From Kordiimonadaceae bacterium (GTDB taxonomy: Bacteria > Pseudomonadota > Alphaproteobacteria > Sphingomonadales > Emcibacteraceae), in contig JABGYD010000049.1 in assembly GCA_018675425.1 (NCBI GenBank), positions 1-63,395 of the forward strand: DNA of 63,395 nt, read 5' to 3'. Numbering within the stretch: the first letter of the stretch is position 1; each line of letters starts with the position of its first letter. The position numbers were made by a program, and so were the translations under genes. The notes beneath the pieces are model-generated. The model was not told the origin of the DNA. It did no database searches and saw only the letters and a program-made list of their open reading frames with translations. Of this stretch, positions 1-63,395 are shown piece by piece.

Positions 1-886
1 TCGCCCCACGAGCTACACCACAAGGATTAGCATGCTTTATAATGGCCACTGCGGGTCCATCAGCAGGATCAAATTCACTTACCAGCTCAAATGCTGCATC
101 CGTATCATTTAAATTATTGTAACTCAGTTCTTTTCCCTGAACTTGTCTGGCTGTAGCGACCCCTTTTCTAGGGTTCGAGCTGCGGCTAACATAAAAAGCC
201 GCGTCCTGGTGGGGGTTCTCACCGTACCTCAGTGATTGTTGTTTTGTTGCGGTAATATTAATACGATCTGGATAATTATTCCCTAGTTCGACAGCGAACC
301 AACTAGCAATAGCCGCGTCATAAGATCCTGTACGAGCGAACGCTTTCGCGGCTAAATTTTTACGTAATTTTGCCGTCGTTGTTCCATTATTCTCTTTAAT
401 CGATACCATGACATCCTCGTAGTCTTCGGCCTCAACGACCACAGTAACAAAGGCATGGTTTTTAGCGGCACTTCTAATCATCGCTGGGCCGCCAATATCT
501 ATATTTTCTATACAGGTCGCAAAATTGGCTCCCCTTTCCACCGTTTCCTCAAACGGATAAAGGTTAACTACCAGCAGATCAATAGGCTTAATATCGTGAG
601 CGTCCATTGAATTAAGATGATCATCATTATCACGAAGTGCTAGAAGTCCTCCATGGATCTTTGGATGCAGTGTTTTCACCCGTCCGTCCATCATTTCAGG
701 AAAGCGAGTGTGCTCGGCCACTTCTTTAACCGGAACTCCGGCATCCGCAAGTGTTTTTGCCGAGCCTCCCGTAGATAAAATCTCAACCCCTTGTTCACTC
801 AAGAATTTTCCAAACTCAACAAGCCCCGTTTTATCTGACACTGAAAGTAACGCCCGTTTTATTGGTGTTAACGTTTTATCGATCAT
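1..886 (-). CDS. purH: Bifunctional IMP cyclohydrolase / AICAR transformylase PurH (N-terminal part, cut by window edge)
   Basis: PurH catalyses the last two steps of de novo purine synthesis: formylation of AICAR and cyclisation to IMP. About 295 N-terminal residues are present and the C-terminus lies beyond base 1. The ATG is at 886-884. The MGS-like cyclohydrolase domain is recognisable by [21 protein letters not shown] and [27 protein letters not shown] and [11 protein letters not shown] mark the beginning of the transformylase domain. It is the last visible gene of a leftward run (rsmB, rpe, heparinase-like, purH), an order common in Alphaproteobacteria. The identification is secure; only completeness is unknown. 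Confidence 0.97.
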
Positions 887-981
887 AGATTTTCTCTTTT
901 ATGCTATATCTCAAAATTACTATTCTTTCCTTAGCGTGGTAATATATTTTTTCTCTTTGTGCAAGTTCAAATAGCTCTTCG

Positions 982-2694
982 TCATTTAAGTTGAAGCGAC
1001 CACAATACAGTCGTAATAGGGCCACCCGTTTTACCTGATAATACAATTTGTTTAGTAGCAGTGCCCTTCTCTTCTTCGCCAAAATAAATACTGCTTTTAA
1101 GGGATCTTTCTGCGCCACGACATCTAAAATACCACTCCTCACCATTCTCCAAGCGGAGGCAGAGCATATCTTCCCGGTCACTTTGCGTTACCGAAACATT
1201 GGGATGTAAATGGAACCTGATATTAAATGGCACTACTTCAATACTTTTACTTATTTTATTGTGTTCTATAATATCCTCTCCGCGGATACTTTCACCAGTT
1301 TCACTGACATAAATAAGGCGTTTATGCAGATACCCGCACGACAAAACATATCCATCATGTTCGGATTCAATTAGCACTTTGCCACGCCCTTCAATCATTC
1401 GACTGCTCACCTTTGTTACTCCGAGGCCGATTAATCCGTCTTCGCGTATTTCGCTACTGTTTTGATTATTTAAAACTAGTGTTGAATGGGCTTCGGACCC
1501 TCTTAAATTCGTTGCTATTAGACTAGCGCCATCTTCATTAATAAAAGGCGCCCCCCCACAATTTACTATGAGCCGTTCACGACCCCGGCTCATTTCGAAA
1601 GCGTGTGTCCCGCAATGGCTAGCTGCGCTCATATTCAATTCAGGAGGAGGCCCAACATCCATAATAATCAAACTTTTACTTTTTTCTATCCTAGCAAGGC
1701 CGCTCTGTTCTGGTCTCTCTAGCTTATTGCTTTTCTGGCTAATCTTTAATAGAGCCAAGCGAATATCTTTGCCGCCCTGTATCCCCGCACCATTAAAAAG
1801 GGCTAATTTTCCATCGCCATGAATTATATTTTTAAGATTTATTTCAATCCGCAAAATTGCACCCAAAACCTCTTCAGGCTCCTCTCGACCTGCCTGCTTA
1901 AAGGCCTCCCCGAGTAAAACAAAACTTAAATACAACTGAAGTAACTTTTGTGGCGCCTCGCTTCTAAGGCTGCTATCGATAAACACTTCCTTTTCAACGG
2001 CCACCTTTAAAAGCGAACAGCCCTCTTTCAGCCAGCCTTCGCCGCCTGGCACAAAAAGCCCAGAAAGAATAAGGCCTATAATTGCTTTAAGATTATTTGG
2101 AATTACCCATGCATTAGTTGATATGTTCATCAAGTAACGAGCCTGACGCGCAATCATATCAAGAACACGCCGCCTATAAGTGAGGTCTTCCGTGTCCAAA
2201 ATAAGAGGTGCATATATAAGCCAGTTAGTATTTCTCTCTCCAACGACATCGGCGCGCCAAGAAATTTCTCGCCACCGAGTATTTTGCTCAATCCATGCGG
2301 CAACTAATTCTTGTCCGCGTTTTTTAGCACCATCTTCATTTTCTGCATGGTACAAATCTATCAACCAGCGAAAAGAATGAAGATACTCAAGCCAATTATT
2401 ATTAAGGTTTGTCGCCTGCCAAACGTCGCCACCCAACCACAAGTTTTGATTGTTTTCTGGGTTCTCAAGGATATGGCCATCGGCAATAAATTTCCCGGTG
2501 GCCAATTCAGCTCCAGCAGAGGGTGAGCCTTCCCAAATAACTTTAGGTGTCCCCAGGAGATATAATGGATTATCCCCCCGTAGGCTTAATTTATGATAAA
2601 AACTATTATGTTTAGTCCTGCTAATAACTTTCGCTATAGAGGTTTTAATCTTCCCTGGGGGCGAAGAAACAGATTTTCGGCGCAGATGAGCCAT
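982..2694 (-). CDS. Heparinase II/III family protein
   Basis: This 570-residue protein has an N-terminal all-alpha toroid-like half (W-rich segments such as WLEYLHSFRWLIDLYHAE and NAWVIPNNLKAIIGL) and a C-terminal beta-sandwich half. The latter carries the signature region HAFEMSRGRERLIVNCGG followed by SEAHSTLVLNNQNSSE, typical of the heparinase II/III C-terminal domain. Characterised family members are lyases or hydrolases of uronic-acid polysaccharides, but the substrate of this alphaproteobacterial subgroup, which lies beside purH and rpe, is not established. I see no clear signal peptide; the N-terminus is basic. It starts at an ATG with GGAG about ten bases upstream. A housekeeping envelope role is only an inference from its conserved location. 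Confidence 0.85.
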   Translation of the reverse strand: MAHLRRKSVSSPPGKIKTSIAKVISRTKHNSFYHKLSLRGDNPLYLLGTPKVIWEGSPSAGAELATGKFIADGHILENPENNQNLWLGGDVWQATNLNNNWLEYLHSFRWLIDLYHAENEDGAKKRGQELVAAWIEQNTRWREISWRADVVGERNTNWLIYAPLILDTEDLTYRRRVLDMIARQARYLMNISTNAWVIPNNLKAIIGLILSGLFVPGGEGWLKEGCSLLKVAVEKEVFIDSSLRSEAPQKLLQLYLSFVLLGEAFKQAGREEPEEVLGAILRIEINLKNIIHGDGKLALFNGAGIQGGKDIRLALLKISQKSNKLERPEQSGLARIEKSKSLIIMDVGPPPELNMSAASHCGTHAFEMSRGRERLIVNCGGAPFINEDGASLIATNLRGSEAHSTLVLNNQNSSEIREDGLIGLGVTKVSSRMIEGRGKVLIESEHDGYVLSCGYLHKRLIYVSETGESIRGEDIIEHNKISKSIEVVPFNIRFHLHPNVSVTQSDREDMLCLRLENGEEWYFRCRGAERSLKSSIYFGEEEKGTATKQIVLSGKTGGPITTVLWSLQLK

Positions 2695-2790
2695 ATATAC
2701 TTTTCTCCATTACGACCATTTTTCATTCAATAATCTTAACATAGCTCTCGCCGAAAATCATAATAATTGCTGTGGTAAAATGAAATTGTT

Positions 2791-3453
2791 TTAGTCGCCC
2801 CGAAGCGCTTTAATATTCTTTGAATAACTTTCGGGTCCCCCAACAAATGTAGCAGTGCCTGCAACTAGCACATCGGCCCCAGCCTCAATCGCGCTCTTGG
2901 CAGTGACCATGTTGATGCCGCCATCAACCTGAAGGTCAATTTGTCTACCTTCATTTTCAATCATTTTTCTAACTGACCTTATTTTATCTAATGAGGTTGG
3001 TATAAATTTCTGCCCCCCAAAGCCAGGATTAACACTCATAATTAAAATCAAGTCAACTAGATCCATGATATTTTCAAGAACGCTGACTGGAGTTGCGGGA
3101 TTAATAGAAATACCCGCTTTCTTGCCGAGGGATCTGATAAATTGTAAGGTACGATGGAAATGTGGCGTTGCCTCGGCATGGATAGTTATGATATCAGCTC
3201 CAGCTTTCGCAAACGCTTCAATATAAGGATCTACAGGTGCAATCATCAGATGAACATCAAATATTTTCTTACTATGGGGACGAATAGCCTTAACTACTTC
3301 CGGGCCAATGGTGATGTTAGGAACAAAATGTCCATCCATCACATCAACATGAATGTAGTCTGCACCCGCCTCAGTAATTGCAGCAACTTCCTGTCCAAGC
3401 TTTGCAAAATCAGCAGATAATATTGACGGTGCTATTTTTATATTTGAAGCCAT
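2791..3453 (-). CDS. rpe: Ribulose-phosphate 3-epimerase
   Basis: Rpe interconverts ribulose 5-phosphate and xylulose 5-phosphate in the pentose phosphate pathway. The 220-residue TIM barrel starts with [14 protein letters not shown] and contains the metal-binding [12 protein letters not shown] segment, [15 protein letters not shown] and QVDGGIN, all family hallmarks. I chose the ATG at 3453 because it gives the normal N-terminus ([12 protein letters not shown]) and has AGGATA just upstream. The frame is open further upstream, but only into the end of rsmB. It lies 10 bases downstream of rsmB and is presumably cotranscribed with it. Confidence 0.97.
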
Positions 3454-3463
3454 TCTATTATCC

Positions 3464-4756
3464 TTAACTTTTAACCAACCGTGAAATGAAAAAGCTGTCG
3501 ATGCCCTCACTCATATGGTGACCCAACGTTTGAACATCACCGCTATCAAGGATCGCCTGCTCCAAGCCTTCGAGTTCTTTCGCTCTGATCTCTTTTCGTT
3601 TTAGCGATCGATGCCGCTCCAGTAAAGCTTTAATCTGATCTGGCCCTTCCTCTTGTTGCATCGAACAGACCGAATACACCAATACACCACCTTTATTAAG
3701 TAATGAAGCCGCGTGATTTAACATTTTAGCCTGAAGCACCACTAGATCATCAACGTCCCTCTTTGTTCGAGTGTGAAGTATTTCGGGGTGACGGCGAATA
3801 GTCCCTGTTGATGAACAGGGAGCATCAAGTAATATAAAATCATAACGTTTCTTTGGCTTATACAACAAAACATCTGACATTACCACGTCAACACTAAGGT
3901 CAAGCCTTGCCATATTTTCTTTAAGTCGGCTGAGGCGTCTTTCAGAAAAATCTACTGCCGTAACCTTATTGCCCGCGGCGGCTGATTGCGCCGCCTTACC
4001 TCCTGGTGCAGCACAAAGGTCAAGGACATCACTTCCACCACTAGCACCAAGGAGCGTAGAAGGAATTCGCGCAGCAACATCCTGTACCCACCATACGCCA
4101 TCGTTATAACCATCTAGCTCAGAGATTTTCCCTGCCTTTGAAATTCTGATGCTACCGCCCAGCACTGCTTTTCCGCCCAGTCGCTTTGCCCACTCCTTTT
4201 GATCGCAGTGTGGCTTTAGGCTAATATCTAGCGGTGCTTCGGTTAAAAGAGTAGATAAAATTTGTTTCACCACTGCTGACCCATAATATTCATCCCAGCT
4301 TTTAAGTAACCATGGTGGAAAATTTAATCTCGTATTGCTATATTTCTTTTCTAGCTCTTCACGCTCACGGTCAACTCTCCGGAGTACGGCATTAACAGTA
4401 TTCTTCAAATAATGTAGGTTTTTTGGCACCCGCTTCTCTAGAAGGATGATTGATGTATTTACTGCGGCATGAGCGGGAACTTCACTGTAGAGAAGCTGAA
4501 CAAGCCCTAATCTTAAAACATGGCGGACTTGCATCTGCGTATTTCCAAGTTTCTTTTTTGTACAGTGATTTATGATACGGTCAATTTGACCGAGGCGCCT
4601 TATTGCGGTTGTGGTCAAGTGACGAATAAAGGCTCTGTCTTGAACAGATATTTCTCGACAGAACCTTTCAATTGACCCATCCAAGGTTTCCCCTTCATCA
4701 AGTACCTTCTTAATAACTAAAAACGCCGCTTCTCTGCTTTTATTATCGTTTTCCAT
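3464..4756 (-). CDS. rsmB: 16S rRNA (cytosine-967-C5)-methyltransferase RsmB
   Basis: The 430-residue protein has a NusB-like N-terminal RNA-binding domain (about residues 1-135) and a Rossmann methyltransferase domain. The SAM-binding motif is [11 protein letters not shown] (about 244-254). Motif [10 protein letters not shown] has Cys314 and motif VI SVCSM has Cys364; in RNA m5C methyltransferases these supply the releasing and nucleophilic cysteines. The product methylates C967 of 16S rRNA in E. coli. The gene heads a leftward run with rpe 10 bases downstream. It diverges from sdhAF4 across a 143-base gap that must hold both promoters. Confidence 0.95.
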
Positions 4757-4817
4757 AAATATATCCTAACCCATTGTGTCGCATTAGCACAGGGATAAAC
4801 TTTTGCCAAGGAGTAGA

Positions 4818-4846
4818 TTTCTTTTCGTGGAGTGTTGGTGTATACT
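4818..4846 (+). promoter_or_regulatory. Candidate sigma70-type promoter for sdhAF4 and the lipid genes
   Basis: In the divergent gap between rsmB and sdhAF4, a TATACT hexamer at 4841-4846 is preceded at 17-base spacing by a weak -35-like TTTCTT at 4818-4823. It would transcribe rightward into the three-gene run starting at 4900. The -35 match is poor, so this is tentative. Confidence 0.35.
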
Positions 4847-4899
4847 TGTGTTTAATAATTAATTTGATCTTAATTGAGGTCATATATTGGAGTTTCAGA

Positions 4900-5058
4900 A
4901 TGAAAAAAAAAATAATTGCATCAGAAAAAATCTCTGAAAAGCCTTCCGCTCACGAGGAAAAGAAAAAGAAAGCGCCCAAGGAGCTTGGCGGCCGCGAGGG
5001 GCTTGATCCTGTCCGTTTTGGAGACTGGGAAAATAATGGTATTGCTTCAGATTTTTAG
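4900..5058 (+). CDS. sdhAF4: Succinate dehydrogenase assembly factor 4 family protein (DUF1674)
   Basis: This 52-residue protein has a lysine-rich N-terminus and the diagnostic C-terminal block ELGGREGLDPVRFGDWE, ending in GIASDF. That pattern is the DUF1674/SdhAF4 signature. In mitochondria, SdhAF4 binds flavinylated SdhA and helps assemble complex II; a similar role is inferred here. The reading frame is open further upstream, but the ATG at 4900 has GGAG upstream and gives the normal family length. In many Alphaproteobacteria DUF1674 sits next to rsmB, as here. It is 15 bases ahead of the hydroxylase gene. No sdh genes lie in the window. Confidence 0.88.
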   Translation: MKKKIIASEKISEKPSAHEEKKKKAPKELGGREGLDPVRFGDWENNGIASDF

Positions 5059-5073
5059 AGAGTATAATCATCT

Positions 5074-5904
5074 ATGGACTTTTTAATTGAAAATGAACAA
5101 GCCATTCGCGTAAGTGTCTTTATAAGCCTTTTGCTGATATTAGGTGGAGCAGAGCTGATAGCCCCCCTTGCCAAGCGACAAATGGGCCGACCCTCTCAAT
5201 GGTTTACCAATCTCTCAATTGTCCTTCTAGATAATTTAACGCTAAAGTATTTATTTCCTTTACTCGCCGTTGGCGTTGCTGAGCTATCAGCTAAAACTGG
5301 TGTAGGTCTGTTTAACGCTTTAAATTTAAATTTTTGGCTTGAGTTTGGCTTAGCTCTTTTTCTTCTTGATTTTTTGATGTATGGCCAACACGTGCTTATG
5401 CATAAAGTTCCAATACTTTGGCGACTACACCGTATGCACCATTCGGAGATAAGCCTAGATGTATCCTCGGCCGTTAGGTTCCATCCCATTGAAATTATTT
5501 TTTCTATGTTATTTAAAATGGGCTTCATTCTAATGCTTGGAATATCTGTTGAGGCTGTGATTGTTTTTGAAATACTCCTTAATGGCCTAGCTTTATTTAA
5601 CCATAGTAATTTAAAACTTTCTCGCCCATTCGAAACCATCTTGAGAAAAATTATTGTTACGCCAGAAATTCACTGGATACATCATTCGGAGGTAGTCCAA
5701 GAGACCAAGGGTAATTTTGGCTTTAATCTGATTTTTTGGGATAAGATCTTTGGCACATATATTGATAAACCAACTTTAAATTATGACGTCATGCAGCAGG
5801 GGCTCAGCGAATTTGGCTTTGCGCGCTCCTTAAGCTTAACAGAACTAATAGTATCACCCTTTAAAAACTACCCCCCGTGCGCGCCCGCGGATAAAAACCC
5901 GTGA
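5074..5904 (+). CDS. Sterol desaturase / fatty acid hydroxylase family membrane protein
   Basis: A 276-residue polytopic membrane protein. Hydrophobic segments lie near residues 11-30 and 45-65, with more in the middle. The histidine clusters of the di-iron fatty acid hydroxylase superfamily are present: HVLMH, HRMHHSE, HPIE and HWIHHSE. Relatives hydroxylate or desaturate lipids (sterols, carotenoids, sphingolipids, alkylglycerols) using oxygen and di-iron. The substrate here cannot be told from sequence. The stop overlaps the GTG start of the patatin gene by four bases (GTGA), strongly suggesting translational coupling and a joint lipid role. Such a pair is not part of the usual rsmB neighbourhood as I know it. 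Confidence 0.88.
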   Translation: MDFLIENEQAIRVSVFISLLLILGGAELIAPLAKRQMGRPSQWFTNLSIVLLDNLTLKYLFPLLAVGVAELSAKTGVGLFNALNLNFWLEFGLALFLLDFLMYGQHVLMHKVPILWRLHRMHHSEISLDVSSAVRFHPIEIIFSMLFKMGFILMLGISVEAVIVFEILLNGLALFNHSNLKLSRPFETILRKIIVTPEIHWIHHSEVVQETKGNFGFNLIFWDKIFGTYIDKPTLNYDVMQQGLSEFGFARSLSLTELIVSPFKNYPPCAPADKNP

Positions 5905-8324
5905 AAGAAAAAGAGCTGCGATTAGCACTGGTGTGTTTTGGTGGCGTCTCTCTCGCGATTTATATCCATGGCGTTAGTAAAGAAATACTAAAGTTAGCCA
6001 GAGCGTCTAAAGCAATCCACGCCAGTCCGGACCCTCTAGATATAACAAGAAATAAATACCTCTACCCCAATAAAGATATCACCGATATTCCAGACACGGA
6101 GCTTGTATATTATGATGTTTTAAAAAGCTTTCTACCAGAACTAGACCTGAGGATTATTATTGATACCATCGCGGGCGCCTCGGCAGGGGGAATGAATAGT
6201 GTTTTCCTTGCACGTGCGGTGGCTCATGATCTTAATTTTGATCACCTTCGACATCATTGGCTCGTCGAGGCCGATGTTAGCCGTCTTGTTGGTACGAAAA
6301 AAAATGCTGCCCACTGGAGCCATCTTTTTTTTAAACCACTAATAAGTATTTTAAGTAGTAAATTTCTTGGTAAAAGTAGTTTAAGCACTAAAGTAAAGGA
6401 AAAGCTCCCGGGCCTCCTTAACCATTGGAACCTAAAGCCGCCATTCGATGGCCCTCACCTCCTTGGTCTTGTTTATAATGGACTTAAGGGTATGGGGGTT
6501 ATTAATTATCAGTCTCTATTGCCACGCGGTCACAAATTAGAGCTTTTTGTAACGCTTACTGACTTTTACGGTTACAAACGAACTATGTTTCTAAATGATC
6601 CGCCAGTTACAACCGAAACAGAACATCGTCATAATCTAAAATTTAGTTATTTTAAAAGGCCTCATAACAAAAATTTATCAAAGTTTGAAAGTGACTTTGA
6701 CGACCGTGGGCTTGCATCATTATGCTTTGCGGCAAGAGCAACCGCATGCTTTCCTGGAGCATTTCCGCCTGCCCAACTCCGTGAAACTGATGAATTTCTA
6801 CAAGAGCAGGGAAAAACATGGGAAGGGAAGGCTTCCTTTCTTTCTAAAAACTTTAAAGAATATAAACAAGCTGGCGCCGATCCAGAGCTCACATCTTTTC
6901 TTGATGGCAGCATACTTAATAATAAGCCTTTTGATCAAGCCATCCACGCCATTCATGACCGGCCTGCATTTAGAGAAGTAAGCCGGCGGATCATATTCAT
7001 AGACCCCAAGCCTGCGGGCTTTAAGCACACGCCTGATGGCACCCCACCGACTATATTTACTACACTAAAAGGTGCTATGTCAGATATTCCAATGAATGAG
7101 CCCATGCGCGACGACCTTGAGAATATTGCCGCTCATAATCAGCAGGTTGAAAAAATTCGCTCTGTCATAAATTCGGTAAAACCAAGCGTAGAAAAGTTTA
7201 TTGGCAGCATCACATCAAAGTTGCTTAATAAAATTACTAAAGCTTCTGATTTAAAAATATGGCGTAATCAGTGCCACACAAATGCAGCCGCGGCATCCAG
7301 CTACTCCTATGAAGCCTATGCAAGCTTAAAAGTTCGAGGTACTGTTGAATATCTTACCGAATTAATATCCGAAATATGTGACTTAAAACCACAAAGCGAT
7401 GAAAAAAAACATTTTTTTTTAATTATGCACTCATGGGTACTAAGAGATACGCTGGGAAAAAGCCTCCTAGTTTCTACTCCATCATGGACAAAATTTTTAC
7501 TTAACTTTGATCTTAACTATCAGAAACGACAGCTACACTTTCTTATTCAAGAATTAAACAATCAGTATTCGCACAACCCAGATAGTGTAAACAAACTTGA
7601 TGTTTTTAAAATGGCCCTTTACCAAATTTTAGAAACAATAAAGAAGCCCGCTATAATTAATGCCATTAAAGTCTCTGATAGAGTTATCCTAAAACAGCTT
7701 GTTAAAAAGGTCGCTGCATTGCCTACTGGGGATAATCTTGAATATTCAAAAAATACCGCCCTTTTAAATAAAAATACTCCCGTCATGGAAAATATCTTAG
7801 ACCTTTTATTAGGTAGAATTCGGTTAGATAGCGTAAGAGAAAAAATTGATGCAGTTATCGCTGTCCAACTTAATAGTTCTTGGGAAAATAACTTCCAGCA
7901 AAGTCTAATCACAAATTATTTAGGTTTTGCTTTTTGGGATGTTATTACATTTTCAATTACAGGCTCAAAAGTAATTGGCGAGCTTAATGAAATTCTTGTC
8001 AACCGCATTAGCCCAGATGACAACCTTGTTCTCAAGTCCGATCCTATGGAAATGCCCCTGAAAGGCACGGCTATGAGAAGCTTTGGTGCCTTCTTTAGTC
8101 GAGAAGACCGCGAAAATGATTACCTTTGGGGCCGGCTCAATGGAGCAGAGCGCCTTATAGATATGCTTTATGAGCAATCAAAATCTGAAGGAATAAGTCA
8201 TAAATTAGACGTAATCACGATCAAAAAGAAGGCTTTTAGCTCTATTCTTGAGGCAGAGAAAAATCACTTAAAGGACATTCCTGAATTGTTTAGAAAAATT
8301 CACAGGCGTATCCGCGAACTTTAA
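5901..8324 (+). CDS. Patatin-like phospholipase family protein (large, 807 residues)
   Basis: The N-terminal domain has the glycine-rich oxyanion segment CFGGVSLAIYIHG (about 12-24), the nucleophile elbow GASAGG with Ser94, and the catalytic DG dyad Asp335-Gly336 (FLDGSILNN). The Ser-Asp dyad of patatin lipases is therefore intact. At 807 residues it is far longer than simple patatins, and it resembles the patatin-related family that carries a C-terminal DUF3376-type extension. Expected chemistry is acyl-ester hydrolysis of membrane lipids. It starts at GTG, overlapping the hydroxylase stop. It ends with its stop codon directly abutting the sufT stop on the other strand (no intergenic base). 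No signal peptide is visible, so it is probably cytosolic or membrane-associated. Confidence 0.88.
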   Translation: MKEKELRLALVCFGGVSLAIYIHGVSKEILKLARASKAIHASPDPLDITRNKYLYPNKDITDIPDTELVYYDVLKSFLPELDLRIIIDTIAGASAGGMNSVFLARAVAHDLNFDHLRHHWLVEADVSRLVGTKKNAAHWSHLFFKPLISILSSKFLGKSSLSTKVKEKLPGLLNHWNLKPPFDGPHLLGLVYNGLKGMGVINYQSLLPRGHKLELFVTLTDFYGYKRTMFLNDPPVTTETEHRHNLKFSYFKRPHNKNLSKFESDFDDRGLASLCFAARATACFPGAFPPAQLRETDEFLQEQGKTWEGKASFLSKNFKEYKQAGADPELTSFLDGSILNNKPFDQAIHAIHDRPAFREVSRRIIFIDPKPAGFKHTPDGTPPTIFTTLKGAMSDIPMNEPMRDDLENIAAHNQQVEKIRSVINSVKPSVEKFIGSITSKLLNKITKASDLKIWRNQCHTNAAAASSYSYEAYASLKVRGTVEYLTELISEICDLKPQSDEKKHFFLIMHSWVLRDTLGKSLLVSTPSWTKFLLNFDLNYQKRQLHFLIQELNNQYSHNPDSVNKLDVFKMALYQILETIKKPAIINAIKVSDRVILKQLVKKVAALPTGDNLEYSKNTALLNKNTPVMENILDLLLGRIRLDSVREKIDAVIAVQLNSSWENNFQQSLITNYLGFAFWDVITFSITGSKVIGELNEILVNRISPDDNLVLKSDPMEMPLKGTAMRSFGAFFSREDRENDYLWGRLNGAERLIDMLYEQSKSEGISHKLDVITIKKKAFSSILEAEKNHLKDIPELFRKIHRRIREL

Positions 8325-8738
8325 TTACATAAACCCCATCTCAAGTCGAGCCGCCTCACTCATCATGGACATATCCCAGGGCGGCTCAAAAACTAAAACC
8401 ACGTGAACATCACCAATGCCCTCAACCTCGCGTACTTTCATTTCCACTTCCCCCGGTAAAATCTCGGCTACGGGGCAGTTAGGTGATGTTAATGTCATGG
8501 TCACGATCACATCCGCAAACTCATTTAAATCTATGTCATAAATTAAACCAAGTTCGTATATATTGACTGGAATTTCAGGATCATAAATTTCACGAATTTT
8601 TTCCGCAGCACTGCTTTGAAGTTTCTGTTTTTCTTCTTCATTAATAGGTATCCCGGCAGCGTTTGGGGTCGATTTAGAAGAGCTATCCCCGCCTTTTTCT
8701 TCCGCCTGCTCAATTAAAAATCCATCTAAGAAGCTCAT
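8325..8738 (-). CDS. sufT: SUF-linked MIP18/DUF59 protein, SufT-like
   Basis: 137 residues: a low-complexity N-terminus (about 45 residues), then a MIP18/DUF59 domain with the family hallmarks IYDPEIPVNIYELGLIYDI and TLTSPNCPVAEILP, then FEPPWD. The conserved cysteine (in SPNCPVA) is the one associated with Fe-S assembly in this family. SufT homologues help maturation of Fe-S proteins when demand is high. It is the last gene of the suf operon, 14 bases after sufS. It meets the patatin gene tail to tail with no gap and no visible terminator. Confidence 0.92.
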   Translation of the reverse strand: MSFLDGFLIEQAEEKGGDSSSKSTPNAAGIPINEEEKQKLQSSAAEKIREIYDPEIPVNIYELGLIYDIDLNEFADVIVTMTLTSPNCPVAEILPGEVEMKVREVEGIGDVHVVLVFEPPWDMSMMSEAARLEMGFM

Positions 8739-8752
8739 ATTATGTTTCCTTT

Positions 8753-9991
8753 TTACGCGAATATTCTATTTACTTTATGAAGCCCGTTAATCAAACGGTC
8801 AATATCATTCGTGGTGTTGTAAAGGCCAAACGAAGCCCGCGCTGTTGCTGGTATATTCATAAAGTCCATAACTGGCTGGGCGCAGTGATGCCCCGCACGA
8901 ATGGCAATACCGTCTTGGTCCAAAATAGTACCTATATCATGGGGATGCGCTGACTCCATAGTAAAGGATAGCATACCCGCCATGTTGTCGGCTTGGCCAC
9001 GCAGTTCCATGCCCTTCACTTCCTTAATTTGCTCAAGGGCATATTCTAGTAACTCTTGTTCGTGATCACAAATATTTTCAATTCCAAGCGTATTCACATA
9101 ATCAATTGCGGCAGCCAGTCCGATTCCACCCACAATATTGGGAGTTCCTGCTTCAAATTTATGTGGCAATTCATTATATGTCGTCTTCTCAAACGTAACG
9201 GATCGGATCATATCTCCACCGCCCTGATATGGAGGCATATTCTCAAGAAGAGCTTGCTTGCCATAAAGGGCGCCAACACCCGTTGGGCCATAAATTTTAT
9301 GGCCAGAAAAAACATAAAAGTCCGCATCCAATTCATTTACGTCAATCCCCATGTGTGGTAACGACTGGCAGCCGTCAACAAGAACAAGGGCGCCAACATT
9401 GTGCGCTAGTTTTATAATTTCTTTTATGGGCGTTATGGTGCCAAGCGCATTTGAAATATGGGTTATAGCTACCAGTTTTGTTTTTTCACTTAAAAGCCGG
9501 GCATAATCTTCCAGTAGAAAATTTGCTTTATCATCAATAGGGCTTACGGTGATGGTGATATTTTTTTCGTCCCGCAGTATTTGCCAAGGCACAATATTTG
9601 AATGATGCTCCATCCGACTGAGGATAATTTCGTCGTTCGGACCAAGGTTTTGACGCCCCCAGGTCTGCGCAACAAGATTTATTGCCTCTGTAGCGCCTCT
9701 GACAAAGATAATTTCCTTAGACGACTTAGCGCCAATATAATTTTTCACGGTTTCACGCGCAACTTCATACTTTGACGTAAGCGCTTGTGACAAATAATAT
9801 CCTCCGCGGTGGATGTTTGCGTACTCGCTCGCGTAACAGTTTGCAACCTCATCAATAACTGCTCTTGGCTTTTGAGAGCTTGCCGCACTATCCAAAAATG
9901 TCAGCGGTTTTCCGTAAACTTCCTGTTCAAAAATAGGAAAATCTTTGCGAATTTTTTCAACGTCATAATTATAAAGACCGCCAGTATTCAT
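8753..9991 (-). CDS. sufS: Cysteine desulfurase SufS
   Basis: The 412-residue PLP enzyme liberates sulfur from cysteine for SUF cluster assembly. It shows LDSAASSQKP, NIHRG, RGATEAINLVAQTWG, THISNALGT, the PLP lysine in SGHKIYGPTG (Lys232), and the short catalytic-loop cysteine in RAGHHCAQP (Cys370), the group II (SufS/CsdA) arrangement. Its ATG overlaps the sufD stop (ATGA), so the two are translationally coupled. No SufE or SufU is visible in the window; a sulfur-transfer partner must be encoded elsewhere. Confidence 0.98.
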   Translation of the reverse strand: MNTGGLYNYDVEKIRKDFPIFEQEVYGKPLTFLDSAASSQKPRAVIDEVANCYASEYANIHRGGYYLSQALTSKYEVARETVKNYIGAKSSKEIIFVRGATEAINLVAQTWGRQNLGPNDEIILSRMEHHSNIVPWQILRDEKNITITVSPIDDKANFLLEDYARLLSEKTKLVAITHISNALGTITPIKEIIKLAHNVGALVLVDGCQSLPHMGIDVNELDADFYVFSGHKIYGPTGVGALYGKQALLENMPPYQGGGDMIRSVTFEKTTYNELPHKFEAGTPNIVGGIGLAAAIDYVNTLGIENICDHEQELLEYALEQIKEVKGMELRGQADNMAGMLSFTMESAHPHDIGTILDQDGIAIRAGHHCAQPVMDFMNIPATARASFGLYNTTNDIDRLINGLHKVNRIFA

Positions 9992-11301
9992 TTCTTGTGC
10001 TCCTTAGAAAGCCAATTCAAAGCTAGTTCGAGATATTTCGAACGAAGAGGCTCTAACTTAATTTCTTCATAAACTTCCGACACAAATGCTTCAACTAGAA
10101 GGGCTGTAGCCGCATTTTGATCGAGTCCGCGTGACTTGAGATAGTAAAGTGCGTCCGCATCAAGCTCTCCAACTGTCGCACCGTGGGAGCATTTGACGTC
10201 ATCGGCATAAATAAGAAGTTCTGGCTTACTATTTGCCTCCGCATTACGATCGAGTATTAAATTTTTATTTGACTGATCTGCATTTGTAAGCTGGGCATCC
10301 TTAGCCACGTATACTTTACCTTGAAAAGATGACTTACCCCCTTTATCAAGCACACCCCTATAAATCTGATCGCTTGTGCCCTCAGGACACAGATGTTTCA
10401 TATGAGTAAACACATCATGAGCATTGCCATTTCGTCCTAAAAATGCCCCCCTAAGATCTACATTTGCCTGAAGGCCTTTTAAAGTAGGTTTTATTTCTGT
10501 ACGGCTTATTTTTCCACCCAAATTCAAGGAGTAGTGTTTGAAATTTGCCCTTTGCCCAACATCAACGTGCGTATCGGCTGTGTGAATAGCTTTTTTACCT
10601 TCCTCCTGTATTTGATATATTTCAAGTACAGCATTCTCGCTCACGATAGCTTCTGTTACATGATGGCGCCAATAGTTTTGCTCGTCAGCACCTATAAATA
10701 TTTCAACTATTTGAGCAAAGGAATTCTCCTGAACGTCAATGAAACATTTTGTCGCTATGGATTTGTTCTCTGAGGAAGTCGTGGTGTTGTGCAATATCTG
10801 AATTGGCGCTGTCAAAGTAGTATTTTTATCTACAAAAAGAACATAGCCGCCTGTCATTAACGCTGTATTCAAACTTTGCAAGCTACTATCGTCATCATTC
10901 TTATTAAGTATTTTTTGAGCCGCTTCTGGAAAGTCTTTCAAATAGTCATTAAGACTTAAAAGCTTGACACCATTTTGGCTTTCTATTGTTGAGCTAGCCT
11001 TATTGTAGAAACCATCGGTAAAAATAACTTTAGAACCTTTAAGGTTTTCCAACAGTCCCATTTCATTAACTACATTATCAGCAGATGTAATTAGTTCATA
11101 ATTTCCACTATTCAGTTGCCCGAGATTGGTATATTTCCAGGCCTCCACTTTTGGTCCCGGAAGACCGAATTGCAAAAATTTAGCCATTGATTCATGGCGA
11201 AGCTTAACAACCCAATCTAATTCTGATCTCGGCAGAGAATTGCCCCACAGATCAAACTGAGCTTTAAACTTTAGACCCCCTAAGTGATTTTTTGCTGTCA
11301 T
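9988..11301 (-). CDS. sufD: Fe-S cluster assembly scaffold component SufD
   Basis: 437 residues with the SufB/SufD right-handed beta-helix core. Landmarks are GPKVEAWKYTNLGQL near the N-terminus, RGAFLGRNG, YRGVLDKGGKSSFQGKVYV, and the C-terminal block DVKCSHGATVGELDADALYYLKSRGL. SufD pairs with SufB and SufC in the SufBC2D scaffold. It lies 11 bases after sufC and overlaps sufS by four bases. Confidence 0.97.
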   Translation of the reverse strand: MTAKNHLGGLKFKAQFDLWGNSLPRSELDWVVKLRHESMAKFLQFGLPGPKVEAWKYTNLGQLNSGNYELITSADNVVNEMGLLENLKGSKVIFTDGFYNKASSTIESQNGVKLLSLNDYLKDFPEAAQKILNKNDDDSSLQSLNTALMTGGYVLFVDKNTTLTAPIQILHNTTTSSENKSIATKCFIDVQENSFAQIVEIFIGADEQNYWRHHVTEAIVSENAVLEIYQIQEEGKKAIHTADTHVDVGQRANFKHYSLNLGGKISRTEIKPTLKGLQANVDLRGAFLGRNGNAHDVFTHMKHLCPEGTSDQIYRGVLDKGGKSSFQGKVYVAKDAQLTNADQSNKNLILDRNAEANSKPELLIYADDVKCSHGATVGELDADALYYLKSRGLDQNAATALLVEAFVSEVYEEIKLEPLRSKYLELALNWLSKEHKK

Positions 11302-11312
11302 CTCAATTACTC

Positions 11313-12068
11313 TTACGCTACATTTTCTTCAATACCAAGGCCCGCATAACCTTCTTTTTCAAGTCGAATGGCTAAGGATTTATCTCCAGATTTGACAATT
11401 TTTCCATTTGCCAATACGTGTACAAAATCAGGAACGACATAGTCTAGAAGGCGCTGATAATGCGTGATTACTAGTATGGACTTTTCGGGACACCGCATTC
11501 TGTTAATGCCGTCAGCCACAATTCGAAGGGCATCAATATCAAGCCCACTGTCCGTTTCATCAAGGACCGCGAAAATAGGGTCAAGCATAGACATTTGAAC
11601 CATTTCATTGCGTTTCTTTTCACCTCCCGAAAAGCCAACATTAACCGCACGCTTAAGCATTTCAGGATCCATTTCTAGCTCTGCAGCCTTGGAACGAATG
11701 AGCTTCAAAAAATCTCCCGCAGCCAGTTCGCCCTCATTCCTATATTTACGAACCGAATTAATCGCGGCCCTAAGGAAATTGATGTTTGATACGCCGGGAA
11801 TTTCAACCGGATACTGAAAACCCAGAAAGACCCCTTCCCCTGCTCGCTCACTAGCTTCTAGTTCGAGAAAGTTTTTGCCCTTGAATGTCACAGACCCCTC
11901 AGTTATTTCATAGCCTGGCTTTCCACAAATAGCATAAGATAAGGTTGATTTTCCAGCACCGTTTGGGCCCATAATGGCGTGTACTTCGCCATCATTAATA
12001 TTCAGGTTAAGTCCTTTAAGGATTTTCTGCCCACCAACTTCAACGTGTAAATTTTTAATTTCTAACAT
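11313..12068 (-). CDS. sufC: Fe-S assembly ATPase SufC
   Basis: 251-residue ABC-type ATPase with Walker A GPNGAGKST, signature region VGFSGGEKKRNE, Walker B AVLDETDSGLD and the switch histidine in VITHYQR. SufC drives conformational change of the SufBC2D scaffold. I chose the ATG at 12068 because it gives the family N-terminus MLEIKNLHVEV; a TTG four codons upstream is also open. It lies 24 bases after the sufB stop. Confidence 0.97.
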   Translation of the reverse strand: MLEIKNLHVEVGGQKILKGLNLNINDGEVHAIMGPNGAGKSTLSYAICGKPGYEITEGSVTFKGKNFLELEASERAGEGVFLGFQYPVEIPGVSNINFLRAAINSVRKYRNEGELAAGDFLKLIRSKAAELEMDPEMLKRAVNVGFSGGEKKRNEMVQMSMLDPIFAVLDETDSGLDIDALRIVADGINRMRCPEKSILVITHYQRLLDYVVPDFVHVLANGKIVKSGDKSLAIRLEKEGYAGLGIEENVA

Positions 12069-12092
12069 AATTTTATCCAAATCTGTGTCGGC

Positions 12093-13547
12093 CTAACCAA
12101 CACTTCCTTCTAGACTAATACCTAGTAATTTCTGAGCCTCAACTGCAAATTCCATCGGTAGCTGTTGCATCACTTCTTTACAGAAACCATTTACAATAAG
12201 TGAAACAGATTCCTCTACGTCCAGGCCTCTTTGTAAACAATAGAAAAGCTGCTCATCGCTAATTTTTGATGTGGTAGCTTCATGTTCAATTTGAGAGGTC
12301 GGGTTTTTTGCTTCAATATACGGGACGGTATGAGCCCCACACTCATCACCAATAAGAAGGCTGTCGCACTGGGTGAAGTTACGTGTATTTTCAGCGTTGG
12401 GCATAACCTTTACCAAGCCTCTGTAAATATTTTGAGCCTTCCCAGCTGAAATTCCTTTTGAAATAATAGTAGATGATGTGTTTTTACCAATATGTATCAT
12501 TTTAGTGCCTGTATCGGCCTGCTGATAATTATTCGTAATAGCAACAGAGTAAAACTCTCCTACCGAACCATCTCCTTGCAAAATACAGCTAGGATATTTC
12601 CATGTTATAGCTGACCCCGTTTCAACCTGGGTCCATGACACCTTAGAATTCAACCCTCTACAAGCAGCGCGCTTTGTTACAAAGTTATATATTCCACCTA
12701 TGCCGTTTTTATCGCCTGGATACCAATTTTGCACCGTTGAATATTTAACTTCAGCTTCATCAAGGACAACAATTTCTACGACTGCGGCATGGAGCTGATT
12801 TTCATCCCGCATAGGTGCCGTACATCCCTCAAGGTATGAAACATATGAATTATCATCTGCAATAATAAGGGTGCGTTCGAACTGCCCTGTGTTGGCTTCA
12901 TTAATTCTAAAATAAGTACTGAGCTCCATCGGGCAGCGCACACCCTTAGGAATATAAACAAAGGTTCCATCAGTGAAAACAGCACTATTTAATGTTGCAT
13001 AAAAATTATCTGCCGCCGGCACCACTGATCCAAGATACTTTTTCATAAGAACCGGATAGTCCCGCGCCGCTTCTGAAATGGAACAGAAAATAACCCCCTT
13101 TTCCTTTAATGCTTTGCGAAATGTTGTGGCAACCGAAACGCTATCAAAAACAATGTCAACCGCAACACCAGAGAGCACCTCTTGCTCCTGAAGTGAAATA
13201 CCAAGCTTTTCATACGTTTTCAAAAGTTCCGGGTCAACTTCATCAAGGCTTTTTGGTCGATCATCCGCTGACTTTGGTGCAGCATAATAATAGATATCCT
13301 GAAAGTCAGGCTTTTCGTAATCCAGCATCGCCCAATCGGGCTCCTCCATCTTTAACCATTTTTTATATGACTTAAGGCGCCAGTCTAGTAGCCAGGCTGG
13401 CTCATCTTTTTTAGCAGAGATAAACCTAATCACCTCTTCGCTCAGCCCTTTAGGTGCCTTAACGGTTTCAATATCAGTTACAAATCCGTATTTGTAATCG
13501 CTAGAAATCTCTTCCACTGCTTGTCGTGTTTCTAATGTACTTACCAT
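12093..13547 (-). CDS. sufB: Fe-S cluster assembly protein SufB
   Basis: 484 residues with typical SufB segments: [16 protein letters not shown]-like [44 protein letters not shown], and the C-terminal [17 protein letters not shown]. The conserved cysteine within GDECGAHT corresponds to the residue implicated in cluster assembly on the SufB/SufD interface. It follows the regulator gene by eight bases and is the first structural gene of the operon. Confidence 0.98.
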
Positions 13548-13555
13548 CTAATGTT

Positions 13556-14017
13556 TTACCCTTTGTTTTTTCTTAACCGCTCATAACTTGGAGCGGGAAA
13601 AAAATCATATGGTTGTTCCACCATTTCTGATAGCGGCACAGTATTGAGCGCTTCATAAACAGCCTTGTTAATCTTATCCCACTTACTACGTGTCATACAC
13701 ACGGGCTCATAATCACAACAATCATCCTCATCGCTTAAGCAATTCGTCAGTTGCACCGGCCCATCTACAGCCTCAACAATATCAGCGATTGTAATATTTT
13801 CTTTTCTATCATTCATCGAAAAACCACCGCCGACACCTCTATGAGAAACTAATAGATTTGCCTTGGCCAATTTTCCGAGAATTTTACTTACCGTAGGTAG
13901 CGGGACGCGTGTTTCGGCATTTAGAGCCAATGCGGTATGAATATCATCCGGACAGGAGGCAATATTACTCATCAGCACAACGGCATAGTCAGCAAGATTG
14001 GAAAGCTTTATCATCAC
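13556..14017 (-). CDS. iscR: Rrf2-family transcriptional regulator of the SUF operon (IscR-like)
   Basis: 153 residues. A winged helix-turn-helix fills the first 80 residues (LSNLADYAVVLM, PLPTVSKILGKLAKANLLVSHRG, GGGFSM). A cysteine cluster follows at Cys93, Cys100, Cys101 and Cys107, the region where Rrf2/IscR proteins bind a [2Fe-2S] cluster. Sequence and position match the SUF-system regulator branch of the Rrf2 family. It likely senses cluster status and controls its own operon, iscR-sufBCDS-sufT. The exact cluster ligands are inference. Confidence 0.93.
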   Translation of the reverse strand: MMIKLSNLADYAVVLMSNIASCPDDIHTALALNAETRVPLPTVSKILGKLAKANLLVSHRGVGGGFSMNDRKENITIADIVEAVDGPVQLTNCLSDEDDCCDYEPVCMTRSKWDKINKAVYEALNTVPLSEMVEQPYDFFPAPSYERLRKNKG

Positions 14018-14050
14018 ACAGTCTCATAGAATAGAATTGAATTCGCTTAT

Positions 14051-14103
14051 TACATGATGCTGTATGGATGGTTTGTCAATATATATAAGACCAAATTAGT
14101 CTT
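14051..14103 (-). promoter_or_regulatory. Promoter/operator region of the iscR-suf operon
   Basis: Read on the minus strand, a TTGACA hexamer (14079-14074) is followed by weak -10 candidates: CATGTA at 17-base spacing or TGTAAT at 19. Immediately upstream lies a 17-base dyad with 5-base arms, AAGAC and GTCTT, at 14087-14103, a plausible operator. Which protein binds it cannot be told from sequence. Confidence 0.45.
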
Positions 14104-14132
14104 TTTTCGTACATAATTGAAAAACATGGACT

Positions 14133-14184
14133 TTATTAAGAATCGTTATTAAAAAAAGACGCCTTATTAAGAACTATTATTAAG
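14133..14184. repeat. Two imperfect 21-base direct repeats at the parB 3' end
   Basis: A unit beginning TTATTAAGAA and ending TTATTAA occurs at 14133-14153 and again, with a few changes, at 14164-14184. The second copy overlaps the parB stop codon. The units are AT-rich and could be replication slippage or a protein-binding array; no function is assigned. Confidence 0.5.
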
Positions 14185-15105
14185 TTTTAAACAAATATCA
14201 TCAAGCTGTTCGAGAGTTTTATAATGCACTTTTAAGGCACCCTCTTCCCCACCCCTCAACTCAAGCTCAACCCTTAAACCAATGGCCGCTGAGAGCTCTC
14301 TTTCAAAGACTTTAGTATCTGCATCTTTATGATGATTAATTTTTAATTTACTATTAGTGTTTTTTACTGCATTGCCCTTAAGCCCCCTTGCCAATTGTTC
14401 CGTTTTGCGAACGCTAAGGTCATCCCGCACGACCCGCTTCGCTAACTCAAGGGGGTTTACAGCAGTAATAAGGGCTCGGGCATGCCCCATGCTAATTTTC
14501 CCTCCTCGCATCAAACTCTGAACTCCCTCGGGTAAAGAAAGTAGCCTCATCATATTAGCAATATGACTTCTGCTTTTACCAACGGCTTGACCCAGGGCGT
14601 TTTGAGTGTGAGCAAACTCCTCCATTAAGCGTCGATAGCCCATAGCCTCTTCTATAGGATCTAAATCATGGCGTTGAACATTTTCTATAATGGCAATTTC
14701 CAAAGATTCTTCATCGTTCATTTCCTTAATAACTACGGGCACCTGATGAAGTCCCGCGACCTGAGCGGCACGCCAGCGCCTTTCACCTGCCACAATTTCA
14801 TATCTATTTTTCCCTCGCGGGCGGACCAATAATGGCTGCAAAATTCCCTTTTCTTTTACCGACGCAATAAGATCTTTCGCCTTATCTTCATCAAAAAACA
14901 TTCGGGGCTGATAGGTGTTGGCAACTAGAAACTCTATAGGTACTTCTTGATTCGAGCTTAGGCCCGCTGGCCTTAAAACTTTTCCGCCAACATTATCATA
15001 TGCGGCTTCACCCGTATTCATTAACGAGGATAGTCCCCTTCCTAGGCCTTTTTTAGAACCACGCGATTTTTGTATGCCTTTTGATACTTTTTTAATTTGA
15101 TCCAT
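14167..15105 (-). CDS. parB: Chromosome partitioning protein ParB (CTPase clamp)
   Basis: 312 residues. GLGRGLSSLM occurs near the N-terminus. The ParB/Srx CTP-binding domain follows, with NTYQPR, GERRWRAAQ (the CTP-binding GERRxRA motif) and IIENVQRHDLDPIEEA. Next comes a helix-turn-helix (LGQAVGKSRSHIANMMRLLSLP) that reads parS, and a C-terminal dimerisation domain. ParB loads at parS, slides as a CTP-dependent clamp and works with ParA to segregate the origin. Two parS sites lie close by, at 16561 and 18619. It lies 36 bases downstream of parA. Confidence 0.97.
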   Translation of the reverse strand: MDQIKKVSKGIQKSRGSKKGLGRGLSSLMNTGEAAYDNVGGKVLRPAGLSSNQEVPIEFLVANTYQPRMFFDEDKAKDLIASVKEKGILQPLLVRPRGKNRYEIVAGERRWRAAQVAGLHQVPVVIKEMNDEESLEIAIIENVQRHDLDPIEEAMGYRRLMEEFAHTQNALGQAVGKSRSHIANMMRLLSLPEGVQSLMRGGKISMGHARALITAVNPLELAKRVVRDDLSVRKTEQLARGLKGNAVKNTNSKLKINHHKDADTKVFERELSAAIGLRVELELRGGEEGALKVHYKTLEQLDDICLKLNNSS

Positions 15106-15141
15106 TTTACCAACAGCCCCTAATATTAAGTGTTTTTCTTT

Positions 15142-15960
15142 TTATCTTTCAATTTTTTCTTGCTTACGCCGCCTTAAAAATTCCGCCGCCAAGGCGATAT
15201 AGGCTTGGCTTCCCGTACATTTTAAGTCGTAGAGGATCGCCGGTCTCCCATGAGAAGGCGCTTCAGAAACACGAACGTTTCGCGGTATCACCGTCTTGAA
15301 AACTTTGCTGCCAAGGTAGTTTCTTACATCAATAGCCACCTGCTCAGATAAATTATTTCTATTATCAAACATCGTCAATACAACGCCGCCAATCTCAAGG
15401 TCTGGATTGAAATTCGCCTTAACGGTTTCTATCGTCTTCAAAAGCAGGCTTAACCCTTCAAGCGCAAAAAACTCACATTGCAATGGGACAAGGACCATAT
15501 TAGCTGCTGCTAATGTATTGAGGGTAATTAGATTTAGTGACGGCGGGCAATCAATAAGAACATAATCATAATTTTCCAAAACTGGGTCGCGAAATGCACG
15601 CCGAAGCTTAAAGGTGCGTTGCTCGGCGTCCACAAGCTCAAGCTCCGCCCCTGTCAGATCAATGGTTGATGGCACGAGATGAAGGCCCGGCACAACCGTA
15701 TCAATAATCGCTTCCGCCAGTGGGGCCTCGCCCATTATAACCTCGTAACTACTTTTTTGGCGGTCACTCCGGTCACAACCAAGTCCTGTGCTGGCATTAC
15801 CCTGCGGATCCATATCTATAATCAGAACATCTCTTTTCGTCGCGGCAAGCGCTGTAGCAAGGTTTATTGTTGTGGTTGTTTTACCAACCCCGCCTTTCTG
15901 ATTGGCAACGGCGATGATTTCTGGCTGACGACTTGCGACAGATAAATCACTAAATAACAT
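15142..15960 (-). CDS. parA: Chromosome partitioning ATPase ParA
   Basis: 272 residues. It has the deviant Walker A KGGVGKTTT near residue 22, DMDPQGNASTG, and the DCPPSLNLITLNTLAAA region. ParA forms nucleoid-bound ATP dimers that move ParB-parS complexes. The short N-terminus before IIAVANQKGG is typical of chromosomal rather than plasmid ParA, which usually carries an N-terminal helix-turn-helix. It lies 21 bases after rsmG in the mnmG-rsmG-parA-parB order common in Alphaproteobacteria. Confidence 0.97.
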   Translation of the reverse strand: MLFSDLSVASRQPEIIAVANQKGGVGKTTTTINLATALAATKRDVLIIDMDPQGNASTGLGCDRSDRQKSSYEVIMGEAPLAEAIIDTVVPGLHLVPSTIDLTGAELELVDAEQRTFKLRRAFRDPVLENYDYVLIDCPPSLNLITLNTLAAANMVLVPLQCEFFALEGLSLLLKTIETVKANFNPDLEIGGVVLTMFDNRNNLSEQVAIDVRNYLGSKVFKTVIPRNVRVSEAPSHGRPAILYDLKCTGSQAYIALAAEFLRRRKQEKIER

Positions 15961-15981
15961 TATGGATATACCCCATCTTTC

Positions 15982-16623
15982 CTATTTTTCTTTTTTTGTC
16001 CTGGCCTCTACTTCACTTAACAAAAGAATTACTCCTGATCGATCACTCTTACTAGGGAATTTTTTAACCCCAAAGCATCTTTTTTTCTCTGCCAATAAAA
16101 GTTCATTTTCTACATTTTTACCTTTTAAAAACAGACACTTGGTTGCTGGCTTAATAAATTTTTCTGTAAGATCAAGCAACTTATTTAAATCGGCACAGGC
16201 CCGTGAAGTTATAAGGTCAACTGGAAAAGCCGCTAAGTCTTCGATTCTTTTATTATAAACAATAGCATTAATGTCAGTTTGTTGAATAATTTGTTTCATA
16301 AAAGAACATTTTTTTCCGACACCCTCAACTAAGATTACTTCCCCCAGGCCAAGTATAGAAAGCACTAATCCAGGAAACCCCGCACCACTGCCAAGGTCAA
16401 GTATTTTGAGGGGCTTATCTGTTCTTGTTATATAACCTGAGAGTTGCGCGCTATCATAAAAGTGTCTAAGCCACATATTAGGTAGTGTACTATTACTTAC
16501 TAAATTTATAGATTTTTGCCACTTAGTCAGCGTCTCTGAATATAAAACAAGTTTATCCATAGTTTCACGTGGAACACCCGTTAGCTCCTGAAACTCATTT
16601 GCCGTCATATTATGACCCATCAA
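15982..16623 (-). CDS. rsmG: 16S rRNA (guanine-527-N7)-methyltransferase RsmG
   Basis: 213 residues. [12 protein letters not shown] leads into the SAM-binding motif [17 protein letters not shown], followed by [13 protein letters not shown] and [14 protein letters not shown], as in GidB/RsmG proteins. It methylates G527 of 16S rRNA, and loss of RsmG is a known route to low-level streptomycin resistance. Its start overlaps the mnmG stop (ATGA). A parS-like site (16561-16576) sits inside its 5' coding part. Confidence 0.96.
16561..16576. other. parS: parS centromere site (15 of 16 bases), inside rsmG
   Basis: AGTTTCACGTGGAACA; its complement is TGTTCCACGTGAAACT, one base from the common bacterial parS sequence TGTTCCACGTGAAACA. 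It lies in the 5' coding part of rsmG, 1.5 kb from parB and about 9 kb from the candidate origin, where ParB-binding sites are expected. Confidence 0.85.
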
Positions 16624-18506
16624 GCAACTGCCTTTTTATCTTTTCGCTTCACATAGCGAAGCAGCGTGGTCAATGCCGCCGGGGTCACGCCTGATATCCT
16701 TGCTGCGGCACCTAATGTCGTAGGCATAGCTTTACTTAATTTTTCCTTAACTTCATTAGAAAGCCCGCCAATTAAATTATAGTTCAAAGACGTTGACAAA
16801 ATTAAATTTTCATCTTTTCTAAAGGCAACAATATCTGCCTCTTGGCGCTCTAAGTAGCCACTGTAGGTAGAATCGACAACTAATTGTTCTATAATTTCGG
16901 TAGGGACTTCCCTAAGATTTGGCCAAATATTTGTAATTTGCTCAAATTCTATATTTGGATAGGAAAGCAGAATTTTCGCAGAGCGCTTTACACCATCCTG
17001 ATTAATCTTAAGGCCATATTTTGCGGCCTCATTGGGGCTTATCTTAAGATCATCAAGTATTTTACCAAATAAACGGAGCTTAGAAATTTTTTCATTAAAT
17101 CGCAGTGCTCTATCTTTTCCTACTAATCCAATACCTATTCCCAGTTCCGTTAATCGCTGATCAGCATTATCCGCGCGCAGTTTAAGTCTATATTCTGCCC
17201 TAGACGTAAACATCCTATAGGGCTCATCTGTTCCTTTTGTCACCAGGTCATCAATCATTACCCCAATATAAGCATCAGCCCTATCGAGGAGGAACGGATC
17301 ACAGCCTGCGGATGCACGTGCCGCATTAATGCCGGCCATAAGTCCCTGTGCGGCAGCCTCCTCATATCCAGTTGTTCCGTTTATCTGGCCCGCCAAGTAA
17401 AGCCCCGGCAATTTTTTTGTCTCTAAAGTAGCTAAAAGCTGCTGCGGGTTCACAAAGTCATACTCAATCGCATAACCTGGTTGCATAATTTCAACATTCT
17501 CAAGCCCTACAATTGACCTTATATAAGCTTCCTGTACATCAACAGGCAAACTTGTTGAAATTCCGTTTGGATAAATCGTATCAGTATCGAGCCCCTCAGG
17601 CTCAAGAAAAATTTGATGAGACGTTTTATCAGAGAAGCGAACGACCTTGTCCTCTATAGATGGGCAATACCGAGGGCCCGCACCCTCAATATGACCTGAA
17701 TACATAGACGATTTATGAAGGTTTTTCCGAATTATATCATGGGTTTTTTCATTTGTGTGGGTAATATGACAGTTAATTTGCCGTACTTTTATAGTTTTAG
17801 TCATAAATGAGAAAGGAACAGGGGGCTGATCTCCCGGCTGTTCCGTACATACTGACCAATCTATAGTTTTACCATTTAGGCGTGCTGGTGTTCCAGTTTT
17901 TAATCGCTGCAAATTAAATCCAAATTTCTCTAACGTTGCTGAAAGGCCAATTGCGGGTTGCTCAATTTCATTTGCAATTGATTTACGCCCCGCCGGTATT
18001 CTTTCATCACCAATATGAATCATTCCTCGCAAAAAAGTGCCGGTAGTAAGAATTACTCTAGCAGCAGAGATTTTTTCTCCCGTATCAGTAATAACACCAG
18101 AAACAGACGGCTGATCTCCGCCTTTGATCCATAAATCATCAACAGCGGCCTGCCTTATTATCAAATTAGGGTAATTAGTGAGTATTTTCTGCATTTCTTC
18201 GCGGTAGAGTTTACGGTCAGACTGACATCTTGGCCCCCTTACGGCTGGGCCCTTGCGCTTATTAAGCATTCTAAACTGCACGCCAGATGCATCGGCAACT
18301 CTGCCCATGATTCCATCTAGAGCATCGATTTCTCGCACTAAGTGACCCTTGCCTAATCCACCAATGGCTGGGTTACATGACATTTCTCCAATTGTTTCAA
18401 TTTTGTGAGTTATTAGAAGGGTGTTGGCCCCTAAGCGGGCAGAAGCAGCGGCGGCCTCGCAGCCAGCATGCCCCCCACCAATAACGATTACATCAAAATT
18501 AATCAT
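16620..18506 (-). CDS. mnmG: tRNA uridine-5-carboxymethylaminomethyl modification enzyme MnmG (GidA)
   Basis: 628 residues. The FAD-binding [10 protein letters not shown] motif is at the N-terminus. Family signatures include [52 protein letters not shown] and [10 protein letters not shown]-like [18 protein letters not shown]. With MnmE it modifies wobble U34 of several tRNAs. I chose the ATG at 18506 ([12 protein letters not shown]), which matches family length; the upstream extension begins at a TTG. MnmE lies just upstream, separated by a parS site. Confidence 0.97.
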
Positions 18507-18618
18507 AAACTTACTAACAGTGTTCCTAAAAATAAAAAACAAACATTACGAAGTTGGAACAAAAAAGTCAAAGTTTGATTAAGAAAACAACCTCAAACAA
18601 TCAAAAAATACAAGAGTG

Positions 18619-18634
18619 TGTTTCACGTGAAACA
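18619..18634. other. parS: parS centromere site (perfect 16-bp palindrome)
   Basis: TGTTTCACGTGAAACA is a perfect palindrome matching known chromosomal parS sites, including those of Caulobacter. It sits in the gap between mnmE (stop at 18644) and mnmG (start 18506), 3.5 kb upstream of parB and about 7 kb from the candidate origin. It is almost certainly the main ParB loading site in this window. Confidence 0.95.
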
Positions 18635-18643
18635 TTTCTGAAA

Positions 18644-19984
18644 TTATTTTCCGATGCAAAACTCAGTAAAGATTTTTTCTAAAATATCCTCCACATCCAC
18701 ATCCCCCGTAATTTTACCTAAATCCCTAGCGGCCAGTCTAAGGTCTTCACTAAGAAGTTCTATTTCAGCGTGTTCTGCTGACATAAACCGATCCAGGTGA
18801 CCTTCAGCGGACCTTAAGCTTGCCCGATGCCGCGTCCGTGTTAATGATGGTGTTTCTGTCAATTCCATTCTATTTTCTACTTGCGCCTTTAAGGCCTCCA
18901 TGAAAGGCGCCATCCCTAGGCCATCTTTTAGAGACACATCCCAACACCCAATGGAGGCGCCAGGAGCTAGAGAATGGTTGGCATTCGCCAAAAGGTCGCA
19001 CTTATTTAATAGGACCAGAGTGTTGTCCCCAAGGTGGTTTAGGGCCAGCTTATCGGGAACCGAAGGTTCAAGAACATCAATTATTACTATCTTTAGGTCG
19101 GCGTCGCGAGCTCTCTGCTCAGCCCGCCGAATGCCTTCAATTTCAATTTCATCACCAGTTAAACGAAGTCCGGCCGTGTCAACGATGCTAACCGGGAACC
19201 CAGAAAGATCAAGATGAACCTCAAGGATATCCCTTGTAGTGCCCGCGATGTCAGAAACAATCGCAACATCTCTCTGAGAAAGAAAATTAAGTAACGTTGA
19301 CTTTCCTGCATTTGGTGCACCAAGAATAACAACTTGCAGTCCGTGTCGAAGTCTTTCCCCACGATGGCCATCAGCAAGGTGTTTCGTTATATCACCCTTT
19401 AATTTCTTGATGATTGGCGTTACTCGGCTAGTTACATCGTCAGGAACTTCCTCTTCAGAAAAATCAATGCTAACCTCAAGGTATGCCATAGCTGTGATCA
19501 GTTGATGTCTCCAGCTTTTGTAAATATCCCCAAGCTCACCATCCATCTGACGAAGCGCCTGCTTTTTCTGACTTTGTGTTTCAGCATTGATGAGATCTGC
19601 AAGCCCCTCCACAGCCGTGAGGTCCATCTTATCATTATCAAAAGCGCGACGAGTAAACTCACCGGCCTCTGCACTACGTAGGTTGGGTAACTTAGACAGC
19701 GCCTCCATGACACCGCCTACAACCGCATAACCACCATGTATATGAAATTCTGCAACATCTTCGCCTGTAAAGCTGCAGGGGCCAGGGAAAAAGACGACCA
19801 TTCCCCGGTCCAGTTTTTCATTCGTGTCAGGATCATAAAACCAATTGAGTGTCATTTCGCGCGGGTTGAGGGAAATATTCTTTTTAGTGAGCGCGAAAAC
19901 AGCGTTCTTTGTTTGTGGGCCAGAGACCCGAATAACACCTATGCCGGCTCTACCCTTACCACTAGATAATGCAAAAATTGTCAT
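18644..19984 (-). CDS. mnmE: tRNA modification GTPase MnmE (TrmE)
   Basis: 446 residues. It has an N-terminal formyl-THF-binding domain (ALSSGKGRAGIGVIRVSGP, GEFTRRAFDNDKMDL), an inserted G domain and a helical domain. The G domain shows GAPNAGKST (222-230), IAGTTRD, DTAGL and NKCD. The protein ends in the invariant CIGK (443-446), whose cysteine is required for modification chemistry. It forms a complex with MnmG to make cmnm5U34 in tRNA. The start ATG is at 19984. Confidence 0.97.
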   Translation of the reverse strand: MTIFALSSGKGRAGIGVIRVSGPQTKNAVFALTKKNISLNPREMTLNWFYDPDTNEKLDRGMVVFFPGPCSFTGEDVAEFHIHGGYAVVGGVMEALSKLPNLRSAEAGEFTRRAFDNDKMDLTAVEGLADLINAETQSQKKQALRQMDGELGDIYKSWRHQLITAMAYLEVSIDFSEEEVPDDVTSRVTPIIKKLKGDITKHLADGHRGERLRHGLQVVILGAPNAGKSTLLNFLSQRDVAIVSDIAGTTRDILEVHLDLSGFPVSIVDTAGLRLTGDEIEIEGIRRAEQRARDADLKIVIIDVLEPSVPDKLALNHLGDNTLVLLNKCDLLANANHSLAPGASIGCWDVSLKDGLGMAPFMEALKAQVENRMELTETPSLTRTRHRASLRSAEGHLDRFMSAEHAEIELLSEDLRLAARDLGKITGDVDVEDILEKIFTEFCIGK

Positions 19985-20087
19985 AAAGTTTATCGCCTGG
20001 TTTTGAAAAAATAGTCATAAATCAATCACCATGCTATAACTTAGTCACAGGGATAAAACCATAAAAAAATGGGCTCTATAAAAGTGA

Positions 20088-20135
20088 GCGCCACATAACG
20101 GTACCTCCCGAACCAGCTGTTCCCCCCTGTGGCGT
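20088..20135. other. Structured element: 7-bp stem enclosing a smaller hairpin, function unknown
   Basis: CGCCACA (20089-20095) pairs with TGTGGCG (20128-20134), with a possible extra G-T pair outside. The enclosed segment contains GAAC-CAGCT-GTTC (a 4-bp stem) flanked by C-runs (G-runs on the minus strand). It lies in the divergent gap between mnmE and ogt, about 105 bases upstream of the mnmE start. It could be an mRNA leader structure of mnmE, a small RNA or a protein-binding site. It matches no RNA family I recognise. Confidence 0.5.
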
Positions 20136-20200
20136 CCTTATTTTAAAATATAAATAGAATTTATTTATAACAAAGACTTGTTTTTAATATACTTTTTGGG

Positions 20201-20209
20201 TTATCCACA
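20201..20209 (+). promoter_or_regulatory. Perfect DnaA box upstream of ogt
   Basis: TTATCCACA is an exact match to the consensus DnaA box. It is isolated, 60 bases before the ogt start and 5 kb from the candidate origin. It may regulate ogt or titrate DnaA; a chance occurrence cannot be excluded. Confidence 0.6.
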
Positions 20210-20268
20210 AGGTTATATACAGATTGATTTAAAGAGCATTTTTACTACCTTAGGTTGAGTATAATTAA

Positions 20269-20736
20269 ATGGCACAACTATCGATACACAGCCCTATAGG
20301 GGATCTCACAATAAGCGAAGAAAACGATAAACTTGTGTCCTTAGATTGGGGCTGGTCACCATTTCAAAAAAAGACGCCATTATTGATGGAAGCAAAAAAA
20401 CTATTGGATTATTATTTTGATGGGGACAACCCAAAATTCGATTTGCCTTTAAATCCCCAGGGCACCCCCTATCAAAAAAAAGTTTGGCAAGAAATCTCTA
20501 TTATCCCGTACGGTAAATTTTTAACATATAGTAATATTTCTGAAAAAATAGATTCGCACCCCCGCTCAATTGATATGGCATGTGGAAAAAATCCGTTGCC
20601 TATTCTTATACCCTGCCACAGGGTTATTGGAAAAAAGGAACAGCTTACAGGCTTCTCTGCCGTAGGGGGAATAGAGACAAAAAAGTTTCTTCTTCAATTA
20701 GAGGTGCCTAATGTTTACTTTAATATTTTCAATTAA
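20269..20736 (+). CDS. ogt: Methylated-DNA-protein-cysteine S-methyltransferase
   Basis: 155 residues. The C-terminal domain shows the active site IPCHRVIG with acceptor Cys116, preceded by YGKFLTYSNIS and followed by TGFSAVGGIETKKFLL, all diagnostic of O6-alkylguanine-DNA alkyltransferases. It removes alkyl groups from guanine by suicide transfer to its cysteine. It is the only rightward gene in the stretch between the suf operon and the origin, and it converges on nhaC with a 12-base gap. It has a helical DNA-binding segment but no Ada regulatory domain. Confidence 0.95.
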   Translation: MAQLSIHSPIGDLTISEENDKLVSLDWGWSPFQKKTPLLMEAKKLLDYYFDGDNPKFDLPLNPQGTPYQKKVWQEISIIPYGKFLTYSNISEKIDSHPRSIDMACGKNPLPILIPCHRVIGKKEQLTGFSAVGGIETKKFLLQLEVPNVYFNIFN

Positions 20737-20748
20737 AAGAATGCTAAT

Positions 20749-22212
20749 CTATTCTACAAAAACCTCATCTGGATTTATTGGGTAAATTTTAAAGTTATAA
20801 ACACCATACAAAACTGACGTGATTGGACTAATTAAGTTAAAGAAGCAGTATGGCGCATATGCAAAAGTGGAGACGCCAAGCGCGCTAGCAAAAAATGCCC
20901 CGCATGTATTCCAAGGCACCAAGACTGAAGTTACGGTACCAGTATCTTCTAGGGCCCTAGACAGATTTTTTGCAGCAAGGTTCCGCCGCTTAAACTCTAA
21001 CCTGTACATCCGCCCAGGAAGTACAATTGCAATATATTGGTCTGCCGCTAAAATATTAACTCCTATGCATGTCAAAGCAGTAACGAATATGAGCGAGCCA
21101 GTAGTATGTGCCATCCCAATCAATCCAATTACCAGCCTTTTTAAAAGCCCGAGCTTTTCCATGATAGACCCAAAGGTAATCGCACACATAACAAGCCATA
21201 TGGTATCCATCATACCGGCCATACCGCCCTGACTTAATAACTCATCCATTTGTAAGTCGCCTGTATTTGCAGAGAAACCAGCGAAAAGCGCCCTCCATAT
21301 TCCGTCAAGTATTGCGATGATATCGCTACGCCCCCCAGCTTCAGCAAACTTTATAATAACATCTGCCTGAAAAATAACGGCCATTGCAATCCCTACAACA
21401 GTGCCAATAACTAAGGTAGGAAAGGCTGGGTTCTTTTTAACGGCAAGAACAAAAACAACCAGCAGGGGTAAAAACAAATAAACCCCTATGGTAAAGTTAT
21501 TTTCAATGAGAGTAAGTTGACCGCTCAGGTCAACGTCAACCGAGCTTATATCGCTAGAAAGGCCAAGAATAAGGTAGATAACTATTGCTATGCTGATGGA
21601 AGGTATTGTAGTCCACGTCATGTGGCGAATATGTGTAAAGAGATCAGTTCCTGCAACGGCTGGCGCAAGATTTGTCGTGTCTGAAAGTGGCGACATTTTA
21701 TCGCCAAAATAGGCCCCAGAAATAATCGCGCCTGCAGTTATTTCTGGCTCTAGCCCGAGGCCTGAAGCAATCCCCATTAATCCAACACCAATTGTGCTGG
21801 CAACCGTCCAACTGCTTCCTATGCTAATAGCAGTAACCGCGCTTAAGATACAGGCAGTAAAATAGAAAAACGTAGGGTTAAGTATTTGAAGGCCATAATA
21901 AATCATAGCGGGGACAGTTCCAGAAATTATCCAAGAACCAATGAGCATACCAACAGCCATAAGGATAAGAATAGCACCGTATGTATTGGCAATCCCTTGA
22001 GTGATCGCCTTTTCAATATCTAGCCATTTATGACCATTTTTTACACCAATAATTAGTGCAATGCTGCCTGCCATAATAAGGGCTATTTGATTTGCGCCAC
22101 CTGACGATCCGTCTCCATATAGATAAACAGAAAGACTAAGCATGCTAACTAAGGCAATAACTGGCGTTAACGCATCAAGTAAGCTTGGTTCGCGCAGCTC
22201 AGAAGTAGACAT
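20749..22212 (-). CDS. nhaC: NhaC-family Na+/H+ antiporter
   Basis: 487-residue integral membrane protein with about a dozen hydrophobic segments. NhaC-family landmarks include IGVKNGHKWLDIEKAI, SIGSSWTVASTIGVGLMGI, the conserved motif GAYFGDKMSPLSDTTNLAPAV, and a C-terminal half with LVPWNTCGAFFASALGV. It would exchange sodium for protons across the inner membrane. A marine or saline habitat is suggested but not shown. The ATG has an AGGGA sequence upstream. It lies downstream of rho on the same strand with a 100-base gap. Confidence 0.93.
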   Translation of the reverse strand: MSTSELREPSLLDALTPVIALVSMLSLSVYLYGDGSSGGANQIALIMAGSIALIIGVKNGHKWLDIEKAITQGIANTYGAILILMAVGMLIGSWIISGTVPAMIYYGLQILNPTFFYFTACILSAVTAISIGSSWTVASTIGVGLMGIASGLGLEPEITAGAIISGAYFGDKMSPLSDTTNLAPAVAGTDLFTHIRHMTWTTIPSISIAIVIYLILGLSSDISSVDVDLSGQLTLIENNFTIGVYLFLPLLVVFVLAVKKNPAFPTLVIGTVVGIAMAVIFQADVIIKFAEAGGRSDIIAILDGIWRALFAGFSANTGDLQMDELLSQGGMAGMMDTIWLVMCAITFGSIMEKLGLLKRLVIGLIGMAHTTGSLIFVTALTCIGVNILAADQYIAIVLPGRMYRLEFKRRNLAAKNLSRALEDTGTVTSVLVPWNTCGAFFASALGVSTFAYAPYCFFNLISPITSVLYGVYNFKIYPINPDEVFVE

Positions 22213-22312
22213 AAAAAAATCCCTTAGTTTTATTTTTTATTAAAGCAGAGAATATATCAAAAGAACGCTTATAAAAAAAGCCAAAATTAAAGCCCCATTT
22301 TTATAATATTAA

Positions 22313-23569
22313 TTAATTATTCATTGAGCTATAAAACTCTTCATTATCTTTGGTCTCTTTGAGTTTATTAATAAGAAACTCAATCGCATCAATGGATCCC
22401 ATTGGCATAAGAATACGACGAAGCACATACATTTTTGCAAGCGTGCCGGCATCGAGCAACAGCTCTTCTTTTCGTGTTCCTGACTTAGTTATGTCAATAG
22501 CTGGGAAAATTCGCTTGTCGCTTACTTTACGGTCAAGAACAATTTCAGAGTTACCTGTACCTTTAAATTCTTCAAAAATAACCTCATCCATGCGGCTACC
22601 CGTATCAATTAATGCCGTGGCAATAATAGTTAAAGATCCGCCTTCCTCTACGTTACGCGCCGCTCCAAAGAAACGTTTTGGCTTTTGCAGGGCATTAGCA
22701 TCAACACCGCCTGTTAGAACTTTTCCAGAACTTGGAATAACGGTATTATAAGCACGGGCTAGACGAGTAATGCTATCAAGAAGGATAACAACATCATCTT
22801 TATTTTCTGTTAAACGCTTTGCTTTTTCTATAACCATTTCTGCAACCTGAACATGGCGGCTAGCTGGCTCATCAAAAGTAGAGCTTACAACCTCGCCAAT
22901 AACAGAGCGACGCATATCAGTAACTTCTTCCGGGCGCTCATCAATTAGAAGAACAATTAAAAACACGTCAGGATGGTTTTCCTTAATAGCATGCGCAACA
23001 TTTTGCATGAGGACAGTTTTACCTGTTCTTGGAGGAGCGACAATTACTGCACGTTGACCAAAACCTATTGGGGCAACAAGGTCAATTACTCTAGTGGATT
23101 TGTCTTTTAATGTAACATCCGTGCGGTCAAGTCTAAATTTTCTATCCGGATGAAGTGGCGTTAGACTATCAAAGTGAACTTTATGGTTACTTGCGTCTGG
23201 ATCTTTGTGATTTACCTGCGCAACCTTTAGCAGGGCGAAATAACGCTCCCCCTCTTTTGGCGCACGTATAAGCCCCTCAACAGTGTCACCCGTTCTCAGG
23301 CCAAAACGTTTAATTTGACTAGGGCTCACATAAATATCATCCGGACCAGGAAGGTAATTTGATTCCGGAGACCTTAAAAAACCAAAGCCGTCTTGCAATA
23401 CTTCTACAACTCCGCCACCAGAAATTTCTTCATTCCGCGCTGCAAAAGCCTTCAAAATAGCAAACATCAGTTCTTGTTTACGCATTGTGCTAGCGTTTTC
23501 TACATTATTTTCTTCGGCCAATATCAAAAGTTCGGCCGGAGCTTTCTTTTTAAGGTCCAATAGGTTCAT
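22313..23569 (-). CDS. rho: Transcription termination factor Rho
   Basis: 418 residues. The N-terminal helical domain begins [15 protein letters not shown]. The RNA-binding cold-shock-like domain contains [12 protein letters not shown], and the ATPase Walker A is APPRTGKT (178-185). The Q-loop/R-loop region includes [22 protein letters not shown]. Rho unwinds RNA-DNA hybrids to end transcription. I chose the ATG at 23569; the frame is open 44 codons further but without similarity. The scarcity of intrinsic terminators in this window fits heavy use of Rho. Confidence 0.98.
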
Positions 23570-23722
23570 GGTGAATATCCAAACATGGTGAAAGTTTATA
23601 GGGAGATATTTCTTGAAAGAAATTCGAGAAAATAAAAAATAAACGGGATTTCGTGCACCAGACGGTACACCCAATTCTAAACAATACTGTATTTTTAACA
23701 ATAATCAAAGAGGATTTTTATT

Positions 23723-24184
23723 TTATTGAAACGGCTTAAGAAAAACAACAAAAACAATTATAATCATCAAGACCGTAGGTACTTCATTCATTAAGCGGAA
23801 GTATTTTTCTGTATGCTGATTATTATCTCTTTCAAAAGCCTTTCGCCATTTAGATAAACAGCCATAAAACCCAGACATCAAAATAACAGCAGTCAATTTA
23901 ATATAAAACCATGCGCCATCGGACCAACTATCTTGGCCGATGGACAAGGCTATTCCAAAGACCCATGCTGCAATCATAGACGGATTAATAATTACGCGCA
24001 TTAATTTACGCTCCATCTCCTTGAACATTTCAGATGCATTGCTACCACTTTCAAGCCTAGTATGGTAAACAAATAAACGTGGTAAATAAAACATACCAGC
24101 CATCCAACTGATCACAAATATGATATGGAACGACAATAACACAGAATAATATTCTTGAAAAAAACTAACTAAACTATCGATCAT
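23723..24184 (-). CDS. hemJ: HemJ-type protoporphyrinogen IX oxidase
   Basis: 153-residue membrane protein with four predicted helices. The conserved family segments are LSFHIIFVISWMAGMFYLPRLFVYH (a histidine in the first helix), RKLMRVIINPSM, WFYIKLTAVILMSGFYG and FRLMNEVPTVLMI. HemJ performs the penultimate step of haem synthesis in most Alphaproteobacteria lacking HemG or HemY. It lies between hemE and rho. An AGGAT sequence precedes the ATG. Confidence 0.93.
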   Translation of the reverse strand: MIDSLVSFFQEYYSVLLSFHIIFVISWMAGMFYLPRLFVYHTRLESGSNASEMFKEMERKLMRVIINPSMIAAWVFGIALSIGQDSWSDGAWFYIKLTAVILMSGFYGCLSKWRKAFERDNNQHTEKYFRLMNEVPTVLMIIIVFVVFLKPFQ

Positions 24185-24259
24185 TTATAATCCTATCTTT
24201 CGACATTTGCCTACAAGAAGTGTAGAAAAAAAATTATACGACACACATAACTATAAACC

Positions 24260-25312
24260 CTATCTTCTATAGTTTAAAATGATATCAGAAACTAATTTCA
24301 CATTTTCAGTTGGGGTTTGGGGTATAATACCATGACCAAGGTTAAATACGTGCCCCCCGTCTTTTAAGTGGTCAAGAATGTGATAAACGGCTTTCTCCAG
24401 AGCAACGCCACCACTGACTAGCAAGAGAGGGTCTAGATTGCCCTGAACAGTACAAAGTGGTTGAATAGTGCTGCGAACCCAAGACGTTGACATTGATGTG
24501 TCAATGCTAACAGCTGTAACCTTTGTTTTTTTGATATAGTTCTTTAGTTTCGCACCGGCACCCTTTGGAAAACCAATGATTGGTATATTAGGATAAACTC
24601 TTCTGATATTTTCAATAATTTTTTGCACAGGCTCTACACACCAAGTAATAAACTCGTCTGCTGGGAGAGATCCAGACCAACTATCAAATATCTGTAACGC
24701 CTCCGCCCCATGATCCACTTGTTTGATTAAATATTCAGACGTAGAATTAATCAGAAGATCAATAAGTTTTGAAAATGTTTCTCTATCTTGATAAGCCATC
24801 AGTCTTGTTTCAGCTTGGTCTTTGGAGCCGCGGCCGCCCACCATATAAGTAGCGACGGTCCAAGGAGCACCCGCAAATCCAATCAAAGTAACTTCAGTTG
24901 GCAGCTTTTTTGATAGATTAGAAATTGTTTGATAAACAGGACTTAAATGGTCATGCATACCGTCCATAGAAAGCGCGTCTAATGTCATAATATTGTTAAC
25001 GGGCGTTAAAACGGGACCTTCGCCTTTCCTGAAAGCCAACTCTTGTCCCAACGCGTGCGGAATTACGAGAATGTCTGAAAACAATATAGCAGCATCCATA
25101 TTAAATCGTTTTAGTGGTTGAAGTGTAACTTCTGTAGCAAACTCTGAATTATAGGCTAAATCTAAAAACGATCCTGCTTTTTCTCTAAGTTTCATGTATT
25201 CTGGTAAATATCGTCCTGCTTGTCTCATAAACCAGAAGGGTACTCTCTCAGTTATTTCACCATTTAATGCTCTTATCAGTAATTTGTCATTGCGTATTTT
25301 TTTATTGGTCAA
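24260..25312 (-). CDS. hemE: Uroporphyrinogen decarboxylase
   Basis: 350 residues. It shows PFWFMRQAGRYLPEY, the ILFSDILVIPHALGQ segment, GFAGAPWTVATYMVGGRGSK and GNLDPLLLVSGG, covering the catalytic pocket. It decarboxylates uroporphyrinogen III to coproporphyrinogen III. The only sensible start is a TTG at 25312, because no in-frame ATG occurs before Met29. The bases just upstream of this TTG, which should serve as ribosome-binding site, coincide with a DnaA box at the edge of the candidate origin. Confidence 0.97.
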   Translation of the reverse strand: MTNKKIRNDKLLIRALNGEITERVPFWFMRQAGRYLPEYMKLREKAGSFLDLAYNSEFATEVTLQPLKRFNMDAAILFSDILVIPHALGQELAFRKGEGPVLTPVNNIMTLDALSMDGMHDHLSPVYQTISNLSKKLPTEVTLIGFAGAPWTVATYMVGGRGSKDQAETRLMAYQDRETFSKLIDLLINSTSEYLIKQVDHGAEALQIFDSWSGSLPADEFITWCVEPVQKIIENIRRVYPNIPIIGFPKGAGAKLKNYIKKTKVTAVSIDTSMSTSWVRSTIQPLCTVQGNLDPLLLVSGGVALEKAVYHILDHLKDGGHVFNLGHGIIPQTPTENVKLVSDIILNYRR

Positions 25313-25697
25313 AATAGTTATCCACGGGTTTTACTACTTAAATTACTTAAATATATAAGTATTGTAGTTGTTAGTAGGTCCTATGAAAAGCAAGGATTAA
25401 ATATTATCAACAGGATGTACCATATTTATTAACAAGAGTTTATATATATTCTTCTTTGATATAAAGATAAGAAATATCTCTGTTAACCTAGTGTTTACAT
25501 ATCTGGAATTTTAACAAAAAGCTAGAAACTTTGTTATAGTTAAGTTGTAGTAAAACCGTAAGAATTAATTTATTAACAGGTTAGGCCATTAGGTATTAAA
25601 AATGAATTAGGGAGATAAAAAACAAAAGTATTGAAAATAAAGCTATTTATCCCCACTATTCACGTAATTAAATCGTCCAAGGCGAGAAAAGATTTAA
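25313..25697. other. oriC: Candidate chromosomal replication origin (oriC) between hemE and ppsR
   Basis: This 385-base AT-rich gap separates divergent hemE and the PpsR (RP001-type) gene. In Caulobacter and Rickettsia the origin occupies the same gap between hemE and RP001 homologues. DnaA-box-like sites on the plus strand are TTATCCACG 25318-25326, TTATCAACA 25404-25412, TTATTAACA 25426-25434 and 25570-25578, and TTATCCCCA 25647-25655. A very AT-rich stretch around 25435-25490 could be the unwinding element. I saw no GANTC and no clear spaced TTAA-N7-TTAA CtrA site. Gene direction switches here from mostly leftward to rightward. Confidence 0.82.
25318..25326 (+). promoter_or_regulatory. DnaA box overlapping the hemE ribosome-binding region
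   Basis: TTATCCACG differs from the consensus DnaA box by its last base. Read on the minus strand it is CGTGGATAA, ending six bases before the hemE TTG start and containing the only GGA-like ribosome-binding sequence. DnaA bound at this site could affect hemE expression. Confidence 0.6.
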
Positions 25698-26519
25698 ATG
25701 ACAAAACTTCACCTTCATTTGGTTTCCGATTCTACCGGGGACACCCTTGAGCAGGTGGCTAAGGCCTCATTGGTTCAATTTCCTGGAATAGAGCCTATAA
25801 AACACTACTGGCCAATGATTAGGACGCCACGCCACATGGAGCGCCTTATCACAGAAATGAAAAATAACCCGGGCATTGTCATGTTTACTCTGGTAGACCA
25901 TGAAATAGAAAAAGTTTTGATTGATTCATGTAAAAAAAATAAGTGGCGCTATATTTCTGTTCTTCATGGTATAATTCAGGAGCTTGGCCGGCACCTAGGT
26001 AGGGCTCCTACCGAACGACCCGGACTTCAACACCAGATGGATCGGGCATATTTTGAACGTATTGATGCCATTGAATACACTCTTGCTCATGACGACGGAC
26101 AAATATCTAACGGATTGTCTGAAGCAGATATAATCTTGGTTGGCGTATCTCGAACGTCCAAAACACCGACCTGTATTTATCTGGCTAACCGTGGCTATAA
26201 ATCAGCCAATACACCAATTATTTCCGGCCACCCACTCCCGCTGGAACTCGAACAATGCAAGGGAAAGTTTATTGTGGGCCTTGTTAACAGTGTTGATCGG
26301 CTGGTCCAGATCCGAAGAAGTCGACTTCTCATGTTAAATGAAGACAGAACCACAGACTATGTGGACGAAGAGCGGGTAAAACAAGAGGTCAGAGAAGCGC
26401 GCCATTTGTTTAACAGAATGGGGTGGCCTATTGTTGATGTAACTCGTCGGTCTATTGAAGAAACTTCTGTTGCGATTGTTAACCTCAAAAACAAATATGA
26501 CGAAGGAAAAGCGGAATGA
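25698..26519 (+). CDS. ppsR: Pyruvate phosphate dikinase / PEP synthase regulatory protein (DUF299)
   Basis: 273 residues. It shows HLVSDSTGDTLEQVAKA at the N-terminus, the P-loop GVSRTSKTPTCIYLA and VNSVDRLVQIRRSRL, all typical of the DUF299 family. These proteins are ADP-dependent kinases and phosphate-dependent pyrophosphorylases that inactivate and reactivate pyruvate phosphate dikinase or PEP synthase. The Rickettsia homologue, RP001, borders that organism's origin, as here. The stop overlaps the aroE start by four bases (ATGA). No dikinase gene is in the window. Confidence 0.95.
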   Translation: MTKLHLHLVSDSTGDTLEQVAKASLVQFPGIEPIKHYWPMIRTPRHMERLITEMKNNPGIVMFTLVDHEIEKVLIDSCKKNKWRYISVLHGIIQELGRHLGRAPTERPGLQHQMDRAYFERIDAIEYTLAHDDGQISNGLSEADIILVGVSRTSKTPTCIYLANRGYKSANTPIISGHPLPLELEQCKGKFIVGLVNSVDRLVQIRRSRLLMLNEDRTTDYVDEERVKQEVREARHLFNRMGWPIVDVTRRSIEETSVAIVNLKNKYDEGKAE

Positions 26520-27358
26520 GTAGTTCTGACCTAAAAGTTGTCGGTGTTGTTGGCGATCCCATATCCCATAGCCTATCCCCCCGCTTGCACTCTTATTGGT
26601 TGAAAAAATATAATATCCCGGGTGAGTATGTACCATTTCACATAACTAAAAACGAACTACCAGGCTTTATTGCGAGCATAAAAGGCAATAATATCATGGG
26701 GCTTAATTTAACTGTTCCGCATAAAGAAAGTGTTATAACATTAATCGATGAGGTGGACGCATCAGCAAAAAAAATAGGTGCGATCAATACTATTTACTTT
26801 GATGATAAGAATAGAACAATCGGCTCTAATACAGATGGGCATGGTTTTCTAAAACACCTCAAAAGCTCTTCATTGGCCTGGAGGGCAGATAATAGCTCTA
26901 CTGCTATAATTGGTGCAGGTGGCGCAGCGCGCGCAGCTATTGTTAGTTTACTCGATGCCGGCGTTCCAGAAATAAGGCTTATTAATAGGACCCAGGAGCG
27001 GGCCGTTAATTTAGCGGGCACAATTGATGATATTAGGATTAAGGTAACTTCTTGGGATCATCGTGAAGAAGCCCTTGTAGGGATTAAACTTCTAGTTAAT
27101 GTAACAACCCTGGGTATGGTAGGCCAACCCCCGCTTGAGCTGTCTCTGGATAAATTACCAAAAGATGCAACGGTTTATGATATTGTTTATAATCCTATTG
27201 AGACCGAACTTATCAAACAAGCTCGTGCGCGCGGGAATAAAACGGTAGATGGGCTTGGCATGTTACTTCATCAGGCGGCAGCTGCATTTAAGATTTGGTT
27301 TGGGGTCGATCCTGAAGTAGATGAGGGCCTAAGAAACCATGTGCTTAAGGCCCTGTAG
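26516..27358 (+). CDS. aroE: Shikimate dehydrogenase (NADP+)
   Basis: 280 residues. The substrate-binding start is GDPISHSLSPRLHSYW. GLNLTVPHKE contains the catalytic lysine, and NTDGHGFLKHL and the dinucleotide-binding GAGGAARAAI follow. It reduces 3-dehydroshikimate in the aromatic amino-acid pathway. It overlaps ppsR by four bases and its stop directly abuts the coaE ATG. Two other shikimate genes, aroK and aroB, lie 7.8 kb to the right. Confidence 0.97.
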   Translation: MSSSDLKVVGVVGDPISHSLSPRLHSYWLKKYNIPGEYVPFHITKNELPGFIASIKGNNIMGLNLTVPHKESVITLIDEVDASAKKIGAINTIYFDDKNRTIGSNTDGHGFLKHLKSSSLAWRADNSSTAIIGAGGAARAAIVSLLDAGVPEIRLINRTQERAVNLAGTIDDIRIKVTSWDHREEALVGIKLLVNVTTLGMVGQPPLELSLDKLPKDATVYDIVYNPIETELIKQARARGNKTVDGLGMLLHQAAAAFKIWFGVDPEVDEGLRNHVLKAL

Positions 27359-27940
27359 ATGATAACTATTGGCCTTACTGGATCCATCGGCATGGGGAAA
27401 ACTGAAACAGCAAAGTGTTTTGCTCGAAAGGGCGTGGTTGTTTTCGACAGCGATTTATGCGTTCACAAACTTCTAGGTCCTCAGGGAGGCGCGGTTGACG
27501 AGGTCGAGCACGCTTTTTCTGGCGTACAAAAAGAAGATTATATTGATCGCAAAATACTTGGTGCGCGGGTTTTCGGGAATGATAATTCTCTGGAAGTGCT
27601 TGAGAAAATTTTGCACCCATTGGTTGTTAAAGAACGTGAAACTTTCATTAAAAATGCAAAAGCAGACATAATTCTTTTTGATATCCCACTTTTATTTGAA
27701 AATGGATATGAGAATGATTTCGATTATATTGTTGTTGTCTCTGCATCCGCAGAAGCTCAAAAAAAACGTGTGTTGGAACGCTCGGGAATGACGAAAAAAA
27801 GATTTAAAGAAATACTTGCAAAACAGTCCTGTAATATCAATAAAGCTGCCATGGCCGATTTTATTATTCAAACTGACCGTGGCTTTGACTATGCTGAAAA
27901 ACAAGTTGTAGACATAATAAAACAAATTAGGAAATATTAG
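27359..27940 (+). CDS. coaE: Dephospho-CoA kinase
   Basis: 193 residues. It has the P-loop GLTGSIGMGKTETA, FDSDLCVHKLLG (substrate-binding aspartate region), HPLV and DIPLLFENGYE, the typical CoaE set. It phosphorylates dephospho-CoA in the last step of CoA synthesis. It is packed with no spacer between aroE and dnaQ (stop TAG then ATG on both sides), so all are surely one transcript. Confidence 0.97.
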   Translation: MITIGLTGSIGMGKTETAKCFARKGVVVFDSDLCVHKLLGPQGGAVDEVEHAFSGVQKEDYIDRKILGARVFGNDNSLEVLEKILHPLVVKERETFIKNAKADIILFDIPLLFENGYENDFDYIVVVSASAEAQKKRVLERSGMTKKRFKEILAKQSCNINKAAMADFIIQTDRGFDYAEKQVVDIIKQIRKY

Positions 27941-28618
27941 ATGCGTGAAGTAGTTTTTGATACAGAAACGACAGGTTTTGACCCCTTTAACGGCGACCGC
28001 GTTGTGGAAATTGGATGTGTTATTGTTGAGGACTATTTGCCTACTACCGAAGTATACCACACTTATATAAACCCTGAGCGGGACATGCCCTCATCAGCAG
28101 AGCAGGTTCACGGCCTTTCGGAAGAATTTCTTAAAGGCCATCCGACATTTAGTGAAATTATAGCGGACTTTAGGGATTTTTGTGGGGATATGAAGTTAGT
28201 TGCTCACAATGCTGAGTTTGATATGAAGTTTATTAATTGGGAAATGAAAAACCTTGGCTTTACCGTCTTTCCAGCGAGTAGAGCGGTTGATACTCTTTCA
28301 ATAGCAAGACGCAAATTTCCAGGTGCAAGCAATACCCTTGATGCGTTATGTAAAAGGTTTTCTATAGACAACTCTAATCGGGTCAAACATGGAGCCCTGC
28401 TGGATGCCGAGTTATTGGCAGAAGTATACTTGGAGTTAATGGGAGGTAGACAAACGGGGTTCGGGCTGGCTTCTGAGGGGAGTAATATTGAGACGGTGGG
28501 CCCGGAGGCACCAATAGAAAAAATACGAAGAACACCGCGGCCCCACAGCGCAAGCCAGGAAGAGCTAGATAGTCATAAGGCTTTTATTAAAACTATCGAA
28601 AACTCTCTCTGGGATTAG
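27941..28618 (+). CDS. dnaQ: DNA polymerase III epsilon subunit (3'-5' proofreading exonuclease)
   Basis: 225 residues. The DEDDh exonuclease motifs are present: FDTETTGFDP (ExoI), HNAEFDMKFINWE (ExoII) and HGALLDAELLAEVYLELMGGRQ (ExoIII with the catalytic histidine). The C-terminal tail (last 45 residues) lacks similarity and would bind the alpha subunit. It is the last gene of the ppsR-aroE-coaE-dnaQ unit, and a strong hairpin terminator follows within 11 bases. Confidence 0.96.
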   Translation: MREVVFDTETTGFDPFNGDRVVEIGCVIVEDYLPTTEVYHTYINPERDMPSSAEQVHGLSEEFLKGHPTFSEIIADFRDFCGDMKLVAHNAEFDMKFINWEMKNLGFTVFPASRAVDTLSIARRKFPGASNTLDALCKRFSIDNSNRVKHGALLDAELLAEVYLELMGGRQTGFGLASEGSNIETVGPEAPIEKIRRTPRPHSASQEELDSHKAFIKTIENSLWD

Positions 28619-28628
28619 ATATAAAAAA

Positions 28629-28654
28629 GGCCCTCACAAATGCGAGGGCCTTTT
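28629..28654. terminator. Bidirectional intrinsic terminator between dnaQ and secB
   Basis: GGCCCTC (28629-28635) pairs with GAGGGCC (28644-28650) over an 8-base loop. An A-run lies upstream and TTTT downstream, so it can stop transcription from both dnaQ (plus) and secB (minus), which converge here. Confidence 0.93.
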
Positions 28655-28670
28655 GAAGTCTGCTAATTAA

Positions 28671-29186
28671 TTAGTTTACGACAATGTCCCCGTCGCTTTT
28701 GCCAGCTTGTTGTTCAGCTGCAGCTTGAATTTGCTGATGATAAAGTTTTGCAAAGTCAATTGGCTCAAGCATAAGGGGCGGAAAGCCTCCATCGCGAGTT
28801 ATGTCAGAAAGAATTCGTCGCGCGAATGGAAATATTTGACGCGGAGCCTCAACCATTAGAAATGGCTGTAGCTGATCTTCTGGAAGATTTTTTATACCAA
28901 ATAAGCCAGAATAAAGAAGTTCTGCTACAAAGGCGGTATCCTCGCCAGAAAGTGCTGTTGCAGTGATTTTTAAATCAACTTCATAAACATCATCCCCCAT
29001 CTGTTGTGCATTAAGATTTACGTTAATGTTCATCGACGGTTGTTCTGTAGAGAGCTTCTGAATTGTTTGAGCTGGAGTGGGGTTTTCAAAAGATAAGTCT
29101 TTAATATATTGACCTAAAATACTGATTTGAACCTCACCATTGTCCTCGTCATTTGAAGTAACGCCCTGTTCTTTAATGTCTGACAT
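28671..29186 (-). CDS. secB: Protein-export chaperone SecB
   Basis: 171 residues. SecB family sequence is clear: ISILGQYIKDLSFENP near the N-terminus, then YEVDLKITATAL, FVAELLYSGLFGI, and the C-terminal APRQIFPFARRILSDITRDGGFPPLML. SecB tetramers hold preproteins unfolded and deliver them to SecA, whose gene is at 40145-42880. It is monocistronic, between the dnaQ terminator and fxsA. Confidence 0.97.
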   Translation of the reverse strand: MSDIKEQGVTSNDEDNGEVQISILGQYIKDLSFENPTPAQTIQKLSTEQPSMNINVNLNAQQMGDDVYEVDLKITATALSGEDTAFVAELLYSGLFGIKNLPEDQLQPFLMVEAPRQIFPFARRILSDITRDGGFPPLMLEPIDFAKLYHQQIQAAAEQQAGKSDGDIVVN

Positions 29187-29303
29187 TTTTTCTTTTCCTT
29201 ACTTATAATCACAAATATTATGTGTCTGCTAACATGCTTTTTTATTATTCACAAGTTATACTAGACTAAAATTTATTTTTTAAATGACTTTAATTCTTTC
29301 TAT

Positions 29304-29792
29304 TCAATTTTTTAAATCAGTTTCCTCGCTTTCTGTATCAAGGAATTTATTGAATGGTGGCGTCTCGCCCATTTCTTCAAATTCTCCGTCGATAATGATA
29401 CCTTCGGAATATTTGGACTTTGAAGAGGATGAGCGCTTCTTTTTGCCTACCCTTACTAGCATGTTTCCGAGCATGCCACGGATCGGCGCAATTGCCAGCA
29501 TGGCAGCGACAGAATCTGTTATAAAGCCAGGCAATAGAAAGAAAAACCCTGCAACGACAAGAAAAAAACCGTGGATAATTTCTGTAACGGGGCTTTCCCC
29601 GCGTTGTACAGTGTTCTTGAGATTATGAAGTACCTGCAACCCCTCTTGCCGTATGATGTAAATCCCGATTATTGCCGTAACTAGGGTAAGCATAATGGCG
29701 GAGAACCCGCCAATTTCATTAGCGACCTCAGCGAACACAAGAAATTCAAGATAAGGAGCACCGAAAAGAGCAATTAAAAATAATAATGGCAT
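29304..29792 (-). CDS. fxsA: FxsA family membrane protein
   Basis: 162 residues. The N-terminal half resembles FxsA: GAPYLEFLVFAEVANEIGG, LTAIIGIYIIRQEGLQVL-like helix, and FLLPGFITDSVAAMLAIAPIRG. A basic and acidic cytoplasmic tail follows. FxsA was named for suppressing F-exclusion of phage T7 when overexpressed; its normal role is unclear. It diverges from the Tim44-like gene, an arrangement common in Alphaproteobacteria. Confidence 0.9.
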   Translation of the reverse strand: MPLLFLIALFGAPYLEFLVFAEVANEIGGFSAIMLTLVTAIIGIYIIRQEGLQVLHNLKNTVQRGESPVTEIIHGFFLVVAGFFFLLPGFITDSVAAMLAIAPIRGMLGNMLVRVGKKKRSSSSKSKYSEGIIIDGEFEEMGETPPFNKFLDTESEETDLKN

Positions 29793-29930
29793 TTATCATC
29801 CAAACAGTTGAAATTTCCATACATAATATATACATCATGATCTATCTAATATAGTATTTAATTTTAGATTTCCAAGTTGGAGGCAACTAATTCAGTCCGG
29901 CTTGGGGGACAAATATTTTTAGGAATCGTG

Positions 29931-30626
29931 ATGGACGACAATTTATTTTTAATTATTATGGCTTTGGTCGCAGGGTTTATCATTCTGCAGTTGCGCAGAT
30001 CACTCGGCCGCAAAGGCGGTTATGACGGCAAGGGTGATCATGGCTCAGATAGCAAACCACAAAAAAAAGATGCGCCTCAAGACAATATTGTTTCGATAAA
30101 AAATAGTTTAAATCAGGATGATCGCCCGACTAAGGCGCCACATCAAAAGAATGATGTCGGGGTACCTAAATCCTCTCCTTTTTATGCCACTCTTGAAAAA
30201 ATAAATTCTTTTGACAAGGACTTCACTCTATCATCTTTTATAGATGGTGCCGAATATGCTTATGGATTTATTTTAAGCGCATTCTGGGAGGGCAATTGTA
30301 AAACGCTTGGAAACCATCTTAGCCGCGATGTGTTAGGCGAGTTTGAGGGTGTAATAAATGATATGAAAGTTGCTGGGCAAACATTTGATAACGTATTAAA
30401 TGACATTGAAAAAATAGAACTCAACGACGCTAGTATCAATGGCACGATGGCCGAAATTACAATAAAATTTAACAGCCATATGACAGTTGTTATAAAAAAT
30501 AAAGATGGCAGCGTTGCCCATGGGGATCCTGAAAAAGTTCTTTCGGTTGTTGATATCTGGACATTTTGTCGTGATGTGGCACGTGACGATCCTAACTGGA
30601 CACTTGTCGCCACTAGTAACGAATAG
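29931..30626 (+). CDS. Tim44-domain inner-membrane protein (TimA-like)
   Basis: 231 residues. One N-terminal transmembrane helix (LFLIIMALVAGFIILQL) is followed by a charged linker and a Tim44/TIM44-like C-terminal domain (FIDGAEYAYGFILSAFWEG, EIEFL-like strands, VVDIWTFCRDVARDDPNWTLVAT). Homologues in Caulobacter are called TimA and are related to mitochondrial Tim44. The ATG at 29931 has AGGA upstream; an in-frame ATG 18 codons earlier lacks one. It heads the timA-mltA-smr-XRE run. Confidence 0.9.
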   Translation: MDDNLFLIIMALVAGFIILQLRRSLGRKGGYDGKGDHGSDSKPQKKDAPQDNIVSIKNSLNQDDRPTKAPHQKNDVGVPKSSPFYATLEKINSFDKDFTLSSFIDGAEYAYGFILSAFWEGNCKTLGNHLSRDVLGEFEGVINDMKVAGQTFDNVLNDIEKIELNDASINGTMAEITIKFNSHMTVVIKNKDGSVAHGDPEKVLSVVDIWTFCRDVARDDPNWTLVATSNE

Positions 30627-30656
30627 TAAAGACACGAGGACAAACAATAGGCAAAT

Positions 30657-31853
30657 ATGAAAAATATGTATGCACCTATATTTCTGTTTGGCTTGTTTGT
30701 GGTCTCTGTCTATTTTCTTGCCGATTCGGTCAAAAAAACTTCCAGTGAAAAATTTGGGGTGCTTGATTTTAAAGACATTGATGGGTGGTTGGAGGATGAT
30801 CAATCTTTGGCCTTAACGGCATTTCAAATCTCTTGTAAGAAAATTTTAAAATACCCAGCGATTAAGTCATTTGGTGAGTTTGGGGACGCCGCTGACTGGC
30901 AACCTTCATGTAGGGAGGCAATGAAAACTAAGGCGGAGGACGCGCGAATATTTTTTGAAAGTAGCTTTACTCCGCTTGCCTTTCTGGATCAGGAGGCGGG
31001 TCTTTTTACGGGGTATTATGCACCTGTATATAAGGGATCACGAGAGCGTACCAATAAATATACCGCACCATTATATATGGTTCCAAGGGAACTGCAAAAT
31101 ATTAATCTTGGTGACTTTGACCAGAGTTTGAACGGCCGTACTATTATTGGCGAAATTAAAAATAGTAAATTTGTACCCTTTAAGGCCAGAAAAGAAATAG
31201 ACCAAGGCGCGTTAGAAAATCAAAATTTGGAGCTGGTTTGGTTGGAAACCATTGAGCAAACATTTTTTTTGCAAATTCAGGGTTCCGGATTTATTGAGCT
31301 TGAAAATGGACAGCTGGTTCATCTTGGGTATGCAGAGCGCAACGGAAGACCCTACCGGGCAATCGGGCAATTTTTAATTGAAAGTGGTGACATCACAAGA
31401 GAGGACATGTCGCTTCAGACAATCCTCGATTGGATGAGGCAACACCCGGAACAGTCGAATGAACTTATGTGGAAAAATCCCTCCTATGTCTTTTTTGTTG
31501 AGCGCAACTCGAAAAACCCTATTGGGAGTGAGGGCGTGGGCCTTACCCCGGGCAGATCTCTCGCTGTTGACAGGGCCCATATTCCCCTTGGGATGCCGAT
31601 TTGGCTGAATACATATGAGGAGTTAGGTGTGGGTGGCAGTAGAATTATTCAAAAATCTAATCTCAAAAGATTAATGGTTGCCCAAGATACGGGAGGAGCT
31701 ATAAAAGGACAAATACGTGGAGATGTTTATTGGGGGATTGGAGGCCGTGCTGAATTAAAGGCGGGGCCCATGAAAGATCGCGGTACTTATCATGTCCTAG
31801 TCCCTAATGTTGTGATTAGCTCAATATTTTACCGATTAGAAAGTAGGCCTTGA
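30657..31853 (+). CDS. mltA: Membrane-bound lytic murein transglycosylase A
   Basis: 398 residues. An N-terminal hydrophobic segment (about residues 4-22) without a clear lipobox cysteine serves as signal or anchor. The MltA domain contains GLFTGYYAPVYKGS and FLQIQGSGFIELENG. The C-terminal 3D domain contains VAQDTGGAIKGQIRGDVYWG, where aspartates include the catalytic acid. It cleaves peptidoglycan glycan strands to 1,6-anhydro ends. The stop overlaps the smr start by one base (TGATG). Confidence 0.94.
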   Translation: MKNMYAPIFLFGLFVVSVYFLADSVKKTSSEKFGVLDFKDIDGWLEDDQSLALTAFQISCKKILKYPAIKSFGEFGDAADWQPSCREAMKTKAEDARIFFESSFTPLAFLDQEAGLFTGYYAPVYKGSRERTNKYTAPLYMVPRELQNINLGDFDQSLNGRTIIGEIKNSKFVPFKARKEIDQGALENQNLELVWLETIEQTFFLQIQGSGFIELENGQLVHLGYAERNGRPYRAIGQFLIESGDITREDMSLQTILDWMRQHPEQSNELMWKNPSYVFFVERNSKNPIGSEGVGLTPGRSLAVDRAHIPLGMPIWLNTYEELGVGGSRIIQKSNLKRLMVAQDTGGAIKGQIRGDVYWGIGGRAELKAGPMKDRGTYHVLVPNVVISSIFYRLESRP

Positions 31854-32407
31854 TGGCTAAAAAAGATATTAGCGATGAAGATCGACGGCTTTGGCAGCTC
31901 TACACTAGAAATATAAATAGAACAGAGGCAAGAGCGCATCATGTAGGCGTGGAAAAAATTGCACGGTCGTTTAAAATTGATGCTCCAAAAGTTACTTCTA
32001 AAAAGATATTCGTCAGGGCGCCCCTCTCAAATTTTGGAAGCCTGAAAAACTTTGATAATAATTGGGGAAAAAAGCTTAAGGGAGGAAAGGCCCGTCCTGA
32101 TGGTAAAATTGATTTACACGGTCTTACATGCGTTGAGGCACACGATAAGCTCTACCGTTATCTAAGCAGAGCGCAGCAGAATCAAAAAAGAGTAGTGCTG
32201 GTTGTTACTGGTAAGGGAGGGCCTAAAAAGAGTGGTTATGCAGAGCTTCGGCACACTGATTTTGCAAATAGCCGCGGCGTTCTGAGGCGAGAAGTGCCAC
32301 TTTGGCTTTCAAGTGGTAATATGCGCAACATGGTAGTGTCTTTTCAGGATGCACGCCCAAGGGATGGCGGAACTGGCGCCCTATATGTTGTTTTAAAGAG
32401 GATATAA
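31853..32407 (+). CDS. Smr-domain protein
   Basis: 184 residues. The N-terminus is basic and unstructured (DEDRRLWQLYTRNINR). The C-terminal Smr domain has GKIDLHGLTCVEAHDKL (the LDLHG motif), VLVVTGKGG and the closing ALYVVLKR. Smr domains are nucleases acting on RNA or branched DNA. The start at 31853 overlaps the mltA stop (TGATG), and its own stop overlaps the next start (TAATG). The tight chain suggests one operon. Its cellular substrate is unknown. Confidence 0.9.
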   Translation: MAKKDISDEDRRLWQLYTRNINRTEARAHHVGVEKIARSFKIDAPKVTSKKIFVRAPLSNFGSLKNFDNNWGKKLKGGKARPDGKIDLHGLTCVEAHDKLYRYLSRAQQNQKRVVLVVTGKGGPKKSGYAELRHTDFANSRGVLRREVPLWLSSGNMRNMVVSFQDARPRDGGTGALYVVLKRI

Positions 32408-32763
32408 TGACCCCATTTGGCGAGCGAGTTAGAGCGCTCAGAGAAAAACGAGGCGTAAGTCAGAAACAAATGGCAAAGAAACTTGCCATTAGCCCAGCCT
32501 ATCTTTCAGCGCTAGAACATGGGCATCGTGGTCGCCCATCCTGGAAGCTCATTCAGCAGATTATAAGCTATTTTAATATTATTTGGGATGAGGCGGAAGA
32601 ATTGGAAAGGCTTGCTTTGCTCTCTCATCCCCGCATTGTTGTTGACACATCCGGCCTAAGTGCGGCTGCTACAGAACTCGTTAATATTCTTAACCGTGAC
32701 ATCAGGAAAATAACGGAAGAGCAGATAGATAAAATGCTCACTGTTGTTAAGAATAAGAATTAA
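32407..32763 (+). CDS. XRE-family helix-turn-helix regulator
   Basis: 118 residues. A Cro/CI-type helix-turn-helix fills the first 65 residues (FGERVRALREKRGVSQKQMAKKLAISPAYLSALEHG). A C-terminal helical tail follows (AAATELVNILNRDIRKITEEQIDKML). Its target is unknown. It is the last gene of the timA-mltA-smr run and overlaps the corC stop on the opposite strand by four bases. No terminator is visible. Being conserved behind smr, it may be a housekeeping rather than a phage-type regulator; that is inference. Confidence 0.88.
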   Translation: MTPFGERVRALREKRGVSQKQMAKKLAISPAYLSALEHGHRGRPSWKLIQQIISYFNIIWDEAEELERLALLSHPRIVVDTSGLSAAATELVNILNRDIRKITEEQIDKMLTVVKNKN

Positions 32764-34028
32764 GATGTAGGGGGAATAATTTTGATTTTGGTAATTTGAT
32801 TTCGTGTACGCTTCAAAATTTCGAATTCAAAACCATTTTTTTTGTAAATCTGCCCAGGAATAGGGATAGTTTCTGCCTGATCAATGATATAGCCAGCAAT
32901 AGTTATTGCTTCAGGGTGTTTTAAATTCCAGTTGAATTGCCGATTTAAATCACGAATTGGAATTGTCCCATCTGCAATAATTTCTCCTGATTGGAGGGCC
33001 TTAACATCACTATGTAAAGTATCGTGTTCATCTGTAATATCGCCAACAATTTCTTCGAGGATATCTTCAAGCGTTATAACGCCCATTAATGCTCCATATT
33101 CCTCAACAACAATAGCAAAGTGACTCTTTTTGGCCAGGAACATTTTTAACTGATCGCGAAGACTGGTTGTTTCTGGAACGAACCACGGCGAGAGGGCTAT
33201 ATTTCTTAGAGTTTGATGGTTAAGCGCCTCATCCTCTTTTCGTGTTATTCTTAGAACATCCTTTGCATGGATAACACCAATAATATTATCTTGATCCTTT
33301 TCCCACATAGGGAGCCTAGTATAAGGGCTTGAAATAATTTGTTGAAATATATTTGCAATTGAATCATTTACATTAATTGTTTCTACATTTCTTCGGTGGA
33401 CCATTACGTCCTCTAAACTAATTTCGTCCAGATCAAGTATCCCTGCTAACATATCTTTATGTTCTTTAACAATACCACCCTCATGAGCCTGCAGATCAAT
33501 AGCTCCGCGAATTTCATCTTGCGGGCTAAGTACACGCTGGTTCTCTTCTAACTTGATACCTAGAAGGCGCAAAGTTTGATGTGCAATAATTTGAATGAGC
33601 CTAACGACTGGTGAAAATATAATCACAAATATATTTATTACGGGGGCGACCTTCAGTGCAACACGCTCCGGGTTTGCGATTGCATAGGTTTTTGGCATTA
33701 CTTCGGAAAAAATAAGGACTATTGCTGTCATGGTAAATGTTGCATAAACAACCCCTATTTCACCAAACAGTTCAATAAATATATAGGTGGCGAGCGCCGA
33801 GGCAAGAATGTTAACCATGTTATTGCCCAGCAAAATAGCCCCTATAAGACTTTCTGGATCAGCCATCAATTTTTCGACTAGACGGGCCTTCTGACTACCT
33901 TCTTTCGAAAGTTTATGCATGTTCGAGGCAGAAGTGGCGGTAAGGGATGTTTCTGAACCCGAAAAAAACCCAGAAAATATAACTAGAAAAATAATAATAA
34001 CTATTGCCGTAATGAATTCTGTTTCCAT
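32760..34028 (-). CDS. HlyC/CorC family membrane protein (DUF21-CBS-CorC_HlyC)
   Basis: 422 residues. An N-terminal DUF21 domain of about four transmembrane helices (FFSGSETSLTATS, LGNNMVNILASALAT, SEVMPKTYA) is followed by a CBS pair (VMVHRRNVETI, GVIHAKDVL, FAIVVEEYGALMGVITLEDILEEIVGDI). A C-terminal CorC_HlyC domain ends the protein. Relatives are magnesium or cobalt efflux proteins of the CNNM type; the older haemolysin name is misleading. It lies 11 bases downstream of aroB on the same strand. Confidence 0.93.
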   Translation of the reverse strand: METEFITAIVIIIFLVIFSGFFSGSETSLTATSASNMHKLSKEGSQKARLVEKLMADPESLIGAILLGNNMVNILASALATYIFIELFGEIGVVYATFTMTAIVLIFSEVMPKTYAIANPERVALKVAPVINIFVIIFSPVVRLIQIIAHQTLRLLGIKLEENQRVLSPQDEIRGAIDLQAHEGGIVKEHKDMLAGILDLDEISLEDVMVHRRNVETINVNDSIANIFQQIISSPYTRLPMWEKDQDNIIGVIHAKDVLRITRKEDEALNHQTLRNIALSPWFVPETTSLRDQLKMFLAKKSHFAIVVEEYGALMGVITLEDILEEIVGDITDEHDTLHSDVKALQSGEIIADGTIPIRDLNRQFNWNLKHPEAITIAGYIIDQAETIPIPGQIYKKNGFEFEILKRTRNQITKIKIIPPTS

Positions 34029-34039
34029 TAATTTTAAAA

Positions 34040-35149
34040 TTATCCCTTCAGGCCCAATTCGAGCACAGCTTTAACATCTTTCATATCGACATCTCTGGAC
34101 AAATATGACTTGCCTATCCCCGATGCGATAACAAAAGTAAGTTTACCATCAGCCATTTTTTTATCCTTTGTCATGTGTTGCAACAGGCGCTCTAGGGTAA
34201 AACTGAAACTGGATAATAACGGAACTGAGGTTTGTTCGAAGTGATTTTGCACACGATGCAAATCGCCTGGGGGGCAAATTGCCATTCTCTCTGATAGCTG
34301 AAAGGCGAGAATAATACCCATAGCGACGGCTTCGCCGTGAAGTAGTCCTTCATCATAACCATTCTCAGCTTCCAGCGCATGACCAAAAGTATGGCCAAGA
34401 TTGAGAAGTGCGCGGGCGCCTGTTTCTTTTTCATCCTTCGCAACAATAGCAGACTTTGCTTCACAGCTTTTTAAAATAGCCTCACTTCTGAGGTTCAGGC
34501 GGGTTTCCTTGGATCCGGATATTAGGTTCGAACCATTTTTTTCTAACCACTCAAAAAATTTAGGATCGTTAATTAGTCCATATTTGACAATTTCGGCATA
34601 CCCAGAGACTATATGACGAGGGTCAAGGGTTTCCAACGTTGTTATATCAATTATAACGAGCCGAGGTTGATGAAAGCTTCCGATTAAATTTTTACCTTGG
34701 GGGCTATTAACCCCAGTTTTCCCTCCTACAGAACTATCTACCTGAGCCAGAAGGGTTGTTGGCACCTGAATAAAACCAATGCCACGCAAATAAATGCTCG
34801 CCGCAAAACCGACCAAATCGCCAATGACGCCTCCACCGAGTGCGATGATCATATCGTCGCGCTCAAGATTTGTTTTAAGCATAGCTTCAAGCAAGGTCTC
34901 GAGATGGCCAATCGATTTTGTTCTTTCACCGGCAGGCAATATAATCGTTTCAAAGGAAATTTTTTCTGCTGCTAAACTCGCCTCAAGGCGAAAAAGTTGA
35001 TGTTGTGCGACATTTTCATCAGTAACAATCAGGGTACGGGCGCGGTTTAATAAACCACGGATATGACTTCCCGCGTCATCAAGGATATTTTCACCAATTA
35101 AAATTTCGTAGCTTCTGTTGCCCAGGTCAACCGTTGTTTTTTTTATCAT
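34040..35149 (-). CDS. aroB: 3-dehydroquinate synthase
   Basis: 369 residues. It shows LPAGERTKS, GGGVIGDLVGFAASIYLRGIGFIQVPTTLLAQVDSSVGGKTGVN (the NAD- and metal-binding core), and LNLGHTFGHALE with zinc-ligand histidines. It converts DAHP to dehydroquinate. I chose the ATG at 35149, one base after the aroK stop, as it gives the family N-terminus MIKKTTVDLGNRSY. The pair aroK-aroB is translationally linked, and corC follows. Confidence 0.97.
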   Translation of the reverse strand: MIKKTTVDLGNRSYEILIGENILDDAGSHIRGLLNRARTLIVTDENVAQHQLFRLEASLAAEKISFETIILPAGERTKSIGHLETLLEAMLKTNLERDDMIIALGGGVIGDLVGFAASIYLRGIGFIQVPTTLLAQVDSSVGGKTGVNSPQGKNLIGSFHQPRLVIIDITTLETLDPRHIVSGYAEIVKYGLINDPKFFEWLEKNGSNLISGSKETRLNLRSEAILKSCEAKSAIVAKDEKETGARALLNLGHTFGHALEAENGYDEGLLHGEAVAMGIILAFQLSERMAICPPGDLHRVQNHFEQTSVPLLSSFSFTLERLLQHMTKDKKMADGKLTFVIASGIGKSYLSRDVDMKDVKAVLELGLKG

Positions 35150-35150
35150 A

Positions 35151-35759
35151 TTAATTCTCAGGCTCACTCTGGTTATTTTTATCTGACGCCAAATATTTAT
35201 TAATTTGCCATATAATATCATTAACTACCACATCATGTGGCGATTGACCACTTTCTACAACTATATGAGATTCTTCATAAACAGGGTGGCGCTCATCCGC
35301 CAACTTTTGGAAAATATCTTGAGGGGTCCCCTTTTGAAGTAAGGGGCGAGTATCTCTTCTTGATGTTCTTTCAACCAGAATGTCTATATCCACTCGAAGC
35401 CAGATAACAAGAGTTTTGAGCTTAAGCCGTCCGCGGGTTTGTTCATCCATAAAGGCGCCACCCCCAGTTCCAAGAACAATATTCTCTCCTTGATTAAGGA
35501 GCCTATTAATAACCCGCCGTTCACCTTTTCGAAAATCGTCTTCACCGAATTTTTCAAAAATTTCTGCTACAGTATGTCCAGCAGCCTTTTCTATTTCATG
35601 GTCACTATCGACAAAGGTCAGATTTATCCTTCTGGCAAGTCGCATGCCTATAGATGTTTTCCCACACCCCATAAGACCGACTAAGGCAATACTTTTTTGA
35701 AGCGGGCAACTAAGACGCGGAGACAGGGATTTTCTTTTTTTTCTTTTTGTGTTATTCAT
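35151..35759 (-). CDS. aroK: Shikimate kinase
   Basis: 202 residues. Walker A GLMGCGKTS is at about 28-36. VDSDHEIEKAAGHTVAEIFEKFGE and VLGTGGGAF bind shikimate, and RRDTRPLL is the lid. About 20 extra basic residues precede the kinase fold. It phosphorylates shikimate. It is the first gene of aroK-aroB-corC, transcribed leftward from the gap shared with the small membrane protein gene. Confidence 0.96.
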   Translation of the reverse strand: MNNTKRKKRKSLSPRLSCPLQKSIALVGLMGCGKTSIGMRLARRINLTFVDSDHEIEKAAGHTVAEIFEKFGEDDFRKGERRVINRLLNQGENIVLGTGGGAFMDEQTRGRLKLKTLVIWLRVDIDILVERTSRRDTRPLLQKGTPQDIFQKLADERHPVYEESHIVVESGQSPHDVVVNDIIWQINKYLASDKNNQSEPEN

Positions 35760-35905
35760 TACATCTATAATTTACATGTCTTTAATGTGTTTAGCCATGA
35801 AATAAACATGTTTTTTAACTATCTTTATGCTGTAAAGATGGGCAGCTAATATGTTATGTTACTTTTTTAATTTCTTTTTTTAATATTATAAAGGTCAATA
35901 TATAA

Positions 35906-36046
35906 ATGTCAAAAGTATGGTTATACCTAATTATTTTAATAACTTTGGCTATTGTAGGGGCAGCCAGCTATCTTATGATGTCTGATATTCCAGCTCCTGC
36001 GGAACGTATTGTGAAGGTTCTCCCTAACGAGCTTTTTCCAAATTAA
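35906..36046 (+). CDS. Small single-pass membrane protein, unknown function (46 residues)
   Basis: The open frame encodes 46 residues: a short start (MSKVWLYL), one hydrophobic helix (about residues 5-25) and a polar tail SDIPAPAERIVKVLPNELFPN. The DIPAP..ERIVKVLPNE pattern resembles a short conserved protein I associate with this position (between aroK and xerD) in other Alphaproteobacteria. It is preceded by AAAGG, a weak ribosome-binding sequence, and its stop is 22 bases before the next gene. It is too short for ordinary gene finders but looks real. No function can be assigned. Confidence 0.72.
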   Translation: MSKVWLYLIILITLAIVGAASYLMMSDIPAPAERIVKVLPNELFPN

Positions 36047-36068
36047 TTAAATGCGTTTAGGAATATTT

Positions 36069-38099
36069 ATGTTCTTTTCAACTTCAACGGTATTCATACG
36101 AAGGTTCTCAAAGGTTGGTGTATCTTGGAGTGTGCTGGGTTTGGGCCTTATTGGCATGACGTTGTCCTCGACACTTTTATATGGCCAATCCGCCGCACAA
36201 AATGAGCATGAAGCTAATAATCCTCCCAGGCCTATTCTTTTTCCTTCTGACATGCCAGCGCCTTATTTTCCGGCTGATGCTGAAATCGCTCGTGCGGCTG
36301 AAGAGCGTTTCGGTCAAGCTCCAGGCTATATGGACCCAGATGATCAAAAAAGAATTTTGGCCCCCCAAGAGGCGGGGATAGATGAGATTGATGACTTGGA
36401 TAATACTCCCTTTGGGTCGCTGATGCCAGCTGCAGGGGGGTTATCTAAGAATATTTGGCAGCCGTCTTCGATCGAAATAATAGAGGGTCTACTTGAAGTA
36501 CTTAAATTGCCAAACAAATCCCCGGCCATGGGCGCTATCTCGCAAAAATTGTTGCTCTCATTTGCATCAATGCCGTCCGGAAAAGTGATAGGAAGTTCAC
36601 AAAAGGAAATTCAAGAGATAGTGAGCCAAACGAAGAAGGCGGATGGAGTGTTACTAAAGCGCTTTATAAACCTCAGACTTAATAAACTTACTGAAAGAGG
36701 GAACCTTATAGATCTTGTTCGGTTTTTACAAAATCTTCCAGAGAACATTCTCGAACCGAAGCAACAAAATGCGGAGACGTTGCTGTTGGGTGGTGATTTG
36801 ATTGGGGCATGTCAGATGTCCCAGAGAGCTAACCCCCAGGCCAAGATCAACAACCAAATGACGGGAGAAGATTTTGTAAACATGAAGAATGTTGACCCAG
36901 AAATGAATGAGGCAGATATTTTCTGGCTTAAAATGTATGGTTTTTGTAGGGCTCTTGAAGAAGATAATATGGCTGCACAGACAGCGCTTAGTATCCTTGG
37001 GGATCAAAACATAAATGACTATGTATTCTTTGATCTGCTGAGCCAACTAATGGGATCTCCTGATGAAAGGGAGCCATTCGTGAGCATTGGCATTACCGCA
37101 CTTGATCCTCTAAATTACATTATTCTTAATCTTCTTGACCAACCGATCAATGCAGATTTAATTGAAACAAGCCCCCCTTTGTTAATTAGCGCTCTTGTTC
37201 TTAATGGGAATTTATCTGCTGAAAGCAGGCTCCAGGCAGCTGTGAAAAGCTATCTTCTTGGGGGGGTTTCCTCAGAAACATTAGGCAAAGTCTATGATGT
37301 TCAAGAGTTTACAGAAAATGAGTTTAGTCAGGCTGTGAGACTTGCGCAGTTTGATGATAGGCCTTTGGCGGATGCTTTATTATATCAAGCGGCTTCTAGA
37401 CAAAAGTTGGACGAGGACAAAATATCCATACTTATGGAGGTTTGGAATCGGGCGGCTTTAAATAACGATATGGGGCGTAAAGCCGTCCTTTACAAAAATA
37501 TATTAAGCTCTATTACCCCAACCTCTAGGTTAATGAATAGTGCTCACCATATTACGCGCGGCCTTTTACTTGCTGGGGATGTTCAGCGAGCAGTTCAGTG
37601 GTATGATTTTGCTCGCCGAGGTGCTGCTGGTGGAGACGCTGAGGCTACCCGGGCATTAATTAATATCTGGCCGCTTATCACTATTGCTATAAACGGGAGT
37701 GATATTCCATGGACAAATGATATTCTAAATTTGTGGTGGAACGGTCAGGCACTACTTGCGCCCGACAATAGAAATGATAAAGCAACCCTATTTTATGCAA
37801 TTGCTGAGGCCTTCGGTAACCATGTGCCTGAGGACAGGTGGATGGACCTTGTTCGCGAAAGCCCTGTAAAAAAGATGAGGTCAATTCCACTTGGCGTCTG
37901 GCGAGAAATAATTAGGGCGGTGGGTGAAAATAAACCCGCTCAATCTATTATACTTAGCCTTATTGCTATGGGAGCTGATGGGCCTGGAAGCCTCAATGCT
38001 AATGGGATAAGCACTGTTATTCGCCTGCTTCGAAGTTTTGGATTAGAACAGGACGCAAGACAAGTCGCAATCGAGGCTTTGGCAGCGAATGACTTTTGA
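36069..38099 (+). CDS. Exported protein of unknown function upstream of xerD
   Basis: 676 residues from the ATG at 36069, which has AGGA six bases upstream; an in-frame ATG six codons earlier has none. The N-terminus looks like a signal peptide: RRFSKVGVSW, then a hydrophobic stretch ending near SSTLLYGQSAAQ. The mature part begins with a proline-rich acidic region, then is almost all helical with repeat-like helix pairs that recall TPR or Sel1 solenoids (LLAGDVQRAVQWYDFARRGAAGGDAEATRAL). I recognise no catalytic motif. It is packed between the small membrane protein gene and xerD (one-base overlap TGATG), so it probably acts in the cell envelope with the small protein. Confidence 0.75.
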   Translation: MFFSTSTVFIRRFSKVGVSWSVLGLGLIGMTLSSTLLYGQSAAQNEHEANNPPRPILFPSDMPAPYFPADAEIARAAEERFGQAPGYMDPDDQKRILAPQEAGIDEIDDLDNTPFGSLMPAAGGLSKNIWQPSSIEIIEGLLEVLKLPNKSPAMGAISQKLLLSFASMPSGKVIGSSQKEIQEIVSQTKKADGVLLKRFINLRLNKLTERGNLIDLVRFLQNLPENILEPKQQNAETLLLGGDLIGACQMSQRANPQAKINNQMTGEDFVNMKNVDPEMNEADIFWLKMYGFCRALEEDNMAAQTALSILGDQNINDYVFFDLLSQLMGSPDEREPFVSIGITALDPLNYIILNLLDQPINADLIETSPPLLISALVLNGNLSAESRLQAAVKSYLLGGVSSETLGKVYDVQEFTENEFSQAVRLAQFDDRPLADALLYQAASRQKLDEDKISILMEVWNRAALNNDMGRKAVLYKNILSSITPTSRLMNSAHHITRGLLLAGDVQRAVQWYDFARRGAAGGDAEATRALINIWPLITIAINGSDIPWTNDILNLWWNGQALLAPDNRNDKATLFYAIAEAFGNHVPEDRWMDLVRESPVKKMRSIPLGVWREIIRAVGENKPAQSIILSLIAMGADGPGSLNANGISTVIRLLRSFGLEQDARQVAIEALAANDF

Positions 38100-39037
38100 T
38101 GAGCGACCAGCAACTTATTGATTTATTTTTAGAAATGATCCTGACGGAGCGGGCGGCATCGCTTAATACAATAAGCTCATACTCGAAGGACCTTAACCAA
38201 TTTATTATTTCAGTGCCAAGGCTCTCTAATAATATTTTTGAGTATGCCGTAAGAGATGATCTTAAAAACTATCTTATTCTTCTTAATAAGAGAAAATTTG
38301 CAGCCAGCACGGCTTCGCGAAAGCTCTCTTGTTTAAGACAAATTTTTAAATTTCTCTACGCAGAGGGTATTCGTAAGGATAACCCTACCCTTAACCTTGA
38401 AAGTCCATCTATTGGGAGATCGTTACCAAAGGTTCTAAGCGAAAAACAAGTTTCAAAACTACTTGGTGCTGCAGAGAACCGAGCAAGAGAAACCCTAAAG
38501 CTATTTGATTTTCGGCTGCTTGCTTTAATTGAACTACTTTATGCAACGGGCCTTCGGGTCTCGGAACTAGTGAGCTTGCCAAGAGCTTCCTTTAGGAGCG
38601 AGGAGCCGTATATTTATATCAGAGGGAAAGGGAATAAAGAGCGATTAGTTCCCTTGAGTGCGAGATCTCAAGCGGCGGTAAAAGATTATCTTAATGTTAT
38701 GGCGTTGGCTAAAAACGCCAAAGGAAAAGAAAAATATTCTCAAAATCAAAAAAAATGGCTCTTCCCGTCGACTGGAAAGCTCGGTCACTTAACTCGCCAT
38801 CGTTTTGCACAACTTTTAAAAGGCCTTGGTATAAAGGCTGGTATTCTACCATCTTCCTTGTCGCCACATGTTCTTCGGCATGCCTTTGCGACACATTTAC
38901 TTTCAAACGGCGCAGACTTGAGGGCGGTGCAGAAAATGCTTGGCCACGTGGATATCAGCACCACGCAAATTTATACACATGTTTTAGAAGAACGGCTTAA
39001 ATCGTTGGTACAAAATAAGCACCCACTTGTTAAATAG
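38099..39037 (+). CDS. xerD: Site-specific tyrosine recombinase XerD
   Basis: 312 residues. The N-terminal SAM-like domain includes TIESYLKDL-like TISSYSKDLNQF. The catalytic residues of tyrosine recombinases are all present: Arg153 (ATGLRVSEL), Lys177 (RGKGNKERLVP), His257 and Arg260 (SPHVLRHAFATHLL), His283 (MLGHVDISTTQIYTH) and Tyr292. XerD works with XerC at dif to resolve chromosome dimers. The housekeeping position and intact motifs argue against a mobile integrase. The stop codon lies within the 5' arm of its own terminator. Confidence 0.93.
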   Translation: MSDQQLIDLFLEMILTERAASLNTISSYSKDLNQFIISVPRLSNNIFEYAVRDDLKNYLILLNKRKFAASTASRKLSCLRQIFKFLYAEGIRKDNPTLNLESPSIGRSLPKVLSEKQVSKLLGAAENRARETLKLFDFRLLALIELLYATGLRVSELVSLPRASFRSEEPYIYIRGKGNKERLVPLSARSQAAVKDYLNVMALAKNAKGKEKYSQNQKKWLFPSTGKLGHLTRHRFAQLLKGLGIKAGILPSSLSPHVLRHAFATHLLSNGADLRAVQKMLGHVDISTTQIYTHVLEERLKSLVQNKHPLVK

Positions 39038-39069
39038 GGGCTTTATTTATTTAACAAGTATTTTTTTTG
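39025..39069 (+). terminator. Intrinsic terminator overlapping the xerD stop codon
   Basis: ACTTGTTAAATA (39025-39036) pairs perfectly with TATTTAACAAGT (39048-39059), 12 bp over an 11-base loop, followed by a run of T. The 5' arm includes the last xerD codons and part of its TAG stop. AT-rich but long, it should terminate rightward transcription. Confidence 0.88.
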
Positions 39070-39135
39070 TCGCCTTTTAAGATATCAAGAGGTATAAATG
39101 CTTTTTTGCAAACAACGGTAACGTAGTCTTAATAT

Positions 39136-40089
39136 ATGCAAACCTATCTTGACTTTGAAAAAACTATTGCCGAGCTGGAAAGTCGTATTCGCGACATGAA
39201 AGTTTTAGAAAGCGGTGATGAAATTAACATCGCAGAGGAAGTAAGGCGTCTTGAACGGAAGCTTGATAATCTTTTGCGGTCTACGTATTCTAAACTAACC
39301 TCTTGGCAGAAAATAAAAGTTGCTAGGCATCCTGATAGACCCCATTTGTCTGATTATATTAGAAACTTGTTTACGGACTTTATGCCCCTTTCTGGGGACC
39401 GAGGTTTTGCTGATGATCATGCAATAATAGGGGGGATTGGAAGATTTAATGGCCAAACAGTTATGGTGGTTGGGCATGAAAAAGGTAATGATACAGCAAG
39501 CCGTATTAAACATAATTTTGGAATGGCTCGCCCAGAAGGGTTTCGAAAAGCAATTAGGCTTTTTCATCTTGCTGACCAACTTAAAATGCCAATAATTACC
39601 TTTGTTGATACCGCGGGTGCCTATCCTGGTATTGGTGCGGAGGAACGTGGCCAAGCTGAAGCAATTGCTCGATCAACGGAGGCCTGTCTTGCAGTTAAAG
39701 TTCCGTTAATTAGTGTCATTGTTGGTGAAGGGGGATCAGGTGGTGCGGTGGCCCTCGCTGTTGGCAACAAAGTTCTGATGATGGAGCATGCCGTTTATAG
39801 TGTTATTTCACCAGAAGGCTGCGCATCAATTTTATGGAGAACTAATGAAAAGGCAGAAGACGCGGCTAACGCCCTTAAGATTACCGCCCAAGATCTTCAC
39901 AAGCTTGAAGTAATTGATGAAGTTATTCCTGAGCCTATCGGCGGGGCACACCGTGATCATGATCAGACCATGAAAACTGTTGGTAAAGCAATTGATAATG
40001 CCCTTTCGGAGTTTTCAATGATCAGCGCAGATAAAATCAAAGAACTTCGCAGCAAAAAGTTTCTTAATATGGGCAACATTGGTCTTTAA
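39136..40089 (+). CDS. accA: Acetyl-CoA carboxylase carboxyltransferase subunit alpha
   Basis: 317 residues. A coiled N-terminus (FEKTIAELESRIRDM) precedes RHPDRPHLSDYI, GDRGFADDHAIIGGIGR, the carboxyltransferase core FVDTAGAYPGIGAEERGQAEAIA and VIVGEGGSGGAVALAVGN, and SVISPEGCASILWR. With AccD it moves carboxyl from biotin to acetyl-CoA for fatty acid synthesis. It stands alone between the xerD terminator and converging secA. Confidence 0.97.
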   Translation: MQTYLDFEKTIAELESRIRDMKVLESGDEINIAEEVRRLERKLDNLLRSTYSKLTSWQKIKVARHPDRPHLSDYIRNLFTDFMPLSGDRGFADDHAIIGGIGRFNGQTVMVVGHEKGNDTASRIKHNFGMARPEGFRKAIRLFHLADQLKMPIITFVDTAGAYPGIGAEERGQAEAIARSTEACLAVKVPLISVIVGEGGSGGAVALAVGNKVLMMEHAVYSVISPEGCASILWRTNEKAEDAANALKITAQDLHKLEVIDEVIPEPIGGAHRDHDQTMKTVGKAIDNALSEFSMISADKIKELRSKKFLNMGNIGL

Positions 40090-40144
40090 GACGTCACACT
40101 AATTTTATAAAAGCCTCAGTATGCGAGCGCTATTTTCATTTTTA

Positions 40145-42880
40145 TTAGATTGCACCGTGACAATGCTTATATTTCTTGCCACTCTCGCATGGACAAGGGT
40201 CATTTCTACCAACTTTTGGGGTCACAAGTCCGTGACAATGCTTGTATTTTTTACCACTTCCGCAGGGGCAGACGGCATTGCGCGGGGTTTGCTTCCATTG
40301 CGCAGTACTTCCAGGAAGCGCTGCTCTAGAGTTATTGTTTCCAAGACGGCTTTCGTTCATACTGTCACGATCCGGCTCTGCGAGGCTTGGAACCTCTTCT
40401 GGACGGCGAATTTCAATATGAGAAAGTAGCAAAGCAACATTTTCACGGGTATTTGTAAGCATGCTTTCAAACATGGAGAATGATTCTGTTTTATACTCAT
40501 CAAGGGGATTACGCTGGCCATATGCACGTAACTGAATAACCTGTCTCAGATGGTCAAGTTGTGCTAAGTGTTCTTTCCAGTGGCTGTCAATGGATTGGAG
40601 TAAAATTGTTCGTTCAAGTTGTCTCATAATGTCCGGACCAATGTCGACACTTCTTTTCGCCATAAAGGTTTCTGTGGCGTCAACCAAGCGGTCTGCAAGA
40701 ATTTCACCGTCGATCCCATCTTCCTTAATCCATTCTTCGAGTCCAAAGTCGCGGGTAAAGATTCGTTTTGTTTCTATGGAAAGGCCCTTGCTATCCCAGT
40801 CTTCTGGATAACTCCGCGCAGGAATATAGTTGGCTATAAAGTCATCTATAAGGTTTTCACGCATATCAGAAATAGTTTCATCAAGATCTTCTTCAGTCAT
40901 AACCTCTCGTCGTTGCTCATATATAGCTTTACGTTGGTCATTCATGACATTATCAAATTTAAGGAGGTTTTTACGTATATCATAATTGCGGGTCTCAACC
41001 TTTTCCTGCGACTTTTCTACTGCCCGGTTGAGCCACGGGTGGGTCAAAGACTCTCCCTCCTCAAAGCCAAGTTTTTGCATCCAGACGTCCATCTTTTCTC
41101 CCCCAAATATGCGCATTAGGTCGTCTTCCATGCTAAGATAAAATTTGGAGTAGCCAGGGTCACCTTGGCGGCCAGATCGTCCACGCAGTTGATTATCAAT
41201 TCGGCGACTTTCATGCCGCTCGGTCCCAAGAACGAAAAGACCGCCCAGGTCGATCACTGCTCTTTTTTCTTCTGCAACCTCAGAGGTAATCATAGCAATT
41301 TTTTTGTCGCGGTTAGTAGAATTTTTCTCTGTTACTTCACGCTCAATACGCATGTCAATATTACCGCCAAGCTGAATGTCGGTGCCCCGTCCCGCCATGT
41401 TAGTAGCAATTGTTACGGCCCCCTTGCGTCCCGCTTGACTTACAATGTACGCCTCTTCCTCATGAAATTTAGCATTAAGAACCTTATGCTTTACCTTACG
41501 TTTTTTCAGCATATTGGCTAAATATTCCGATTTTTCAATACTTACAGTACCTACCAAAATAGGTTGTTCTGTTTTATAGCACTCTTCAATGCGGTCGATA
41601 ATTGCAGTATATTTCTCATTAGAAGTCCTGTAAATTTCGTCATGATCATCAATGCGGGCAAGGTCAACGTGTGTTGGTACTTCAATTACACCTAGTCCGT
41701 AAATATCTCCAAATTCAGATGCCTCTGTTGCGGCAGTTCCAGTCATGCCGGCGAGTTTATGGTAAAGGCGAAAATAGTTTTGAAAAGTTACAGATGCCAA
41801 TGTTTGGTTTTCTGAACGAATATCGACGTTTTCTTTAGCCTCAATGGCTTGATGGAGCCCTTCGGAAAGCCGTCTGCCGTCCATCATACGGCCAGTAAAC
41901 TCATCAATTAGAACAATTTCGTTGTTTTTGACGATATACTCTTTTTCTGCGTGAAAGAGTTTATGGGCTTTTAGCGCTTGGTTCACGTGGTGAACCACAG
42001 CTACATTGCCATAATCATATAAATTATCACTTTCAATTAGCCCTGCTTTACGTAGCACTTCTTCTAAATGTTCCATTCCCTCTTCAGTTAGGGTAATGGT
42101 TTTTGATTTTTCATCAATCTCATAATCTTCTTCAACTAGGTCGGGAAGAATTTTATTTATAGAAACATATAGCTCTGATTTGTCCTCAGTTGGCCCAGAA
42201 ATAATAAGTGGGGTCCGTGCCTCATCAATGAGAATGCTGTCTACTTCATCAACAATCGCAAAATGTGGTTCGCGCTGCGCCATTGCATCGGGATGAAATT
42301 TCATATTGTCACGAAGATAGTCAAATCCAAGCTCATTGTTTGTGGCGTAAGTTACGTCACAAGCATAAGCTGCTTTTCTATCTTCATCGGGAATATTAGG
42401 AATAATACAACCTACGGTCATTCCAAGAAAGCGATATACTTGCCCCATCCACTCGGAGTCACGGCTTGCCAGGTAATCATTAACTGTTACAATATGCACT
42501 CCTTGAGCAGGGAGTGCATTAAGGTATCCGGCTAACGTAGAAACAAGAGTTTTACCTTCACCAGTTTTCATTTCAGAAATTTGACCTTCGTGGAGAACTA
42601 TGCCGCCAATAAGTTGCACATCATAATGCCGCTGTCCTAACGCCCTAATAGCCCCCTCACGCACAACGGCAAAAGCTTCAACTAATAGGCTATCTAGGCT
42701 CTCCCCGTTAGTGAGACGGCCCCTAAATTCGATTGTTTTACCTCTTAAGTCCTCATCAGAAAGGGCCGAAATTTCGGGCTCAAGAGTGTTAATCGCCATT
42801 ACGCGGGGCTCGAGGCCTTTTAAGTAACGCTCGTTGGCGGTACCAAATATTTTTTTGGCAATTGTGCCTATTCCCAGCAT
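40145..42880 (-). CDS. secA: Preprotein translocase ATPase SecA, with two C-terminal SEC-C zinc motifs
   Basis: 911 residues. It has the N-terminal DEAD-like motor (Walker [10 protein letters not shown] near 100; DEVDSILID), a preprotein-crosslinking domain, the second nucleotide-binding fold ([32 protein letters not shown]) and a helical scaffold. SecA drives Sec translocation and receives cargo from SecB. The tail is odd: instead of one SEC-C motif it carries two in tandem, the first with Cys871, Cys873, Cys882 and His883, the second with Cys896, Cys898, Cys907 and His908. The two copies are also similar in DNA, suggesting a local duplication. Confidence 0.98.
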
Positions 42881-43245
42881 CTTATTTTCCCTAGTTAGCC
42901 TGACATGTTTTTAATGGTAATTTATATTGAATTCGCAAAGTAGCCGATCACATTCAAGAATTCAAAAACTTACATATATATTATACAACATTAATAGAGT
43001 AGCACAAATAAGAATGCGAGTGACCACTGTCAATGTTTGTGGGCGATATAACCAGTATTTTTATTAGAATTAATAGACATCCCTTGATTTCAGCGCTTAT
43101 AATAGAGAAATAAAACCACTAAATTGAGATTAAGGCGCTCAGGATTGAAGTTTTTGGCTCTGTACCCAAGCACTTTAGGTTCTGTATACAACACAGTGGA
43201 GCTGAATATCCTATATATTTTAAACCTTGAGTAAGGATTAAAGAC
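42881..43245. other. 365-base gene-free gap between secA and mutT
   Basis: This gap between divergent secA and mutT holds both promoters. It has no open frame with coding character (best is 17 codons), no tRNA and no terminator I can see. An AAGGA ribosome-binding sequence precedes mutT. In other Alphaproteobacteria argJ, often with a peptidyl-prolyl isomerase gene, lies between secA and mutT; neither is here. Confidence 0.6.
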
Positions 43246-43692
43246 ATGACCGAATTTTGTCCAGACCCCCCGAGCGGATGGCCACGGGACCTCGTGAACA
43301 TTGTAACTGTATCTGCAGTGGTAATGATTGATATTGATGGCCGGGTTCTTATTGCTCAGCGTCCGGAGGGTAAAAGTATGGCAGGCCTTTGGGAGTTTCC
43401 TGGGGGTAAATTAGAGCCGGGTGAGACACCGGAAAGAGCACTTATTCGAGAATTGAAGGAAGAGCTTGGTGTTGATATTAGTGAATCCTGTCTTGCTGCG
43501 TTTACGTTTGCTTCGCACACTTACGATGATTTTCATTTACTGATGCCAGTTTACCTTTGTCGCAAGTGGGACGGACTTGTTAGGCCATGCGAGGGTCAAA
43601 AACTTAAATGGGTAAAGGTTGGGGATTTGAAAACATATCCTATGCCGCCTGCAGACGCACCATTAATTGCTATGATTAGAGATTTTTTATAA
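43246..43692 (+). CDS. mutT: NUDIX hydrolase, MutT-type 8-oxo-dGTP diphosphatase
   Basis: 148 residues. The complete Nudix box is GGKLEPGETPERALIRELKEELGV, with the REXXEE metal-binding helix. It is preceded by VLIAQRPEGKSMAGLWEFPG, typical of MutT proteins that remove 8-oxo-dGTP from the nucleotide pool. The position next to the methyltransferase gene is standard for Alphaproteobacteria. The 3' end overlaps that gene, on the other strand, by six bases. Confidence 0.92.
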   Translation: MTEFCPDPPSGWPRDLVNIVTVSAVVMIDIDGRVLIAQRPEGKSMAGLWEFPGGKLEPGETPERALIRELKEELGVDISESCLAAFTFASHTYDDFHLLMPVYLCRKWDGLVRPCEGQKLKWVKVGDLKTYPMPPADAPLIAMIRDFL

Positions 43693-44592
43693 AGACTTTG
43701 GCTTTGACCCAAGAGCAACTTTTAGACTTATTTTTCCAGTGCCAGGCTTTAAGGGTTGCTGCTGGCTTTCATGGGGAGCCCATCCCTTCATATAAATAAC
43801 ATCAAATGTCGCTGAAACTTTACCGTCCTCATTTCCATAATCCTGCTGATATTTTTCTGCCACAGCAAACATAAATTTTTTTGATGTTAGTCCCTTAAAC
43901 CTTTTTATTAGTGCGTTATTTTCACCCATATTTTTAAGTTCCTTCATGAGGGAAAAAGCATCTGTATAATTAACAGTAATTCGTTCTGTACTGATAACAG
44001 GTAATGAAAAACCTGCTCGTTGCATTAGCGTCCCGGCATCACGAATATCTATGAATGGGGACACATGAGGGGTAGCGCCCCCGCGAATATCTATGCCAGC
44101 CTTCAGCATTGAGGCTCGTAATTCAAAGAGCGTTTCGCCACCAAATACAGCACCCATAAATAAACCGTTGGGCTTAAGGCTTCTACGAATTTGAATCAGA
44201 GAACCAGGAATGTCGTTTATCCAATGAAGGGTAAGGCAGCTGATTATTAGTTCAAGGCATTGATTTTTATAAGGGAATAAGTCTTCATCAGCCTGAACCT
44301 TTTTCCCGTACTTTCCAGCCAACATTTTATGTGCCATATTTTGATTAATTAAAAATACATCCTTGAAATAACTTCTTATCGTATCATCACAAAGGTTCAT
44401 GCTCAGTATCGTCTCAAAGGACATTTTAATGTCATGCAAATTATCAATTAGTCGTTCACTGATCTCGCGATTTAGAAAATCATAATCTGAGAAGGACGCA
44501 GCAATACGCTCTCGTCGAGACCTGATGAGCGAACGATTAAACAGATCATTATTTTTGGAGGAAGCTTTAAAGGAAGAATTTTTTTGTGCCAT
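43687..44592 (-). CDS. SAM-dependent methyltransferase, BioC / NDUFAF5-like
   Basis: 301 residues. The N-terminal segment LFNRSLIRSRRERIAASFSDYDFLNREISERL, and further on LTLHWINDIPGSLIQIRRSLKPNGLFMGAVFGGETLFELR, match the family that includes BioC and mitochondrial complex I assembly factor NDUFAF5. The glycine-rich SAM motif I is weak (MSFETILSMNL where LELGCGTG is normal), so methyltransferase activity may be lost or unusual. NDUFAF5 hydroxylates an arginine of NDUFS7, and a similar non-methyltransferase role is possible. It converges with mutT, overlapping by six bases. Confidence 0.85.
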   Translation of the reverse strand: MAQKNSSFKASSKNNDLFNRSLIRSRRERIAASFSDYDFLNREISERLIDNLHDIKMSFETILSMNLCDDTIRSYFKDVFLINQNMAHKMLAGKYGKKVQADEDLFPYKNQCLELIISCLTLHWINDIPGSLIQIRRSLKPNGLFMGAVFGGETLFELRASMLKAGIDIRGGATPHVSPFIDIRDAGTLMQRAGFSLPVISTERITVNYTDAFSLMKELKNMGENNALIKRFKGLTSKKFMFAVAEKYQQDYGNEDGKVSATFDVIYMKGWAPHESQQQPLKPGTGKISLKVALGSKPKSL

Positions 44593-44798
44593 AATGACTA
44601 TATGGCATTTTTATAGACAAACGAAAAGAGGCAATTGACTTCCTGGGATCAAATAATGGGCGGTTTTGATTATCATGATATAAATTATATGCGGAATTAT
44701 TTCACAAAACATAATTTTAAATAATAAAAGCTCATTGAATAAAGACGCTACAAAACTATATATTGTACAGGGTTAATTAATAATGGAAAAAAATAAAA

Positions 44799-45062
44799 AT
44801 GTCCGATATCGTAATTTATACACGTCCCGGGTGCGGGTATTGTAATATGGCTAAGCAACTTTTGATTTCTAAGGGCAGCAAATTTAAAGAATTTAATATC
44901 TGGGCTAAGGATCAATATAAAGCAGAAATGGCCAAGCGTACTAGTGGCGCCAATACCGTACCTCAAATCTTTATTAATGGGGAGCATATTGGAGGTAGCG
45001 ATGATCTGTATGCACTAGATAGAGCGGGCCAACTTGATGGCCTTTTAGTTCAGAAGAGCTGA
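44799..45062 (+). CDS. grxC: Glutaredoxin 3
   Basis: 87 residues. A dithiol active site CGYC (Cys12, Cys15) sits in YTRPGCGYCNMAKQLL, with the conserved cis-proline TVPQIF and glutathione-binding GGSDDLYAL. It reduces disulfides and mixed glutathione disulfides. It begins a rightward run grxC-nitrilase-DUF1178-mobA. The nitrilase start follows three bases after its stop. Confidence 0.96.
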   Translation: MSDIVIYTRPGCGYCNMAKQLLISKGSKFKEFNIWAKDQYKAEMAKRTSGANTVPQIFINGEHIGGSDDLYALDRAGQLDGLLVQKS

Positions 45063-45065
45063 ATT

Positions 45066-45902
45066 ATGGAAAGGTCAAAAGATAAATTTAAAGTAGGCCT
45101 TATACAAATGACGTCTAGCCACGTTATGGACGATAATATACGCGTGGCTGACGAGCTTATTCGGCAAGCCGCCTCGCAAGGCGCCGAGTTTATTTTGACC
45201 CCTGAGATGACTACGCTACTTGATTTCGAATCAAAACAGGTGCTGAAGAAAATCACTATTGAAAGGGATACTTCTTGGCGACACTTTTCTTCCCTGGCCA
45301 AAGAGCTGGGAGTATGGCTGCTAATTGGATCAATTGCTATAAAGGTCGGTAAAAAAGCCACCAATAAAAGCTTCCTTTTTTCGCCAGAAGGTAAAAAAAT
45401 AGCCACCTATGATAAAATACATATGTTTGATGTCAATTTGCCAGGAGAAGATGCATATAAGGAATCAAGCGTTTATGTAGCAGGAACAGAAGCGGTGGTA
45501 GCTAGTCTTCCGTGGGGGAAAGTTGGGCTTTCAATATGCTATGATCTTCGTTTTCCTTATCTTTATCGAGCGCTGTCTCATGCGGGTGCAGTTATGCTTA
45601 CTGTCCCTGCAGCCTTTACAGAACAAACAGGGACAGCGCACTGGCACGCGCTTCTCCGCGCGCGCGCGATTGAAAATGGCGCATTTGTTTTCGCTCCAGC
45701 ACAGTGTGGTAAACACACTAATGGACGCAGGACCTACGGGCATTCCTTGATTGTTGACCCGTGGGGAAAGATTATCGGCGATGGCGGTAATGAAATTGGT
45801 GTTACTGTGACGGAGGTAAATATGGAGCAAGTCGTTAGGGCAAGAAATAGCATTGGTTCTTTGACCCATGACAAAAATATTGTTATACAAACAGTATCTT
45901 GA
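45066..45902 (+). CDS. Carbon-nitrogen hydrolase (nitrilase superfamily, Nit1-like)
   Basis: 278 residues. The Glu-Lys-Cys triad is visible: Glu47 in ILTPEMTT, Lys117 in YDKIHMFDV and Cys158 in GLSICYDLRFP. AHWHALLRARAIENGAFVFAPAQCG is typical of the Nit branch. Members of this branch with glutaredoxin neighbours act as deaminated-glutathione amidases, a metabolite-repair step; that substrate is inferred. It lies three bases after grxC. Confidence 0.9.
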   Translation: MERSKDKFKVGLIQMTSSHVMDDNIRVADELIRQAASQGAEFILTPEMTTLLDFESKQVLKKITIERDTSWRHFSSLAKELGVWLLIGSIAIKVGKKATNKSFLFSPEGKKIATYDKIHMFDVNLPGEDAYKESSVYVAGTEAVVASLPWGKVGLSICYDLRFPYLYRALSHAGAVMLTVPAAFTEQTGTAHWHALLRARAIENGAFVFAPAQCGKHTNGRRTYGHSLIVDPWGKIIGDGGNEIGVTVTEVNMEQVVRARNSIGSLTHDKNIVIQTVS

Positions 45903-45950
45903 ATGGTTACCCTCCAGGTTAACTAACCCTTTAGCCAGTTAGAAAATATA

Positions 45951-46454
45951 ATGATTCTATTTGACATAAAATGTAGTGACGGTCATATTTTTGAGGCCTG
46001 GTTTCAGAATAATGAAGCGTACGAACAGCAAATTGATAATGATCTTGTGGAGTGCCCTCTGTGTGGCTGTACTAAAACCTCAAAATCATTGATGTCGCCT
46101 AATATTTCAGCAAAGGGTGAGATTATTAGGGAAGCATATCAGTCTGAACAGGACAGCGAAGATCATAAAGTTACGGTGAGTGCCCACTCTAATTCAAGTA
46201 AAGAAGTTAGCTCGGATGATGTAAAACGTGCCCTTGATCATATGCATAATACTATGTCTAAGTTTCGTAGGCAGGTTGAAAAATCCTGTGAATATGTTGG
46301 GGATGATTTTGCGGATGAGGCACGAAAAATACATGCTGGAGAAAGTGAAAAGCGTGGTATTTATGGTGAAACAACTATTAGCGAAACCGAAGAGTTACTT
46401 GAAGAAGGTATTGATATCCTTCCGGTGCCGGGCTTAAATAAGCTTGATAGTTGA
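45951..46454 (+). CDS. DUF1178 family protein (zinc-ribbon-like)
   Basis: 167 residues. The family start MILFDIKCSDGHIFEAWF is followed by the cysteine pair VECPLCGCTKTSKSLMSPNI, resembling a short zinc ribbon. The rest is acidic with helices. The function is unknown. In Alphaproteobacteria it usually follows the nitrilase gene as here, which suggests, without proof, a shared metabolic or redox role. It lies 48 bases after the nitrilase and six before mobA. Confidence 0.9.
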   Translation: MILFDIKCSDGHIFEAWFQNNEAYEQQIDNDLVECPLCGCTKTSKSLMSPNISAKGEIIREAYQSEQDSEDHKVTVSAHSNSSKEVSSDDVKRALDHMHNTMSKFRRQVEKSCEYVGDDFADEARKIHAGESEKRGIYGETTISETEELLEEGIDILPVPGLNKLDS

Positions 46455-46460
46455 TGTTTT

Positions 46461-47066
46461 ATGATTAATAAATCTCAACATTATACGCCACCCCTTGGTT
46501 TTATTATTGCTGGGGGCACTTCAAGTCGGATGGGGAGAGATGATAAGCTTTTGCTTTCAATTTGTGGCAGTAGTATACTTAATCATGTGATCAATCGTTT
46601 ATCCCCACAATTAGGTAGCCTCATTGTTAATGCTAATAGAGAAGACCTGAATACCTCTTTGGAGGTTATCCCTGATCAGATAAAAAATTCGGGGCCTCTT
46701 GGTGGAATCTATACAGCGTTAAAGACTGCAAAAGAAAGAGGGTTTTCAAAAGTAATAACATCTCCAGCGGACACCCCGTTTATACCCAAGGATTTTGTGA
46801 GCAGGCTGGAGACCTATTCGTCTAAGCCTATTGTTGTTGCAAAATCTCAGGGCCGGGTTCATCCTATTTTGGCGCTTTGGGATACTACCCTTTTAAGCGA
46901 TATGGAATGGGCCCTCAATAAGGGCGAGCGAAAAATATTGAGTTGGATTGAAAAATATTCTCCAGCCCAAATTGAATGGATTGACGGACCAGATCCATTT
47001 TTTAATATTAATACACCAGAAGACCTTGCCCAGGCCAAAAAAAGACTATCACAAGGCAGTCTTTAA
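46461..47066 (+). CDS. mobA: Molybdenum cofactor guanylyltransferase
   Basis: 201 residues. It has the nucleotidyltransferase start IIAGGTSSRMGRDDKLLL, GPLGGIYTALK, SPADTPFIP and the closing FFNINTPEDLAQA. MobA attaches GMP to molybdopterin to give the guanine dinucleotide cofactor used by DMSO-reductase-family enzymes such as formate dehydrogenase. The adjacent fdhD on the opposite strand, overlapping by four bases, fits that role. Confidence 0.93.
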   Translation: MINKSQHYTPPLGFIIAGGTSSRMGRDDKLLLSICGSSILNHVINRLSPQLGSLIVNANREDLNTSLEVIPDQIKNSGPLGGIYTALKTAKERGFSKVITSPADTPFIPKDFVSRLETYSSKPIVVAKSQGRVHPILALWDTTLLSDMEWALNKGERKILSWIEKYSPAQIEWIDGPDPFFNINTPEDLAQAKKRLSQGSL

Positions 47067-47863
47067 ATTATTCGATTTTCTGTATCGGTCACAATATTCA
47101 TACTTCCCTTGCGAGCAAAGGCTATTATGCTAATGCCAGCCTGGTTGGCTAGGTCAATAGCTAGCCCGGTGGTCGCAGATACAGCGGTTATTACCGGAAT
47201 GCCAGCAATGGCGCATTTTTGGACCATTTCAAAACTGCAACGGCTAGTAATTAGAGTGTATCCTTTTGTAGGATCAATTTTTTTACGCATCAGATGACCT
47301 ATTAACTTATCCAGGGCATTGTGGCGGCCAACATCTTCTCGTACAGCAATAAATTGACCTTTATCATTAACAAAAGCTGCTGCGTGTAAGGCTCCAGTTT
47401 CTTTATTTAAATGTTGATGGGACTTGATACTTTGCATTGATTTATGAACTTGTTGGGCCTTAACTTTAAATTTTGATGCAATTTTTTCTAGAGGCCTTAC
47501 GGCTTGTTCCAGCTTATCTACGCCGCAAAGACCACATCCGGTTCTACCTGATAGTGTACGATTATATTTTTCAAGATTGTTGAAGGCTTGGGCGTTAATT
47601 TCAATAGCGGCCACTAGTCCATTAGGTGCTTCTTTGATTTGAGTATAAATAATATCATTTTTAGTCTTAATAATACCTTCGGTCAGACTGAACCCGTAAG
47701 TGAAGTCAATAAGGTTGCTAGGTGAGGCCATCATAACTGCAAAAGTAATACAGTTATATTCAAGGACGACTGGAACTTCATTGGTTACGGGGCGGTCTTC
47801 TAAATAGTCTTTGTCTGGCGACCAGATACGCATGTGTTTATTTTCAATGTTATCGCTCATCAT
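47063..47863 (-). CDS. fdhD: Formate dehydrogenase accessory sulfurtransferase FdhD
   Basis: 266 residues. GRTGCGLCG carries the sulfur-relay Cys110 and Cys113, followed by TGALHAAAF, REDVGRHNALDKLIG and SRCSFEMVQKCAIAGIP, all FdhD hallmarks. FdhD passes sulfur from a cysteine desulfurase to the molybdenum cofactor of formate dehydrogenase. Its start lies inside the ubiG 3' end (14-base overlap; an alternative ATG is one codon in). Cotranscription with ubiG is likely. Confidence 0.94.
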   Translation of the reverse strand: MMSDNIENKHMRIWSPDKDYLEDRPVTNEVPVVLEYNCITFAVMMASPSNLIDFTYGFSLTEGIIKTKNDIIYTQIKEAPNGLVAAIEINAQAFNNLEKYNRTLSGRTGCGLCGVDKLEQAVRPLEKIASKFKVKAQQVHKSMQSIKSHQHLNKETGALHAAAFVNDKGQFIAVREDVGRHNALDKLIGHLMRKKIDPTKGYTLITSRCSFEMVQKCAIAGIPVITAVSATTGLAIDLANQAGISIIAFARKGSMNIVTDTENRII

Positions 47864-48620
47864 CAGACTTTACGGCTAAAGCAACATAATTAACTGAAAA
47901 ATCTTGATCATTTAGTGACCACAAAGATTTTATTGGATTAAAAACCATGCCCTTAATAACTGTAATATCAAAACCACTTTTTTGCGCGTAAGTGGATAGT
48001 TCCGAAGGTTTTATAAATTTTTTCCAGTCATGGGTTCCTATTGGCAGCCAACGCAATATATATTCCGCACCAGCAATAGCCATCGCCCAAGACTTTATGG
48101 TTCTGTTTAGGGTTGAAAGGGTCATGCACCCTTCTTGGCTTAGGAGAAGACAACACGCCCCAAGAAAAGAAGGTATATCGGCTACATGCTCAATTACTTC
48201 CATATTTAAAATTGCGTCAAAAACTTCACCCTGGTCTGCGAGTTCCTCAGCTGTGATATGTCGATAGTCAATATCAAGGCCCATTTGGGCAGCATGTACG
48301 CGGGCTGTTTTAATGTTTTTCTCCGCAGCATCGGCTCCAATAACAGTAGCCCCAAGCCGGCTTATGGGCTCACAAAGTAACCCCCCGCCACAGCCTATAT
48401 CGAGAATGCGTAATCCCTCAAGAGGTTTTTCACACAAGGGGTCTAGCTTGAAATGGGTACATAGTTGTTCCTTAACAAATGCGATTCGGGTTGGATTTAA
48501 CTGATGTAACGGCTTAAATGGGCCGTTTGGATCCCACCATGTCTCTGCCATTGAGGAAAAATGTGCAATCTCATCAGGATTTACGGATTTGGCTTGTGCA
48601 GTGGTGTTTTTGGCTTCCAT
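47850..48620 (-). CDS. ubiG: Ubiquinone biosynthesis O-methyltransferase UbiG
   Basis: 256 residues. It shows ETWWDPNGPFKPLHQLNPTR near the N-terminus, the SAM motif LDIGCGGGLLCEPISRLGA, MEVIEHVAD and the family-specific GTHDWKKFIKP. It performs both O-methylations in ubiquinone synthesis. It diverges from lysC across about 150 bases, a gene arrangement frequent in Alphaproteobacteria. The fdhD gene downstream is not part of that usual arrangement. Confidence 0.96.
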   Translation of the reverse strand: MEAKNTTAQAKSVNPDEIAHFSSMAETWWDPNGPFKPLHQLNPTRIAFVKEQLCTHFKLDPLCEKPLEGLRILDIGCGGGLLCEPISRLGATVIGADAAEKNIKTARVHAAQMGLDIDYRHITAEELADQGEVFDAILNMEVIEHVADIPSFLGACCLLLSQEGCMTLSTLNRTIKSWAMAIAGAEYILRWLPIGTHDWKKFIKPSELSTYAQKSGFDITVIKGMVFNPIKSLWSLNDQDFSVNYVALAVKSDDER

Positions 48621-48767
48621 AGCGTTCTCCGAACATTAAAAATTCAAATAATTCCTTAATATATACAAGTCCGCACTTGCTTCAAGCACCTATAAGCATA
48701 TATGTATTGCGCTGGACAATTTATTTTAAATAAAGAATGTACATTGTGCATAATGCGAGAAGCTCCA

Positions 48768-49985
48768 ATGTCGCGAATAGTTATGAAATTTGGCGGAACC
48801 TCTGTTGCTAACCTAGAGTGTATCAGAAATGTTGCCCTGAGAGTTAAGAAAGAAGTGGACCAAGGCAATCAGGTCTCTGTCTTTGTTTCGGCTATGGCCG
48901 GTACTACCGATAAACTTGTTGGATGGGTAGAGGAAATCTCACCTCTTCATGATGCACGTGAATATGATACTGTTGTTTCTGCTGGTGAACAGATTACTTC
49001 CGGCTTACTTGCGTTGGCTCTGCAGGATATTGGTGTTCCTGCGCGGTCCTGGCTGGGCTGGCAAGTTCCTTTTAAAACTAACCAAGCACATAGCGCCGCC
49101 CAAGTTGAGGAAATAGAAATTGAAGGTCTTACCGAACGATTGATTGAAGGAACAGTTTGTGTAATTGCTGGATTTCAGGGTATATCAATTGATAATAGAA
49201 TAACTACATTGGGTCGTGGAGGGTCTGATACTTCTGCGGTTGCCCTTGCTGCTGCGATTGGCGCTAACCGGTGCGATATTTATACTGATGTGGAAGGTGT
49301 ATTTACTGCTGATCCCCGTATCGTGCCATCCGCTCAAAAGCTTGAAAAAGTTACTTATGAAGAAATGCTTGAAATGGCATCGTTGGGAGCAAAAGTGTTG
49401 CAAACAAGATCTGTAGTGATGGCAATGAACCATAAAGTTCGTGTACAGGTACTTTCCAGCTTCACTGATAAACCAGGAACGTTATTGATTGATGAGGACG
49501 AAATTGTGGAAAATAAAATTGTAAGCGGCATAACTTATGCTAAAAACGAAGCTCAAGTTATGCTAGTTGGCGTTAAAAACAATCCAGGTATCGCTAGTGA
49601 TGTTTTTAAAGGGCTTGCTAATGAAAATATCAATGTTGATATGATCATACAAAATGAAACCGAGGGTGGTCGTAAAACTGATATAACATTCACGGTTGCA
49701 GAAAATGACGCTGCAAAGGCGGAAAAAATTCTGAATGAGGCCGATAACATCGATTTTAAAAAACTGATTACGGATATGAATGTGGCAAAAATATCAGTAA
49801 TTGGCGTTGGTATGCGATCACATTCTGGTGTCGCAGCGACAATGTTTGAAACGCTTGCAGATCGTGGGATCAATATTCAAGTAATTTCTACATCTGAAAT
49901 TAAGATCAGCGTCCTTATCGAGGCTGCATATACAGAATTAGCAGTCCGCTCGCTTCACACAGCGTACGGCCTTGATAGTAAATAG
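48768..49985 (+). CDS. lysC: Aspartate kinase
   Basis: 405 residues from the ATG at 48768 (MSRIVMKFGGTSVA), which matches the family start; the frame is open 22 codons upstream without similarity. The kinase domain shows KFGGTSVA, GRGGSDTSAVALAAAIGA and DVEGVFTADPRIV. Two C-terminal ACT domains, starting near VSGITYAKNEAQVM and KISVIGVGMRS, bind lysine or threonine for feedback. It phosphorylates aspartate for the lysine, threonine and methionine pathways. It is followed at 23 bases by the nitronate monooxygenase-like gene. Confidence 0.97.
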   Translation: MSRIVMKFGGTSVANLECIRNVALRVKKEVDQGNQVSVFVSAMAGTTDKLVGWVEEISPLHDAREYDTVVSAGEQITSGLLALALQDIGVPARSWLGWQVPFKTNQAHSAAQVEEIEIEGLTERLIEGTVCVIAGFQGISIDNRITTLGRGGSDTSAVALAAAIGANRCDIYTDVEGVFTADPRIVPSAQKLEKVTYEEMLEMASLGAKVLQTRSVVMAMNHKVRVQVLSSFTDKPGTLLIDEDEIVENKIVSGITYAKNEAQVMLVGVKNNPGIASDVFKGLANENINVDMIIQNETEGGRKTDITFTVAENDAAKAEKILNEADNIDFKKLITDMNVAKISVIGVGMRSHSGVAATMFETLADRGINIQVISTSEIKISVLIEAAYTELAVRSLHTAYGLDSK

Positions 49986-50008
49986 AATATAAAATTCGGG
50001 AACTAATT

Positions 50009-51016
50009 ATGAATACTGAAGGTCTTAAAAAATTAAATCTACTCTGGAAAAAGGGAACCGATTTCTTAGGTACGGAATACGCAATAATGGGTGGAGCTAT
50101 GAGTTGGCTTTCAGAAAGTAACCTGGTTAGTGCGCTATCTAATGCTGGGGGATTTGGTGTTATTGCCTGTGGAAGTATGACCCCTGACCTACTGTCCAAG
50201 GTTATTGAAGAGACATATGCAAAAACCACAAAACCATTTGGTGTAAATTTAATTACAATGCACCCCGATATTGACGCGCTTATTGACGTGACCCTTGCGC
50301 ATAATGTCAAATATGTTGTCTTGGCTGGGGGAATTCCGACAGGCGACTCGATAAAACGTATTAAGGATGGTGGGGCAAAAGTAATTTGTTTTTCTCCAGC
50401 CCTTGTTCTCGCTAAAAAACTTATCAGAAGTGGGGCAGATGCACTTATTGTTGAGGGGTCTGAAGCTGGAGGTCATATTGGTCCCGTATCAACGTCTGTG
50501 CTTGCTCAGGAAATATTACCACATATTAAGGATGTTCCCGTCTTTGTTGCCGGGGGCATTGGTCGTGGTGAGGTTATGGCTTCGTATTTACAAATGGGTG
50601 CTGCCGGGGCTCAACTTGGGACTATGTTTGTTTGTTCGGAAGAGAGCATCGCCCATGAAAATTTTAAGAAAATGTTTATGCGTGGAAATGCTCGTGACGC
50701 TACTGTATCAGTTCAAGTTGATAAACGCTTTCCTGTAATTCCTGTTCGTGCTCTTAAAAATGCAGCATCAGAGGATTTTCTCGATGTACAGCGTGATGTC
50801 ATTAATAAATATAATTCGGGCGAACTTGAAATGGGCGCTGCACAACTTGAAATAGAACATTATTGGGCGGGAGCACTAAGGAGTGCAGTGATTGACGGGG
50901 ATGTTGAGCGTGGCTCAATAATGGCCGGTCAAAGTGTAGGTATGGTAAAAAAAATAGAACCAGTTTCTGAAATCATTGCGAACCTCATAGAACAGGCCGC
51001 AGAACAGATAGCTTAA
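50009..51016 (+). CDS. Nitronate monooxygenase family flavoprotein (NPD/FabK-like)
   Basis: 335 residues. It has the FMN-binding TIM barrel of the 2-nitropropane dioxygenase family: MGGAMSWLSESNLVSALSNAGGFGVIACG, FGVNLITMHP, VEGSEAGGHIGPVSTS (catalytic histidine region) and FVAGGIGRGEVMASYLQMGAAGAQLGT. Members oxidise nitronates or, in the FabK branch, reduce enoyl-ACP; which applies here is uncertain. It is sandwiched between lysC and ptsP with gaps of 23 and 28 bases. Confidence 0.87.
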   Translation: MNTEGLKKLNLLWKKGTDFLGTEYAIMGGAMSWLSESNLVSALSNAGGFGVIACGSMTPDLLSKVIEETYAKTTKPFGVNLITMHPDIDALIDVTLAHNVKYVVLAGGIPTGDSIKRIKDGGAKVICFSPALVLAKKLIRSGADALIVEGSEAGGHIGPVSTSVLAQEILPHIKDVPVFVAGGIGRGEVMASYLQMGAAGAQLGTMFVCSEESIAHENFKKMFMRGNARDATVSVQVDKRFPVIPVRALKNAASEDFLDVQRDVINKYNSGELEMGAAQLEIEHYWAGALRSAVIDGDVERGSIMAGQSVGMVKKIEPVSEIIANLIEQAAEQIA

Positions 51017-51044
51017 ATATTATAAGCTAATCAGGGAGGATATA

Positions 51045-53309
51045 TTGACCCCCAGACAAAATGCCCCTCGCCGTTTGATGAGGGAACTGCATCAGATAAT
51101 GGCAAGCACAGATGAGGCAGAAGTTCGCCTTAATAACGTTGTGCACCTGGTCGCAAGTAACATGGAGGCAGAAGTTTGTTCTGCCTATTTCATTCGCGAT
51201 AGGGATATTCTTGAACTTTTCGCAACAGAAGGCCTTAAGTTAGAGGCGGTACATAATACACGTCTCCAGGTAGGGGAAGGATTGGTGGGCCTCGTGGCTT
51301 CAACAGGCGCATCGCTTAATTTGAGCAACGCCCAAGAGCATCCTAAATTTGTTTACCGCCCTGAAACAGGAGAGGAAAGTTATAAGTCAATGATGGCCGT
51401 TCCGATCCTTCGGACTGGGAAAGTCGTTGGGGTGCTAGTTCTTCAAAATCAAGCCAGCCGGCATTATTTAGAAGAAGAAGAAGAGGCGTTGCAAACTGTA
51501 GCTATGGTATTGGCCGAGTTAGTTGTTAGTGGTGATTTAATCACTGCTCAGGAACAAAGTGATGGGGATGCTGAACGTGGGGTAGTAACCAGGTTTGTAG
51601 GTACCGTTTTTGCTGAAGGACTTGCTGAGGGGGTTGTGGTGATGCATGAGCCCAGAGTTGAAATAATTCAACATCTCTCTGAAGACTATGATTATCAGCG
51701 AGGAAGGCTTGTTAAAGGGTTTAAAAAATTACTTTGCCAAATTGATGAAATAATGTCTGCAGAAGATATTCTTCATCACGGCGAGCATAGAGAAATATTA
51801 GACGTTTATAAGCTTTTTGCCCTCGATAAAGGCTGGCGGGCCAAAATTGAGAGAGCTATTGAGACTGGTTTGACGGCAGAAGCTGCAGTGCAAAAAATTC
51901 AAATTGAAAATAGATCTAAAATGATTAAGACGGATGATCCTTATTTTAAGGAACGTCTTAGTGACCTTGATGATTTGGCAAATAGGCTTATTCGTCATCT
52001 TATGGGAAAGGCTGGTACTGCTGCATCTAAAGAACTGCCCCAAAATGCCGTGGTTATTGCCCGCAATATGGGACCTGCAGAATTACTTGAATATGATCGA
52101 GAAAAACTCAAAGCAGTGTTGTTGCAAGAGGGCTCTCAATCATCTCATGTGTCAATTGTAGCCAGGGCACTTGGTATTCCAATGCTCGGAAAGCTAGAGG
52201 AAGGCCTTCTTGATATTGATGAGGGGGAAGAGATAATTGTTCATGGCTTGGACGGAGAAATTTTTATAGCGCCACCTCCAGAAATACTTGAAACTTATCG
52301 TGATGCCATTGCAGCTAGAGTAACGCTGCTCGCGCGGTATGATGATATGAGAGATAAACCTGCGATTACCAAGGACGGCGTAAAGATAGAATTGGTTGTA
52401 AACGGTGGCCTTGCAATGGATATAGAAGGCATGCACAGAACGGGTGCTGCGGGAGTTGGTCTGTTTAGAACTGAATTTCAGTTTATGATTAGTAAAACTT
52501 TACCGCGCGTTCGAGCCCAAGCACAATTTTACAAATCGATAATTGATTCGGCGCGCAATAAGCCTGTTACATTTAGAACTCTTGATATTGGTGGGGACAA
52601 GGAAGTATCTTTTTTAAAGCGGGATCATGAAGAGAACCCAGCGTTGGGTTGGCGGGCAATTAGAATTGGGCTTGATCGGCCAGCGCTCCTAAGATATCAG
52701 CTGCGCGCACTCATCACAGCGGCGGCTGACACGACGTTAAGAATAATGTTTCCAATGATTACTAATGTTGAAGAGTTTAAGCTTGCGAAGGCTATTTTAG
52801 AAAAAGAGTTGAGCCGACATCAACGCAATAAACGGCCCATGCCGAAAGATATAAAGGTGGGGACTATGCTTGAGGTGCCAAGTCTTGTGTGGCAGCTTGA
52901 TGAGTTGCTCCCTCTGGTGGACTTTGTATCAATTGGTAGTAATGATCTGATGCAATTCTTTTATGCTTGTGACCGCGAAAACCCAAAAATGAGCAATCGT
53001 TATGATACGCTGTCGCCATCATCCCTTGGTATGTTAAGGTTCATTGTTGAAAAATGTTCTGCGGGGAATGTCCCACTTACGCTTTGCGGTGAGATAGGAG
53101 GGGAGAAGGTTGGTGCTTTGGCATTGCTGGCCATTGGCTTTAGGCGGCTATCAATAGCGCCGGCTGCAGTGGGGCCCGTTAAAATGATGATTAATAGCTT
53201 AAATCTTAGCGATGTTGAGCGATTTTCAGACAAACTTTTAAGTTTATCTGATCCAAGCCTTCGCAGTAATTTTGAGGCATTTGCTCGTGATAATGACGTT
53301 AGTATTTGA
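51045..53309 (+). CDS. ptsP: Phosphoenolpyruvate-protein phosphotransferase PtsP (EI-Ntr)
   Basis: 754 residues. A GAF domain covers residues 20-165 (VGEGLVGLVASTGASLNL, ILRTGKVVGVLVLQN). The PTS enzyme I domains follow: a phosphohistidine loop with His368 in GSQSSHVSIVARALGIPML and a PEP-binding barrel (TLDIGGDKE, FRTEFQFMI, SIGSNDLMQFFYACDREN, LCGEIGGE). It starts a nitrogen-related phosphorelay, PtsP to NPr to PtsN, that senses glutamine through GAF. It begins at TTG behind a strong GGGAGGA ribosome-binding site. The partner genes are not in the window. Confidence 0.95.
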   Translation: MTPRQNAPRRLMRELHQIMASTDEAEVRLNNVVHLVASNMEAEVCSAYFIRDRDILELFATEGLKLEAVHNTRLQVGEGLVGLVASTGASLNLSNAQEHPKFVYRPETGEESYKSMMAVPILRTGKVVGVLVLQNQASRHYLEEEEEALQTVAMVLAELVVSGDLITAQEQSDGDAERGVVTRFVGTVFAEGLAEGVVVMHEPRVEIIQHLSEDYDYQRGRLVKGFKKLLCQIDEIMSAEDILHHGEHREILDVYKLFALDKGWRAKIERAIETGLTAEAAVQKIQIENRSKMIKTDDPYFKERLSDLDDLANRLIRHLMGKAGTAASKELPQNAVVIARNMGPAELLEYDREKLKAVLLQEGSQSSHVSIVARALGIPMLGKLEEGLLDIDEGEEIIVHGLDGEIFIAPPPEILETYRDAIAARVTLLARYDDMRDKPAITKDGVKIELVVNGGLAMDIEGMHRTGAAGVGLFRTEFQFMISKTLPRVRAQAQFYKSIIDSARNKPVTFRTLDIGGDKEVSFLKRDHEENPALGWRAIRIGLDRPALLRYQLRALITAAADTTLRIMFPMITNVEEFKLAKAILEKELSRHQRNKRPMPKDIKVGTMLEVPSLVWQLDELLPLVDFVSIGSNDLMQFFYACDRENPKMSNRYDTLSPSSLGMLRFIVEKCSAGNVPLTLCGEIGGEKVGALALLAIGFRRLSIAPAAVGPVKMMINSLNLSDVERFSDKLLSLSDPSLRSNFEAFARDNDVSI

Positions 53310-53488
53310 AACCTTGTTTCTATTGTCTATTATAATCATAAATAATACTTTGAGGTGGTTTATCATACTGAGTTAATACTTTTTTCAATAAACCATTTTC
53401 CAAATGCTTCGTGCCTTGTTATGAAGGGAATTATTTTAGTATGTTTTGATCCAATTTTGGCCAAAGCAAATGTATCAGGGTTTTAAAA

Positions 53489-54589
53489 ATGAGTATTCGT
53501 CCCTACCGCGATATTATACGCCGAAAAAGCCGCCAAATTATGGTTGGCGACATTGCCGTTGGAGGTGATGCGCCGATTAGCGTTCAGTCTATGACTAATA
53601 CCTTGACAACTGATGTTGCTGCTACTGTAATGCAAATTCAGGAACTAGAAGATGCAGGTGCGGATATAGTAAGGGTGTCCTGTCCCGATGAGGGGTCAAC
53701 CGCCGCGCTTAAAGAAATTGTTAAAAATGTGACGGTACCTATTATCGCGGATATTCACTTTCACTATAAACGGGGTGTTGAGGCTGCTGAGGCAGGTGCG
53801 GCCTGCCTTCGAATTAATCCTGGCAATATTGGAAGTGCTGACCGAGTAAAAGAAGTGGTGGCTGCAGCAAAAGACCATGGATGTTCGATGCGTATTGGCG
53901 TAAATGCGGGATCGCTTGAAAAACAACTTTTAGAAAAATATGGGGAGCCATGCCCCGATGCCATGGTTGAAAGTGCGCTGCAGCATGCAAGAATTCTAGA
54001 AGACAATAATTTTCAGGAATTTAAAATTAGCGTAAAAGCATCAGATGTTTTTCTTGCTGTCGCCGCCTACCAAGGCCTTGCTGATGTATGTGATTATCCT
54101 TTACATGTAGGGATTACTGAAGCGGGAGGCCTGCGGGCGGGCACTGTGAAGTCATCAATCGGCATGGGGATGCTTCTTTGGTCTGGTATCGGAGATAGTA
54201 TTCGTGTTTCACTTTCTGCGGATCCAGTTGAAGAAATAAAAGTTGGTTTTGATTTACTTAAAAGCCTTGACCTTCGTCACCGTGGCGTGCGAATTGTGTC
54301 ATGCCCATCATGTGCGCGTCAGGCATTTCCAGTTATAAAAACTGTTGAAGTGTTGGAGAAAAAACTGAACCATATTTCGACGCCGCTTTCCTTAAGTATT
54401 ATTGGTTGCGTGGTAAATGGGCCCGGTGAAGCGAGAGAGACAGACATTGGCCTCACAGGCGGTGGTAATGGAAACCATATGGTATATCTCAGCGGCGTTA
54501 CGGACCATAAGATTGACGACGATGGTATAATTGATCATATTGTTAACCTTGTTGAGGCAAAAGCAGCCGAAATTGAAAAAAATAAATAA
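53489..54589 (+). CDS. ispG: 4-hydroxy-3-methylbut-2-enyl-diphosphate synthase IspG (GcpE)
   Basis: 366 residues. The TIM-barrel half shows [13 protein letters not shown] and [18 protein letters not shown]. The cluster ligands are Cys272, Cys275 and Cys307 (SCPSCAR and [10 protein letters not shown] with Glu314), which hold the [4Fe-4S] centre. It makes HMBPP in the MEP isoprenoid pathway, so it depends on the SUF machinery encoded at 8.3-14 kb. The 179-base gap upstream must hold its promoter. hisS follows 31 bases after its stop. Confidence 0.97.
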
Positions 54590-54620
54590 CAAAACTCATT
54601 ATGACTTTAGGAGAAGAAAA

Positions 54621-55874
54621 GTGGCGCGGCTTCAACCGGTACGTGGAACACATGACATTCTAGGTGAAATGTCTCTAAGATTTCGCACTATTTTTGAAAT
54701 TTTTAGATCTGTGGCGGAACGATACAGCCATGAGCAAATAGACACGCCTATATTTGAGTTTACCGAGACATTTAAAAAAACACTTGGCGATACTTCTGAC
54801 GTTGTAACTAAGGAAATGTATACATTTGAAGATCGAGGCGGAGAACAGGTCACGTTGCGTCCTGAATTTACTGCTGGGATTGCCCGCGCCTTTATATCTA
54901 ATTGCCTGCAGCAATCTACTCCGTGTAAATTTTATAGTTTTGGGCCGACATTTCGTTATGAGCGGCCTCAAAAAGGGCGGATGAGGCAATTCCATCAAAT
55001 GGATATAGAAATTATTGGGGTTGCTGAAGCTCAAGCGGATATAGAAGTCCTTGCAATTGCTCAAGACCTTTTGAATGAACTTGGCATAGCAAAGCACGTC
55101 ACGTTGGAGCTCAATAGCCTTGGCGATCGAGAAAGTCGTATGAATTATCGCGCCGCACTGGTGCAATATTTTTCACAACATCGAGATAAGTTGAGTAAAG
55201 ATAGCCTTACCAGACTTGAAAAAAATCCCATGCGAATACTTGATAGTAAAGATGAAGGGGACCATTTACTAATAGAAAAAGCTCCGCGTATTAGCGAATA
55301 CTATAATGATACTAGCAAAGTATTTTTTTCTGAAGTTAGAGAAGGACTGGAAGGGCTTGGTATAGATTACCACATAAAGGATCGCTTGGTTCGCGGTCTT
55401 GATTATTACTGTCATACAGCCTTTGAATTTACAACAGATCAACTTGGTGCGCAGGGTACCGTGCTTGCGGGGGGTCGATACGATGGTTTGGTCGAAATGA
55501 TGGGAGGGCCAAGAACACCTGGAGTTGGTTGGGCGTCAGGAATGGAGCGAATGGCGGAACTAATCACCTATGATATTATTAAAAAGCAGGTTCGCCTAGT
55601 GGCTATAGTACCAGTCGGGGATAAATCTCATACGACGGCCATGAAGATTGCTCATGATTTACGAAAAGCTGGTATTGTGGTTGATATGGCCTACAAAGGA
55701 AACGTCGGAAAGCGCATGAAACGTGCTAATAAACAAAACGCTCGGTTCGCCATTTTAATTGGTGAGGATGAAATTGTACGTTCTGTTGCTATGGTTAAAA
55801 ATCTTGATAAGGGAAGCCAGGAAGAAATTTCTTTATTAAAGCTTGTGGATTATCTGAAAGAAAATAAATTATGA
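54621..55874 (+). CDS. hisS: Histidyl-tRNA synthetase
   Basis: 417 residues from a GTG start with AGGAGA six bases upstream, giving the usual N-terminus [12 protein letters not shown]. Class II motifs are [30 protein letters not shown] (motif 2) and the histidine-binding [13 protein letters not shown], then [13 protein letters not shown]. The anticodon domain occupies the last 95 residues. It charges tRNA-His. The stop overlaps prfA by four bases. Confidence 0.97.
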
Positions 55875-56950
55875 TACCCCGCGACAGGTTAGAACAGTTT
55901 ATTACTCGTCATGAAGAGCTGGAACATATGATGTCTGGCGGCGAAGAGCTGAGCTCAGAGGACTTTGTTAAAATTTCTCGCGAATACAGTGATTTGACGC
56001 CGGTGGTAGAACAATCACGAAATTATTTGGACTTAATTGTTGAAATTCAGGAATTGGCTGAAATTATAATAGCTGAAGATACTGAAGTAGATATACGTAA
56101 TCTCGCTGAAATGGAAATGCAGGAACTAAAAGGCAGAATTCCTTCTATGGAGCGCCAAGTTCAACTAATGTTGCTGCCAAAAGATGTCGACGATGATAAG
56201 AACGCTATGCTCGAAATTCGCGCCGGTACGGGCGGGGACGAAGCCGCCCTTTTTGCTGGTAATCTTTTTAGAATGTATCAAAAGTATGCCACGTTACAGG
56301 GTTGGCGTTTTGAAATAATGAGCACATCCTCAAGCGATGCGGGAGGGTTTAAAGAAGCTTTCGCATCTGTTAGCGGCCCGGGAGTTTTTGCTAAGCTTAA
56401 ATATGAGGCGGGCGGGCACCGTGTACAGCGCGTACCTGAAACAGAAACACAAGGAAGAATACACACTTCCGCTGCTACGGTCGCTGTAATGCCAGAAGTT
56501 CAAGAAATTGATATTAAGCTTGATGATAAAGACTTACGGATTGATATTTTTAGGGCAAGTGGTCCGGGGGGCCAATCTGTGAATACCACGGACAGCGCAG
56601 TTCGTATTGTTCATATACCTACTGGCATAACAGTCCAGCAGCAGGATGAAAAATCTCAACATAAAAATAAAGCAAAAGCCATGAAGGTTCTTATGTCTAG
56701 GGTTTATGCTGCGGAAAAGGAGGCTCGTGACGCGGAACGTTCTGCGGATCGGAAGGATCAAATAGGGTCAGGTGATCGATCCGCTCGCATACGCACCTAT
56801 AACTTTCCTCAAGGCCGCATGACGGATCATCGTATTAACTTGACGCTTTATAAACTTGATCAAATTCTCGCAGGAGAGGGTTTAGAAGAGGTTATCACAG
56901 CATTGATAACTGAGAACCAGGCAGCGCAACTCGCCGAGTTGGAAAACTGA
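55871..56950 (+). CDS. prfA: Peptide chain release factor 1
   Basis: 359 residues. The stop-codon recognition PxT motif is PET at 189-191 ([14 protein letters not shown]) where many relatives have PAT or PVT. The catalytic GGQ is at 233-235 ([16 protein letters not shown]). It releases chains at UAA and UAG. Its start overlaps hisS, and its stop TGA directly abuts the GTG of prmC, the enzyme that methylates this GGQ glutamine. Confidence 0.97.
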
Positions 56951-57802
56951 GTGAGAACCTTGCGCGACCTCTCCGTAGATATAGAGAAAAAATTGGTTGT
57001 TAACAGTATTGATGACGCGAAACTAGATACCAGACTTCTTATTTCCCATGTTTTAAAACTTGACTATATCGACTACGCCCTTAATAAAAACAAGATAGTT
57101 TCTGAGAAAGAGTATACTGTTGTGATGCAGTTGGTAGCTCAGCGTCTCAGGCGGGTTCCTATGTCACAAATTTTTGGTGAAAAAGAATTTTGGGGTCGAT
57201 CCTTTAAAGTCTCTTCTGCTACCCTTACTCCACGACCCGATAGTGAAACATTGATCAAGGTTGCTCTTTCAACGGTCCAAGATAAGAGAGAAGTGCTTAA
57301 TATTTTAGATTTAGGGACTGGTACAGGCTGTCTTATGCTCACTTTACTTTGTGAACTGAAGAATGCATCTGGACTTGCCATTGATATATCAAAGCAAGCC
57401 CTTGAGGTGGCGCAAGATAATGCCCATAATCTAAAGCTGATGGAGCGAGTAAGGTTTGCTTGTAGCGATTGGACAAATAATCTTGGTAAAAATAAAAAGT
57501 TTAATCTCATTATTTCAAACCCTCCTTATATTGGTCTAAAAGAAAAAGAGGGCTTGGCTCCTGAAGTAAGGGACCATGAACCTGAAAGATCCCTTTTTTC
57601 TGGCCCTAAAGGCCTGGATGATTATAAAAAAATAGCTTCACAAGTAGAAGGTTTCATGACTAAGGATGCCACAATTATTCTGGAAATAGGCTATAAACAG
57701 GCCAGGGATGTAAAGAAAATATTTTTGCAAAATGGCTTTAGTAACATTGCTATACATCAGGATTTGGCTGGTCGCGACCGGTGTTTGCTCATTAAAAAAT
57801 AA
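56951..57802 (+). CDS. prmC: Peptide chain release factor N5-glutamine methyltransferase PrmC
   Basis: 283 residues from a GTG directly after the prfA stop. The N-terminal helical domain is followed by the SAM motif NILDLGTGTGCLML and the substrate-glutamine motif NPPY (190-193), as in all HemK/PrmC enzymes. It methylates the GGQ glutamine of release factors. A 203-base gap follows before the DUF4167 gene, with no gene visible in it. Confidence 0.95.
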   Translation: MRTLRDLSVDIEKKLVVNSIDDAKLDTRLLISHVLKLDYIDYALNKNKIVSEKEYTVVMQLVAQRLRRVPMSQIFGEKEFWGRSFKVSSATLTPRPDSETLIKVALSTVQDKREVLNILDLGTGTGCLMLTLLCELKNASGLAIDISKQALEVAQDNAHNLKLMERVRFACSDWTNNLGKNKKFNLIISNPPYIGLKEKEGLAPEVRDHEPERSLFSGPKGLDDYKKIASQVEGFMTKDATIILEIGYKQARDVKKIFLQNGFSNIAIHQDLAGRDRCLLIKK

Positions 57803-58005
57803 ACTTTTTATTGATTAAATAAAAAAGCTGCTTGGCATTTTCATCTTTGCAGGGTAAGGTCGCCTTAGCGCAAATGTATAGCGTAAGTGCTGAAGGAAAA
57901 AATTCAGTAATAATTTCAAAATTTTTAAATATAACCGTGCTTGAGACAGTTAGAACCTTTGAGGTCACCTGTTGATCAGAGCCTACTAATTTAATAAGAT
58001 ATTTT

Positions 58006-58635
58006 ATGAACCCAAATCAAAACTCCCGGCCAAATAACCGCCCTGGGCGGCAAAATAACAAACCGCATAACCGAGGAAGAAATCAAAATGTGCGTGGTGG
58101 GCGTAAGGCAACGCCCAATAATCAGTCCAGGCAACCATTAACCTCAAGCAAGCAGGTTGATAGTTATGGCCCGGCTGGTAAAATTCGAGGGAATGTTAAA
58201 CAGCTCTATGATAGGTATTTGGCTCTTGCTTATGAAAATAGGACAAGGGACAGGACCGAATCTGAAGCTTATGGTCAGTACGCTCACCACTATTTCTCAC
58301 TCCATTCTGAATTTGCTGAGGCCGAAGCAGCACAACAGGCCGTGCGCGCAAACGAAAAACAAAAAAAACAACAAGAAGAAGCGGAAAAACAATCAAATGT
58401 GGTCCCAATAGCGGACGAAGAGAGCAAGCCTTTAAAGAACAATAACTCCTCTAAAGAAAAAGGTGGTGAAACAATAACCATTGAGGAGGTTATTTCGCAA
58501 CCTAAGCTTAACCTTAAGAATATAGAAAATAATACCAGCCCTGAGCATAATCTAAAACTCTCAGAAGAGGCAGCAAAACAAAAGCCAAAGCGGGCCAGAA
58601 AACCACGCAAGATAAAGGAAGAAGTGGCTGAGTAG
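58006..58635 (+). CDS. DUF4167 domain protein
   Basis: 209 residues. The N-terminus is very rich in Asn, Arg, Gly and Gln (RNA-binding-like, likely disordered). It is followed by the DUF4167 core VDSYGPAGKIRGNVKQLYDRYLALAYE and YGQYAHHYFSLHSEF, then a charged Glu/Lys-rich tail ending in KPKRARKPRKIKEE. The family is restricted largely to Alphaproteobacteria and commonly lies between prmC and clpB, as here. Its composition suggests an RNA- or ribosome-associated role, which is inference. Confidence 0.88.
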   Translation: MNPNQNSRPNNRPGRQNNKPHNRGRNQNVRGGRKATPNNQSRQPLTSSKQVDSYGPAGKIRGNVKQLYDRYLALAYENRTRDRTESEAYGQYAHHYFSLHSEFAEAEAAQQAVRANEKQKKQQEEAEKQSNVVPIADEESKPLKNNNSSKEKGGETITIEEVISQPKLNLKNIENNTSPEHNLKLSEEAAKQKPKRARKPRKIKEEVAE

Positions 58636-58680
58636 CGCTAGAAAAATTAACTTTTAACACCAGAATATTACTTTGCCACT

Positions 58681-58712
58681 CTTGTGTTGCTAAAATATCA
58701 CACTATATGTTG
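58681..58712 (+). promoter_or_regulatory. Candidate RpoH (heat-shock sigma) promoter of clpB
   Basis: CTTG at 58681-58684 and, after 17 bases, ACTATATGTTG at 58702-58712 fit the alphaproteobacterial RpoH pattern (CTTG, N17-18, CYTATNTNNNG) with one mismatch. It lies 44 bases before the clpB start, a fitting place for a heat-shock gene. Confidence 0.6.
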
Positions 58713-58755
58713 TTTATATTAAGAAGCATATAGTATTATTTTGGAGTTATTTATA

Positions 58756-61338
58756 ATGGATTTTGAAAAATTTACCGATAGAACTAAGGGATTTATTCAG
58801 TCAGCTCAGAGCCTTGCTTTGCGGGAGGGCCACCAAAGATTTGCCCCCGAGCATATCTTGAAAGTACTGCTTGATGATGATGAAGGCTTGTGCGGGAATT
58901 TAATGAGTGCGGCTGGCGCTGACGCAAGCATTGCTCTTATTAATACAACGAAAGAACTAGAGAGCTATCCGAAGGTCAGTGGAAATGGCGCCAGCCAGCT
59001 CTATATAGATACTAACATAACTAATCTTCTTGACAGTGCGTCAAAACTGGCAACAAAAGCGGGGGATGAATATGTAACGACTGAGCGTTTGTTACTTGCT
59101 CTTACTCTTCATTCGGGAAGTAAATCAGCAAATATTTTAAAAAAATCAGGTCTGACCGCACAAAAATTAAATGGTGCCATCAATAAAATTCGTAAAGGGC
59201 GCACCGCGGATTCTGCAAGTGCTGAGGACAGTTATGATGCTCTTAAAAAGTACTCTCGTGACCTGACCGAGGCGGCTCGTGAGGGAAAGCTTGACCCGGT
59301 GATCGGCCGCGATGAAGAAATTCGACGTACAATTCAGGTTCTTTCTCGCCGCACTAAAAATAATCCAGTCTTGATCGGTGAGCCCGGTGTCGGGAAAACC
59401 GCTATAGCAGAAGGCCTTGCGCTGCGAATCGCAAATGGGGATGTTCCGGATAGGGTCAGTCAGAAGCGTATTATGTCTTTGGATATGGGGGCTCTTGTGG
59501 CTGGTGCGAAGTACCGAGGAGAATTTGAAGAACGGGTCAAGGCAGTCTTGCATGAAGTTTCTGCAGCAAAAGGGGAAGTTATTTTATTTATTGATGAATT
59601 GCACACAATCGTTGGCACAGGCGCTTCTGAAGGGTCAATGGATGCCTCAAACCTTCTAAAACCAGCTCTCGCACGGGGTGACTTGCATTGCATTGGGGCG
59701 ACCACTCTTAATGAGTATAGAAAATATATTGAAAAAGACGCAGCATTAGAACGGCGTTTTCAACCTGTCTTCATCGGCGAGCCGACGGTTTCTGATACCA
59801 TTTCAATCTTACGTGGATTAAAAGAAAAGTACGAACTGCACCACGGTATTCGAATTAAAGATAGCGCGCTTGTCGCTGCTTCAACGCTTTCTAACCGCTA
59901 CATTAATGACCGCTTTTTGCCTGATAAGGCCATTGATCTGATGGATGAGGCCGCATCTAAAATTAAGATGGAGGTCGACAGCAAACCTTCAGAACTTGAT
60001 GAGTTTGACCGACGGATTATCCAATTAAAAATTGAACGTGAAGCACTGAATAAAGAAAAAGATGAGGCCTCAAAGGATCGCCTGATTAGTCTTGAGAAGG
60101 AGCTTCGCGAACTTGAGGAAAGCTCTACTACCCTGACGGCACAATGGCAAACAGAAAAAGATCGAATCGAAGGCGATCAGAAAATAAAAGAACGTCTTGA
60201 TGCTGCGCGCGTAGAACTTGAGCAAGCGCAACGGTCTGGAAACCTTGCGCGCGCTGGTGAGCTGACGTACGGTGAAATTCCAGAACTGGAAGAAAAATTA
60301 AAAGTGGTTAAGGACGCGGATACATCAGAAAACCAGCTCTTAAAGGAAGAGGTCTCTGAAAGTGATATTGCTGCCGTGGTCAGTCGTTGGACTGGAATAC
60401 CTATAACCAAGGTGCTTGAGGGCGAGCGTGATAGGCTCATGAGCATGGAAGAAAATATTGGTCATCGTGTTATTGGTCAGGATGAGGCGGTAAAGGCTGT
60501 TTCTGCAGCCGTGCGACGCGCTCGTGCAGGTCTTCAAGAGCTAGGGCGACCTATAGGCTCATTTCTTTTCTTGGGACCAACGGGTGTAGGCAAAACAGAA
60601 CTTACTAAAGCGCTCGCTGAGTACCTTTTTGACGATGAGACTGCGATGATCCGAATTGATATGTCCGAATTTATGGAAAAACACGCGGTATCTCGTTTAA
60701 TTGGTGCCCCACCTGGATATGTTGGTTACGAAGAAGGTGGCGTGCTTACCGAAGCTGTGCGACGACGACCATATCAAGTAGTATTGTTTGATGAGATTGA
60801 AAAAGCTCACGGTGACGTATTTAATATACTACTTCAAGTGTTGGATGATGGCCGCCTCACCGACAGCCAGGGCCGCACGGTTAATTTTTGTAATACGCTG
60901 ATCATTCTTACATCCAACCTTGGCAGTGACATTCTCGCTTCTCTCGGTCCTGAGGACAATGTTGACACAGCGCATGATGATGTTATGGGCTTAGTTAGGG
61001 CTTCATTTAGACCCGAGTTTATCAATCGTCTTGACGAAATAACACTGTTTCACCGTCTAGCTGAAAAGCATATGCACGCGATTGTTAATATTCAACTTTC
61101 TCAATTAGAAAATCGTCTTGAGGGCCGGAAAATAATCCTTGATCTTGACCAAAGCGCCCAAGATTGGCTTGCTCATATTGGTTATGATCCTATCTACGGT
61201 GCCAGACCGCTTAAACGCGTGATCCAAAAACATGTCCAGGATGGACTGGCTAATATGATTCTATCGGGAGAACTTATGGATGGCAAAACAGTTAATGTTA
61301 CCGTGGGTGCTGAGGGCATTGAGATGAGTATTAATTAA
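58756..61338 (+). CDS. clpB: ATP-dependent disaggregase ClpB
   Basis: 860 residues from the ATG at 58756 (GGAG upstream). It has an N-terminal Clp repeat domain, AAA+ module 1 (Walker [10 protein letters not shown] at about 208-216) and a long coiled-coil middle domain (about 400-525, rich in Lys and Glu) that distinguishes ClpB from ClpA and ClpC. AAA+ module 2 ([22 protein letters not shown]) and the D2-small domain follow. It rescues aggregated proteins with DnaK. It is preceded by a candidate heat-shock promoter and converges on the M23 peptidase gene. Confidence 0.97.
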
Positions 61339-61433
61339 TTTCATTCTGACCTATAGTTAATCCTTTGATTGTAATGCATATCAAAGAAGATACTTAGATA
61401 ATTAAATCATCTTTTTTTTATTAGGACCGGGCG

Positions 61434-62765
61434 TTAGTTAAGTGCACGAGTTAATAGAATATTAGATTTAATCTCCATAATTATCTGATTTTTATTTTCA
61501 ATGACGGCTCTGAATCTTTGAAATTCTTCACCATTAAGCTTGATACCCGAAGGAATTTTGAGAGTGAGTGGGTTGACTTGCGTGCCGTTCATGTGAACTT
61601 CATAATGCAAGTGGCGACCGGTAACTCTACCAGTAGCACCGACATACCCAATAATTTGACCTTGTTGAACCCGCACACCCTTTTTTATTCCACGCCCATA
61701 TTTGCTCATGTGGGCATAAATAGTTTTATACGTTCCGTTATGTCGTATACGAACGTAGTTACCAAAGCTACCATACCAACTCGCTCGCTCAACAACGCCG
61801 TCACCAGCAGCCATGATTGGTGTGCCTGTGGGGGCAGAAAAATCGATGCCTTTGTGCATACGATTATAACCAAGTACCGGATGGTTACGATTCCCATAAT
61901 AGGATGAAAGCCTCGCACCCTCGATAGGTGTTTTCATTAAAGCCCGTTTTGAGCTCTGTCCATCCTCATGAAAATAACCTACAATTCCGCTCTCTGTTGG
62001 GGTGTGACGAAAAAGGCTAATTTCCTTCCCACTTAAAGTAAGTTTAGCAAATAGTATGTTTCCTTCCTGAACACTACGCCCGTCCTTTGACAGCTTACGC
62101 TCATAAACAATTTCAAATTGATCGCCTTTGCGAATTTCACGTTGAAAATCAACATCGTAACTAAAGATACTGATTAGGTTCGCAATGATAATTTGAGGCA
62201 AGCCTTTTCTTTGTGCGGCGAGAAAGAGGCTGTCGTCTATCTGGCCGAATACGTGCCGAGTAATAACCTGGCTTGGGAGAGAAATATTTACACTGCTATA
62301 GTTTTTTTGCTTTCCTTGAACGATAATAAGGTTATCAAAATCTTTTTGCATCTCAAGTCGATCAATACTTCCATCAGACGAATAATAAAGATTTATTTTC
62401 TGACCGACTTGAATTTTACGTGCATCGAAATGATCCTTTAAGCTGTTAACAGCGTTAAATGCATCTACCCTGTATGCGCCGCTATCTAAAAGGGCGTCCA
62501 TTAGGCCTTGTCCATATTTTATTTTAATTTCTTTAAAAAAGGCTTGATCATTACTTTTTTCTACTAAGCCAAGGGATTTTGTTGGTTTATTAGATTGCTT
62601 CGGCAAATTTATCGAAAGGGAAGTTTTTATTTTCTCAACAGTAATTTTATTTGCTGCTTTAGGGATAGCTTCCTTTGGAAGAGAAAATAAATTACTGAAA
62701 CCAAGAATAAGGCTAAGGATAAAAAAAGAACCGATGTAAAAAATACGTTTATAGTTCCTATACAC
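61434..62765 (-). CDS. M23 family peptidoglycan endopeptidase (MepM-like)
   Basis: 443 residues. One N-terminal membrane segment (about residues 8-28) is followed by a linker and an OapA/LysM-like region (AFNAVNSLKDHFDARKIQVGQKINL). The C-terminal LytM domain has zinc ligands in NRMHKGIDFSAPTGTP and HLHYEVHMNG, so it is probably catalytically active. It would cut peptide crosslinks of the wall during growth or division. The long upstream gap, 396 bases to the rRNA promoter, must contain its promoter. Confidence 0.93.
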   Translation of the reverse strand: MYRNYKRIFYIGSFFILSLILGFSNLFSLPKEAIPKAANKITVEKIKTSLSINLPKQSNKPTKSLGLVEKSNDQAFFKEIKIKYGQGLMDALLDSGAYRVDAFNAVNSLKDHFDARKIQVGQKINLYYSSDGSIDRLEMQKDFDNLIIVQGKQKNYSSVNISLPSQVITRHVFGQIDDSLFLAAQRKGLPQIIIANLISIFSYDVDFQREIRKGDQFEIVYERKLSKDGRSVQEGNILFAKLTLSGKEISLFRHTPTESGIVGYFHEDGQSSKRALMKTPIEGARLSSYYGNRNHPVLGYNRMHKGIDFSAPTGTPIMAAGDGVVERASWYGSFGNYVRIRHNGTYKTIYAHMSKYGRGIKKGVRVQQGQIIGYVGATGRVTGRHLHYEVHMNGTQVNPLTLKIPSGIKLNGEEFQRFRAVIENKNQIIMEIKSNILLTRALN

Positions 62766-63160
62766 ATTTAGTATATATTCTTTAATGTTCAGTTCCTTTA
62801 AAGTTTAGGGAATATCAACGAGACCTTTTTTAGCTGAGTATAACTAAAATTTGTTTTAAAAAAGACTGGCTATGAAATCAAGGGTTACTTGGTTTAATTA
62901 TTAAATATAACTAAATTAATGAGTCTAAACCAGTACTAAAATATTTATTAGAATTGATCTTTATTCATTATGATTAATGGTCTTTGGTTCGATTGAAAAC
63001 ATTCATAATAATTTATAACTACATATTTTTCTTTTCCTGTGACGCTTGTAGAGGTGTTTTATTTAATTTTTCAATGGCTAAGAAAGAGGGGGAAGAAGCT
63101 ATGGTTTTTGATTAGTTTCATGGCCTGTTAATTAAAAATGATATTTTTTTATTTTAACTG
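62766..63160. other. AT-rich spacer upstream of the rRNA promoter
   Basis: 395 bases without a gene; the longest open frame with an ATG is 13 codons. It must contain the promoter of the M23 peptidase gene near its left edge and may hold UP-element or activator sites for the rRNA promoter at its right end, which is very A+T-rich (63140-63160). No repeat or tRNA is visible. Confidence 0.55.
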
Positions 63161-63189
63161 TTTACAAGAAAGATCACTTCCCATATAAC
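63161..63189 (+). promoter_or_regulatory. rRNA operon promoter
   Basis: TTTACA (63161-63166), a 17-base spacer and TATAAC (63184-63189) form a strong sigma70-type promoter, preceded by an A/T-rich tract and followed by a GC-rich discriminator CCCGC. A weaker TTTACA with 17-base spacing and GGCTAT occurs about 55 bases later, possibly a second promoter. Confidence 0.78.
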
Positions 63190-63395
63190 CCGCTGACCAA
63201 CGCATTCAAGCTACTTTTTACAGTCTGTTAAATAAGACAGGCTATGGGGACCTTTTTTGTGGTGAAATTTTTTTGTTCTTTGACATTGTTAGATAGAAAG
63301 AGAAATGTAGGCAGCGGATGTTTGTTTTAAGCATTACGTTGTTTATATTTCAGGGCTCTGAGCTGGAGTATTTGCATACTTTGGTTCATTAAAGA
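63190..63395 (+). ncRNA. rRNA operon leader with boxA antitermination site (16S gene beyond window)
   Basis: TGTTCTTTGACA at 63274-63285 is a boxA-like antitermination signal. It is followed by GAAAGAGAAATGTAGGCAGCGG, closely resembling the conserved leader found before 16S rRNA in Alphaproteobacteria (usually GAAAGAGAAACGTGGGCGGCGG or similar). The 16S 5' end (AGAGTTTGATC) is not reached within the window, so the gene should begin shortly after the right edge. Confidence 0.82.

Follow-up and report, generated by a model that had tools for sequence, protein, structure and literature searches.

The question raised by this locus is whether a short gap between two divergent genes is the place at which the chromosome of an Emcibacteraceae bacterium begins to replicate and, if so, where the DNA would open and whether CtrA would gate the event. 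The window, i.e. the whole stretch of 63,395 bases that was analysed, is the entire contig C30 of the source genome G000 (2.20 Mb, 94 contigs, 99.6% complete). A first-pass annotation had proposed a candidate origin between hemE and ppsR (RP001 type), in a 385-base, AT-rich, divergent gap. Size, composition and flanking genes of the gap were checked and hold; gene setting, skew of the window, skew minima of relatives and conserved boxes all agree with the proposal. The gap and the genes around it are as follows.

25313 to 25697, no strand: predicted oriC, an AT-rich gap between the divergent hemE and COG1806 genes, which is also present in relatives
24260 to 25312, minus strand: hemE, uroporphyrinogen decarboxylase (TIGR01464, 401.5 bits, cut-off 302.95; the TTG start is uncertain)
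25698 to 26519, plus strand: COG1806/RP001-type (PpsR-type) gene, pyruvate phosphate dikinase/PEP synthase regulator (PF03618, E 4.6e-91)
26516 to 28618, plus strand: aroE, coaE and dnaQ in that order, gene calls right of the gap
14167 to 15105 and 15142 to 15960, minus strand: parB and parA, respectively, gene calls in the window
18619 to 18634, no strand: parS-type palindrome TGTTTCACGTGAAACA, an exact match just upstream of gidA

Because the TTG start codon of hemE is uncertain, the left edge of the gap may move slightly. By AT content the gap stands out clearly: the value is 73.8%, compared with 53-67% in 1-kb bins of the window and 60% for the surrounding locus (L002). Left of hemE lie the gene of a UPF0093 protein and rho, farther out gidA, gidB, parA and parB; right of the gap, secB follows beyond dnaQ on the opposite strand. 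An O6-methylguanine methyltransferase gene (20269-20736) and a Na+/H+ antiporter gene (20749-22212) separate the gid-par genes from rho. The nearby parS sites and parAB genes that had been annotated were recovered as well: in addition to the exact palindrome at 18619, which matches what we take to be the parS consensus, a parS-like site with two mismatches occurs at 16561, within gidB near the gene start.

According to PMC1914354 (excerpt), the oriC regions of Caulobacter and Rickettsia are placed between hemE and COG1806 orthologs, in agreement with the setting that the annotation had named for both. The same excerpt lists as marks of an origin the adjoining hemE and/or COG1806 orthologs, an intergenic region of more than 300 bases with several DnaA boxes, an AT content higher than the genome average and a number of sites that no other intergenic region of the genome equals. 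Here, both genes flank a gap of 385 bases, which contains three sites at one mismatch and two at two mismatches. These putative sites, predicted by scoring the sequence with the DnaA box consensus TTATCCACA, are the following.

25318 to 25326, plus strand: DnaA box A, TTATCCACG, one mismatch; it faces the AT-rich core, and TTATnCAC is found here in 12 of the 12 genus rows reaching it
25404 to 25412, plus strand: DnaA box B, TTATCAACA, one mismatch; unrecognisable in row L011
25426 to 25434, plus strand: DnaA box C, TTATTAACA, two mismatches; placed in the genus alignment
25570 to 25578, plus strand: DnaA box D, TTATTAACA, two mismatches; it reads TTATCCACA in three genus rows
25647 to 25664, plus strand: DnaA box E, TTATCCCCA, one mismatch, starting at 25647 and followed by a TATTCA block

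The five positions and the common strand are exactly those annotated before, and none of the boxes matches TTATCCACA perfectly. When the gap was shuffled 2000 times with its dinucleotides preserved, 0.25% of the shuffles had five same-strand sites at up to two mismatches, 1.1% had five when either strand was allowed, and 0.05% had three at up to one mismatch. At least five same-strand sites at up to two mismatches per 385 bases were also seen at 27145-27393 (five) and 55616-55844 (six), both on the minus strand; these loose clusters are probably due to chance. Three sites at up to one mismatch in 385 bases were found within the window only at the gap (48 of 63010 window starts, from 25271 to 25318). 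The sole perfect TTATCCACA of the window lies at 20201, with a one-mismatch site 380 bases off.

Conservation was assessed by means of a genus alignment of 13 rows, of which row L011 is partial and lacks the left end. The mean top-base frequency is 0.88 for the 67 box columns, whereas it is 0.65 for the 318 others. The order of elements is box A, AT-rich core, TAG-rich stretch, inverted boxes, and then boxes B, C, D and E with the TATTCA block; the rows diverge between boxes C and D, where part of the sequence is missing from some of them. Box E is the place of TTATCC in 13 of 13 rows, of TTATCCCC in 12 of 13 and of TATTCA in 11 of 13. Single rows are without single boxes, e.g. L011 without box B.

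A minimum of GC skew, as used to locate bacterial chromosome origins, lies at this place in the window and at the orthologous gap in three closed relatives. The annotation had named, as the check to be made, a minimum at about 25.5 kb in the cumulative skew of the complete genome; for the window, a single contig of a 94-contig assembly, the cumulative minimum is at 25277. Most genes are directed away from the gap, and this orientation alone biases the skew; four-fold degenerate sites were therefore split by gene strand in order to part replication bias from gene-direction bias. For plus-strand genes the skew changes from -0.284 left of the gap (190 G+C sites) to +0.008 right of it (1418), and for minus-strand genes from -0.018 (1094) to +0.261 (525). 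The shift is about +0.28 in either gene strand, which corresponds to about 4 to 5 standard errors as estimated from the site counts; as it goes the same way in both, a switch of the replication strand explains it and gene direction does not. Note that the minimum of the pooled four-fold sites lies at 28114, 2.4 kb right of the gap; thus, this measure locates the switch only to a few kb.

The closed relatives were G012 (same genus), G014 and G015 (both same family). From each, 20 near-evenly spaced stretches of 20 kb and then finer stretches were taken; the stretches L199 and L200 of G012 were left out of the skew analysis. Each chromosome has one positive and one negative skew half, and all three minima lie within 0.3 kb of the orthologous gap: at 3288717 in G012, about 0.14 kb inside the COG1806 gene (3288039-3288857); at 4099335 in G014, about 0.26 kb inside hemE (COG1806 gene at 4097799-4098611); and, in G015, 693 bases ahead of the record start, about 0.24 kb inside hemE, which itself begins some 457 bases ahead of that start, with the COG1806 gene at about base 54-60. 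The fine profile of G012 is uneven, some 10-kb bins on either side being near zero. The gap of G015 contains six DnaA sites at up to one mismatch, two of them perfect.

Judging from composition, gene setting and conservation, we are highly confident that the gap at 25313-25697 is the chromosomal origin (oriC) of this Emcibacteraceae bacterium. The predicted origin is of the already known alphaproteobacterial hemE-COG1806 type, and as such it is ordinary and well supported. Among the records listed, from which very near ones may be omitted, the COG1806 protein is 89% identical to that of 'Emcibacteraceae bacterium isolate RIS_SAG_07', and the nearest named ones are metagenome-assembled genomes labelled Emcibacteraceae and Kordiimonadaceae. 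The placement of the origin gives a replichore map for a genus that is represented here mostly by metagenome assemblies.

Where the DNA would open can be judged from two further elements.

25330 to 25385, no strand: conserved AT-rich core, the probable DNA-unwinding element, with TAG/CTA (DnaA-trio-like) repeats (genus alignment, stability, repeat polarity)
25384 to 25401, minus strand: place of the genus's tandem inverted DnaA boxes; L005 has TAATCCACA TTATTCACA, G000 the weaker TAATCCTTG CTTTTCATA

In a stability scan of 25 gaps, which left out L026, the least stable 40-bp window lies in the hemE-proximal core in 23 cases; the exceptions are G000, where the core comes second (dG -38.7 vs -37.9 for the stretch from 25439), and L030, where there is a tie. 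The AT-rich stretch at 25435-25490 that had been annotated does exist in the gap, but it is not conserved in relatives; their conserved AT-rich element corresponds to about 25330-25385, beside hemE, and the relatives lend no support to unwinding at 25435-25490. One may suppose that the origin is here and that opening nevertheless begins in this species-specific stretch beside box C, as it contains, by a small margin (-37.9 vs -38.7), the least stable 40-bp window of this species. We regard this as rather improbable: several genus rows (e.g. L005, L010, L012, L013 and L014) lack most of the stretch, while the hemE-proximal core holds the least stable window in nearly all gaps scored and is the site of the inward-facing boxes and trio-like repeats of the relatives. 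The stretch is thus real but probably not the shared opening site of the family.

With the core at 25330-25385 as the probable unwinding element, its borders and repeats deserve a closer description. Relatives have one or two minus-strand boxes at the right edge of the core; these inverted boxes, which are missing from the first-pass list, are weak in this species, and both G000 and its sister L003 read TAATCCTTG CTTTTCATA. On the other side, box A TTATCCACG matches eight of the nine consensus bases here, compared with seven in nine other genus rows with a finder match. Within the core, CTA dominates the left half and TAG the right half. Summed over 22 of the 26 rows from genus and family, CTA exceeds TAG by 19 in the left half, where 2000 shuffles gave a mean of 2.0 and a maximum of 12, and TAG exceeds CTA by 46 in the right half, where the shuffles gave a mean of 20.8 and a maximum of 37; both signs occur together in 14 of 22 rows (shuffled mean 3.7, largest 10), where the rows are related and the counts hence not independent. 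Omitted from this count were L013, L017 and L022, whose box A scored below 7/9, and L030 with a wrong edge; in the case of L013 the finder missed a box A that is visible in the genus alignment. For 62 other alphaproteobacterial gaps the automatic edge finder gave no right edge in 14 and a plainly wrong one in some (e.g. L092, L097), and these totals were not used.

A DnaA-trio pattern was defined as a DnaA box, a spacer of up to 16 and at least three contiguous, GAT-rich trios. In its loose form it was found in 19 of the 19 gaps tested, with six hits in this gap, and is therefore not discriminating. The version that demands two GAT trios matched three of the 19, namely L003 and L027 (both at box A) and L025 (minus strand), and is absent from this gap. 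A literature search on DnaA-trios in alphaproteobacteria turned up only work on Epsilonproteobacteria, as far as the text of the sources was available, and one on the replication origin of Emcibacter returned nothing. We propose, as a tentative and on the whole unlikely model, that Emcibacteraceae possess a two-sided module: DnaA boxes on either side of a single AT-rich core, facing inward and each followed by trio-like repeats on its own strand, would guide DnaA filaments to opposite strands, so that two helicases could be seeded symmetrically. The species studied here seems to have lost ctrA and chpT; in it and in its sister, the boxes on the COG1806 side are weakened and box A is the best consensus match among the genus rows, and the dominant opening side might thus have switched. 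If true, a two-sided core would bear on the loading of two helicases in opposite directions.

As for control by CtrA, the scan of the gap agrees with the earlier statement that it contains no GANTC and no clear CtrA-type site: exact TTAA-N7-TTAA sites number zero, and four sites have one mismatch. The absence of GANTC says little, because 47 GANTC in the window of 63395 bases let one expect only about 0.3 per 385 bases. An exact CtrA site is present in one of 11 other genus gaps (L010) and in none of 14 family gaps; GANTC is present in one of the former and, once or twice, in nine of the latter. Hence 24 of these 25 gaps are without an exact site, whereas four of six Caulobacteraceae control gaps have three or four and two have none. 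Sites at one mismatch number 0 to 4 per genus gap, and sister L003 has none. The genus and family counts refer to L002-L031 only (L032 onwards repeat some genomes of L003-L031) and were made without L011, L015 and L023, which have no hemE on the locus. An exact match to what we assume to be the IHF consensus was not found in the gap; the window has seven, compared with a mean of 6.06 by chance. PMC1914354 (excerpt) names CtrA and IHF sites among the origin criteria, neither of which the gap has in exact form, and yet accepts origins of E. ruminantium without CtrA sites; in PMC4433202 (excerpt), the chromosomal origin of S. meliloti is without CtrA motifs and not bound by CtrA. Because of these two precedents, such sites were not treated as defining.

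The gene ctrA itself was identified in G012 (on L252), where the NCBIfam CtrA model scores 413.9 bits (cut-off 350) and the nearest solved structure is named CtrA. Of the 60 genomes searched, with G000 included, 50 have a CtrA match of at least 72% identity, and so do six of the 13 genus members. G000 has no ortholog-level match (best E 6.7e-21), in spite of its 99.6% completeness. Matches to the CtrA query number three in G000, compared with 18-31 in other genus members, and PF00486 matches number two, compared with 4 to 12; the half-complete G011 has two and none, respectively. The two PF00486 matches of G000 are one full regulator, which is below cut-off in the best 25 NCBIfam matches listed and which we take to be similar to ChvI, and one 58-residue open fragment. 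This fragment, with a PhoB-like DNA-binding domain, lies at L131 (G000:C39:53241-53393) and is apparently the remnant of a lost response regulator. The first PF00486 matches examined as possible CtrA were rejected; by eye they resemble regulators that we presume to be of the PhoB and FeuP type. Moreover, chpT (PF10090) is missing in four of 31 genomes and cheR (PF01739), which adjoins ctrA in G012, in six of 13 genus members, G000 being among them in both cases. GcrA (PF07750) is present in G000, and so is a CcrM-like methylase with a RAMA domain (NCBIfam CcrM 627.8 bits, below the cut-off of 830).

With ctrA, chpT and cheR all missing at this completeness, a loss of ctrA in G000 is likely, and the gene content suggests that the CtrA arm seems to be lost and the CcrM-GcrA arm kept. 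In G001, G006 and G010, which keep chpT, the absence of ctrA may reflect assembly gaps. A single loss in the genus was considered and rejected: on a DNA tree of 16 loci (four of 13 inner branches starred) six changes are needed, the starred branches force at least three, and 500 of 500 shuffles do as well, so that a single loss is not supported. The available part of PMC8116508 yielded no passage on the loss of CtrA.

With no exact site in the gap and no ortholog-level ctrA found, i.e. without the marks of a CtrA-gated, Caulobacter-type origin, CtrA is unlikely to gate this one. One could argue that CtrA or a stand-in still represses the origin through near-consensus sites, ctrA having been missed through assembly gaps; the four one-mismatch sites, the 94-contig assembly and a ctrA absence scattered over the genus tree, as expected from gaps, would fit. 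This is very unlikely, as genus gaps contain anywhere from none to four near-consensus sites and the sister has none, exact sites occur in 0 of 14 family and one of 11 other genus gaps compared with three or four in four of six Caulobacteraceae gaps, and G000 lacks chpT and cheR along with ctrA and has only two PF00486 matches. Since relatives that keep ctrA are also without exact sites, their absence is the norm of the family and not a mark of this species, and a loss of ctrA need not alter this origin directly. The earlier suggestion that initiation control may differ from Caulobacter therefore stands in so far as exact sites and ctrA were not found, but the absent sites are shared with ctrA-bearing relatives. 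The apparent lack of CtrA, which controls initiation in the best-studied relative, seems to be the only surprise. It invites a comparison of ctrA-bearing relatives with those in which ctrA was not found, as the origin is built alike in both groups and hardly ever contains an exact CtrA site; G000, for its part, retains gcrA and a ccrM-like gene.

The location of dnaA bears on a last alternative. In G000, dnaA is on contig C83 and not on the contig of the window. In the closed relatives it is at base 67 (G012), base 55 (G014) and base 329010 (G015), i.e. about 81, 90 and 329 kb from the skew minima and in positively skewed sequence; in these three the origin is thus not beside dnaA. DnaA can also regulate promoters, and a divergent promoter region would likewise be short and AT-rich; that the gap is only such a region for hemE and the COG1806 gene, with the real origin elsewhere, e.g. 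beside dnaA, could further appeal to the loose box clusters at two other places of the window, but is extremely improbable, given that the skew is lowest at the gap both in the window and in G012, G014 and G015, that dnaA lies far off in these relatives and that the box columns are conserved.

For the origin at 25313-25697, location and box architecture are backed by sequence, and from these we infer DnaA binding, opening and firing. DnaA would bind box A and boxes B-E, perhaps also the weak inverted boxes, and would open the hemE-proximal, AT-rich core at about 25330-25385, where the helicases would be loaded. The left fork would then pass through hemE, rho, gidA and parAB and the right fork through the COG1806 gene, aroE, coaE and dnaQ, with CtrA unlikely to act as a gate.

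Compared with known systems, the predicted origin shares with that of Caulobacter crescentus the flanking genes, an AT content above that of the genome and DnaA boxes (PMC1914354, excerpt). It differs in having no exact CtrA site, where four of six Caulobacteraceae gaps have three or four, and no ctrA found in the genome; its DnaA sites at up to one mismatch number three, compared with 0-1 in the six Caulobacteraceae gaps. The origins of Rickettsia have the same hemE and COG1806 (RP001) flanks and nearly the same length, 383-396 bases in four species compared with 385 here, but are richer in AT, with 81.5-82.8% (PMC1914354, excerpt) vs 73.8%. The origin of Sinorhizobium meliloti is likewise without CtrA motifs; this species, however, has ctrA (PMC4433202, excerpt), which G000 appears to lack. 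Finally, as in the basal unwinding system of Bacillus subtilis, which consists of DnaA boxes plus DnaA-trios (PMC8287927, excerpt), DnaA boxes adjoin an AT-rich core whose TAG/CTA repeats have a set polarity. Unlike in that system, the two-GAT-trio pattern occurs in three of 19 gaps and not in this one, and the relatives of G000 have boxes facing inward from both sides of the core.
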